Source: an uncultured Oscillospiraceae bacterium
GTDB lineage: Bacteria; Bacillota; Clostridia; Oscillospirales; Oscillospiraceae
Direction: 5' to 3'
Length of the DNA stretch: 40,259 nt
Assembly (NCBI GenBank): GCA_947632155.1
Contig: CANROF010000022.1
Location: 1-40,259, forward strand
A program made the translations under genes and the position numbers. The notes beneath the pieces are model-generated. The model was not told the DNA's origin. It saw nothing but the letters and a program-made list of their open reading frames with translations, and made no database searches. Shown piece by piece: positions 1-40,259 of the stretch (position 1 is the first letter of the stretch; the number at the start of each line of letters is the position of its first letter).

Positions 1-1596
1 GGCGGCGAGGTGGAGCGCATTTTGAAGATGGTCAACGGCGTCATCCTCCTGGTGGACGCCGCGGAGGGCCCCATGCCCCAGACGCGCTTCGTGCTCTCCA
101 AGGCCCTGGAGCTGGGCCACCGGGTCATCGTGGTCCTCAATAAGATCGACCGCCCCGACCAGCGGATGCTGGAGGTGGTGGACGAGATATTGGAGCTCCT
201 CATCGAGCTGGGCTGCACCGACGAGCAGATCGACTCCCCCATGCTCTTCTGCTCCGGCCGCCAGGGTACCGCCAGCTACTCCGCCGAGGTCCCGGGCACG
301 GATTTAAAGCCCCTTTTCGACACCATCGTGGACTACATCCCCGCGCCGGAGGACCACGACGGCGAGCCGCTGCAGATGCTGGTGAGCTCTCTGGATTACA
401 ACGACTACGTGGGGCGCATCGCCATCGGGCGCATCGAGCGGGGCGTCATCCGGCAAAATCAGGACCTCGCCGTGGTCAACTACCACGACCCCGGCGCCGC
501 CCCCAAAAAGGCCCGGGCGGTGAGCCTGTATGAGTTCGCGGGCCTCGCCCGGACGCCCGTCGCCGAGAGCAGTTCCGGCAATATCATCGCCCTCTCCGGC
601 ATCCCGGACATCTCCATCGGCGACACGATCTGCGCCGTGGACGCGCCGGAGGCCCTGCCCTTTGTGAAGATCTCCGCCCCCACCATGGAGATGACCTTCT
701 CCGTCAACGACAGCCCCTTCGCCGGGCGGGAGGGCAAGTACGTCACCTCCCGGCAGCTCCGGGACCGGCTCTTCCGGGAGACGATGAAGGATGTGTCCCT
801 GCGCGTCTCCGAGGTGGAGGGCTCCGACCACAGCTTCAACGTGGCGGGCCGCGGCGAGATGCACCTGAGCATCCTCATCGAGACGATGCGTCGGGAGGGC
901 TACGAGTTCGCCGTCTCGCCCCCGCGCGTGCTGATGCGGGAGATAGACGGGGAAAAATGCGAGCCCATCGAGCGCGTGGTGGTGGACGTGCCGGAGGACA
1001 GCGTGGGCGCCGTCATCGAAAAGCTCAGCTCCCGCCGGGGCGAGTTCGTGGAGATGACGCCCGTGGGCAGCCGCATGAAGATGACCTTCTTCGTGCCCAG
1101 CCGGGGCCTTTTCGGCTACAGGAACGAATTTCTCACCGACACCCGGGGCGAGGGCATCATGAGCTCCGTCTTTGAGAAATACGAAAAATATAAGGGCGAG
1201 CTCTCCCGCCGGGGCACCGGCTCCCTGGTGGCCAGCGAGACGGGCGAGGCCGTGGCCTACGGCATCTTCGGCGTCCAGGACCGGGGCGTCATGTTCGTCT
1301 CCCCGGGCGTGGCGGTCTACGGCGGCATGGTGGTGGGCGAGACGCCCAAGGACGAGGACATCACGGTGAACGTCTGCAAGAAAAAGCAGCTCACCAATAT
1401 GCGCGCCGCCGGCTCCGACGAGGCGCTGCGGCTGGTACCGCCCCGGACCATGTCCCTGGAACAGTGCCTGGAGTTTTTGGCGGACGACGAGCTTTTGGAG
1501 GTCACCCCCCAGTCCCTGCGCATCCGCAAGGCCATCCTGGACCACGCCCTGCGCATGAAGGCCCTGAAAGGCGCCAAATACGCCCAGACGCAGTAA
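1..1596 (+). CDS. typA: Ribosome-associated GTPase TypA/BipA, 5'-truncated by the window edge
   Basis: TypA/BipA is a translational GTPase related to EF-G that binds ribosomes and supports growth under stress. The reading frame is open from base 1, so the true start, P-loop (G1) and switch I (G2) lie upstream. Seen here: the region after G2 with the phrase LLVDAAEGPMPQTRFVL, then the G4 motif NKID about 47 residues into the visible protein, an EF-Tu-like domain 2, and EF-G-like domains III and V (GRGEMHLSILIETMRREGYE and SRRGEFVEM). The TypA-specific C-terminal part follows (FVPSRGLFGYRNEFLTDTRG, KKKQLTNMRAAGSDEALRL). These blocks and the C-terminal length fit a full-size TypA of about 600 residues. 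It ends in TAA and is followed directly by a strong terminator, so it is the last gene of its transcript. No frameshift is seen. Confidence 0.97.
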   Translation, partial: GGEVERILKMVNGVILLVDAAEGPMPQTRFVLSKALELGHRVIVVLNKIDRPDQRMLEVVDEILELLIELGCTDEQIDSPMLFCSGRQGTASYSAEVPGTDLKPLFDTIVDYIPAPEDHDGEPLQMLVSSLDYNDYVGRIAIGRIERGVIRQNQDLAVVNYHDPGAAPKKARAVSLYEFAGLARTPVAESSSGNIIALSGIPDISIGDTICAVDAPEALPFVKISAPTMEMTFSVNDSPFAGREGKYVTSRQLRDRLFRETMKDVSLRVSEVEGSDHSFNVAGRGEMHLSILIETMRREGYEFAVSPPRVLMREIDGEKCEPIERVVVDVPEDSVGAVIEKLSSRRGEFVEMTPVGSRMKMTFFVPSRGLFGYRNEFLTDTRGEGIMSSVFEKYEKYKGELSRRGTGSLVASETGEAVAYGIFGVQDRGVMFVSPGVAVYGGMVVGETPKDEDITVNVCKKKQLTNMRAAGSDEALRLVPPRTMSLEQCLEFLADDELLEVTPQSLRIRKAILDHALRMKALKGAKYAQTQ

Positions 1597-1610
1597 GAGA
1601 ACACACCCAC

Positions 1611-1642
1611 AAGCGCCGCGGCAGTTCGCCGCGGCGCTTTTT
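1611..1642 (+). terminator. Rho-independent terminator after typA
   Basis: A perfect 12-bp stem (1611-1622 with 1628-1639), rich in G and C, has a 5-base loop and runs into a T tract at 1638-1642. It lies 14 bases after the typA stop and separates typA from polA. Confidence 0.9.
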
Positions 1643-1665
1643 CGGTTTTGGTGGGGATATTGTTG

Positions 1666-1694
1666 TTGCATAAGGTGGCGCGAAGTGGTAAAAT
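1666..1694 (+). promoter_or_regulatory. Probable sigma-A promoter of the polA operon
   Basis: A -35-like TTGCAT (1666-1671) is followed by 17 bases and then the -10 TAAAAT (1689-1694), preceded by an extended -10 TGG. It lies between the typA terminator and polA, giving an expected leader of about 35 bases. Confidence 0.6.
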
Positions 1695-1735
1695 AAATTG
1701 GATACGGATAAGTATTTTTACGCGGAGGGATACGG

Positions 1736-4402
1736 ATGAAGCTTGTGGTCATTGACGGGAACAGCATTGTGAACAGGGCGTTTTTCGGGGTGCGGATGTT
1801 AAACGCCTCCGACGGCACGCCCACCAACGCCGTGTTCGGGTTTCTCAATATCCTCCGCCGTATTTTGGGGGAGGAGTCGCCGGACGCGCTGTGCGTCACC
1901 TTCGACCTGCCCGAGCCCACCTTCCGTCACAGGATGTACGAGGGCTACAAGGCCACCCGCCACGGTATGCCCGAGGAACTGGCGGCGCAGATGCCCATTT
2001 TGAAGGACACCCTGGACGCCATGAACATCCCGCGCTACGAGCTTCCCGGCTGGGAGGCCGACGACCTCTTGGGCACCATCGCCAAAAAATGCGCCGGGGC
2101 CGGGTGGGAGTGCGTGGTCTGCACCGGGGACCGGGACAGTTTACAGCTTGTCTCCGATACCACCACCGTGGACCTCATCACCACGCGGATGGGCCAGACG
2201 GCCACCCGGCGCGTGACGCCGGAGGCCTTCCGGGAGGAGTACGGCTTCGACCCCATCCACATGATAGACCTCAAGGCCCTGATGGGCGACGCCTCCGACA
2301 ACATCCCGGGCGTCCGGGGCGTGGGGGAGAAGACCGCCATGGCCCTCATCGGGCTCTACGGCACGGTGGAGAGCCTTTACGAAAAAATGCCCGACATCCT
2401 CCAGTCGCCGGAGAAAAAGGCCAGTCCCGGCCTTGTCAAAAAGTTAGAGGAGGGGCGGGAGATGGCCGCTTTGTCACGGGATCTGGCCACCATCCGCTGT
2501 GAGGCGCCCCTGGAGTTTGCCCCGGAGGACAACCTTATAAGGCCCGTGGACAACGACAGGCTCTACCGCATTTTTGAGCGTCTGGAGTTCCGAAAGCTCA
2601 TGGACGTCTATAAGCTGACCCCGCCGGCGGCGGAGGACGCCCCCGACGAGCCCATGGAATTTTGCGGCGAGTGCGTCAGCGTGGAGGTGACGGACGGGGA
2701 GAGCCTGGAGAGATTTAAAGGGGCCCTCAAGACCGGCGCGGCCTGCGTGCGGTTTTCCGGGGACGGGGCTCTGTGCGCCGTGTACATGGATAACGACGGC
2801 CCGGAAGGGCTGGGGTTCCTCATTTCCGACGCCTCCCCGGTCTTCCGGCAGGCGCTGGAGGCCCTGTGCGCGCCGGAGGTCAAAAAAATGGGCCACGACA
2901 TCAAGGACACGCTGCGTATGCTGGGCGCGCTGGGCCTTCCCATGGAGGGCTGGGTCTTCGACTCCGCCATCGCCGGCTATCTCCTGGACCCCACCGCCAG
3001 CCGGTACGAGCTTCCGGAGCTGTGCCAAAAATACTGCGGCTTCGCCCCCATGGACGGCGCCGGTGAGGACGGGCAGTTCTCCCTTTTGGACGACGGAGCG
3101 CGGCTGGCGGGACGGCTCCTGTCCGAGGCCGCCGCGGTGGCGTGCCTCCGGGAGCGGCTGGAGCCGAAGCTGCGGGAGGCGGGGCTCCGGGACTTGTTTG
3201 AAAATATCGAGCTGCCCCTGTGCCCGGTGCTGGCGCGGATGGAGCTGGCGGGATTTTTGGTGGACAGGGCGGCGCTTGCCGGCTTCGGCCGGGCCTTAGG
3301 GGCGCAATTGGGCGCCCTGACCGCCCAAATCTACGACCTGGCGGGGCAGGAGTTCAACATCAATTCCCCCCGGCAGCTCGGGGAGGTGCTATTTGACAAG
3401 CTGCTCCTCCCGGCGCCCAAGAAGACACGGACGGGCTGGTCCACCAGCGCGGACGTGCTGGAAAAGCTGCGCCCCAGGCACCCCATCGTGGGGCTGGTGC
3501 TGGAGTACCGGGAGCTTTCGAAGCTCAAATCCACCTACGCCGAGGGCCTTACCAAGGTCATCGCCCCCGACGGGCGCATCCACACCAATTTCCAGATGAC
3601 TGTCACCGCCACGGGACGCCTGAGCTCCACGGAGCCCAATTTGCAGAATATCCCCGTCCGGCGGGAGCTGGGGGGCGAGATACGAAAGATGTTCGTGGCG
3701 CCGGCCGGCCGGGTCCTGGTGGACGCCGACTACAGTCAGATCGAGCTTCGCATTTTGGCCCACATCTCCGGGGACGAGCGCATGAAAAACGCCTTCCTCA
3801 CCGGGGAGGACATCCACCGCGCCACCGCCGCCCAGGTCCTGGGCATCGCCCCCGAGGAGGTGACGCCGGAGCAGCGCCGCCACGCCAAGGCCGTGAATTT
3901 CGGCATCGTCTACGGCATCTCCGCCTTCTCCCTCTCCGAGGACATCGGCGTCTCCGTCCCGGAGGCCCGGGCGTATATAAACTCCTACATGGCCGCCTAC
4001 AAGGGCGTCTCCGACTACATGGAGCGGGTCATACAGGAGGCGAAGGAGACGGGCTTCGCCGTCACCCTCTACGGCCGGCGGCGGCCCATGCCGGAGCTGC
4101 GGGCCTCTAACTTCACCGTCCGGTCCTTCGGGGAGCGGGTGGCCCGGAACATGCCCATCCAGGGCACGGCGGCGGACATCATGAAGATCGCCATGATCAA
4201 CGTAGACAACGCGCTGCGCCAGTCCGGCCTGGACGCCAGGCTCCTTTTGCAGGTCCACGACGAGCTTATCGTGGAGTGCGCGGAGGGCGACGCCGAGGCC
4301 GTGCGGCAGCTCCTCATCCGCCAGATGGAGGGCGCCGCGGCGCTCAGCGTGCCCCTCACCGTGGATGCCCACATCGGCGGGACCTGGTATGAGGCCAAGT
4401 GA
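1736..4402 (+). CDS. polA: DNA polymerase I
   Basis: DNA polymerase I fills repair gaps and removes RNA primers. The 888-residue protein has the usual length. Residues 1-300 form the 5'-3' exonuclease (VIDGNSIVNRAFFG at the start, WEADDLLGTIA, CTGDRDSLQLV, GDASDNIPGVRGVGEKTA). About 310-480 is a 3'-5' exonuclease-like domain without the N-terminal DxE metal ligands, so proofreading is probably absent, as in Bacillus-type enzymes. About 500-888 is the polymerase domain with motif A VDADYSQIELR (catalytic D665), the O-helix region RRHAKAVNFGIVYG, and motif C LQVHDELIVE (D842). The start is chosen because GGAGGG at 1724-1729 is well placed before ATG 1736. The stop TGA overlaps the rimI ATG by one base, so the genes are probably co-transcribed. 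Confidence 0.98.
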   Translation: MKLVVIDGNSIVNRAFFGVRMLNASDGTPTNAVFGFLNILRRILGEESPDALCVTFDLPEPTFRHRMYEGYKATRHGMPEELAAQMPILKDTLDAMNIPRYELPGWEADDLLGTIAKKCAGAGWECVVCTGDRDSLQLVSDTTTVDLITTRMGQTATRRVTPEAFREEYGFDPIHMIDLKALMGDASDNIPGVRGVGEKTAMALIGLYGTVESLYEKMPDILQSPEKKASPGLVKKLEEGREMAALSRDLATIRCEAPLEFAPEDNLIRPVDNDRLYRIFERLEFRKLMDVYKLTPPAAEDAPDEPMEFCGECVSVEVTDGESLERFKGALKTGAACVRFSGDGALCAVYMDNDGPEGLGFLISDASPVFRQALEALCAPEVKKMGHDIKDTLRMLGALGLPMEGWVFDSAIAGYLLDPTASRYELPELCQKYCGFAPMDGAGEDGQFSLLDDGARLAGRLLSEAAAVACLRERLEPKLREAGLRDLFENIELPLCPVLARMELAGFLVDRAALAGFGRALGAQLGALTAQIYDLAGQEFNINSPRQLGEVLFDKLLLPAPKKTRTGWSTSADVLEKLRPRHPIVGLVLEYRELSKLKSTYAEGLTKVIAPDGRIHTNFQMTVTATGRLSSTEPNLQNIPVRRELGGEIRKMFVAPAGRVLVDADYSQIELRILAHISGDERMKNAFLTGEDIHRATAAQVLGIAPEEVTPEQRRHAKAVNFGIVYGISAFSLSEDIGVSVPEARAYINSYMAAYKGVSDYMERVIQEAKETGFAVTLYGRRRPMPELRASNFTVRSFGERVARNMPIQGTAADIMKIAMINVDNALRQSGLDARLLLQVHDELIVECAEGDAEAVRQLLIRQMEGAAALSVPLTVDAHIGGTWYEAK

Positions 4403-4836
4403 TGGAGATCGTGCGGGCCAATGCCGGGCACATGGACGGCATCATGGAGATCGAGCGGGACAGCTTTCCGGACCCCTGGAGCCGCGGCGGGGTGGAGGTG
4501 TACCTCACCGACCCCTGCGGCGCCATTTTGGCGGCGGTGGAGGGGGACCAGGTGCTGGGCTTTGCCATCTACCACGTCTCCTTTGAGGAGAGCGAGCTTT
4601 TCACCATCGCCGTCCGGGGAGAGCGGCGGGGCCGGGGCATCGGCGGGGCGATACTGGCCCGGGTGCTCCGGGAGGCCCGGGCCGCCGGGGCGGAGAAGAT
4701 GTTTTTGGAGGTCCGGCGCTCCAACGCCGCGGCCCGGGCGCTCTACGCCGCCGCGGGCTTTACCGTCTGCGGACAGCGGCGGGGCTACTACGACTCCCCC
4801 CGGGAGGACGCCATTTTGATGGATATCGAACTATAG
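4402..4836 (+). CDS. rimI: GNAT N-acetyltransferase, ribosomal-protein-S18-alanine acetyltransferase type
   Basis: A 144-residue single-domain GNAT protein. The acetyl-CoA loop is RRGRGIGGAIL (75-85), followed by FLEVRRSNAAARALYAAAGF (101-120) and the C-terminal GYY that is typical of RimI. In E. coli RimI acetylates the N-terminal alanine of ribosomal protein S18; activity on that substrate here is inferred from family and context. ATG 4402 overlaps the polA TGA by one base; a GTG at 4399 is an alternative, but GAGG at 4391-4394 is spaced better for the ATG. tsaD follows after 18 bases. rimI next to tsaD is a common Firmicutes arrangement; the usual partners tsaE and tsaB are not seen here. 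Confidence 0.9.
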   Translation: MEIVRANAGHMDGIMEIERDSFPDPWSRGGVEVYLTDPCGAILAAVEGDQVLGFAIYHVSFEESELFTIAVRGERRGRGIGGAILARVLREARAAGAEKMFLEVRRSNAAARALYAAAGFTVCGQRRGYYDSPREDAILMDIEL

Positions 4837-4854
4837 CGGAGCTGGAGATAGGAA

Positions 4855-5871
4855 ATGAACATACTTGCCATAGAGTCCTCCTGCGACGAGACTGCCGCGG
4901 CGGTGGTGCGGGACGGGAGGGAAGTGCTTTCAAACGAGGTATTCTCCCAGGCGGACATGCACGCCATTTACGGCGGCGTGGTGCCGGAGATCGCCTCCCG
5001 CAGCCACATCACCGTCATATCCCGTTTGGCCTCCGAGGCCGTCAAGAAGGCGGGGCTTCAAAAGACCGGCCTGGACGCCATCGCCGTCACCGCCGCCCCG
5101 GGGCTCATCGGGGCCCTGCTGGTGGGGGTGAACTTCGCCAAGGGCGCGGCCCTGGCGCTGGGGCTCCCCCTCATCCCCGTCCACCACGTCCGGGGGCACA
5201 TCGCCGCCAACTACCTGGCCTTCCCGGAGCTGGAGCCGCCGTTTCTGTGCCTGGCCATCTCCGGCGGCAACACGGCCATCGTGGACGTCCGGGGGTACAC
5301 GGACATGTCCGTCATCGGCTCCACCCACGACGACGCCGCCGGGGAGTGCTTCGACAAGGCCGCGAGGGTCCTGGGCCTGCCCTACCCCGGGGGACTGCCC
5401 CTGCAAAATCTGGCGGAGGGCGGGGACGATACGGCCTTCAAGCTCCCCCACGCGAAAATCGAGGGGCACCCCTACGACATGTCCTTCTCCGGCCTGAAAA
5501 CAGCCGTGGTGAACACCGTCCACAACGCCCAGCAGAAGGGGGAATCCCTGGACCGGGCGGGCCTGGCGGCGTCCTTCCAGCGGGCCGTCAGCGAGACGCT
5601 GGTGCCCCGGACCATGGACGCCGCCCGGGACCTGGGCTATGACACCGTGGTGGTGGCCGGGGGCGTGGCGGCCAACAAGCGGGTCCGGGCGGACTTCGAG
5701 GCCGCCTGCCGGCGGGAGAGAAAGCGCCTTTTCGTGCCGCCGCTGAGGCTCTGCGGTGATAACGCCGCCATGATAGGCGCCCAGGGGTACTACGAGTACC
5801 TTGCCGGCGTCCGGGCGGGCCAGGAGCTCAACGCCTACGCCACCATGGACATCGACCGGGTGTCTTTTTGA
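4855..5871 (+). CDS. tsaD: tRNA N6-threonylcarbamoyladenosine (t6A37) transferase TsaD
   Basis: TsaD transfers the threonylcarbamoyl group from TC-AMP to A37 of ANN-decoding tRNAs, working with TsaB and TsaE. The protein has 338 residues, the normal length. It starts with the ASKHA-fold phrase NILAIESSCDETAAA. It carries VVPEIASRSH (42-51), the metal-binding HHVRGH with ligands H111 and H115, SGGNTAIV, and the C-terminal GGVAANKRVR and CGDNAAM with D302 as third ligand. GGAG at 4844-4847 is seven bases before ATG 4855. It is the last gene of the polA-rimI-tsaD group. No clear hairpin with a T tract follows it. Confidence 0.97.
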   Translation: MNILAIESSCDETAAAVVRDGREVLSNEVFSQADMHAIYGGVVPEIASRSHITVISRLASEAVKKAGLQKTGLDAIAVTAAPGLIGALLVGVNFAKGAALALGLPLIPVHHVRGHIAANYLAFPELEPPFLCLAISGGNTAIVDVRGYTDMSVIGSTHDDAAGECFDKAARVLGLPYPGGLPLQNLAEGGDDTAFKLPHAKIEGHPYDMSFSGLKTAVVNTVHNAQQKGESLDRAGLAASFQRAVSETLVPRTMDAARDLGYDTVVVAGGVAANKRVRADFEAACRRERKRLFVPPLRLCGDNAAMIGAQGYYEYLAGVRAGQELNAYATMDIDRVSF

Positions 5872-6310
5872 GGGCGGGACCCGTGAATTTTTGCCGTCGG
5901 GCGAGATGCAAAATCGCGGTTTTCCGGGGATAAACGGGAGAGATACGGCATTATGTAAATCGGAGGGCGAAAACGGGTTTTCCACAAAGCGGCGCTCCGA
6001 GATTTGTAAGTCTCTGGCAGAAAAACGCCTTTTCCTTGAGAAATCGGGGTTTTCGTCTGTGGAAAAACCTGTGGAAAATGTGAATAACTATATGTAAAGG
6101 GTCCCTTGGGACGTAATTTACGTAAACCCCCGGAGCGGGCGAAACCGCCGGAGGGGGCCCCGCCCCGGGGCGGGCGGCAGGGCAAAAATCACGAAAAAAC
6201 CGGCCCGGGAGGGCGGGACGTCCGGCCCGCCGCCGGAGGCCCCGGCGGCGGGCGGTGCAGGATTGCCTTCGCGATTACAGTTTGTATTCATGATGAAGGA
6301 GGGAGAGGCC
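5872..6310. other. Non-coding region between tsaD and radC: DnaA-box cluster, then GC-rich palindromes
   Basis: This 439-base region has no convincing gene; short open frames through it have no family signature. The first half is AT-richer and holds four DnaA-box-like 9-mers (listed separately). After them comes an ACGTAA-T-TTACGT palindrome (6111-6123). The second half is very GC-rich. It has a perfect 16-bp palindrome, CCCGCCCC/GGGGCGGG (6159-6174), and an 11-bp-arm hairpin (6226-6236 with 6242-6252). Neither hairpin has a T tract, so they are not standard terminators. No strong promoter for radC could be placed. Confidence 0.6.
5978..6087. promoter_or_regulatory. Cluster of four DnaA-box-like 9-mers
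   Basis: One TTTTCCACA lies on the plus strand (5978-5986). On the minus strand are two TTTTCCACA (6058-6066 and 6070-6078) and one TTATTCACA (6079-6087). The last fits the DnaA consensus TTATNCACA exactly; the others differ at one position. Three boxes are packed in 30 bases. No dnaA or dnaN is in the window, so this may be a DnaA-binding regulatory or titration site rather than oriC. Binding is inferred only. Confidence 0.5.
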
Positions 6311-7021
6311 ATGGACGCGCATCAGGGCCACAGGTCCCGCCGGCGGGAGCGGTTTTTTGAATACGGCGGCCAGGGCTTTGACGACGCGGGGCTTTTGGAG
6401 CTCCTTTTGTTCTACGCCCTGCCCCGGGTGGACGTAAATCCCGTCGTCCGGGGGCTTTTGGGGCGCTTCGGCTCCCTGGAGGGGGTGCTGACGGCCTCCC
6501 GGGAGGAGCTCACCGCCGTCCCCGGCGTGGGGGACAGGACGGCCATGCTGATAAAGCTCCTGCCGGCCGTGGCCGGGCGCTGCGGCGGCGGGCTGGGCGT
6601 CCGGAGGCTGACGCTCCGGAGCCCCACGGAGGCGGGGCGGTTCCTTTTGGGGTGGGTCTACGGCGAGACGGAGGAGCGGGTGTACCTTGTGAGCCTGGAC
6701 GCCCTGGGCCGGGTCCTGGAGTGCCGGGACGCCGGGAGAGGCGGCCGGGGCTCGGTGGACGTCAGCGTGGAGCGGCTTTTGGAGTGCGCCCGGGGCGCCG
6801 GGGCCGCCGCCGTCATTCTGGCCCACAACCACCCCAGCGGCATCGCCGTGCCCTCGGCGGAGGACGAGCGCTCCACACGCCTCATCGCCGGGGCCCTCCG
6901 GGACGCCGGGGTGGAGCTCCTTGACCACATCGTACTGGCGGAGGACGACTTCGTGTCCATGGCGGACAACGGGGCCTTCCCCACCGCCTCCGGGCGCTAC
7001 GCGCGTTTCGCGGAAAACTGA
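6311..7021 (+). CDS. radC: RadC-family JAB1/MPN metalloprotein
   Basis: RadC-family proteins pair an N-terminal helix-hairpin-helix-like region with a JAB/MPN zinc-binding domain; their cellular role remains unsettled despite the DNA repair name. The 236-residue protein shows the N-terminal HRSRRRERFFEYG and LLELLLFYALPRVD, the HhH-like VPGVGDRTA, and the metal motif HNHPSG (H172, H174) with D185 completing the H-x-H-x10-D signature. The start is ATG 6311 because AAGGAGG at 6296-6302 is eight bases upstream; an in-frame TTG at 6263 has no such site. uvrB follows after nine bases, so radC is probably the first gene of the repair operon. Confidence 0.93.
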   Translation: MDAHQGHRSRRRERFFEYGGQGFDDAGLLELLLFYALPRVDVNPVVRGLLGRFGSLEGVLTASREELTAVPGVGDRTAMLIKLLPAVAGRCGGGLGVRRLTLRSPTEAGRFLLGWVYGETEERVYLVSLDALGRVLECRDAGRGGRGSVDVSVERLLECARGAGAAAVILAHNHPSGIAVPSAEDERSTRLIAGALRDAGVELLDHIVLAEDDFVSMADNGAFPTASGRYARFAEN

Positions 7022-7030
7022 GGTATTACT

Positions 7031-8998
7031 ATGGATTTTAAGCTGCACGCCCCCTATAAGCCCATGGGCGACCAGCCGGAGGCCATTGACACCCTGTGCC
7101 GGGGCCTGGAGCTGGGGATCGACGAGCAGGTGCTCCTGGGCGTCACGGGCTCCGGCAAGACCTTCACCATGGCCAACGTCATCGCCCGGATGGGCAGGCC
7201 CACCCTGGTGCTGGCCCACAACAAGACCCTGGCGGCGCAGCTCCACGCGGAGTTCAAGGAATTTTTCCCGGAAAACGCCGTGGAGTACTTCGTCAGCTAC
7301 TACGACTACTACCAGCCGGAGGCGTACATCGCCCACACCGACACGTACATCGAAAAGGACAGCTCCGTAAACGACGAGATCGACCGGCTGCGCCTCTCCG
7401 CCACCGCGTCCCTTTTGGAGCGGCGGGACGTCATCGTAGTCTCGTCGGTGAGCTGCATCTACGGCCTGGGCGAGCCCGACGACTTTGAGGCCATGATGGT
7501 GTCGCTTCGCGCCGGCATGGAGATCAAAATACCCGACCTCCTCCGGAGGCTGGCGGACATCCGCTACGAGCGCAACGACCTGGCCTTTGAGCGCAACATG
7601 TTCCGGGTCCGGGGGGACACGGTGGAGGTCTGGCCGGCCTACTGGAAGGACACGGCCCTGCGCATCGAGTTCTTCGGGGACGAGATCGACCGGATCAGCG
7701 AGATAAACACCGTCACCGGCGCGGTGGTCCGGCGGCTCACCAACATCCCCATCTGGCCCGCCACCCACTACGTGACGCCAAGGGACAAGATGGACCGGGC
7801 CATCCAGGAGATCCTGCGGGAGTGCGATGAGCGCGTCGCGTGGTTCAAGGACCACGACAAGCTCATCGAGGCCCAGCGCATCTACCAGCGCACCATGTAC
7901 GACGTGGAGATGCTCCAGGAGCTGGGCTACTGCTCCGGCATCGAGAATTATTCCAGGATCATCTCGGGCCGGCCCGAGGGCAGCGCCCCCATGACGCTCC
8001 TGGACTACTTCCCCAAGGACTTCCTCCTCTTCGTGGACGAGAGCCACGTCACCCTGCCCCAGGTCCGGGCCATGTACCGGGGGGACAGGGCCAGAAAGGA
8101 GTCGCTGGTGGAGTACGGCTTTCGCCTGCCCTCCGCCTTTGACAACCGGCCCCTTAAATTCGAGGAGTTCAACGAGCGTATAAATCAGGCAATCTACGTC
8201 TCCGCCACACCCGGCCAGTACGAGCGGGAGCGGGCCGGGCAGGTGGCCGAGCAGATCATCCGCCCCACGGGGCTCTTGGACCCCCGGGTGGAGGTCCGGC
8301 CCGTGGAGGGGCAGATCGACGACCTCATCGGGGAGATCAACGCCCGCACCGAAAAGCGGGAGCGGGTGCTGGTCACCACCCTCACCAAGCGCATGGCGGA
8401 GGACCTGACGGCGTACCTCACAAAGGCCGGCATCAAGGTCCGCTACATGCACCACGACATCGACGCCATCGAGCGCATGGAGATCATCCGGGACCTGCGG
8501 CTGGGGACCTTCGACGTTCTGGTGGGCATCAACCTCCTCCGGGAGGGGCTGGACCTGCCCGAGGTGAGCCTGGTGGCGATTTTGGACGCGGACAAGGAGG
8601 GCTTTCTCAGGTCCGAGACGAGCCTTATCCAGACCATCGGCCGGGCGGCCCGGAACGCGGAGGGCCTTGTCATCCTCTACGCCGACACGGTGACCCCCTC
8701 CATGAAAGCGGCCATGGACGAGACGGACAGGAGGCGCCGCAAGCAGGACGCTTTCAACCGCGCAAACGGCATCGTCCCCAAGACCATCGTCAAGGACATC
8801 CGCTCCGTTTTGGAGCACGAGGAGCAAAAGCCCGCCCGGGGCGTCACCGACGACGACGGCAAGTACCTCACAAAGCGCGAGCGCGAGGAGGCCATCCAGA
8901 AGCTGGAGCGGGAGATGCGCAAGGCCAGCCAGATGCTGGAATTCGAGTACGCGGCGCTCTTACGCGACCGAATCATAAAATTACGGGGACAGAAATAA
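7031..8998 (+). CDS. uvrB: UvrABC excinuclease subunit B
   Basis: UvrB is the damage-verifying helicase-like subunit of nucleotide excision repair; it receives the lesion from UvrA and recruits UvrC. The protein has 655 residues, as expected. Seen: Walker A GVTGSGKT (37-44, K43), the beta-hairpin region [11 protein letters not shown] (90-100), the DESH motif in [13 protein letters not shown], helicase motifs V and VI ([25 protein letters not shown]), and the C-terminal UVR domain that binds UvrC ([17 protein letters not shown]). A TGAGG overlapping the radC stop serves as ribosome binding site for ATG 7031. uvrA and uvrC are not in the window. Confidence 0.99.
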
Positions 8999-9041
8999 CA
9001 TTTTGCCCCATCCCGGCATATTGTGGCCTGGGGGTGGGAAA

Positions 9042-9359
9042 ATGATTATTTTCTTTGAAACGCTGCTGGGTATCTTCATCGTGGCCGCCACAGTGGGCCT
9101 TGTGTGCCTCGTGCGGGCGGCGCTGCCCGGGACGGCGGCGACGCCGGGGGTGGAGGCGGTGACGGTGGTGACGGCCCGCGGGGACGCCGCGGGGCTGGAG
9201 CAGGCCGTCCGGGGCCTCCGGTACGCCCCGGGGCGGCTCATCATCGCCGACGCCGGCATGAGCGCCGACGCCGCGAGGCGCGCGGAGCTTTTGGCGGAGC
9301 GCTTCGGCGCGGTGGTCATGGACGGGGACAAAATACGGTTAAAGATAGAGGAAAGCTGA
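9042..9359 (+). CDS. Small membrane-anchored protein of unknown function
   Basis: A 105-residue protein with one N-terminal transmembrane segment (about residues 3-24, starting MIIFFETLLGIFIVAATVG), followed by a small alpha/beta region. ATG 9042 is preferred over an upstream TTG at 9003 because a G-rich ribosome binding site (GGGGGTGGG) lies just before it and the membrane segment then sits at the N terminus. The soluble part (VTVVTARGDAAGLEQAVRGL, then LIIADAGMSADAARRAELLA) is reminiscent of the start of a GT-A glycosyltransferase fold, but is far too short to be an enzyme. That resemblance is my reading and is weak. Its TGA overlaps the recD2 ATG by one base, so it belongs to the radC-uvrB-recD2-comF operon. 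Confidence 0.75.
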   Translation: MIIFFETLLGIFIVAATVGLVCLVRAALPGTAATPGVEAVTVVTARGDAAGLEQAVRGLRYAPGRLIIADAGMSADAARRAELLAERFGAVVMDGDKIRLKIEES

Positions 9360-11608
9360 TGGAAGAGAATTCTCTTACGGTGCTCGAGGGCACGGTGCGG
9401 GCGGTCATATTTCAAAATCCCGAAAACGGCTATACCGTCCTCCGGCTCACCGTGGGGGACGAGACGGTGACCTGCGTGGGGACCCTCCCCGGCGTGGCGG
9501 CGGGGGAGGGGCTGCGGCTCTACGGGGCCTGGACCTCCCATGCCAGCTACGGCCAGCAGTTCAAGGCCGAGCACGCGGAGCGCAGCCTCCCGGTGGGGAG
9601 CGCCGCCATCTACGACTACCTGGCCTCCGGGGCCATCCGGGGGATAGGGGCCAGGACCGCGCGGCTCATCGTCTCGGAATTCGGCGCGCAGACCCTGGAC
9701 GTCATCGAAAACTCCCCGGAGGAGCTTGTAAAAATAAAGGGCATCACCCAGAAAAAGGCGGAGGCCATGTCCCGGAGCTTCCGGGAGCAGACGGGCCTTC
9801 GGCGGCTCATGGAATTTTTGGTTGACAACGGGGTGAAGCCCGTCTCCGCCGCGCGGCTCTACCGGGTCTACGGCGAGGAGGCGGAGGCGGAGCTCACCCG
9901 CAATCCCTACATACTGGCCGACGAGTACTTCGGCCTCGATTTCTTCACAGCCGACGCCTTCGCAGTGAAGCTGGGCTTCGCCCCGGACGCCCGGGAGCGG
10001 GTGGGGGCGGCCGTCGCCTTCGAGCTTCGCCACAACGAGGGCAACGGCCACGTCTTTTTGCCGGCGGACAAGCTCACCGCCGCCACGGCGCAGCTCATCG
10101 AGGTGAGCCCGGAGACGGTGGAGGGCGTCATGGCCGCCATGACGGACTCCGGGGAGCTGGTGCGTGAGCGGGTGGCCGGGGTGGAGGCCGTGTATCTGCC
10201 GGATATGTACGAGGCGGAGACGGAGGTGGCCTCGCGCCTGGCCGCCCTGGCGTCCCGGAGGGCCGACAAGGTCCCGGGGCTGGATATCCTCATGCAGCGG
10301 GCCCAGTACGGCTGCGGCATCACCTTCGCGCAGAAGCAGCGGATGGCGCTGGAGCTGGCCGCCTCCTCCCACGTCTGCGTCCTCACCGGGGGACCGGGCA
10401 CGGGGAAGACCACCACCGTCCGGGGGATACTGGGGCTCTATGACGAGATGGGGCTCAGGACCCTCCTCACCGCCCCCACGGGCAGGGCCGCCAAGCGCCT
10501 GACGGAGCTCACCGGAAGGGAGGCCCAGACGGTCCACCGTCTTTTGGGCGCCGGCGCCCCGGAGGCGGGGGAGGCCATGCGGGAGTTTCAAAAGTGCGCC
10601 GAGGACCAGCTTGAGTGTGACGCCGTCATATTGGACGAGACAAGCATGGTGGACATCAAGCTCATGGCGGCGCTTTTGGACGCCATGCCCGCCGGGTGCC
10701 GCCTCGTGATGGTGGGGGACGCCGACCAGCTCCCCTCCGTGGGGCCGGGGAACGTCTTTGGGGACGTGATCCGCAGCGGAGTCGTGCCCGTCATAGCCCT
10801 CACGGACATCTTCCGGCAGGCCCGGGAGAGCGCCATCGTGAAAAACGCCCACTGCATCAACCGCGGCGAGGTCCCCAGCCTCAAAAACGCCGGGGGCGAC
10901 TTCTTCTTCCTGCGCCGCCCGGACCCGGAGGGCGTCACGAGGACGGTGACGGAGCTCATCTCCTCCCGCCTTCCCAAAAATATGGGCATTGACCCCAGGG
11001 ACATCCAGGTCCTCTCCCCCTCCCGCAAATACGCCGGGGGGACCCGGGAACTCAACGAGGCCATCCAGCGGGAGCTGAACCCGCCCTCCCCGGACAAAAA
11101 GGAAAAGACCGTGGGCGGCGTCACCTTCCGTGTGGGGGACCGGGTGATGCAGACGAGAAATAACTACGACATCCTATGGGTCAAGGGCGACAGCGCCCAG
11201 AAGACCGATGACGATACAGCCCCCACAAAAGCCGAAACGGGAACCGGCATCTTCAACGGCGACGTGGGCTACATCGAGGACATGGACGAGGGCACGGGGG
11301 CGGCGCGGATACGCTTTGACGACCGGCTCGTCACCTGCCCCTTTGAGGAGATGACGGAGCTGGAGCTGGCCTACGCCGTCACCGTCCACAAGGCCCAGGG
11401 CAGCGAATACAGGGCCGTCATTCTGGCCCTGCCCAAGTGCCCGCCGGGGCTCATTTCGCGAAGCGTCCTCTACACCGCCGTCACCCGGGCCCGGGAGCTG
11501 CTCATCGTCACCGGCGGGGCGGAGATATTCGCCGCCATGGTGGCCAACGACAAGCGCCAGCGGCGCTACTCGGGCCTCCGGGCCCGGCTCGCCGGGGAGG
11601 TCACGTGA
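9359..11608 (+). CDS. recD2: RecD2-type ATP-dependent 5'-3' DNA helicase
   Basis: RecD2 is a superfamily 1B helicase found without RecB and RecC, implicated in replication fork and mismatch or recombination repair. The 749-residue protein has the RecD2 architecture: an N-terminal OB-like region (VIFQNPENGYTVLRL), tandem helix-hairpin-helix region (RGIGARTARLIVSEFG, KIKGITQKKAEAMS), then the helicase core. Seen: Walker A TGGPGTGKTTT (K350), Walker B with DETSMVD, motif III VGDADQLPSVGPGNVF, the SH3-like insertion, and motifs V/VI VHKAQGSEY and YTAVTRARE. ATG 9359 overlaps the preceding stop by one base and is preceded by GAGG; an in-frame upstream start would run through the previous gene. The stop overlaps comF by one base. 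Confidence 0.96.
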   Translation: MEENSLTVLEGTVRAVIFQNPENGYTVLRLTVGDETVTCVGTLPGVAAGEGLRLYGAWTSHASYGQQFKAEHAERSLPVGSAAIYDYLASGAIRGIGARTARLIVSEFGAQTLDVIENSPEELVKIKGITQKKAEAMSRSFREQTGLRRLMEFLVDNGVKPVSAARLYRVYGEEAEAELTRNPYILADEYFGLDFFTADAFAVKLGFAPDARERVGAAVAFELRHNEGNGHVFLPADKLTAATAQLIEVSPETVEGVMAAMTDSGELVRERVAGVEAVYLPDMYEAETEVASRLAALASRRADKVPGLDILMQRAQYGCGITFAQKQRMALELAASSHVCVLTGGPGTGKTTTVRGILGLYDEMGLRTLLTAPTGRAAKRLTELTGREAQTVHRLLGAGAPEAGEAMREFQKCAEDQLECDAVILDETSMVDIKLMAALLDAMPAGCRLVMVGDADQLPSVGPGNVFGDVIRSGVVPVIALTDIFRQARESAIVKNAHCINRGEVPSLKNAGGDFFFLRRPDPEGVTRTVTELISSRLPKNMGIDPRDIQVLSPSRKYAGGTRELNEAIQRELNPPSPDKKEKTVGGVTFRVGDRVMQTRNNYDILWVKGDSAQKTDDDTAPTKAETGTGIFNGDVGYIEDMDEGTGAARIRFDDRLVTCPFEEMTELELAYAVTVHKAQGSEYRAVILALPKCPPGLISRSVLYTAVTRARELLIVTGGAEIFAAMVANDKRQRRYSGLRARLAGEVT

Positions 11609-12264
11609 TGGGCCTTTGGGAGAATGTAAAAAGGCTCCTCTTCCCGCCCCGGTGCGTCTTCTGCCGGAGGGTCCTGGAGGCCGGTTCTGTCTGCGGGGAG
11701 TGCGCGGCCTCCCTCCCCCGGTGCGGGGAGGTGAAGTCCGGCGGGGAGTTTTTCTCAAAGTGCGCCGCCCCCCTATATTACACCGGCGACGTGCGGAGCG
11801 CCCTTTTGCGCTACAAATTCCACGGCAGGACCTCCTGCGCGCCGGCCTTCGCCGCGCTGATGGCCCAGTGCGTGCGGGAGCACATGGACGGGATGTACGA
11901 CCTTGCGGCCTGGGTGCCCGTCAGCGCCAAAAGGCTCCGGGCCCGGGGCTACGACCAGTCAAGGCTCCTGGCGGAGCGGACGGCGGAGGAATTGGGCGTC
12001 CCGGCGGAGGCTCTTTTGCGCAAGACCCGCCACACGAAGGCAAACTCGGGCCTCAGGGGCCGGGAGGCCCGGGCCGCCAACATCCTGGGGGCCTACGAGG
12101 TCCCGGAGCCGGAAAAATGCCGGGGCCGCCGGGTGCTGCTCATCGACGACATCTACACCACCGGCGCCACCATGTCGGAGTGCTCCCGGATGCTTTTGAT
12201 GGCCGGGGCCGAGGATGTGGTATGCGTAACAGCGGCCGCCGCGAGGCTGGCTCGAAAGCCCTGA
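11608..12264 (+). CDS. comF: ComF-family phosphoribosyltransferase-like competence protein
   Basis: ComF-family proteins combine a zinc finger with a type I phosphoribosyltransferase fold and are needed for DNA uptake in naturally competent bacteria; the molecular role is not settled. The 218-residue protein has the finger C16-x2-C19 ... C29-x2-C32, the conserved RGYDQSRLLAE, and the PRPP-binding loop LLIDDIYTTGATMSEC (177-192). GGGGAGG at 11594-11600 precedes ATG 11608, which overlaps the recD2 TGA by one base. The stop codon lies within the first hairpin of a structured repeat (12252-12430), so the last residues (about LARKP) and the TGA are shared with that element. The C terminus may therefore have been set by insertion of the repeat. 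Confidence 0.92.
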   Translation: MGLWENVKRLLFPPRCVFCRRVLEAGSVCGECAASLPRCGEVKSGGEFFSKCAAPLYYTGDVRSALLRYKFHGRTSCAPAFAALMAQCVREHMDGMYDLAAWVPVSAKRLRARGYDQSRLLAERTAEELGVPAEALLRKTRHTKANSGLRGREARAANILGAYEVPEPEKCRGRRVLLIDDIYTTGATMSECSRMLLMAGAEDVVCVTAAAARLARKP

Positions 12265-12430
12265 AGGGCTTTCGATGCCAAGGGGACGCGTGCGGACAAA
12301 AATTCTGAATTTTGCGAAATTCAGAATTTTTGTCCTGCTGTCACGCTGCGCGCGCCGCCGCAGGCGGCAACTTGCGTGACAAAAGGGATTTTTCGCGAGG
12401 CGAAGCCCCGCGAAAAATATTGGATTTGAG
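12252..12430 (+). repeat. Four-hairpin structured element, copy A
   Basis: About 179 bases that match 14192-14373 in design. Hairpin 1: 10-bp stem, 12252-12261 with 12266-12275, loop TGAA. Hairpin 2: 19-bp perfect stem, 12294-12312 with 12317-12335, loop TGCG. Hairpin 3: outer stem GTCACGC/GCGTGAC (12340-12346 with 12374-12380) and inner GCCGCC/GGCGGC (12354-12359 with 12363-12368). Hairpin 4: 12388-12397 with 12409-12418, extended by GGC/GCC around a GAA loop with one A/C mismatch. Linkers shared with copy B include AAGGGGA, CGTGCGG, CCTGCTGTC and CAAAAGGGATTTTT, and both end TATTGRATTTGAG. It lies between comF, whose stop codon it contains, and the mreB promoter. Function unknown: a structured RNA or a mobile palindromic repeat. 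Confidence 0.85.
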
Positions 12431-12450
12431 AGCTTAGCGGGCGCAGATAA

Positions 12451-12481
12451 TTGGAAAAAATAACCGCTTTTCGGGTATACT
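12451..12481 (+). promoter_or_regulatory. Possible promoter of the mreB-like gene
   Basis: A good -10, TATACT (12476-12481), lies 30 bases before the ATG. The only -35-like sequence is TTGGAA (12451-12456) with a long 19-base spacer, so the -35 assignment is weak. It sits immediately downstream of structured element copy A. Confidence 0.45.
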
Positions 12482-12511
12482 TATAGAGAAAACGTATTTG
12501 GAGGGATATGT

Positions 12512-13537
12512 ATGATTTTCGGACGGGACATTGGCATCGACCTGGGCACCGCCACGGTGGCGGTGTCGGTCCGCGGCAAGGGAGTGATCTCCCGGGAGCC
12601 GTCGGTGGTGGCCATGGACAAGAATACGGGGAGGCTGTTGAAGATCGGCGCCGCCGCCGAGCGTATGCTGGGGCGCACGCCGGGGAACATCGTGGCCATC
12701 CACCCCCTCCAGGGCGGGGTCATCTCCGATTTTGACATGACGGAGCGGATGATACGGGAGCTTCTGCGGAAGGTCACGTCCTTCAGCCTCCTGAAGCCCC
12801 GGGTGGTGATCTCCGTCCCCTCCGGCATCACGGAGGTGGAGGAGCGGGCGGTCATCGACGCCGGGATACGCGCCGGGGCCAGAAAGGTGTACCTGGTGGA
12901 ATCCCCCGTGGCGGCGGCGCTGGGCGCGGGGGTGGACATCTCCAAGGCCGAGGGCAACATGGTGGTTGACGTGGGCGCCGGCACCACGGACATAGCCGTC
13001 ATCTCCCTGTCCGGCGTCGTGCAGTCGGTGTCCATCAAGACCGCCGGGGACGCCTTTGACGAGGCGATCATCAAATATATCCGGAAAAAGCACAACCTCC
13101 TGATCGGAAAATCCACCGCGGAGGACCTGAAAAAGTCCGTCGGCTGCGTCTTCCCCAAGCCCGACGAGATGAGTGTGGAGGTGAAGGGCCGCTGCCTCAT
13201 GACGGGCCTCCCCCGCATGGTGTCCATCAGCTCCCCGGAGATGATCGAGGCCTTCGACGAGGTGTCGGAGGAGATCGTGGAGGCCATCCACAACGTCCTG
13301 GAGAACACCCCGCCGGAGCTGGTGGCGGACATCTCCGAAAACGGCATCGTGGTCACCGGCGGCGGGGCCCTCATCTGGGGCTTCGACCGGCTCATCGAGA
13401 GCTCCACCAGCATCCAGACGCGCATCGCCGACGACTGCGACATGTGCGTGGTCTACGGGCTGGGGAAGTCCCTGGACCTCATCGGGCAGATGCAGGAGGG
13501 GCCCCTGAACCTCTCCCGCCGCAGGCAGCTCCGATGA
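12512..13537 (+). CDS. mreB: MreB/Mbl-family bacterial actin homologue
   Basis: MreB-type proteins form membrane-associated filaments that guide peptidoglycan synthesis in rod-shaped cells. The 341-residue protein has the normal length and actin-fold motifs: phosphate 1 IGIDLGTATVAV (7-18, D10), REPSVVAMD, then VSVPSGITEVEERAVIDA, the phosphate 2 region VVDVGAGTTDIAVIS, and the adenosine motif VVTGGGALIWGFD. GGAGGG precedes ATG 12512. It stands apart from mreC and mreD, so it may be an Mbl or MreBH paralogue rather than the main MreB; the sequence alone does not settle this. The TGA overlaps the ATG of the next gene by four bases. The pair is bracketed by the two structured repeat copies. Confidence 0.92.
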   Translation: MIFGRDIGIDLGTATVAVSVRGKGVISREPSVVAMDKNTGRLLKIGAAAERMLGRTPGNIVAIHPLQGGVISDFDMTERMIRELLRKVTSFSLLKPRVVISVPSGITEVEERAVIDAGIRAGARKVYLVESPVAAALGAGVDISKAEGNMVVDVGAGTTDIAVISLSGVVQSVSIKTAGDAFDEAIIKYIRKKHNLLIGKSTAEDLKKSVGCVFPKPDEMSVEVKGRCLMTGLPRMVSISSPEMIEAFDEVSEEIVEAIHNVLENTPPELVADISENGIVVTGGGALIWGFDRLIESSTSIQTRIADDCDMCVVYGLGKSLDLIGQMQEGPLNLSRRRQLR

Positions 13538-14163
13538 CGGCGCTGATTTGGGACCTGGACGGGACGCTGCTGGACTCCTACGGCATCATCGTGGACAGCG
13601 TCCTGGCCGTGGCGGCGGAGCGGGGCGTCCGCCTCGACCGGGCGGGGACGCACAGGGAGCTCATCGCCGGCTCCGTCAAGGACTTTCTGGCCTCCCGCTT
13701 TCCTGGCGCGCCGGAGCTGTGGGACCGCTACCGGGCCGTCAGCGCCGCCCGGGACGGCGAGATAACGCTTATGCCCGGGGCCGCCGGGACGCTGAGGGCC
13801 CTCAAGGAGGCGGGCGTCAGGAGCTTCGTCTACACACACAAGGGCGCCGCGGCGCCGGAGGTCCTCCGGCGGCTGGGGGTGCTGGAGTATTTCGACTGTG
13901 TGCTCACCGCCGAGGCCGGCCTTCCCCGAAAGCCCGCCCCGGATGGCATCGAGTGGCTGGTCCGGCGTTACGGACTGGACAAAAGCCGGACCTTTTACAT
14001 CGGCGACCGCCCCATCGACGCCAAGTGCGCCGAGAACGCCGGGGTGGGGTGCATCCTCTACAAGCCCGCCGGCAGCCCCGCCGAGCCAACCGGAACGGAG
14101 CTCATCACCGTCCCCGACCTCCGGAACCTGCCAGGGGAGATGGAAAGCCTGATAAGCAATTAA
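13534..14163 (+). CDS. HAD-superfamily hydrolase, phosphoglycolate/pyrophosphatase (Gph/PpaX)-like
   Basis: A 209-residue HAD phosphatase of subfamily IA. Motif I is WDLDGTLLDS with nucleophile D7 and acid D9. A helical cap follows (about 15-80). Motif II is the threonine in SFVYTHKG, motif III the lysine in RKPAPDGIEWLV, and motif IV YIGDRPIDAKCAENAG. Known relatives hydrolyse phosphoglycolate, pyrophosphate or other small phosphates; the substrate here cannot be told. ATG 13534 overlaps the mreB stop by four bases (ATGA), so it is translationally coupled to mreB. A terminator hairpin starts right after its TAA. A link between the HAD enzyme and cell-shape control is not evident from the sequence. 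Confidence 0.88.
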   Translation: MTALIWDLDGTLLDSYGIIVDSVLAVAAERGVRLDRAGTHRELIAGSVKDFLASRFPGAPELWDRYRAVSAARDGEITLMPGAAGTLRALKEAGVRSFVYTHKGAAAPEVLRRLGVLEYFDCVLTAEAGLPRKPAPDGIEWLVRRYGLDKSRTFYIGDRPIDAKCAENAGVGCILYKPAGSPAEPTGTELITVPDLRNLPGEMESLISN

Positions 14164-14164
14164 A

Positions 14165-14186
14165 AAACGCCCCTGTGGGGGCGTTT
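14165..14186 (+). terminator. Terminator-like hairpin after the HAD gene
   Basis: A 9-bp stem AAACGCCCC/GGGGCGTTT with a TGTG loop begins two bases after the stop. Only three T residues follow, so efficiency is uncertain. A near copy with a longer T tract lies at 14390-14415. Confidence 0.6.
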
Positions 14187-14191
14187 CAGCC

Positions 14192-14373
14192 TGTCGGAAA
14201 AGCCCTGACGGGCTTTTCCGACAAGGGGAACGTGCGGGAAATTTACGCTGAATTTTGCGAAATTCAGCGTAAACTTCCCTGCTGTCGCCCTGCGCGCCGC
14301 CGTAGGCGGCACTTGGGCGACAAAAGGGATTTTTTCCAAGGCACATGTCCTTGGAAAAAATATTGAATTTGAG
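14192..14373 (+). repeat. Four-hairpin structured element, copy B
   Basis: Same design and orientation as 12252-12430. Hairpin 1: 14-bp perfect stem, 14192-14205 with 14210-14223, loop TGAC. Hairpin 2: 20-bp stem with one A/C mismatch, 14236-14255 with 14260-14279, loop TGCG, identical to copy A. Hairpin 3: outer GTCGCCC/GGGCGAC (14284-14290 with 14315-14321), inner GCCGCC/GGCGGC. Hairpin 4: 13-bp perfect stem, 14329-14341 with 14349-14361, loop CACATGT. Outer stems of hairpins 1, 3 and 4 differ from copy A yet still pair. The copy lies inside 18-bp imperfect inverted repeats (14178-14195 with 14381-14398, 16 of 18 matching), a possible sign of mobility. Confidence 0.85.
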
Positions 14374-14389
14374 TTTTTTTGACAACCTG

Positions 14390-14415
14390 AAACGCCCCTG
14401 TGGGGGCGCTTTTTT
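14390..14415 (+). terminator. Second terminator-like hairpin, near copy of 14165-14186
   Basis: The stem CGCCCC/GGGGCG with loop TGTG (14393-14408) is followed by six T residues (14410-14415). It repeats the hairpin directly after the HAD gene on the other side of structured element copy B, as if the element had been inserted into, or had duplicated, a terminator. Confidence 0.55.
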
Positions 14416-14429
14416 CGTGAAAAGACCAA

Positions 14430-14850
14430 TAATTCCTCATCGGCCCCTACATGTGCGTTTCCAATTATACACAAACCCCACCAAAACCGCCGTAGGGGTC
14501 GCCGTCCCCGGCGACCCGGCCCTTCGATATACTCTCATTTCCGACGAACGCACAAACCATAATCTCGCTGTAGGGGCCGATGACCACATCGGCCCGTGTT
14601 GCGATATGCGCCATGCTGCCGCACAACGTGAAACCCTCGTCTCTGTTGTAGGGGTCGCCGTCCACAGCAACCCCTACGGCGTAGTTGAGGGGTGGGCGTT
14701 TTACGGAAAGTGTTCAAATATCGGGAGAATGGGCCGATGTGGTCATCGGCCCCTACGGCGATTCGATAGGTTTTCGCGTTGATTTTGGGCCGTTTTAAAA
14801 CGGGGGACGGGTCGCCGAGACGGCGGCCCCTACAGCGTTGTGTGAAAGCG
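14430..14850. repeat. Cluster of TGTAGGGG palindromic intergenic repeats
   Basis: Five or six units or half-units lie in both orientations, at about 14440, 14491-14523, 14569-14600, 14645-14680, 14730-14756 and 14806-14832. A unit is a G-rich head (TGTAGGGG or its complement) plus a hairpin whose arms vary but pair: GGGTCGCCG/CGGCGACCC in one, GGGCCGATG/CATCGGCCC in another. The same two arm types recur at 34990-35090. Spacers share CCGRCRAACG. An open frame through the cluster is only translated repeat, so the region is treated as non-coding. Confidence 0.75.
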
Positions 14851-14874
14851 CCGCGATAGCCGCGGGGCGGGGGG

Positions 14875-15882
14875 TTATATGCCTGCCGGGGCTGCGCTGG
14901 GGCGGAGCTCGGTTTCGATTTTTTCTCCGGCGAAGAATTTTCGGAGGTTTTCTACCGTCGTCTCCGCGATGGCCCGCAGGGCCTCCCGGGTCAGGAACGC
15001 CTGATGTCCGGTGACAAGGACGTTGGGCTGGCTGAGAAGCAGGTTGAGGGTGTCGTCCCGCATGACCTTGGAGCTGACGTCCTCGTAAAAGACGTCGGCC
15101 TCCTCCTCGTAGACGTCCAGGCCCGCGGCGCCCACCTTGCCGGACTTTACGTTGTCCAAAAGGGCCTCGGAGTCGATGAGCGCGCCGCGGGAGGTGTTGA
15201 TGAGGATGACGCCGGGGCGCATGGCGTGGAAGGAGGCGCGGCTGAGCATGTGGTATGTCTGGGGCGTCAGGGGACAGTGGAGGGAAATGACGTCGGAGCG
15301 GCGGATGAGCTCGTCCAGGCGCACGTACTGAAGCCCCGCGCCCCACTGGGGAGCCGGGTCGCAGGCCAGGACGCGGGCGCCGAAGCCCCGCATGATCTGG
15401 GCAAATCTTATCCCCACCTTGCCCGTGCCCACGACGCCCACGGTCTTGCCCTCCAGGTCCGTGCCTACTAAGCCCTCCAGGCTGAAATTGCGCTCCCGCG
15501 TGCGGGTGAAGGCCCGGTGGGTCCGGCGCGTCAGGGTCAGCAGCAGCGCCGCGGCGTGCTCGGCCACGGAGGCGGGGGAGTAGGCCGGGACGCGAAAGAC
15601 CCGGACGCCGTACCGCTCCGCGGCGGCCAGGTCCACGTTGTTGTACCCCGCGCACCGGAGCGCCGCGCATCGGACGCCCAGCTTTGCAAGGAGGGAGAGC
15701 GTCTCCGCACCCAGATCGTCGCTGACAAAGGCGCACACCCCGGCGCACCCCCCGGCCAGCACCGCCGTCTGGGCGTTGAGCCGGTTTTCAAGGTAGACGA
15801 GCTCCAGCCCCGCCCTGGGGGCCAGGGCGTCAAAATAAGTCCTGTCGTAGCTTCTGGCGTCAAAAAACGCGATTTTTTCCAT
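14875..15882 (-). CDS. ldhA: D-lactate dehydrogenase / D-isomer 2-hydroxyacid dehydrogenase
   Basis: This NAD-dependent enzyme of the D-2-hydroxyacid dehydrogenase family probably reduces pyruvate to D-lactate in fermentation. The protein has 335 residues, close to E. coli LdhA. Seen: RCAGYNNVDL (76-85), the nucleotide-binding VGTGKVG (151-157), catalytic R232 in NTSRGALID, E261 in DVYEEEAD, and H293 in TGHQAFLT; the spacing between these three matches D-LDH. DVYEEEADVFYED also resembles LdhA more than other members. Reading leftward, a GGAGGG site precedes the ATG at 15882. It stands alone, divergent from glyS. A different 2-hydroxyacid substrate remains possible. Confidence 0.88.
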   Translation of the reverse strand: MEKIAFFDARSYDRTYFDALAPRAGLELVYLENRLNAQTAVLAGGCAGVCAFVSDDLGAETLSLLAKLGVRCAALRCAGYNNVDLAAAERYGVRVFRVPAYSPASVAEHAAALLLTLTRRTHRAFTRTRERNFSLEGLVGTDLEGKTVGVVGTGKVGIRFAQIMRGFGARVLACDPAPQWGAGLQYVRLDELIRRSDVISLHCPLTPQTYHMLSRASFHAMRPGVILINTSRGALIDSEALLDNVKSGKVGAAGLDVYEEEADVFYEDVSSKVMRDDTLNLLLSQPNVLVTGHQAFLTREALRAIAETTVENLRKFFAGEKIETELRPSAAPAGI

Positions 15883-15919
15883 TTTCCTTACCCTCCGGAG
15901 TCTCCGATTTTTCCAAAAT

Positions 15920-15947
15920 AGTATATCCTGCCGAAATGATTATCATA
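15920..15947 (-). promoter_or_regulatory. Weak candidate promoter of ldhA with adjacent dyad
   Basis: On the minus strand a -10 TATACT (complement of 15920-15925) lies 38 bases before the start codon. No good -35 is found at 16-18 bases; a small dyad ATGAT-T-ATCAT (15937-15947) occupies that position and could bind a regulator. Confidence 0.35.
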
Positions 15948-15975
15948 CGGGCGGATTTTTAGTTGAAAAATAATG

Positions 15976-16004
15976 TGGAAAATACGGAAAAAGTGGTATA
16001 TAAT
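15976..16004 (+). promoter_or_regulatory. Probable glyS promoter
   Basis: TGGAAA (15976-15981), 17 bases, then a consensus -10 TATAAT (15999-16004). It lies 62 bases before the glyS start. The leader is too short for a T-box, so glyS does not appear to be T-box controlled here. Confidence 0.6.
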
Positions 16005-16066
16005 ACTTCCCGGACGCCTTTGGGCGGAAATACGACGCGGCAGCCAGCCGCGGGAAGGAAGCTTTT

Positions 16067-17464
16067 ATGAATAATTCGGAAAAGACACTGGACATGATCG
16101 TGAACCTCTGCAAGAGCCGCGGCTTCATCTACGCCGGCAGCGAGATCTACGGCGGCCTTGCAAACTCCTGGGACTACGGGCCACTGGGGGTGGAATTTAA
16201 AAATAACGTGAAAAAGGCGTGGCTCAAAAAGTTCGTTCAGGAGAGCCCCTATAACGTGGGCCTGGACGCCGCCATCCTCATGAATCCCCAGACCTGGGTG
16301 ACCACGGGGCACGTCTCCAGCTTCTCGGACCCCCTCCTGGACTGCCGGGCCTGCAAGTCCCGGCACCGGGCGGATAAGCTCATCGGCGAGGAGCACCCGG
16401 AGGTCAACACCGACGCCATGACCTTTGACGAGATGGACAAGTTCATAGCGGAGCACGAGGACGTCATCTGCCCCGTGTGCGGCAAGCACGACTTCACCCC
16501 CATCCGCAAATTCAACCTGATGTTCAAGACCGCCATCGGCGTGACGGAGGACTCCTCCTCCACCTGCTACCTGCGGCCCGAGACGGCCCAGGGCATCTTC
16601 GTCAACTTCCCCAACATCCAGCGCACCACCCGCCGCAAGCTGCCCTTCGGCGTCTGCCAGGTGGGCAAGGCCTTCCGCAACGAGATCACCCCGGGCAACT
16701 TCACCTTCCGCACCCGGGAGTTTGAGCAGATGGAGTGCGAGTTCTTCTGCAAGCCGGGCACCGACCTTGAGTGGTTTGCCTACTGGAAGAAGTTCTGCAT
16801 CGACTGGCTCAAGGCATTGGGGCTTTCCGAGGAGAATATGCGTTACCGCGACCACGAGCCGGCGGAGCTGGCCTTCTACTCCAAGGCCACCACGGACATC
16901 GAGTACGCCTTCCCCTTCACCGACTGGGGGGAGCTGTGGGGCATCGCGGACAGGACGGACTACGACCTCACCCGCCATCAGGAGGCCTCGGGGAAGGACC
17001 TGACCTACTACGACCAGGAGGCCAACGAGCACTACATCCCCTACGTCATCGAGCCGTCCCTGGGCTGTGACCGGGTGGCCTTGGCGTTCCTGTGCGAGGC
17101 CTACGACGAGGAGCACATGGTGGACGCCAAGGGCCGCGAGGACGTGCGCGTGGTGCTGCGGCTCCACCCCTATCTGGCGCCCTTCAAGTGCGCCGTCCTG
17201 CCCCTCAGCAAGAAGCTCTCCGACAAGGCCATGGAGATAAGAAACGAGCTGGCCAAGTCCTTCATGGTTGACTTTGACGACGCCGGGTCCATCGGCAAGC
17301 GCTACCGCCGGGAGGACGAGATCGGCACGCCGTTTTGCGTCACCTACGACTTCGATTCCGAAACCGACGGCTGCGTCACGGTCCGGGAGCGGGACACCAT
17401 GGACCAGGTGCGCATCCCCGTCGCGGAGCTCAGGACGTATATCGCCCAGCGGGTGAACTTTTAA
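16067..17464 (+). CDS. glyS: Glycyl-tRNA synthetase, single-chain (dimeric) type
   Basis: This class II synthetase charges tRNA-Gly. The 465-residue chain is the single-chain form found in many Gram-positives, archaea and eukaryotes, not the alpha2beta2 GlyQ/GlyS form. Seen: N-terminal [20 protein letters not shown] and YGPLG, the family phrase [14 protein letters not shown] with RPETAQ at 170-175, [20 protein letters not shown] (motif 2), and [14 protein letters not shown] (motif 3). The C-terminal anticodon-binding domain begins near [13 protein letters not shown]. Four cysteines (C93, C96, C135, C138) may hold a zinc ion in an insertion. A GGAAGGA ribosome binding site precedes ATG 16067. 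Confidence 0.97.
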
Positions 17465-17470
17465 AATAAC

Positions 17471-17498
17471 GCGCGGCCCCATGGACGCCGGGCCGCGC
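17471..17498 (+). other. GC-rich hairpin between glyS and the LtaS-like gene
   Basis: A 9-bp stem (GCGCGGCCC/GGGCCGCGC) with a 10-base loop lies six bases after the glyS stop. No T tract follows, so it is at most a weak terminator or a processing structure. Confidence 0.45.
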
Positions 17499-17509
17499 CG
17501 CCGTACAAT

Positions 17510-19453
17510 ATGAATGGAAGTGTTCAAGTGGCAAACGAGGGACAGAGATTTAAAAAGCTGCTCTCCGATCTGCGGAGGGCCCTCTTCGGCGAGGGCTGGA
17601 GGGGCGCTCTTTTCGCGCCGGCCCACGCCCAGAGCTGTCTGCTGTCACGGGTCCTCCCCAGGTGGGCGGCGGCGGTCCTTCGGGCGGCGGGGTGGGTGAG
17701 CCTGCCCTTTTACCCGGTCTTCTGCCTGTTTTTCCTGGACTATATGAATTTCCGGAAGCTGGATAAAATGACGGTCTTCTGGGCCGAGCACCCGCTTTCG
17801 GCGAAATTTGAGTGCATCGTCGTCCTGGCGCTGTTTTTGGGGCTGCTGCTGCTTTTGCGGCGGGGGACCCTGGCCGCCGGGGCGATGGGGGCCGTCTCGG
17901 TGATCTTCGGGTATATTAACTACATGAAGATCACCCTGAACGGCGACTACTTCCAGCCCAGGGACTTCTCCATGGCCAGTAACCTGGGGGAGCTGACGCA
18001 GTTCATAAGCGGCGACCTGCCCCGGTGGTTTTACCTGGGGGCGGCGGTGATGGTGCTTTGGACGGCGTATTTCGCGCTGTGCGGGACCAACCTGCCCCTG
18101 CGGTGGACGCTGCGCTTTCCGCCGCTCATCGCCGGGGTGCTGGCGGTGTGCTCCCTCTTCTCCACCCAGGACAAGGCCAACGCCTATCTTGCGAAGTACA
18201 ACATGACCTTTTTCGACGCGGCCCTCCAGACCTCCAACTACAACGCCAACGGCTTTGTGGGGGCCTTCACGGTGAACATCCTGATGAACAGGATGGAGCC
18301 GCCGGAGGGCTACTCCCAGGCCCTGGTGGAGGAGCTGATGGGGGAGCATGAGGCCGTGCCCCAGACGGGGGAGGACTACGACGTGATCGTGGTCCTCAGC
18401 GAGAGCTTTTTCGACGTGCGGACGCTGCCGGGAGTGGAGTTTTCGGAGAATCCCCTGAAAAACTACGACGAGATAATCGCCATGGACGGCGCCTACAGCG
18501 GGCTCGTCTACACCACCGCCAGCAGCGGCGGCACGGTGAGGCCGGAGTTCGAGATCCTGACGGGCCTCTCCACCGACTACCTCCACGACGTTGCCAGCCC
18601 CTACGAGCTGGTGGACGCCCCGGTGGAGTCGTATGTCTCCAATTACAAAAGGGCCGGGTACAGGACCGTGGCCCTGCACCCGTATATCGGCTCCTTCTAC
18701 CGCCGGGACAAGGCGTACCCGTACCTGGGCTTTGACGAATTCCTGGACCAGGACGGCGTCTGCCAAATCGTGACGCCCGAATATAAGCGCGGCCTTGTCA
18801 GCGACAGGACCACCTTTGAGGCCATAAAGTACGAGCTGGAGCACGCCGGCGGGCCCATTTTCATCGAGGCCATCACCATGCAGAACCACCAGCCCTTCTC
18901 CAAGCTCCCGGAGGACCAGATTTCCATCTCCGTCACCGCCCCGGCGCTGGACGAGACGTCGCTGACCTCCGTCACCACCTACACCCAGGGCGCGGCGGAC
19001 GCGGACAGGATGCTCCGGGACCTGGTGGACTACATCGACTCCCGTGAGAGGCCCACGGTGCTCCTCTTCTACGGCGACCACATCCCCAATCTGAGCCAGG
19101 CCTACGTGAAGTCCGGCGTCATGCCCGGAAACGGCACGCCGGAGGAGCGGATGTATATGTACTCCACCCCCTTTGTCCTCTACACCAACACCGGCGCCGC
19201 CAGCGATATGCTCCCGGAAAAAACAGGAAACGAGATCTCCACCTACTACCTTTTGGAGGTCATAGCCCGCATGACGGGCTTTGCCGAGACGCCCTACATG
19301 CGGCTTTTGGCGGATTTTTACAGCCGTGTGCCGGTGTATAACGTGCGGCTCTGGCCCATCGAGGTGACGGAGGACGTGACGGCCCTTCGCCGGATGCACG
19401 AGGTCATCACCTACGACCGGCTCCTGGGGGAGCGCTGGTCCGTGGAGAACTGA
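17510..19453 (+). CDS. LtaS-like membrane sulfatase (lipoteichoic acid synthase family)
   Basis: A 647-residue polytopic membrane protein with an extracellular alkaline-phosphatase/sulfatase domain (COG1368 type). LtaS relatives polymerise glycerol phosphate from phosphatidylglycerol onto an envelope acceptor. About five hydrophobic segments fill residues 60-230, among them the runs FECIVVLALFLGLLLLL and YLGAAVMVLWTAYFALC. The catalytic domain begins near YDVIVVLSESFFDVR. It includes SSGGTVRPEFEILTG with the likely nucleophile T342, ALHPYIGSFYRRD, and the metal-binding FYGDHIPNL. The start is uncertain: ATG 17510 has no clear ribosome binding site, and an in-frame GTG at 17528 has GGAAG eight bases upstream. 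Whether it makes lipoteichoic acid or another phosphoglycerol polymer is unknown. The next gene starts one base after its stop. Confidence 0.9.
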   Translation: MNGSVQVANEGQRFKKLLSDLRRALFGEGWRGALFAPAHAQSCLLSRVLPRWAAAVLRAAGWVSLPFYPVFCLFFLDYMNFRKLDKMTVFWAEHPLSAKFECIVVLALFLGLLLLLRRGTLAAGAMGAVSVIFGYINYMKITLNGDYFQPRDFSMASNLGELTQFISGDLPRWFYLGAAVMVLWTAYFALCGTNLPLRWTLRFPPLIAGVLAVCSLFSTQDKANAYLAKYNMTFFDAALQTSNYNANGFVGAFTVNILMNRMEPPEGYSQALVEELMGEHEAVPQTGEDYDVIVVLSESFFDVRTLPGVEFSENPLKNYDEIIAMDGAYSGLVYTTASSGGTVRPEFEILTGLSTDYLHDVASPYELVDAPVESYVSNYKRAGYRTVALHPYIGSFYRRDKAYPYLGFDEFLDQDGVCQIVTPEYKRGLVSDRTTFEAIKYELEHAGGPIFIEAITMQNHQPFSKLPEDQISISVTAPALDETSLTSVTTYTQGAADADRMLRDLVDYIDSRERPTVLLFYGDHIPNLSQAYVKSGVMPGNGTPEERMYMYSTPFVLYTNTGAASDMLPEKTGNEISTYYLLEVIARMTGFAETPYMRLLADFYSRVPVYNVRLWPIEVTEDVTALRRMHEVITYDRLLGERWSVEN

Positions 19454-19454
19454 T

Positions 19455-19802
19455 ATGGGTACGGGACAGGAATTCGCGAAAAAGCTGGGGGTCTTCGGGT
19501 GTATCGGCGTGCTGATACTCTCCGTCCTCGCCACCGTGGCGATGTTCACCGCCCGGGGCACGGCGGTGGAGGGCTACGCCCCGGCCGGGGACGCCGAATA
19601 CTATAAGACCCGGCCGGAGGAGCTTTTGGAGGAGATAGAGGCAAACCTCCTGCCGCTTCTGGACGCGCCGGGGGTGGAGCTTGCGCTCCGGGACGGGGTC
19701 ATCGAGGTCACGGGCCCGGCGGAGGCCTTGCAGACGGTGCGGCTGGCCCTTATCCACTACTTTGACCCCAAGGAATTTACGTTTACGGAGGTGCCGGAAT
19801 GA
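19455..19802 (+). CDS. Small single-pass membrane protein of unknown function
   Basis: A 115-residue protein with an N-terminal membrane segment (about residues 12-33, GVFGCIGVLILSVLATVAMF). An acidic helical part (YYKTRPEELLEEIEANLLPL) and a short beta-rich end (VELALRDGVIEVTG, then ALQTVRLALIHYFD) follow. The beta-helix order of the end recalls a BON-like module, but this is only a visual impression. It begins one base after the LtaS-like gene and its TGA overlaps the nadE ATG by four bases, so it is surely translated with them. It may assist the envelope enzyme upstream; there is no direct evidence. Confidence 0.8.
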   Translation: MGTGQEFAKKLGVFGCIGVLILSVLATVAMFTARGTAVEGYAPAGDAEYYKTRPEELLEEIEANLLPLLDAPGVELALRDGVIEVTGPAEALQTVRLALIHYFDPKEFTFTEVPE

Positions 19803-21727
19803 AGGACGGATTTATCAAAGTCGCGGCGGCCACGCCGAAAATTCGCGTGGCGGACTGCGAATATAACGCAAACGAGATCATCCGGCTCTGCCATGAGGCG
19901 GCGGGGCTGGGGGTCAAGATCCTGGTTTTCCCGGAGCTTTGTATCACGGGCTACACCTGCGGGGACCTCTTTTTGCAGGACACGCTGCTGGACGCCGCCG
20001 AAAAGGCGCTGGAGCGTGTCAGGGCCATGACGGAGCCGCTGGACATGCTCATCGCCCTGGGGTGCCCCGTGCGGCACGAGGGAAAGCTCTACAACTGCGC
20101 CGTCGTGATGCTGGGGGGCAGGTTCCTGGGCATAGTCCCCAAGACGCGCCTTCCCAACTACGGCGAATTTTACGAAAAGCGCTGGTTTGAGGCGGGAGGG
20201 CCGGACAACTGCTGGGATACCCTGTGCGAACACGGCGTCTGCTTCGGCACCAGCCAGTTTTTCCCCTTCGATGACGTTCCGGGCCTGACCGTGGGCGTGG
20301 AGATCTGCGAGGATCTGTGGGCCTCGGACCCGCCCTCCAACCGGCTGGCCGCCCTGGGGGCCACGGTGATCTTGAATCTCTCCGCCTCCAACGAGCTGGT
20401 GGGCAAGGCCGCCTACCGGCGCGAGCTGGTGCGCAACCAGTCCGCGCGGCTCAACTGCGCCTACATCTACTCCGACGCGGGGGAGGGGGAGAGCACCACC
20501 GACCTCGTGTTCGCGGGACACGACCTGATCGCCGAAAACGGTTCGATCCTGGCGGAGAGCCGGTTCAAAACGGGCCTCACCGTCAGCGAGATCGACGTGC
20601 AGCGCCTCGCCTTTGAGCGCCGCCGGAACACCACCTTCCGCGCCTTGGACGAGCCGAAAATTAACCTCCAGTACAGTGTCGCCGGGACCACGTTCATGCT
20701 GGGGACGGCGGAGACAACGCTCACGCGTCCCGTGGCCCGCAGCCCTTTCGTCCCCTCGGAAAAGGACGAGCGGGAGGAGCGGTGCCGGGAGATCTTCGCC
20801 ATCCAGACCCAGGGCCTCAAAAAGAGAGTGGAGCACACGGGCTCCAAAAAGCTGGTGGTCGGCGTCTCCGGGGGGCTGGACTCGACCCTCGCCATGCTGG
20901 TTTCCGCCATGGCCGCGCGGGAGCTGGGGCTGCTTTCGGATGCCCTCACAGCCGTCACCATGCCCTGCTTTGGCACCACGGCGCGCACAAAATCAAACGC
21001 CATGGTGTTGGCGGAGAAGCTGGGGGCCGAGCTGCGGGTGGTGGACATCACAAAATCGGTCCGCCAGCACTTTGCGGACATCGGACACGATGAAAATGAC
21101 CACTCCGTGACCTTTGAAAACGCCCAGGCCAGGGAGCGGACTCAGGTGCTGATGGACATCGCAAACTCCGAAAACGCCCTGGTGGTGGGCACCGGGGACC
21201 TCAGTGAGCTGGCTCTCGGGTGGGCCACCTACAACGGCGACCACATGTCCATGTACGGCGTCAACGCCGGGGTGCCCAAGACCCTGGTGCGCTACGTGGT
21301 GGGCTGGTACGCCGACACCTGCGGGGATGACGGCCTCGCCGCCGTTTTGCGGGACATTTTAGCTACCCCCGTGTCCCCGGAGCTCCTGCCGGCGGAGAAC
21401 GGGGAGATCTCCCAGAAAACCGAGGACCTGGTGGGGCCCTATGAGCTCCACGACTTCTTCCTCTACTACTTTGTCCGCTGGGGGATGGGGCCTTCGAAGA
21501 TCTACCGCCTTGCCAAATACGCCTTCGCGGGCGTTTATGACGACGCCACGATTTTGAAGTGGCTCAAGACCTTTGTCCGCCGCTTCTTCGCCCAGCAGTT
21601 CAAGCGCTCGTGCCTGCCCGACGGGCCCAAGGTGGGCTCCGTGGCCCTCAGCCCCAGGGGCGACTGGCGGATGCCCTCCGACGCCGAGGCCGGGGCGTGG
21701 CTGGACGAGCTGGAGAATTTGAAATGA
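19799..21727 (+). CDS. nadE: Glutamine-dependent NAD+ synthetase
   Basis: It makes NAD+ from nicotinic acid adenine dinucleotide, taking ammonia from glutamine. The 642-residue two-domain form is seen. Residues 1-270 are a nitrilase-type glutaminase with triad E46 (VFPELCITGY), K115 (VPKTRLPNYGEFYEKRWF) and C170 (GVEICEDLW); this spacing agrees with known glutamine-dependent NadE. From about residue 350 the synthetase domain follows with the ATP pyrophosphatase loop GVSGGLDST (355-363) and GTGDLSELALGW. The start overlaps the upstream gene by four bases and the stop overlaps mnmE by four bases (ATGA), so translation is coupled on both sides. Confidence 0.97.
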   Translation: MKDGFIKVAAATPKIRVADCEYNANEIIRLCHEAAGLGVKILVFPELCITGYTCGDLFLQDTLLDAAEKALERVRAMTEPLDMLIALGCPVRHEGKLYNCAVVMLGGRFLGIVPKTRLPNYGEFYEKRWFEAGGPDNCWDTLCEHGVCFGTSQFFPFDDVPGLTVGVEICEDLWASDPPSNRLAALGATVILNLSASNELVGKAAYRRELVRNQSARLNCAYIYSDAGEGESTTDLVFAGHDLIAENGSILAESRFKTGLTVSEIDVQRLAFERRRNTTFRALDEPKINLQYSVAGTTFMLGTAETTLTRPVARSPFVPSEKDEREERCREIFAIQTQGLKKRVEHTGSKKLVVGVSGGLDSTLAMLVSAMAARELGLLSDALTAVTMPCFGTTARTKSNAMVLAEKLGAELRVVDITKSVRQHFADIGHDENDHSVTFENAQARERTQVLMDIANSENALVVGTGDLSELALGWATYNGDHMSMYGVNAGVPKTLVRYVVGWYADTCGDDGLAAVLRDILATPVSPELLPAENGEISQKTEDLVGPYELHDFFLYYFVRWGMGPSKIYRLAKYAFAGVYDDATILKWLKTFVRRFFAQQFKRSCLPDGPKVGSVALSPRGDWRMPSDAEAGAWLDELENLK

Positions 21728-23076
21728 GCGAGCTCATCGCCGCCGCGGCCACGGGGAATGTGCGCTCGGCCATCGGCGTCATACGCCTGTCCGGCCAGGG
21801 GGCCATCCAGTGCGCCGACCGGGTGTTCCGGGCGAAAAACGGCAGAAAAATGGCCGATACGGCCTCCAATAAGCTGGTTTACGGCGAAATTTACGACGGG
21901 ACCGGGGCGCTTTTAGATACCGCCCTGTGTACCGTCTCCCGAGCGCCAAGGAGCTACACCGGGGAGGACACGGCGGAGCTCTCCTGCCACGGCTCCCCGG
22001 CGGCCCTGGGGGCCGTTTTGACGGAGCTGTTCCGAAACGGCGCCCGCCAGGCCCTGCCCGGGGAGTTTACGAAGCGTGCCTTTTTAAACGGGAAGCTGGA
22101 CCTCACCGAGGCGGAGGCGGTCATCGACCTCATCGACGCCGATACGGGCGAGAGCGCCAAAAACGCCGCCTCCCAGCTTGCGGGGGCGGTGACAAGGAAG
22201 ACCGACGCGGTGTATGCGCGGCTTTTGGACATCATCGCCCACTTCCACGCGGTGGTGGACTGGCCCGACGAGGACATCGGGGACTTCGAGGCGGCAAATT
22301 ACCTCGACACCCTGAAGGACGCCGAAGATACCCTCTCCCGGCTGCTGGACACCTTCCAGCGTGGAAGGGTCCTGCGGGACGGCGTGCGTGTCGCCATTGT
22401 GGGGCGGCCCAACGTGGGGAAGTCCTCTTTGATGAACGCCCTTTTGGGGTTTGACCGGGCCATCGTCACGGACGTGCCCGGCACCACCCGGGACACGGTG
22501 GAGGACGTCTGCGTCTTAGGGTGCGTGAAGCTGAGGCTCACGGACACCGCGGGGATACGGGACACCGACGACGCCGTGGAGCGCCTGGGTGTGGAGCGCA
22601 GCCGGGAGGCTATGGAGACGGCGGGGGCGGTCCTGGCCGTGCTGGACGCCTCCCGGCCCATGACGCCGGAGGACGCCGGTATCGCCGAAAAGGGGGACGT
22701 TCTGGTCCTCAACAAATCCGACCTGCCCCGGGCCCTGGCGCTCCCGGCGGGGCTTTCGCGCAAGCCCGCCGTTTCCGTCAGCGCCAAGACGGGGGAGGGG
22801 CTTGAAGAGCTGGGCCGGGCCCTGGCGGCCCTTTTGCCAAAGGCGCCGGACGTGCCCGCCGGGGAGATCCTGACCAACGCCCGCCAGGCCGCCGAGGTCC
22901 GCTCGGCGCTGGCCTCCGTCCGGGCCTCCGCCGCCGCCATCCGCGACGGCGTCACCCCCGACGCGGCCCTGACGGAGCTGGAGGCCGCCCTCACCGCCCT
23001 TGGCCGCCTCTCCGGCCGGACCCTGGCCGCCGACGTGACGGACAGAATCTTCGAGCGGTTTTGCGTGGGGAAATGA
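21724..23076 (+). CDS. mnmE: tRNA uridine-5-carboxymethylaminomethyl(34) modification GTPase MnmE
   Basis: With MnmG it installs the cmnm5 group on wobble U34 of certain tRNAs. The 450-residue protein has the normal layout: an N-terminal tetrahydrofolate-binding domain (IAAAATGNVRSAIGVIRLSG), a helical domain split around the G domain, and G motifs GRPNVGKS (227-234, K233), the G2 region TDVPGTTRDTVED, DTAG, and NKSD. It ends with the catalytic C-terminal motif FCVGK. The start ATG overlaps the nadE stop by four bases. The usual Firmicutes neighbours mnmG and rsmG are absent here. A strong terminator follows. Confidence 0.97.
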   Translation: MSELIAAAATGNVRSAIGVIRLSGQGAIQCADRVFRAKNGRKMADTASNKLVYGEIYDGTGALLDTALCTVSRAPRSYTGEDTAELSCHGSPAALGAVLTELFRNGARQALPGEFTKRAFLNGKLDLTEAEAVIDLIDADTGESAKNAASQLAGAVTRKTDAVYARLLDIIAHFHAVVDWPDEDIGDFEAANYLDTLKDAEDTLSRLLDTFQRGRVLRDGVRVAIVGRPNVGKSSLMNALLGFDRAIVTDVPGTTRDTVEDVCVLGCVKLRLTDTAGIRDTDDAVERLGVERSREAMETAGAVLAVLDASRPMTPEDAGIAEKGDVLVLNKSDLPRALALPAGLSRKPAVSVSAKTGEGLEELGRALAALLPKAPDVPAGEILTNARQAAEVRSALASVRASAAAIRDGVTPDAALTELEAALTALGRLSGRTLAADVTDRIFERFCVGK

Positions 23077-23118
23077 GGAAAGCGGATGGGCGCAAAGCCA
23101 ATCTCATAAATCACAAGC

Positions 23119-23148
23119 GCGGGCGGGTCCCAGACCCGCCCGCTTTTT
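23119..23148 (+). terminator. Rho-independent terminator after mnmE
   Basis: An 11-bp perfect stem (GCGGGCGGGTC at 23119-23129 with its complement at 23133-23143), a CCA loop and five T residues. It lies at the 3' ends of the convergent mnmE and ABC genes. The T tract serves only the plus strand. Confidence 0.9.
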
Positions 23149-24730
23149 ATTTTATTCTTATCTCTACGGAGTCCGCGATGAGCGGGGCGGAGTGGGAGGC
23201 GTAGATGAGGGGGCGGCCGTCCGCCGCCAAGAGTCTTTTGAGCCCCGCGCGGGCGGAGGCGTCCAGGTGGTTTTCCGGCTCGTCCAGCAGGAGCACGGGG
23301 GCGGGCTTCATGAGAGCCCGGACGAGGCACAGCTTTTTGCGCTCCCCGGGGGATAAATTCCCGCCGCTGTCGCGAATCTCATAGTCCAGGGGCTTTTCAA
23401 AGCCCAGGGCGCCCAAAAGCTCCGCCGCCCGGGGAAGGCGCCCCTCCGGCACGAAGAGGTTTTCCGCCGCGGTACCGGAGAAGATGTGCCCGTCCTGCTC
23501 CGCCGCGGCCGTCAGGGCCCGAAGCTCCCCGGCGGAGAGGGCGCGGCCCCGCCCGTCGGTGACGCGGCCCGCGTCCGGGGCGTAAACGCCCGAGAGAATG
23601 CCGAGGACGGTGGATTTTCCGCAGCCGTTGGGGCCGGTGAGGCGGATCTTTTTGCCAAGGTCAAGGGTGAGGTCCGCGCCCTCCAGCACGGGCTCCCCGC
23701 CGGGGTAGGCGAAGCGGACCCCCTCCAGCCGCAGCGCCCTTACGGGCGGGGCCTTGCCCGCCGGGTCCCGGCCGGCGTAGAAGATCTCCAGGCGCTTTCG
23801 GACTACGGCCTCCTCCCGGAGCTGGAGGATGAGCTCTTCAAGGAGCTGATAAAACCGCGTCACCGTGGGCATTACCAGCACCCCGGTGAGCAGCGCGCCC
23901 ACGCCCAGAGAACCCCGGGAGAGCATCAGCGCCCCCGCCGCGATGACGCCCAGGGGCACGCCGTAGGTACAAAGGCAGGAAAAGAGGGCGTCCATCCCGT
24001 CGAAGGCGTCCTGCCGGCGGCCGGCCTTTTCGCAGTAGCCGGAAAATCCGGCGTGGAGACGCCCGATGTACCGCTCCGTGAGGCCGTACCCGCCAAGAAA
24101 GTCCCGTCCGGAGAGCATGGCGTACTCCAGCCCCTCCCGGGCCTCCTCGTAGTCCATACGGTCCGCCCGGAGCTTCGCCTTCGCCCGGGCGTTCAGCGCC
24201 GCGCGCCACACCGGCAGCGCCGCCAGCAGGGCCATCACCAGGATGAAGAGCGGGTCAAAGGCGCCGGAGACGAAGGCGGCGCACAGCACGGCGAGATATA
24301 CCGCCATGGACAGTGGCCGGGTGCAGAGCGACATGAGGATGAAGTAGTAGTCGGTGGAGTCCGTGTCCAGACGCCGGACCAGGGTCGCCGCGTCCAGGGA
24401 CCGGGCGCTTTTCATGGGCAGGCGCAGATACCGGCCAAAGAGAAAATTGCCGTAGCCGAAGCCCCGGCGCGTGAGGAGCAGGTTTTCCCACAGCGCCGTC
24501 AGAGGCTGGGCAAGCACGCCGGCCAGAAACGCCGGGATAAAGACGAAAAGCCGCGCCCGTATCCGGGCCGTGTCGAGGGCGAGGAGCGCGTCGGCCATGC
24601 CGCCGATCATCCAGGAGGTGACGACGGGCAGAGTGAGGGAGAACATCTCGTTGAAAAAATGGAGGGCGAAGCAGGGGAGCATCCACCTGACGCAGTCACG
24701 CCGTATTTGACGCTCAACCGTGGTTTTCAT
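23147..24730 (-). CDS. ABC exporter half-transporter, second subunit
   Basis: A 527-residue half-transporter: an N-terminal exporter-type membrane domain with about six helices (residues 15-300), then an ATP-binding domain. Seen: Walker A GPNGCGKST (K372), the signature stretch GNLSPGERKKLCLVRAL (LSPGE in place of LSGGQ), Walker B LLLDEPENHLD and the switch histidine in ASHSA. A GAGGGGGG site on the minus strand precedes the ATG at 24730. It overlaps the end of the upstream ABC gene by 17 bases, so the two probably form a heterodimeric exporter. The substrate is unknown; CydCD-type and peptide or drug exporters share this layout. Confidence 0.9.
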   Translation of the reverse strand: MKTTVERQIRRDCVRWMLPCFALHFFNEMFSLTLPVVTSWMIGGMADALLALDTARIRARLFVFIPAFLAGVLAQPLTALWENLLLTRRGFGYGNFLFGRYLRLPMKSARSLDAATLVRRLDTDSTDYYFILMSLCTRPLSMAVYLAVLCAAFVSGAFDPLFILVMALLAALPVWRAALNARAKAKLRADRMDYEEAREGLEYAMLSGRDFLGGYGLTERYIGRLHAGFSGYCEKAGRRQDAFDGMDALFSCLCTYGVPLGVIAAGALMLSRGSLGVGALLTGVLVMPTVTRFYQLLEELILQLREEAVVRKRLEIFYAGRDPAGKAPPVRALRLEGVRFAYPGGEPVLEGADLTLDLGKKIRLTGPNGCGKSTVLGILSGVYAPDAGRVTDGRGRALSAGELRALTAAAEQDGHIFSGTAAENLFVPEGRLPRAAELLGALGFEKPLDYEIRDSGGNLSPGERKKLCLVRALMKPAPVLLLDEPENHLDASARAGLKRLLAADGRPLIYASHSAPLIADSVEIRIK

Positions 24731-26222
24731 CCGTATCCCCCCTCAAGGCGACGATCTTGTCCCACCTGACGCCCGCAAGGTCCAGGTGGCTGACGGCCAG
24801 CACCGCGCCGCCGTATTCCCCGATGAGACGCCCCAGATACCGGAGCGCCGGCGCGTCCAGGTGGTTGGCCGGCTCGTCCAGCACCAGTAGCTCCGCCGGC
24901 GCGGCGAAGGCCGCCGCCAGGTAGAATTTCTTCCGCTGTCCCATGGAGAGCTCCGAGAGCGGCACACGAAGCTCCCCGGGCCCCAGGGAGAAGCCCGCCA
25001 AAAGCTCCCACATCCTTTCCATATCCGCCGCGCCCTCGCATGCCAGGTCCTCCATGAGCTCCCGGCCCGTCAGCGTCAGCGCGGCCTCCTCCTGGGAGGC
25101 GAAAGCGATTTTTGCGTTAGCCTTCCTGACCTCGCCGCCGTCGGCGGGCAGGAGGCCCAGCAGTATTTTCAAAAGCGTGGATTTCCCGGAGCCGTTGGGG
25201 CCGGCGACCAGCACCCGCTCCCCGGGCGCCACGGCCACGGACACGCCGTCCAGCACCGTCCTGCCGTCAAAGCTCTTACGGATGTTTAAGGCGGACAGGA
25301 GAGGGCCCGTACCGGGCTGAACGCGGGGCGGCTCCACGGGCTCCAAGTGGGCCCTGGCGGCCTTGAACTCGAAAAGCTTCTGGCCGGCGCCCAGGAGCTT
25401 TTCGAGGCTTCCGAAGAGATACCCGCTCAGGACGATGAGCACCGGCGTGTCCGCCACGGTGAGGCGGCCGCAGAGGATGAATACGCCCATGAGGAGGAAG
25501 CTTCCGTACCGGAGGATCCCGTCCACCAGCTCGTAGACCACCGTCTCCGCCGTCCCGGTCCGCTCCGCCCGGACGCCCGCCCGCACCATCCCGTCGGTGA
25601 CGGCGTCCAGCTTTTTAAGGAACCACGCCTCCCGGCCGAAGGCCTTGAGGGTACCGAGGCCCTCCCGGCCCTCGATGAGCCGGCCGTCGTAATTTTCCTC
25701 GGCGCTGTGGCTCTGCTCGTAGACGGCCTTGGCCCATTTTTCATAGACCACCGTCGGCACGAGCTGCAAAAGGCTCATGGCCAGCAGCAGCAGTCCCAGG
25801 GGCACGCTGGCACGGCACAGCAGGACCGCGGAGCCCGCCATGGTGCACAGCCCCTCCGCCGCCTCCGGCAGGGCCTCCTGCCAGAGGGCCGCCGCGGCGT
25901 CCAGGTCGTTGGAGAGCCGCACGTCCAGCTCCCCGGCGGTGTCCACGTCCAGGCGCCGGCGGATGACGCGGCGGTACAGCTCCTCCCGGAAGGCCTGCCT
26001 CTCCCGGCGCAGCGTCCCGCCCAGGGCCCGGCGGAAAAGGTAAACGGCGGGAAGCCCCAGGGCCAGCACCGCCGCCAGGCGCGCAAACTGCCCCGTCACG
26101 CCGCCCCCGGCCATCGCCAGGTCCAGAAGCCCTGAGGTAAGGCTGCCGCAGGCAATGGCGAACGCGAAAAGGAGCAGGTGGCAGGCCGTGCCCAGGGCGG
26201 CGGAAAGTCTGAAATATCTCAT
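24714..26222 (-). CDS. ABC exporter half-transporter, first subunit
   Basis: A 502-residue half-transporter. The ATG at 26222 is chosen because a GGGAGGGG site lies just upstream on the minus strand; a longer in-frame start adds 19 residues without a ribosome binding site and would cover the promoter. The membrane domain spans about residues 5-290, beginning MRYFRLSAALGTACHLLLFA. The ATPase has Walker A GPNGSGKST (K347), signature LSMGQRKKF (degenerate LSGGQ), Walker B LLVLDEPANHLD and the switch histidine in VSHLD. It is the first gene of the ABC pair and is divergent from an XRE regulator across 159 bases, which suggests that the regulator controls it. The substrate is unknown. Confidence 0.9.
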   Translation of the reverse strand: MRYFRLSAALGTACHLLLFAFAIACGSLTSGLLDLAMAGGGVTGQFARLAAVLALGLPAVYLFRRALGGTLRRERQAFREELYRRVIRRRLDVDTAGELDVRLSNDLDAAAALWQEALPEAAEGLCTMAGSAVLLCRASVPLGLLLLAMSLLQLVPTVVYEKWAKAVYEQSHSAEENYDGRLIEGREGLGTLKAFGREAWFLKKLDAVTDGMVRAGVRAERTGTAETVVYELVDGILRYGSFLLMGVFILCGRLTVADTPVLIVLSGYLFGSLEKLLGAGQKLFEFKAARAHLEPVEPPRVQPGTGPLLSALNIRKSFDGRTVLDGVSVAVAPGERVLVAGPNGSGKSTLLKILLGLLPADGGEVRKANAKIAFASQEEAALTLTGRELMEDLACEGAADMERMWELLAGFSLGPGELRVPLSELSMGQRKKFYLAAAFAAPAELLVLDEPANHLDAPALRYLGRLIGEYGGAVLAVSHLDLAGVRWDKIVALRGDTDENHG

Positions 26223-26250
26223 AGTCCCCTCCCGTGATCGTGATGTACCC

Positions 26251-26279
26251 ATCATATCCCGGCGGGCGGGCCGGGTCAA
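26251..26279 (-). promoter_or_regulatory. Promoter of the ABC transporter pair
   Basis: Reading leftward: -35 TTGACC (complement of 26274-26279), 17 bases, -10 TATGAT (complement of 26251-26256). It is about 29 bases before the start codon. The spacer is unusually GC-rich. Confidence 0.7.
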
Positions 26280-26293
26280 TAGAGGCGATGTTG

Positions 26294-26325
26294 AGGATGA
26301 TTCAACGGCCGTTAGAATAATTCAA
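26294..26325. promoter_or_regulatory. Candidate operator: 12-bp direct repeats 20 bp apart
   Basis: AGGATGATTCAA (26294-26305) and AGAATAATTCAA (26314-26325) match at 10 of 12 positions with a 20-bp period, about two helical turns. They lie between the divergent ABC and regulator promoters. The XRE regulator is the obvious candidate ligand, by inference. Confidence 0.45.
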
Positions 26326-26327
26326 GG

Positions 26328-26355
26328 TTGATTTTTGCCGCCCTTGTGGTATTCT
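26328..26355 (+). promoter_or_regulatory. Promoter of the XRE regulator
   Basis: TTGATT (26328-26333), 16 bases, TATTCT (26350-26355) with an extended -10 TGG. It lies 26 bases before the ATG and directly after the candidate direct-repeat operator. Confidence 0.55.
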
Positions 26356-26381
26356 TTTAGGGAGAGGGGGCGGGAGCGTTG

Positions 26382-27173
26382 ATGGATCTGGGCGGAAAGA
26401 TACGCAAGCTTCGAAAGCGCAGGAACATCACCCAGGAGGTGCTGGCACGGGCCATGGGCGTCAGCTTTCAGGCGGTGAGCAAGTGGGAGACGGGCGCGGC
26501 GATGCCGGACCTCACCATGATACCGGCCCTGGCGTCCTTTTTCGGCGTGTCCACCGACGAGCTTTTGGACTACAACAAGTACGAAAACGACAGGGTCCGG
26601 GAGGAGATCGTCACCCGGGCCGCCGAGATCCGGGCGGAGCGCCCGGCGGAGGCGGAGAAGATCCTGCGGGAGGGCCTTCGGAAATTCCCGGGGGACGACA
26701 TACTCCTGAACAATCTCCTCTACACCCTGGACCCGGAGAGCCAGGGGGAGGAGATGGAGGACATCTGCAAGGCCCTCATGGAGTCCGCCTCCTGCGACGA
26801 CGTGCGCTTTGACGCCGCCCGGATCCTGGCGGAGCTCTACGCCGGCCGGGGAGAGACGGCGATGTGCGAGGCGACGCTGGAGCGGATACCGGAGATTTAT
26901 TTTACAAAGCTGGAGCTAATGGCGGAGCTCCTTCGGGGGGAGAAGGCGCTGGATGCCGCCGCGGACCAGTTCGGCATCAGCCTCTGCTCCGCCGTCCAGA
27001 TGGCGGCCGTCATGTACCGGCGCCTTCAGGAGGCGGGGGACGCCCAGGGGGCGGAGAGCTGGAGAAGGACTGCCCGGGGGCTTGCGCGGGTCCCGCGATG
27101 CGAGAGGCCCCGCGGGGTGGGCGAGGGCTGGCTCGAAAGGCTCGACGATGCCGCCGGGCCCCTTCCGGACTGA
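26382..27173 (+). CDS. XRE-family transcriptional regulator with C-terminal helical (TPR-like) region
   Basis: A 263-residue protein. Residues 5-60 are a Cro/C1-type helix-turn-helix (KIRKLRKRRNITQEVLARAM, FQAVSKWETG, TDELLDYN). The rest is predicted all-helical with TPR-like phrases (AEKILREGLRKFPGDDILLN) and probably senses a ligand or protein. ATG 26382 follows GGGAG; a TTG at 26379 would add only one residue. Such regulators often sit beside exporter operons and control them. Here it is divergent from the ABC pair, which fits a local regulator role by inference. The ligand is unknown. Confidence 0.88.
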   Translation: MDLGGKIRKLRKRRNITQEVLARAMGVSFQAVSKWETGAAMPDLTMIPALASFFGVSTDELLDYNKYENDRVREEIVTRAAEIRAERPAEAEKILREGLRKFPGDDILLNNLLYTLDPESQGEEMEDICKALMESASCDDVRFDAARILAELYAGRGETAMCEATLERIPEIYFTKLELMAELLRGEKALDAAADQFGISLCSAVQMAAVMYRRLQEAGDAQGAESWRRTARGLARVPRCERPRGVGEGWLERLDDAAGPLPD

Positions 27174-27203
27174 TATTTTAATGAAATTTTTCCTGCATAC
27201 CGC

Positions 27204-27232
27204 TTGAAATATCGGCGCTTCATTGATATAAT
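27204..27232 (+). promoter_or_regulatory. Strong promoter of ppdK
   Basis: TTGAAA (27204-27209), 17 bases, a perfect TATAAT (27227-27232) with extended -10 TGA. The leader would be about 55 bases. Confidence 0.8.
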
Positions 27233-27294
27233 AGTAGCCGGTTTTTTGTGAGACAAAAAATTAAAAATTTTAAATACGAGGAAGGATAACACAA

Positions 27295-29937
<2,643 letters not shown>

Positions 29938-29941
29938 GCCC

Positions 29942-30058
29942 GTAGTCATCTACGAGCACACCTTCACCAAAGAGGAAGCCAAGGCATTTTTATACGCGGA
30001 GTCTACCAAGCACCGGATCCAGGGCTGGAAGGACTTCACAATGAAGGTTCTCATATAG
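29942..30058 (+). pseudogene. Short protein-coding remnant downstream of ppdK
   Basis: An open frame of 38 codons ending in TAG has no start codon or ribosome binding site. Its translation looks like real protein rather than random sequence (VVIYEHTFTKEEAKAFLYAE, then HRIQGWKDFTMKVLI). It begins five bases after the ppdK stop in a different frame and runs up to the terminator. It is most likely the 3' end of a gene whose 5' part was lost. I do not recognise the family. It could also be untranslated leader by chance. Confidence 0.4.
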
Positions 30059-30062
30059 CAAG

Positions 30063-30095
30063 AAAAGGACTACGGTTTTTCCGTAGTCCTTTTTT
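30063..30095 (+). terminator. Rho-independent terminator of ppdK
   Basis: A 13-bp perfect stem AAAAGGACTACGG (30063-30075) with its complement (30081-30093), a T5 loop and six T residues (30090-30095). The A tract on the left makes it potentially active on both strands. Confidence 0.93.
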
Positions 30096-30356
30096 CCCCG
30101 TTTCGACCTGCTTTTTGCTAAAAGCTTTGCGAAAATCAAAATGCTGTTTGCGGAAATTTATACTAATCCCTGATCAAAATCTCAAATTCGCGGTGGTCTT
30201 TTTCACGCCATACTTCGTCAGACGGCTTGACAATACATACAGTATTTTCTGCGCCGTCTTCCTCGCCTGACGCAAAAAATTCTCGCCGCTCGGTTGGCGT
30301 TTTTAATCAGGGATTAGTATGAGACATTGAATCTCTCTCTTCTCTCAAAATACATA

Positions 30357-30385
30357 TTGATATTTACTCAAAATTCTGCTATAAT
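30357..30385 (+). promoter_or_regulatory. Promoter of the toxin-antitoxin operon
   Basis: TTGATA (30357-30362), 17 bases, perfect TATAAT (30380-30385). The ATG is 24 bases further on, so the leader is very short. Confidence 0.75.
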
Positions 30386-30408
30386 CTTTCTGCGAGGAGG
30401 TGGCTGCT

Positions 30409-30684
30409 ATGCCTATGATTCGGCCTATATCTGATTTGAGAAACAACGCGAATGAGATATCCGACTTCTGCCATCAGACCCGTGAGCCGGTGTTCATCAC
30501 ACGGAACGGCTCCGGGGATATGGTGGTGCTCAGCACTGAGGAGTTTGAGCGCCGGTCCGCGCTCCTTGAGCTGTACGGCAAGCTCGCCGTGGCCGAGCAG
30601 GAGATAGCGGACGGCGCCAAGGGGGAAGATTTTCAGACGGTGGCCCGTCAGCTTCGGGAGCGTGTCCATGGAACGGGAATATAA
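30409..30684 (+). CDS. Phd/YefM-family antitoxin
   Basis: A 91-residue antitoxin. The N-terminal DNA-binding fold is MPMIRPISDLRNNANEISDF, followed by EPVFITRNGSGDMVVLSTEE, the typical Phd/YefM pattern. The C-terminal half is charged and probably wraps the toxin. ATG 30409 is preferred because GAGGAGG at 30394-30400 is eight bases upstream; a GTG at 30400 would overlap that site. It overlaps the toxin gene by 17 bases. Such antitoxins usually repress their own promoter together with the toxin. Confidence 0.9.
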   Translation: MPMIRPISDLRNNANEISDFCHQTREPVFITRNGSGDMVVLSTEEFERRSALLELYGKLAVAEQEIADGAKGEDFQTVARQLRERVHGTGI

Positions 30685-30973
30685 GGTGGTCATATATCCC
30701 GCCGCCAAGCAGGATTTACTCAGTATCATCGACTACCTGAACACCCTATCCCCGCAGGCCGCGCTGAGATATTACGACCTGCTCACGGAAGAAATCGCGA
30801 GCCTCGCCACGATGCCGGAGCGCTGTCCGCGCGCCCGCGATCTGGCCCTCTCCGCCCATGGGTATCGGGTGCTTGTGGTGGAGAAGTATCTGGTCTTCTA
30901 TAAGGTAGTGGACAACACCGTGCAGATTCATCGGATTCTTTACGGAAAACGAAATTATAAGGCACTGTTATAA
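30668..30973 (+). CDS. RelE/ParE-family toxin
   Basis: A 101-residue toxin with the RelE/ParE pattern: YKVVIYPAAKQDLLSIIDYL at the start, a central ALRYYDLLTEEIASLATMPE, and the beta-strand end YRVLVVEKYLVFYKVVDN followed by RILYGKRNY. ATG 30668 follows GGGAG (30656-30660); a GTG at 30662 is too close to it. Whether it cleaves mRNA on the ribosome (RelE-like) or poisons gyrase (ParE-like) cannot be told. The coupled overlap with the Phd/YefM antitoxin and a terminator directly after it show a complete two-gene module. Confidence 0.9.
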   Translation: MEREYKVVIYPAAKQDLLSIIDYLNTLSPQAALRYYDLLTEEIASLATMPERCPRARDLALSAHGYRVLVVEKYLVFYKVVDNTVQIHRILYGKRNYKALL

Positions 30974-31011
30974 AGCCGGGAGGAAGCTCAAGGGCTCCCT
31001 CCTGGCTTTTT
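30974..31011 (+). terminator. Terminator of the toxin-antitoxin operon
   Basis: A 10-bp arm AGCCGGGAGG (30974-30983) pairs with CCTCCTGGCT (30998-31007) with one G/T pair, and the inner bases pair further. T residues run 31007-31011. It starts right after the toxin stop. Confidence 0.8.
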
Positions 31012-31105
31012 GCTGTCAGACCGCCTAACATTTTGCGGATTTGCGGTAAAACCGGCTAAAGCATTTTGAGATTTTGATCAGGGATTAGTATAAATCAATA
31101 TTTTC

Positions 31106-31159
31106 GGGGCTGCGAAAAATCACGTCTCAGCCGACGTGTTTTTTCACAGCCCCTTTTTT
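31106..31159 (+). terminator. Long terminator-like hairpin with no obvious client gene
   Basis: GGGGCTG (31106-31112) pairs with CAGCCCC (31147-31153). The inner A-rich and T-rich strands pair too, as do CACGTC and GACGTG, and six T residues follow. It lies just outside the right inverted repeat, 100 bases after the toxin-antitoxin terminator. The gene it once served may be lost. Confidence 0.7.
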
Positions 31160-31207
31160 GCGATGAAAAATTACGCCGCACATTGAATTTTCACCGCCCG
31201 ACTTCCG

Positions 31208-31714
31208 TCAAACGCACTTTGGGTCGATCAAAATGACCTCACGGCCGGTTTTTCGCGCGTAACGGACGGAGGAGGCCGCGCCGCTGCGGGCCGCGTCGCG
31301 GCACACGGCCAAAAGCAGCTGAGAGCGGTCTATCATCCACCGGTTGCGGAGAAGATAGCAGTTTTTCACCGCCGCGCGGTTTACGTATATGACAGAATCC
31401 GCCTCGGACAGGATAGATTTATATAACCTCGCTCCGTCCTCGCGGTAATTTTCCGCCTGGCCGAGACAAGGCAGGATACAGTGGAGCTTTACAGCCGCGT
31501 TCACGGCGCGAAGCTGAAGCACCGCGGCGGCAAACCACAGGTCCGGCCCCTCCGCCATGCCGGTGAGAAAATCGGTAAATCCGCGCTGCGAAAGCGCCTG
31601 GACCTGTGTTCTGATTTCCTCCTTCAGCCTCACGCACCGCGCATCCCCCTCGTCATAGCCCCAGGGCAGCCTTCGAGGCCGGTGCCCCGTAAAGGCGCAG
31701 GCTTTCCGCCGCAT
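31208..31714 (-). CDS. SLOG-family protein (DUF1273/YpsA-like)
   Basis: A 168-residue protein. It begins MRRKACAFTGHRPRRLPWG, the hallmark of DUF1273/SLOG proteins, and has FLTGMAEGPDLWFAAAVL and the later KNCYLLRNRWMIDRSQLLLA. SLOG is a Rossmann-like fold related to DprA and LOG proteins, thought to bind nucleotide-derived ligands. The start at 31714 is chosen because GGAGGTGA lies just upstream on the minus strand; an in-frame codon 12 residues further upstream lacks this. It is divergent from a small XRE regulator with a strong dyad between them. The cellular role is unknown; links to stress or phage defence are proposed for some SLOG families. Confidence 0.85.
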   Translation of the reverse strand: MRRKACAFTGHRPRRLPWGYDEGDARCVRLKEEIRTQVQALSQRGFTDFLTGMAEGPDLWFAAAVLQLRAVNAAVKLHCILPCLGQAENYREDGARLYKSILSEADSVIYVNRAAVKNCYLLRNRWMIDRSQLLLAVCRDAARSGAASSVRYARKTGREVILIDPKCV

Positions 31715-31743
31715 AGTCGTCACCTCCACCAACAGAAAAAAGT

Positions 31744-31772
31744 ATAACATAAATTTTTTATGAGGTCAACTG
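31744..31772 (-). promoter_or_regulatory. Promoter of the SLOG gene
   Basis: Reading leftward: -35 TTGACC, 17 bases, -10 TATACT with extended -10 TGT, then about 30 bases to the ATG. The -35 lies within the dyad at 31755-31784, so binding of a protein there should block transcription. Confidence 0.75.
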
Positions 31773-31784
31773 ACCTCATAAAAA
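31755..31784. promoter_or_regulatory. Perfect 14-bp-arm dyad, likely operator of the SLOG/XRE pair
   Basis: TTTTTATGAGGTCA and its exact complement are separated by AC. The dyad overlaps the SLOG promoter and lies upstream of the XRE gene. A second dyad, ATTGCTA-TCA-TAGCAAT, is at 31794-31810, just before the XRE ribosome binding site. Control by the neighbouring XRE protein is inferred. Confidence 0.7.
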
Positions 31785-31824
31785 TGTCCGCTTATTGCTA
31801 TCATAGCAATGAGGGGGCAGGGTG

Positions 31825-32052
31825 ATGGTGGACGCTTTTTTGATCGGCAGGGTCATCCGCGATTTTCGTGAATCGAAAAAGATGTCTCAGGAAGTCCTCA
31901 GCGGGCTTGCGGGTCTTGACAGGACGCACTACAGCAAAATCGAACGCGGGCTCAGAAGTCCGACAGTGGATACGATTTTTAAAATCGCCCATGCCCTGGA
32001 CGTCCCGCCGCATGAGATCATCATTGCAATAGAAAAGGCGTTGGGGGAATGA
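31825..32052 (+). CDS. Small XRE-family regulator, helix-turn-helix only
   Basis: A 75-residue protein that is almost only a Cro/C1-type helix-turn-helix: IGRVIRDFRESKKMSQEVLS, then GLDRTHYSKIERGLRSPTVD and TIFKIAHALDVPPHEII. ATG 31825 is seven bases after AGGGGG (31812-31817); a GTG at 31822 adds one residue. It is divergent from the SLOG gene and has two perfect dyads upstream, so it probably regulates itself and the SLOG gene. The 3' end of the gene forms the left arm of its terminator. Confidence 0.88.
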   Translation: MVDAFLIGRVIRDFRESKKMSQEVLSGLAGLDRTHYSKIERGLRSPTVDTIFKIAHALDVPPHEIIIAIEKALGE

Positions 32053-32068
32053 ATCCAACGCCTTTTTT
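32033..32068 (+). terminator. Terminator overlapping the end of the small XRE gene
   Basis: AAAAGGCGTTGG (32033-32044) pairs with CCAACGCC plus T residues (32055-32068). The left arm lies inside the coding sequence; the stop codon is in the loop. Confidence 0.88.
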
Positions 32069-32149
32069 CTTTTGAGAATGAGCTGTCCCCCGCGAAGCTG
32101 TCCACCGGAAGCCCAAAAACGCAAAAAAGAGTGGTAGGGCGGGGAGAAG

Positions 32150-32276
32150 TATGCTATAATATCCGCAGAGCGGATATTATATTTGATTTAACGCCGTTTT
32201 TCTCCCCGGCTTCGCCGGGAACCGAAAAACATGGCGAATATACCACCCCCGCTTTGCGGGTATGCTATAATATCCG
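32150..32276 (+). promoter_or_regulatory. Duplicated promoter segment with dyad and hairpins before the Mbeg1-like gene
   Basis: The 16-mer TATGCTATAATATCCG occurs at 32150-32165 and 32261-32276. Each copy holds a consensus extended -10 (TGCTATAAT); no good -35 is seen. The first copy is also the left half of a perfect dyad (ATAATATCCGC-AGA-GCGGATATTAT, 32156-32180). Between the copies is a long imperfect hairpin (about 32192-32236). The second copy lies 22 bases before the ATG and is probably the working promoter. Confidence 0.5.
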
Positions 32277-32298
32277 TATCCTTTTGGAGGTGTGGGGA

Positions 32299-33432
32299 AT
32301 GTCGGGAATCTTGGATTATATCGCCTGGCGGGGGGACATACCCATTGCGTATGACGGGCTTTGCGAGGCGGACGGGGCGGTGCTGGCGCGGTTTTCGTAT
32401 ATACCCTTTGAGTATTTCCGGGACCCGCCGGAGGGCTTCGTCTCCGTGGCGGAGCTGGCCGGGGAGGCGCTCTCCGACGGGAGGCTGGAGCGGGAGGAGC
32501 GCTGGAAGCTCCGGGACCGGGAGCTTTTAGAGGCCATGGCGGAAAGCCGCCGGTTCGGCGGCCTCGAGGCGGGGCGGTTCGTCAGCCGCTTTGACGAAAA
32601 GCTCCAGACCCAGTTTTCCGCCATAACGGTGCGGCTTGCGCCGGAGCGGTATTTTCTGGCCTTCCGGGGCACGGACAACACCATCGTGGGGTGGAAAGAG
32701 GACCTGAACATGTCCTACCTCTGTCCCATACCGAGCCAGCGGTCCGCCGTGGAGTACGCCGAGGCCGCGGCGGGGGCGCTGCCGGGGCAGCTCATCCTGG
32801 GCGGGCACTCCAAGGGCGGGAATCTGGCGGTCTACGCCGGGGCCTTCTGCGGGGAGGCGGCGCAGGAGCGGATCGAGGCGGTTTTCAACTTCGACGGGCC
32901 GGGATTTTTCGACAATATCTTAGAGAGCCCCGGCTACCGGCGCGTGTGCCCGAAGATACGGACCTTTGTGCCCCAGTTTTCCGTGGTGGGGATGCTCCTG
33001 GGCCGGGACGAGGAGTCGAGGGTGGTCCACAGCACGGAAAACGGCCTTCACCAGCACGACATGTACTCCTGGGAGATTTTAGGCAGGCGCTTTGTGTACC
33101 TGGGCACCATCACCGGCGGCAGCAAATTCGTGGATTCCGCCCTGAAGGGCTGGATAGCCCAGATGACGCCGGAGCAGTTTGAGGCCTTCGCCGACGCCAT
33201 TTACACCGTGATGGCCGACACCAACGCCCGGACGCTCCACGAGATGCGGGAAAACTGGTTCGATTCGGCAAAAAGCTTCGTCCGCACCTTCACCGGCATG
33301 GACGAGGAGACTCGCCGGGCAGTGACGGAGTCCATAAAGCTGCTGGCCATAAACGCCGGGCATGAGGTAAAGGCCCTGGGACGCCGGGAGGGGACCGGCG
33401 AGAGAGGAGTTAAATATGGAGAATCGCATTAA
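32299..33432 (+). CDS. Mbeg1-like / DUF2974-type alpha/beta hydrolase
   Basis: A 377-residue protein of the lipase-like alpha/beta hydrolase group often annotated as DUF2974 or Mbeg1-like in Firmicutes. The nucleophile elbow is GGHSKGGNLAVYAG with S171. Upstream is LAFRGTDNTIVGWKEDLNM, typical of class 3 lipase-like proteins; downstream is VFNFDGPGF. No signal peptide is seen. ATG 32299 is preferred because GGAGGTG at 32286-32292 is six bases upstream; a longer frame from 32131 runs through the promoter repeats. The TAA overlaps the fucosidase start by 17 bases, so the two are co-translated. The substrate is unknown. Confidence 0.85.
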   Translation: MSGILDYIAWRGDIPIAYDGLCEADGAVLARFSYIPFEYFRDPPEGFVSVAELAGEALSDGRLEREERWKLRDRELLEAMAESRRFGGLEAGRFVSRFDEKLQTQFSAITVRLAPERYFLAFRGTDNTIVGWKEDLNMSYLCPIPSQRSAVEYAEAAAGALPGQLILGGHSKGGNLAVYAGAFCGEAAQERIEAVFNFDGPGFFDNILESPGYRRVCPKIRTFVPQFSVVGMLLGRDEESRVVHSTENGLHQHDMYSWEILGRRFVYLGTITGGSKFVDSALKGWIAQMTPEQFEAFADAIYTVMADTNARTLHEMRENWFDSAKSFVRTFTGMDEETRRAVTESIKLLAINAGHEVKALGRREGTGERGVKYGESH

Positions 33433-34885
33433 AAAAATCGAAGAGGTCATCGAAAGGGGCCCCTTCACGGACACCTGGGAGTCCCTTTCCCATTATGAGG
33501 TCCCGGAGTGGTACAGGCGGGCACGGCTCGGCATTTTCATCCACTGGGGCATATACTCCGTGCCGGCCTTTGGCAGCGAGTGGTACTCCCGGAATATGTA
33601 CATCCAGGGAACGCCGGAGTTTGAGCACCACGTTAAGACCTACGGGCCCCAGAATAAATTCGGCTACAAGGACTTCATCCCCATGTTCCGGGCGGAGAAA
33701 TTTGACCCCGCCGAATGGGCGGAGCTCTTCCGGACCGCCGGGGCGGACTACGTGGTGCCCGTGGCGGAGCACCACGACGGCTTTCAGATGTACAAAAGCG
33801 ACATCTCCCACTGGAACGCCTTTGAGATGGGCCCCAGGCGGGACGTGCTGGGGGAGCTCTTTTCCGAGCTTGAAGCGCGGGACATCGTGCCCTGCGCCTC
33901 CAATCACCGGGTGGAGCACTGGTTTTTCATGGGCCACGGGAGGGAGTTTGACTCCGACATCCGTGAGCCCATGAAGCGCGGGGACTTCTACTGGCCGGCC
34001 ATGCCGGAGCGGGGGCACTTCGACCTCTTCTCGGAGCCTAAGCCCACGGAGGAATTTTTGGAGGACTGGCTGTGCCGGTGCTGCGAGCTGGTGGACCGCT
34101 ACAGGCCGCGGCTCATCTATTTCGACTGGTGGATACAGCACTCCGCCGTGAAGCCGTATCTTCGGAAATTCGCCGCCTACTACTATAACCGGGCCCATGA
34201 GTGGGGCGGGGGAGCGGTGATCAACTACAAGCAGGACGGCTTCCCCTTTGGCTGCGCCGTGCCGGACGTGGAGCGGGGACAGTTTTCCCAGGCCAAGCCC
34301 TACATCTGGCAGTCCGACACCTCGGTGGCCAAAAATTCCTGGGGATATACCGAGGGCAACGAGTACAAGACCTCCGCCCAGATCGTCCGGGACCTGGTGG
34401 ACATCGTCAGCAAGAACGGGCGGCTCCTTTTGAACATCGGCCCCCGGGCCGACGGGACCATCCCGGAGGAGGACCGGCGGATACTTTTGGAGATCGGCGG
34501 CTGGATGCGTACAAACGGCGAGGCCATCCGGGGCTGCGGCATGTGGCGCGTCTCCGCCGAGGGCCCCACGGAAATCACGGAGGGCCAGTTTGCCGACTCC
34601 GAGGCCAAGGGCTACACCCATGAGGACATCCGCTTCACCGTGAACGGCGGCAACATCTACGCCATATGCCTCAATATGCGGGGGCGGGACGAGGTGAAGA
34701 TACGGTCCCTCTCGGAAAAGGACGCCTCCCACGCCCCCAACTTCCACGGAATCGTCAGGAGCGTGGAGGCCCTGGGCCTGGACCCCGCCCCAATCTGGAA
34801 GCGCGACGAGGACGCCATGACCGTGCGCCTGGCAAGGCCCGTGGAGACGGATATGCCGGTGGTGTTTAAGGTGACGGCGGGGTAA
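33416..34885 (+). CDS. Alpha-L-fucosidase, glycoside hydrolase family 29
   Basis: The enzyme removes alpha-linked L-fucose from glycans. The 489-residue protein shows the GH29 pattern: WYRRARLGIFIHWGIYSVPA near the N terminus, EHHDGFQMYKSDISHWNA, and RLIYFDWWI with the probable nucleophile D237; then NGRLLLNIGPRADGTIPEED and a small C-terminal beta domain. No signal peptide is seen, so it probably acts on imported oligosaccharides inside the cell. GAGGAG precedes ATG 33416, which lies within the 3' end of the upstream hydrolase gene. No sugar transporter or fucose pathway gene is nearby. Confidence 0.93.
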   Translation: MENRIKKIEEVIERGPFTDTWESLSHYEVPEWYRRARLGIFIHWGIYSVPAFGSEWYSRNMYIQGTPEFEHHVKTYGPQNKFGYKDFIPMFRAEKFDPAEWAELFRTAGADYVVPVAEHHDGFQMYKSDISHWNAFEMGPRRDVLGELFSELEARDIVPCASNHRVEHWFFMGHGREFDSDIREPMKRGDFYWPAMPERGHFDLFSEPKPTEEFLEDWLCRCCELVDRYRPRLIYFDWWIQHSAVKPYLRKFAAYYYNRAHEWGGGAVINYKQDGFPFGCAVPDVERGQFSQAKPYIWQSDTSVAKNSWGYTEGNEYKTSAQIVRDLVDIVSKNGRLLLNIGPRADGTIPEEDRRILLEIGGWMRTNGEAIRGCGMWRVSAEGPTEITEGQFADSEAKGYTHEDIRFTVNGGNIYAICLNMRGRDEVKIRSLSEKDASHAPNFHGIVRSVEALGLDPAPIWKRDEDAMTVRLARPVETDMPVVFKVTAG

Positions 34886-35130
34886 GAGAAGGATTGCGGC
34901 TTCGCCGCACATTGAATTTTTCGCCGCAAGATTCCGCGGCGAAGTCGATTCGCGCCCGCTTTCCGGCGAACGTAATATCCTGCCCAACCTTGTAAGGGCC
35001 GATGACCACATCGGCCCGCCCGATTTGTGAAAACCTCCCGGCAAACGCAAATGCCTGCTGTAGGGGTCGCCGTCCCCGGCGACCCGTGTTGCGATTTCCT
35101 CTCACTCTCCCGGCAAACGCTCCGCAAACC
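34886..35130. repeat. Second cluster of TGTAGGGG-type palindromic repeats
   Basis: A TGCGGC-TTC-GCCGCA hairpin (34895-34909) and an 8-bp-arm hairpin TTCGCCGC/GCGGCGAA follow the fucosidase. Then come two units: a GGGCCGATG/CATCGGCCC unit near 34990-35017 and a GGGTCGCCG/CGGCGACCC unit near 35059-35087. They match units at 14569 and 14491, including the trailing CCCGTGTTGCGAT of one. Spacers carry CCGGCRAACG. The phrase CGCCGCACATTGAATTTT here also occurs near 31173. No gene is seen. Confidence 0.7.
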
Positions 35131-35157
35131 TTTTTCCCTCAACCCCTCAAATAATCC

Positions 35158-35186
35158 TTGAAAACCTCCCGGCTGTGTGGTAGAAT
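35158..35186 (+). promoter_or_regulatory. Promoter of the pheST T-box transcript
   Basis: TTGAAA (35158-35163), 17 bases, TAGAAT (35181-35186) with extended -10 TGG. It places transcription start near 35193, at the beginning of the T-box leader. Confidence 0.78.
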
Positions 35187-35192
35187 GTTCAA

Positions 35193-35412
35193 AGTTACGG
35201 CGATGATGAGGAAAATAGCGGAGACAGAGTCCTGACAGAGAGGGGAGCCACGGCTGAGAGCGACCCGGAAAATGACCGCTTGTTCGCCCCGGAGCCCCGG
35301 CCAATCCCCGGCGCAGGCCCGCGTTAAGGGCATTGAGTGCGCGCGTTTGCGCGAATTTGGGTGGTACCGCGGAGGGCTCCTTCCGTCCCAATGGGGGACG
35401 GGGGAGCTTTTT
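35193..35412 (+). promoter_or_regulatory. T-box leader, phenylalanine-specific, controlling pheST
   Basis: The leader has the T-box landmarks: a GATGAGGA start, the stem I region with AGAGAGGGGAGC and GGCTGAGAG, a probable specifier UUC (35283-35285) followed by GCCCCGGAGC, the T-box sequence GGGTGGTACCGCG (35359-35371), and a terminator with stem CCGTCCC/GGGACGG extended by GGCTCC/GGGAGC and T residues to 35412. Uncharged tRNA-Phe should stabilise the antiterminator and allow pheST transcription. UUC agrees with the downstream genes. Confidence 0.93.
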
Positions 35413-35462
35413 ATGTTACATTCGTTAAATCTTATACATTATATAATATACGGAGTGATACC

Positions 35463-36488
35463 ATGAGAGAACAGTTAGCGAAAATCCGCGAGGACGCGCT
35501 GGCGCTTCTGTCCGCCGTGAAGAGCGCGGCGGAGCTGGAGGAGCTGCGCGTCCGCTATCTTGGCAAAAAGGGCGAGCTCACCGCCGTACTCAAGCAGATG
35601 GGCGGCCTGCCCGCCGCGGAGCGCCCCGTGATGGGGCAGCTCGCCAACCAGGTCCGCGCCGACATCGAGGCGAAGCTCGCCGAGGCCCGCCGCGAGGTGG
35701 AGGCCCGGGCCCTGGAGCGCAGGCTGGAGGCCGAGGCCGTGGACGTCACCGTCCCCGGAAAGGCCGTGGACATCGGCCACCGGCACCCCATGTACGTCGC
35801 CCTCGACGAGATGAAGGAGATCTTCATCGGCATGGGCTTCATGGTGGTGGACGGCCCGGAGATCGAGCTGGGAGAGCTCAATTTCGACCGCCTCAACGCC
35901 GAGCCCGGACACCCCAGCCGCGACTGGTCCGACACCTTTTACTTCGACAAGGACGAGCGGGTGATGCTCCGCAGCCAGACCTCCCCCATGCAGGTCCGGG
36001 CCATGGACAGCCTGCCGCTGCCCATCCGCATGGTGGCCCCCGGACGGGTCTACCGCAAGGACGAGGTGGACGCCACCCACTCCCCCATGTTCCACCAGGT
36101 GGAGGGCATGGTCATTGACAAGGGCGTCACCATGGCGGACCTCAAGGGCACGCTGAACACCGTGGTCGAACAGCTTTACGGCAAGGGCACCAGGACCCGC
36201 TTCCGCCCCCACCACTTCCCCTTTACGGAGCCGAGCTGCGAGATGGACGTCCAGTGCCACAAGTGCGGCGGCGTGGGCTGCCCCACCTGCAAGGGCGAGG
36301 GCTGGATCGAGCTTCTGGGCGCGGGGATGATCCACCCCCATGTCCTGGAGATGGCCGGCATCGACCCGGACGTCTGGTCCGGCTGGGCCTTCGGCTTCGG
36401 GCTGGAGCGCACCGCCATGCGCCGGTTCAAGATCGACGACCTGCGCCTCATTTTCGAAAACGACGTCCGCTTTTTGGAGCAGTTTTAA
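35463..36488 (+). CDS. pheS: Phenylalanyl-tRNA synthetase alpha subunit
   Basis: This is the catalytic subunit of the alpha2beta2 class II synthetase that charges tRNA-Phe. The protein has 341 residues with an N-terminal coiled coil (about 1-85). The catalytic core shows FHQVEGMVIDKGVTMADLKG, FRPHHFPFTEPSCEMDVQCH, ELLGAGMIHPHVL, and motif 3 GFGLERTAMRRF. A CHKCGGVGCPTCKGEGW cysteine cluster (four cysteines) in the core may bind zinc; it is common in Firmicutes PheS. ATG 35463 with GGAGTGA upstream is the start; a longer frame from 35337 would run through the T-box terminator. pheT follows after 12 bases. Confidence 0.97.
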   Translation: MREQLAKIREDALALLSAVKSAAELEELRVRYLGKKGELTAVLKQMGGLPAAERPVMGQLANQVRADIEAKLAEARREVEARALERRLEAEAVDVTVPGKAVDIGHRHPMYVALDEMKEIFIGMGFMVVDGPEIELGELNFDRLNAEPGHPSRDWSDTFYFDKDERVMLRSQTSPMQVRAMDSLPLPIRMVAPGRVYRKDEVDATHSPMFHQVEGMVIDKGVTMADLKGTLNTVVEQLYGKGTRTRFRPHHFPFTEPSCEMDVQCHKCGGVGCPTCKGEGWIELLGAGMIHPHVLEMAGIDPDVWSGWAFGFGLERTAMRRFKIDDLRLIFENDVRFLEQF

Positions 36489-36500
36489 GGAGGTCCACCT

Positions 36501-39176
36501 ATGAATTTATCGAGAAAATGGCTGAATGAGTTTGTAAAAGTGGACGCCCCGGACCGTGAATTTGCCGAGGCCATGACGCTCTCCGGCTCCAAGGTGGAGC
36601 TCACCCACGACCTGGGCGCCGAGATCTCCAACGTGGTGGTGGGGCGGATCGTCTCCATGGAAAAGCACCCCAACTCCGACCACATGTGGGTCTGCCGGCT
36701 TGACGTGGGCCGGGACGAGCCTGTCCAGATCGTCACCGGCGCCTGGAACATCCACGTGGGGGACCTGGTGCCCGTGGCGCTCCACCGCGCCACCCTCCCC
36801 GGGGGAAAGAAGATTGAAAAGGGCAACCTGCGGGGCGTGAAGTCCAATGGGATGCTCTGCTCTTTAAAGGAATTGGGCCTGGACGAGCGGGATTTCCCCT
36901 ACGCCGCCATCACCGCCGCCGCCCTTTTGAACGACTACCACCCCATTGACCCGGAAAAGCCCAGCATCCCCGGGGACATTCAGCCGGGAGCCAAAATTTA
37001 CGGCCCCGTGGTCGCCGCCCGCGCCGCCGACTGCGCCGCGAACCAAGACGGGACCTTCACCCTGACGCTGGAGCCCGCCGCCACGGTGACCACCCCCTGC
37101 CAGAACATCCACGCCGGGGACATGGTGGCCTACAACACGAAAACCGCCTGCGTCTGCACCCTCGCCGACCTCCACGCCGAGCAGCGGGAGTTCCCCCACT
37201 GCATCGAGGACGGCATCTTCGTCCTCCGGGAGCCCTGCGCCCCCGGCGACGACATAAAGCCCGTCATCAACGCCGACGATTCCGTGGTGGAGTTCGAGAT
37301 CACCCCCAACCGCCCGGACTGCCTCTCCGTCATCGGCCTTGCCCGGGAGGCGGCGGCCACATTTGACAAACCTTTGACGCTCCACACCCCCGCCGTCCGG
37401 GGCGGCGGCCCCGGCGTCCTCACCGAGCTCCTCACCGTGGAGACGCGGGACCCCGACCTCTGCCCCCGCTACACCGCCCGGATGGTGCGCAATGTCAAGA
37501 TCGCCCCGTCCCCCAAGTGGATGCGGGAGCGCCTCAGGTCCATGGGCGTCCGGCCCATCAACAACATCGTGGACATCACAAACTACGTGATGTTAGAGTA
37601 CGGCCAGCCCATGCACGCCTTCGACTACCGCTACGTCAAGGGCGGGAAGATCGTGGTCCGCAGGGCCGCGGAGGGGGAGGAGCTCACCACCCTGGACGGC
37701 CAGGTCCACACCCTCAACGCCAACCACCTGGTCATCGCCGACGACACCCGGGCCGTGGGCCTGGCCGGCATCATGGGCGGCCTCAACTCCGAGATCGTCC
37801 CCGACACCGCCGACGTGGTGTTCGAGTCCGCCAACTTCGACGGCACCTGCATCCGCAAGGGCGCTCTGGCCCTGGGTATGCGCACCGAGGCGTCCGCCAA
37901 ATTCGAAAAGGGCCTGGATGTCATGAACACCCTCCCCGCCGTGAATCGCGCCTGCGAGCTGGTGGAGCTGCTGGGCGCCGGGGAGGTCCTGGACGGCGTC
38001 ATCGACATCCAAAACCGCGTCCCCGCGCCCTTCCGCATGGAGCTGGAGCCGGAGAAGATAAACGCCCTTCTCGGCACCGGCGTCCCGGAGGCGGAAATGG
38101 TCCGCATCCTCAAAAAGCTGGACTTTGAGGTGGACGGCCGCCATATCACCGTCCCCTCCTGGCGCGGCGACGTCCGGCGCATGGCGGACCTGGCCGAGGA
38201 GGTGGCACGCTTCTACGGCTACAACAACATCCCCGTGACCCTCATGCGCGGCCAGACCACCGAGGGCGGCTACACCCGGGAGCAGAAGCTGGAAAACAAG
38301 CTGGGCGAGCTCTCCCGCGCGTGCGGCTATGACGAGATCATCACCTACTCCTTCATCTCCCCCACGGCCTACGACAAAATAAGATGGGCCCCGGACGACC
38401 CCCGCCGCCAGTCCTTCAAGATTCTGAACCCCCTGGGGGAGGACACCTCCATCATGCGCACCACGTCCCTCCCGTCTATTCTGGACATCCTGGCCCGCAA
38501 CTTTAACTTCCGCAATAAAAACGTGAAGCTCTATGAGCTGGGCCGCGTTTACCTGCCCGGCGGCCCGGACGGCCTTGCCGACGAGCGCCGCGTCCTGACC
38601 CTGGGCGCTTACGGCGACGACATGGACTTCTACGCCATAAAGGGCGCGGTGGAGACGGTCCTGCGCGGCATCCGCGCCGCGGACGTGGAGTTCGTCCCCT
38701 GTCAGGATGACCCCTCCTACCACCCCGGCCGCTGCGCCAGGGTGCTCTGCGGCGGAAATCTCCTGGGCGTCGTGGGCCAGATTCACCCCCTGTGCGCCAA
38801 AAACTACGGCCTCGACGCGGTTTACGCCGCCGAGCTGGATTTCACGGCCCTTTTGGCCGCCCAGGGCCCCGACCCGGAGTACCGGCCCCTGCCGCGCTAC
38901 CCCAGTGTCGCCCGGGACCTGGCCGTTGTGGCCGATAAGGCCGTCACCGTGGGCCAGATCGAGCGCTGCATCCGCGAAAACGGCGGCAAGTACCTGCGGG
39001 GCGTGGAGCTTTTCGACATCTACGAGGGCCCCGGCATCCCGGAGGGCAAGCGCTCCACCGCCTATTCCCTGACCCTCCGCGCCGACGACGGCACCCTCAC
39101 CGACGATCACGCCGACGAGACGGTCAAAAATATCCTCGCGGCCCTGGGCGAAAAGCTGGGCGCGGTGATACGGTAA
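36501..39176 (+). CDS. pheT: Phenylalanyl-tRNA synthetase beta subunit, with an internal insertion
   Basis: The beta subunit provides tRNA binding and editing. Seen: the EMAP-like tRNA-binding domain (about 40-250, VGRIVSMEKHPNSDHMWVC), B3/B4 editing domain (SVIGLAREAAATFD, MGVRPINNIVDITNYVMLEY, HAFDYRYVKGGKIVVRRA), B5 domain, the synthetase-like core and the C-terminal FDX-ACB anticodon domain (YPSVARDLAVVADKAVTVGQ). At 891 residues it is about 90-100 longer than usual. The excess lies between DERDFPY (128-134) and EQREFPHC (from 228), inside the tRNA-binding domain, and looks like a partial duplication. The reading frame stays open through it. AAGGAGG precedes ATG 36501, and pheS is 12 bases upstream. 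Confidence 0.97.
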   Translation: MNLSRKWLNEFVKVDAPDREFAEAMTLSGSKVELTHDLGAEISNVVVGRIVSMEKHPNSDHMWVCRLDVGRDEPVQIVTGAWNIHVGDLVPVALHRATLPGGKKIEKGNLRGVKSNGMLCSLKELGLDERDFPYAAITAAALLNDYHPIDPEKPSIPGDIQPGAKIYGPVVAARAADCAANQDGTFTLTLEPAATVTTPCQNIHAGDMVAYNTKTACVCTLADLHAEQREFPHCIEDGIFVLREPCAPGDDIKPVINADDSVVEFEITPNRPDCLSVIGLAREAAATFDKPLTLHTPAVRGGGPGVLTELLTVETRDPDLCPRYTARMVRNVKIAPSPKWMRERLRSMGVRPINNIVDITNYVMLEYGQPMHAFDYRYVKGGKIVVRRAAEGEELTTLDGQVHTLNANHLVIADDTRAVGLAGIMGGLNSEIVPDTADVVFESANFDGTCIRKGALALGMRTEASAKFEKGLDVMNTLPAVNRACELVELLGAGEVLDGVIDIQNRVPAPFRMELEPEKINALLGTGVPEAEMVRILKKLDFEVDGRHITVPSWRGDVRRMADLAEEVARFYGYNNIPVTLMRGQTTEGGYTREQKLENKLGELSRACGYDEIITYSFISPTAYDKIRWAPDDPRRQSFKILNPLGEDTSIMRTTSLPSILDILARNFNFRNKNVKLYELGRVYLPGGPDGLADERRVLTLGAYGDDMDFYAIKGAVETVLRGIRAADVEFVPCQDDPSYHPGRCARVLCGGNLLGVVGQIHPLCAKNYGLDAVYAAELDFTALLAAQGPDPEYRPLPRYPSVARDLAVVADKAVTVGQIERCIRENGGKYLRGVELFDIYEGPGIPEGKRSTAYSLTLRADDGTLTDDHADETVKNILAALGEKLGAVIR

Positions 39177-39214
39177 AAATATATAATATATATAATATAA
39201 AGGAGAGAAACACC

Positions 39215-39505
39215 ATGACCAAGAAAACCACGGACATCCTGTCGTACATCACCATCTTCGGCCTCATCATCGCCTTTGTGGCCGGCGACCGGGAGGCGTC
39301 CAAGTTCCACCTCAATCAGGCCCTCGTCATTTGGCTGGTGGCCGTCATCGGCGGGGTATTTGCCGTCATCCCTTTCGTGGGCTGGGTAGTCTCGGTGATT
39401 TGCGGCGTCTTCGTCTGCGTGTGCTGGGTCCTGGGCCTCATCGGCGCCATCCAGGGCACCGAAAAGCCCGTCCCCCTCATCGGCGGCATCCGGCTTTTGA
39501 AGTAA
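39215..39505 (+). CDS. DUF4870/Tic20-like small membrane protein
   Basis: A 96-residue protein with three hydrophobic segments: ILSYITIFGLIIAFVAG, LVIWLVAVIGGVFAVIPFVG, and VICGVFVCVCWVLGLIGAI. The phrase SKFHLNQALVIWLV matches the DUF4870/Tic20-like pattern (FHxNQAL). Function is unknown. AAAGGAGAG precedes ATG 39215, after an AT-only stretch (about 39178-39200) that follows pheT. It could be read from the pheST transcript or from its own weak promoter in the AT stretch. Confidence 0.85.
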   Translation: MTKKTTDILSYITIFGLIIAFVAGDREASKFHLNQALVIWLVAVIGGVFAVIPFVGWVVSVICGVFVCVCWVLGLIGAIQGTEKPVPLIGGIRLLK

Positions 39506-39580
39506 AGCTCTCTGTCCCGGCCCGTTTTTCACCCGCGGGCCGGGAGCGCCAAAAAATTTCGCGAAAAATAAAAAAAGTAC

Positions 39581-39608
39581 TTGCAAATTCCGGCGAAATG
39601 AGTACAAT
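39581..39608 (+). promoter_or_regulatory. Candidate distal promoter of the final gene
   Basis: TTGCAA (39581-39586), 16 bases, TACAAT (39603-39608). If active, its leader to the ATG at 40204 would be about 590 bases. Confidence 0.45.
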
Positions 39609-39647
39609 TGAAATATAGCACTTTTTTCCGCCGGTCCGTGGCGCCGC

Positions 39648-39675
39648 TTACAAAAAATTATTGAAATTTTTGTAA
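39648..39675. promoter_or_regulatory. Dyad with TTACAA/TTGTAA arms, distal copy
   Basis: TTACAAAAA (39648-39656) pairs with TTTTTGTAA (39667-39675). It shares the TTACAA...TTGTAA core with the tighter dyad at 39761-39778. Confidence 0.4.
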
Positions 39676-39760
39676 CGAAAAACAGAAAAATTTTCCGTCA
39701 CATTCCGGCGAAAAACCTCGAAACCCTTGTGGGACAAGGACTTTCGGGCTCTCAGGCTGC

Positions 39761-39778
39761 GGTTACAAACTTGTAACC
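39761..39778. promoter_or_regulatory. Dyad GGTTACAA-AC-TTGTAACC just upstream of the proximal promoter
   Basis: A perfect 8-bp-arm dyad ends 16 bases before the -35 at 39795. Its position suits an activator or regulator site. The regulator is unknown. Confidence 0.5.
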
Positions 39779-39794
39779 AATTTTCTATAAAATG

Positions 39795-39823
39795 TTGACA
39801 ATAGCCTGACTATGTGATAAAAT
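39795..39823 (+). promoter_or_regulatory. Strong proximal promoter of the final gene
   Basis: A perfect -35 TTGACA (39795-39800), 17 bases, and TAAAAT (39818-39823) with extended -10 TGA. Transcription would start near 39830, giving a leader of about 370 bases. Confidence 0.82.
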
Positions 39824-40203
39824 GTCTTCAAATCCGTGGAATAGCCCTTACCGGACCGCCGAAAGCGGGGGAGGGGTATCCGCGGACGAGCGCAATCCAG
39901 CTTACAGGGTCGGACAGATCCGCTCCGAAAAGCACGCGGAGCGGTGACAGTCTTCATTATGTAAGTGTACGGCGGAGGTTCACGGAACCGCCCAACCGGA
40001 ATCTTCGCCGTACTCCTCCTTTAAGAAAAAATGAAAAAATTTCTTGAACAAGGGTGGAACAAAAAAGCGCGAGGCAGCGTCTAAAGGGTGTTCACAACGG
40101 TGTACATGCCGACCGGTTGGTCCGGCGTTTACATAACAAACAGTCCGGTTCATGTAACGGGCGAAAAAATTTTTCAACAATTTTATTAAGGAGGAAACAC
40201 TAC

Positions 40204-40259
40204 ATGAAGACTCTGAAAAAGACCCTGTGCTTGGTCTTGGCAGTAGTCATGGCAGTCGG
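40204..40259 (+). CDS. N terminus of a secreted protein, probably S-layer-type; truncated by the window end
   Basis: Only 18 complete codons are present: MKTLKKTLCLVLAVVMAV, a clear signal peptide start with a charged N-region and a hydrophobic core. AAGGAGG (40188-40194) is nine bases before ATG 40204. This signal peptide style is frequent in S-layer-homology proteins of Clostridia, and the strong promoter with a long leader fits an abundant surface protein; both points are inference. The mature protein lies outside the window, so its function is open. Confidence 0.7.
   Translation, partial: MKTLKKTLCLVLAVVMAV

What the first reader, a model, noticed from the sequence alone, without database searches (positions are those of the whole stretch)
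12252..14373. Two ~180-bp elements with four hairpins and compensatory stem changes, bracketing mreB-HAD
Copies at 12252-12430 and 14192-14373 have the same order of four hairpins in the same orientation. The stems differ but still pair: the outer stem of hairpin 3 is GTCACGC/GCGTGAC in A and GTCGCCC/GGGCGAC in B; hairpin 4 is ATTTTTCGCG/CGCGAAAAAT in A and ATTTTTTCCAAGG/CCTTGGAAAAAAT in B; hairpin 2 has 19-20 bp arms that differ in mid-stem. The TGCG loop, the inner GCCGCC/GGCGGC and the linkers (CCTGCTGTC, CAAAAGGGATTTTT, TATTGRATTTGAG) are kept. Selection on structure is the simplest explanation. It could be an undescribed structured RNA, or a repeat family mobilised through its folded form. 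I cannot rule out that it is already in a database under a name I do not recall.
Basis: partly seen in the sequence, partly recalled or inferred. Interest (0 to 1): 0.82.

Follow-up and report, generated by a model that had tools for sequence, protein, structure and literature searches.

The report
Terminator-hopping mobile elements with conserved hairpins
The two look-alike hairpin blocks belong to a large, apparently undescribed family of small mobile DNA elements in Oscillospiraceae and related gut bacteria that sit at the ends of genes, many inserted into transcription-stop hairpins, and that keep a conserved folded core whose job is still unknown.

Summary
A (12247-12430) and B (14187-14389) are divergent members of a dispersed family: about 32 elements in 428 kb of this genome, covariance-model matches in 32 of 34 genomes of the genus and in 58 of 394 genomes (25 of 168 genera) drawn from the order. 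No Rfam family matches. B is a MITE: its imperfect ~15 bp ends (CAGNNTGTCRAAAA) resemble those of ~1.5 kb IS1182-family insertion sequences in sister species. Like all 7 such IS examined, it lies in a stem-loop that is duplicated on both sides. 38 of 65 two-ended copies have a direct repeat at their tips (0 of 325 shuffled flank pairs); 32 of the 38 form hairpins. A belongs to a subtype without right end or target duplication that abuts stop codons, mostly inside operons; one such site (after ilvC) is shared by 11 of 27 readable genomes of the genus. Pairing is kept with double changes in a genus-wide and an order-wide alignment. What the fold does is unresolved: G-U pairs are not enriched on the sense strand, so DNA-level pairing or hairpin-cassette exchange remain possible. 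Best account: an IS1182-mobilised, terminator-targeting structured MITE with some copies retained at gene ends. No matching autonomous IS was found in this assembly.

The parts
12247..12430 (+). Element A: stop-codon (A) subtype, four hairpins, no right terminal repeat, no target duplication seen
   Evidence: left tip CTGGCTCGAAAG; no family match at this place in 29 other loci
12248..12280 (+). A hairpin 1; its loop TGA (12262-12264) is the in-frame stop of comF
12294..12335 (+). A hairpin 2, TGCG loop
   Evidence: I6
12339..12381 (+). A hairpin 3 (TGTCACGC/GCGTGACA outer stem)
   Evidence: family covariation
12388..12418 (+). A hairpin 4
   Evidence: I14
14165..14183 (+). Left copy of duplicated terminator hairpin (AAACGCCCCTGTGGGGGCG), parted from the long U-tract
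   Evidence: D10; row L001
14187..14389 (+). Element B: IS1182-type MITE, CAGCCTGTCGGAAAA ... TTTTTTTGACAACCTG
14192..14223 (+). B hairpin 1; its 5' arm is part of the left terminal repeat
14236..14279 (+). B hairpin 2, TGCG loop
   Evidence: I7
14283..14322 (+). B hairpin 3 (TGTCGCCC/GGGCGACA outer stem)
14329..14361 (+). B hairpin 4, the hairpin best kept in other genera (apex CRCATGT)
   Evidence: (I16)
14375..14389 (+). Right terminal repeat of B
14390..14408 (+). Right copy of duplicated terminator hairpin, followed by the long U-tract (GCTTTTTT)

Best explanation
Both blocks belong to one family of small non-autonomous mobile elements with a conserved multi-hairpin core. B-type copies are MITEs. 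A transposase of the IS1182 family recognises their ends (CAGNNTGTCRAAAA), recognises an intrinsic-terminator stem-loop as target, and joins the ends at the feet of the stem so that the whole stem-loop is duplicated (the structures and a cognate IS are shown; the act of transposition is inferred). In the window the left hairpin copy is parted from the U-tract and the right copy keeps it, so the element should be transcribed as a 3'UTR with termination after it (inferred). A-type copies have lost or never had the outer ends; they abut the stop codon of the upstream gene, mostly inside operons, and at least one is held at the same site by many species. The core is not derived from the IS examined and is shared across genera, so it is kept for its own sake: most likely because, transcribed in the sense direction behind a gene, its fold makes the insertion tolerable (protected or insulated 3' end) and favours retention. 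That last step is a guess; a role of the hairpins in single-stranded or cruciform DNA is the main alternative.
For: Cognate IS: L145-L149 carry CAG-TGTCAAAAA ends on a 1496-1511 bp element with one open frame of 477-499 codons. The L146 protein scores 380.7 bits to NF033551 IS1182 (cut-off 270), the sister IS in L142 436.5. All 7 IS examined (L142, L145-L149, L152) lie between exact direct copies of a 22-31 bp palindrome at their ends. MITE target: of 65 two-ended copies in the loci held, 38 have a direct repeat at the tips (score >=13) against 0 of 325 shuffled flank pairs; 32 of 38 form a stem >=6 bp. Copies 96-97% identical to B (L004, L006, L008) have other target repeats, implying recent movement. 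At the HAD terminator where B sits, G012 carries the start of the autonomous IS (the locus ends inside it) and G019 an uninterrupted terminator. MITE ends can track IS ends: L068 ends TTTGTCTACAGCCTG like the sister IS. A-type: in 13 of 20 copies found by an upstream-blind pattern an open frame of >=80 codons stops 0-2 nt before the element (one of them, L212, only a 99-codon frame); a copy after the ilvC stop in 11 of 27 genomes. Fold. Called upstream gene co-oriented in 28 of 34; A 17:3, B 35:8.
Against: No autonomous IS with matching ends was found in the own assembly: 9 IS1182 pieces, 6 of them within about 50 nt of a contig end, none with a CAG-TGTC end of its own where I looked (L185, L199). 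27 of 65 two-ended copies show no clear target repeat. Published IS1182-family cases (IS1272) delete the stem-loop instead of duplicating it. G-U is not enriched over A-C on the sense strand. Of the 38 repeats, a T-run only on the right was seen in 11, an A-run only on the left in 5, both in 11, neither in 11, so orientation to the terminator is only weakly biased. For copies in other genera two orientation scripts gave no sense bias (27 sense, 29 antisense, 4 none; 20 sense, 39 antisense, 9 ambiguous); I distrust them because they call plain sense genes antisense, but they do not support the reading. Hairpin 3 is missing or shortened in some long-held orthologous copies.
Confidence: 0.72

Rival explanations
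1. The stems are kept for DNA reasons: hairpins or cruciforms in single-stranded DNA are recognised by the transposase or replication machinery, and there is no RNA function.
For: G-U 35 vs A-C 76 of 4713 pair cells (by pair types per column 19 vs 25); order-wide hairpin 5 has 486 Watson-Crick, 4 G-U, 2 A-C and 7 other pairs; an IS1182 relative is reported to target stem-loops.
Against: The 7 IS examined lack the core, so their transposase does not need it. Conserved unpaired motifs and an apex conserved across genera suggest a specific partner. The outer pairs of hairpin 4 show 36 G-U and 1 A-C, though 27 of the G-U are at one position. In the own genome copies lie mostly sense to the upstream gene. 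Copies without terminal repeats are held at one site in many species.
Confidence: 0.25
2. The compensatory look is produced by exchange of whole hairpin cassettes between copies (gene conversion) or by palindrome-correcting template switching, not by selection pair by pair.
For: Hairpin 3 occurs in a few discrete stem types (TCGCCC, TCACGC, TTTTGC), also among orthologous ilvC copies; linkers that could serve as homology are conserved.
Against: Single pairs inside hairpins 2 and 5 also change on both sides with several pair types; H4-H5 pairing is kept across genera.
Confidence: 0.3
3. A-type copies are a separate element moved by another enzyme that inserts 3' of stop-like trinucleotides (IS200/IS605-like, no TSD), not relics of the MITE.
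For: Constant left tip CTGGC next to TAA/TAG/TGA, no TSD seen, variable right end; two of the three copies not next to a gene stop (L207, L210) also follow TAG or TAA.
Against: Three copies (L209, L215, L218) are read into by the upstream frame without an in-frame stop at the junction; L085 is intermediate, with a CTGGC left tip and an IS1182-like right end. No Y1 transposase was looked for.
Confidence: 0.2

Closest known systems
IS1272 / TnSha1 (IS1182 family; PMC5678879 and PMC4923244, passages seen)
   Same: IS1182-family transposase; targets stem-loops, terminators included, without sequence specificity
   Different: There the stem-loop is deleted and there is no target duplication; here it is duplicated (drawn in PMC5678879 as an alternative pathway). 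The element here is non-autonomous and carries a core not found in the IS examined.
Prokaryotic MITEs with structured transcripts (review PMC10969869, passages seen; e.g. Coxiella QMITE2)
   Same: Short, no transposase gene, terminal inverted repeats, direct repeats, strongly folded
   Different: Core conserved over many genera with covarying stems and fixed unpaired motifs; target is usually a terminator hairpin; end-less copies at stop codons
Streptococcus BOX / RUP / SPRITE repeats (search listing and passages)
   Same: Small intergenic repeats; SPRITE is described as terminator-like
   Different: No sequence relation was tested here; no IS1182 link known to me (recalled)
REP/BIME sequences with RAYT transposases (recalled; PMC2817692 seen in a listing only)
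   Same: More than 100 copies, palindromic, extragenic
   Different: Here four or more hairpins in fixed order, IS1182-type ends and hairpin TSDs; RAYT not searched

Membership tests
MITE (B subtype) | Terminal inverted repeats shared with an autonomous element | tested here: met
   CAGNNTGTCRAAAA ends (imperfect) in B and in IS L145-L149
MITE (B subtype) | Target site duplication | tested here: met
   38 of 65 copies vs 0 of 325 shuffled pairs; window B has a 19-bp repeat
MITE (B subtype) | Short and without transposase gene | tested here: met
   203 bp
MITE (B subtype) | Mobilised in trans by the autonomous element | not testable with these tools
   and no matching IS found in the own assembly
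MITE (A subtype) | Terminal inverted repeats and TSD | tested here: not met
   24 of 25 A copies lack the right repeat; no TSD seen by eye in the copies compared
IS1182 family (the partner IS) | Transposase over the curated NF033551 cut-off | tested here: met
   380.7 and 436.5 bits, cut-off 270; 8 of 34 genomes of the genus over the cut-off
IS1634 family (considered first for its variable TSD) | Transposase over NF033559 cut-off of 100 | tested here: not met
   33.6 and 32 bits
Any Rfam 15 family | Match at gathering score | tested here: not met
   window: 0 matches; window part and 16 of 17 order-wide loci at loose E-values give only matches under the gathering scores
Structured RNA with sense-strand function | Covariation | tested here: met
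   no tree-aware test
Structured RNA with sense-strand function | G-U wobble favoured over A-C | tested here: not met
   genus alignment 35 vs 76 of 4713 cells; hairpin 5 4 vs 2; outer hairpin 4 36 vs 1, mostly one position
REP/RAYT or IS200/IS605 derivative | Linked Y1 tyrosine transposase | not tested
   no search with a Y1 model was made

The most novel reading that the evidence does not exclude
An order-wide selfish nucleic-acid module: a folded core (up to six hairpins, conserved apex CRCAUGU and tail AACUCUGCGAGGC) that is not part of the insertion sequences examined, rides on the ends of different IS1182-type transposons into terminators so that it is appended to host mRNAs, and is repeatedly domesticated as an element right behind stop codons.
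Probability: 0.3. Interest if true: 0.85.

Novelty: new variant of a known kind. Interest (0 to 1): 0.64.

Why it matters
A family that makes up perhaps 1.5% of this genome (extrapolated) and matches in 25 of 168 sampled genera of the order is in no RNA library searched here. It shows, in 32 MITE copies and 7 IS, an outcome of IS1182 transposition (duplication of the whole target stem-loop) that PMC5678879 draws as a possibility, while the IS1272 cases reported there delete the target. If the core acts in RNA, many operons in common gut bacteria carry the same 3' structure, testable in cultured Flavonifractor and Pseudoflavonifractor.

Tried and rejected
IS1634 as mobiliser (suggested by variable TSD length): rejected, the transposases score far under its cut-off and over that of IS1182. 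Known RNA family: none at gathering score. Group II intron-like reading of the conserved GTGCG: noticed, not tested. Autonomous copy in the own genome: only IS1182 pieces, 6 of 9 at contig ends; the CAG-TGTC hits near the piece in L185 belong to a MITE copy. Gene orientation around order-wide copies: one search gave 27 sense, 29 antisense, 4 without a gene; one search gave 20 sense, 39 antisense, 9 ambiguous. I discarded both because the scripts scored shadow ORFs as highly as genes (L281 and L348 were called antisense although the sense gene and its stop are plain). The own-genome counts come from scripts of the same kind trained on this genome; they agree with the stop-codon reading but share the weakness. 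Pair count: the hairpin-4 bracket was out of register; redone. Sister genome G046: 1 copy in 358 kb of its 20 largest contigs looked like near-absence, but the covariance model finds 56 matches in the whole assembly, so I draw nothing from it. L281 was first counted as a further species with an ilvC copy; its 1200 nt around the site are identical to G002, so it is not counted. Plasmid search with one order-wide copy: no match. Literature: the searches list no paper that by title or abstract describes this family or IS1182 MITEs at terminators; most subscription journals are not held. R-scape was not available.
Full report
OBSERVATION. The two blocks are present as described. Each has four hairpins in the same order and orientation; the stems differ and still pair; the linkers are shared. 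B extends further than stated: it runs from CAG at 14187 to CTG at 14389, with imperfect inverted ends, and is flanked by two copies of AAACGCCCCTGTGGGGGCG (14165-14183, 14390-14408), the terminator hairpin behind the HAD gene. A (12247-12430) starts inside the 3' end of comF and supplies its stop codon in the loop of hairpin 1. Pfam supports the neighbours: MreB/Mbl, HAD hydrolase, phosphoribosyltransferase with zinc ribbon (the name comF is recalled).

FAMILY AND COPY NUMBER. With B as query the own genome gives 195 first-look candidates and with A 175; the tool scored the best 40 of each and all matched. In 427.7 kb (stretches plus the window) a profile finds 35 hits, 32 elements after joining three split ones, about one per 13 kb, which extrapolates to some 190 per genome. 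The contigs were long ones that searches had named, so the sample is not blind. Of 34 hits with a called upstream gene, 28 lie in its sense direction (split elements counted twice). A second script on the own genome gives A 17 co: 3 anti and B 35 co: 8 anti, with 2 ambiguous and 1 short.

RELATIVES. By DNA similarity 17 of 24 other genomes of the genus have it and 0 of 15 from other genera. A model of the hairpin 4-5 part (R2) in a class-wide draw matches 7 of 391 genomes: 2 of the own genus, 2 others of the order and 3 weakly outside it. Rfam has no match at gathering score for the window or for 16 of the 17 order-wide loci. Many copies in other genera are longer: behind hairpin 4 they carry a fifth hairpin, a tail like AACTCTGCGAGGCTT and then an IS1182-like end and a second terminator copy. 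The window's B has no hairpin 5 or tail; a few copies in the same genome keep them, such as one before ilvC (L379) and one before an ATP synthase gene (L120; gene names recalled from the translations).

MOBILITY OF B. Five sister-species loci (L145-L149) hold 1496-1511 bp elements whose two ends are CAG-TGTCAAAAA, close to the ends of B (left CAGCCTGTCGGAAAA; right read inward CAGGTTGTCAAAAAA), around one long open frame. A sister IS with ends CAGTCTGTCGACAAA / CAGACTGTAGACAAA is in L142 and L152. Two transposases tested belong to the IS1182 family. All seven IS lie between exact direct copies of a palindrome of 22-31 bp at or within 2 nt of their ends, and none contains the core. MITE copies behave alike: of 65 two-ended copies in the loci held (mostly best matches to B or to the model; 18 partial hits, 16 B-like copies without a recognised right end and 1 further copy were left out), 38 have a direct repeat at their tips (score >=13) against 0 of 325 shuffled flank pairs; 32 of the 38 are hairpins; exceptions such as the repeat CTGAACGGAGGTGA (L024) show that the target need not be one. 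The remaining 27 of 65 show none. In G012 the start of the autonomous IS occupies the same HAD terminator that B occupies in the window (the locus ends inside the IS), and in G019 that terminator is uninterrupted. In G046, nine of nine compared G000 sites lack the element: eight show a hairpin behind the gene and one the next gene (read by eye; one search finds no family match there). Its terminators differ in sequence, so these are not exact empty sites.

SUBTYPE A. Twenty copies were found by a pattern that sees only hairpin 1. In 13 of 20 an upstream open frame of at least 80 codons stops 0-2 nt before the element (in L212 a frame of only 99 codons), in one 6 nt before; in three the frame reads on into the element; the remaining three are not next to a gene stop. 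24 of 25 A copies lack the right terminal repeat and no target duplication was seen. Around mreB, 28 of 29 other loci have no family match and L099 has a remnant of another copy upstream of mreB; in L094 the gene upstream is not comF. After the ilvC stop an A-type copy is present in G001, G002, G006, G010, G011, G012, G019, G044, G047, G048 and G013 (11 of 27 genomes readable there) and absent from G000, G046, G005, G020, G022, G015, G017, G045, G023, G003, G008, G021, G040, G041, G042 and G043. In G044 a B element has inserted into hairpin 1 of that A copy and duplicated it. So A copies can be old and inherited, or the site can be hit again; B copies are young.

STRUCTURE. On 27 copies (26 of the 27 picked plus window B), 97.1% of cells pair, 29 of 50 pairs have changes on both sides, and the covariation score is 0.415 against 0.125 shuffled and at most 0.141 slid. 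On 24 of 25 order-wide copies picked: 99.1%, 10 of 19 pairs, 0.414 against 0.107 and at most 0.105; these loci were found by a pattern that fixes much of hairpin 4, so variation there is understated. Both structures were predicted from the same alignments. Ten distinct orthologous ilvC copies keep hairpins 1, 2 and 4 with different stems; hairpin 3 is shortened in two and absent in one. Against a simple sense-RNA reading, G-U pairs (35) do not exceed A-C mismatches (76) among 4713 cells (27 of the A-C are at one pair); functional RNAs are expected to show the opposite (recalled). The A-C mismatch in hairpin 4 (48 of 95 copies A-C, 46 A-U in the genus; 47 and 30 of 77 order-wide) would be a G-U pair on the other strand. 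Pointing the other way, the outer pairs of hairpin 4 order-wide show 36 G-U and 1 A-C, 27 of the G-U at one position. The strand question is open.

PRIOR ART. IS1272 of the IS1182 family inserts at stem-loops, terminators included, and deletes them without target duplication (passages of PMC5678879, and PMC4923244). The first draws whole stem-loop duplication as an alternative pathway. A MITE review does not contain the word IS1182 (PMC10969869, term search and passages). My searches list nothing on this family.

VERDICT. B is a MITE of a terminator-targeting IS1182 group (high confidence; transposition itself inferred). A is a stop-codon-abutting subtype of the same structured family (high confidence for kinship, mechanism open). 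The conserved core is not explained by the transposon and its function is the open question.

Noticed in passing
window 14430-14840: A second kind of dispersed motif: CGTAGGGGCCGATG / CATCGGCCCCTAC in direct and inverted copies downstream of B (I3, I10, D3, D20); similar CCCCTAC-ended hairpins stand at the ilvC site of some other species.
   Followed up: no
L406 (G044), after the ilvC stop: A B-type MITE is inserted in the hairpin-1 palindrome of an A-type copy and has duplicated GGCCGCAAAGCGGCCT: one family member using another as target.
   Followed up: partly
L379 (G000:C31) and L120:18400-18720 (G000:C87): Long-form copies with hairpin 5 and the AACTCTGCGAGGC tail sit before ilvC and before an ATP synthase gene in the own genome.
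   Followed up: partly
G000 contigs C1, C35, C59, C41, C67: IS1182 pieces at contig ends suggest a second, collapsed multi-copy IS1182, perhaps with ends like GGGGCTGTGAAAA (the end is a guess from one contig).
   Followed up: no
window 30400-30973: Phd/YefM antitoxin and ParE toxin pair.
   Followed up: partly
behind orthologous genes, G000 vs G046: Terminator hairpins behind the orthologous genes compared differ in sequence between these two close species.
   Followed up: no
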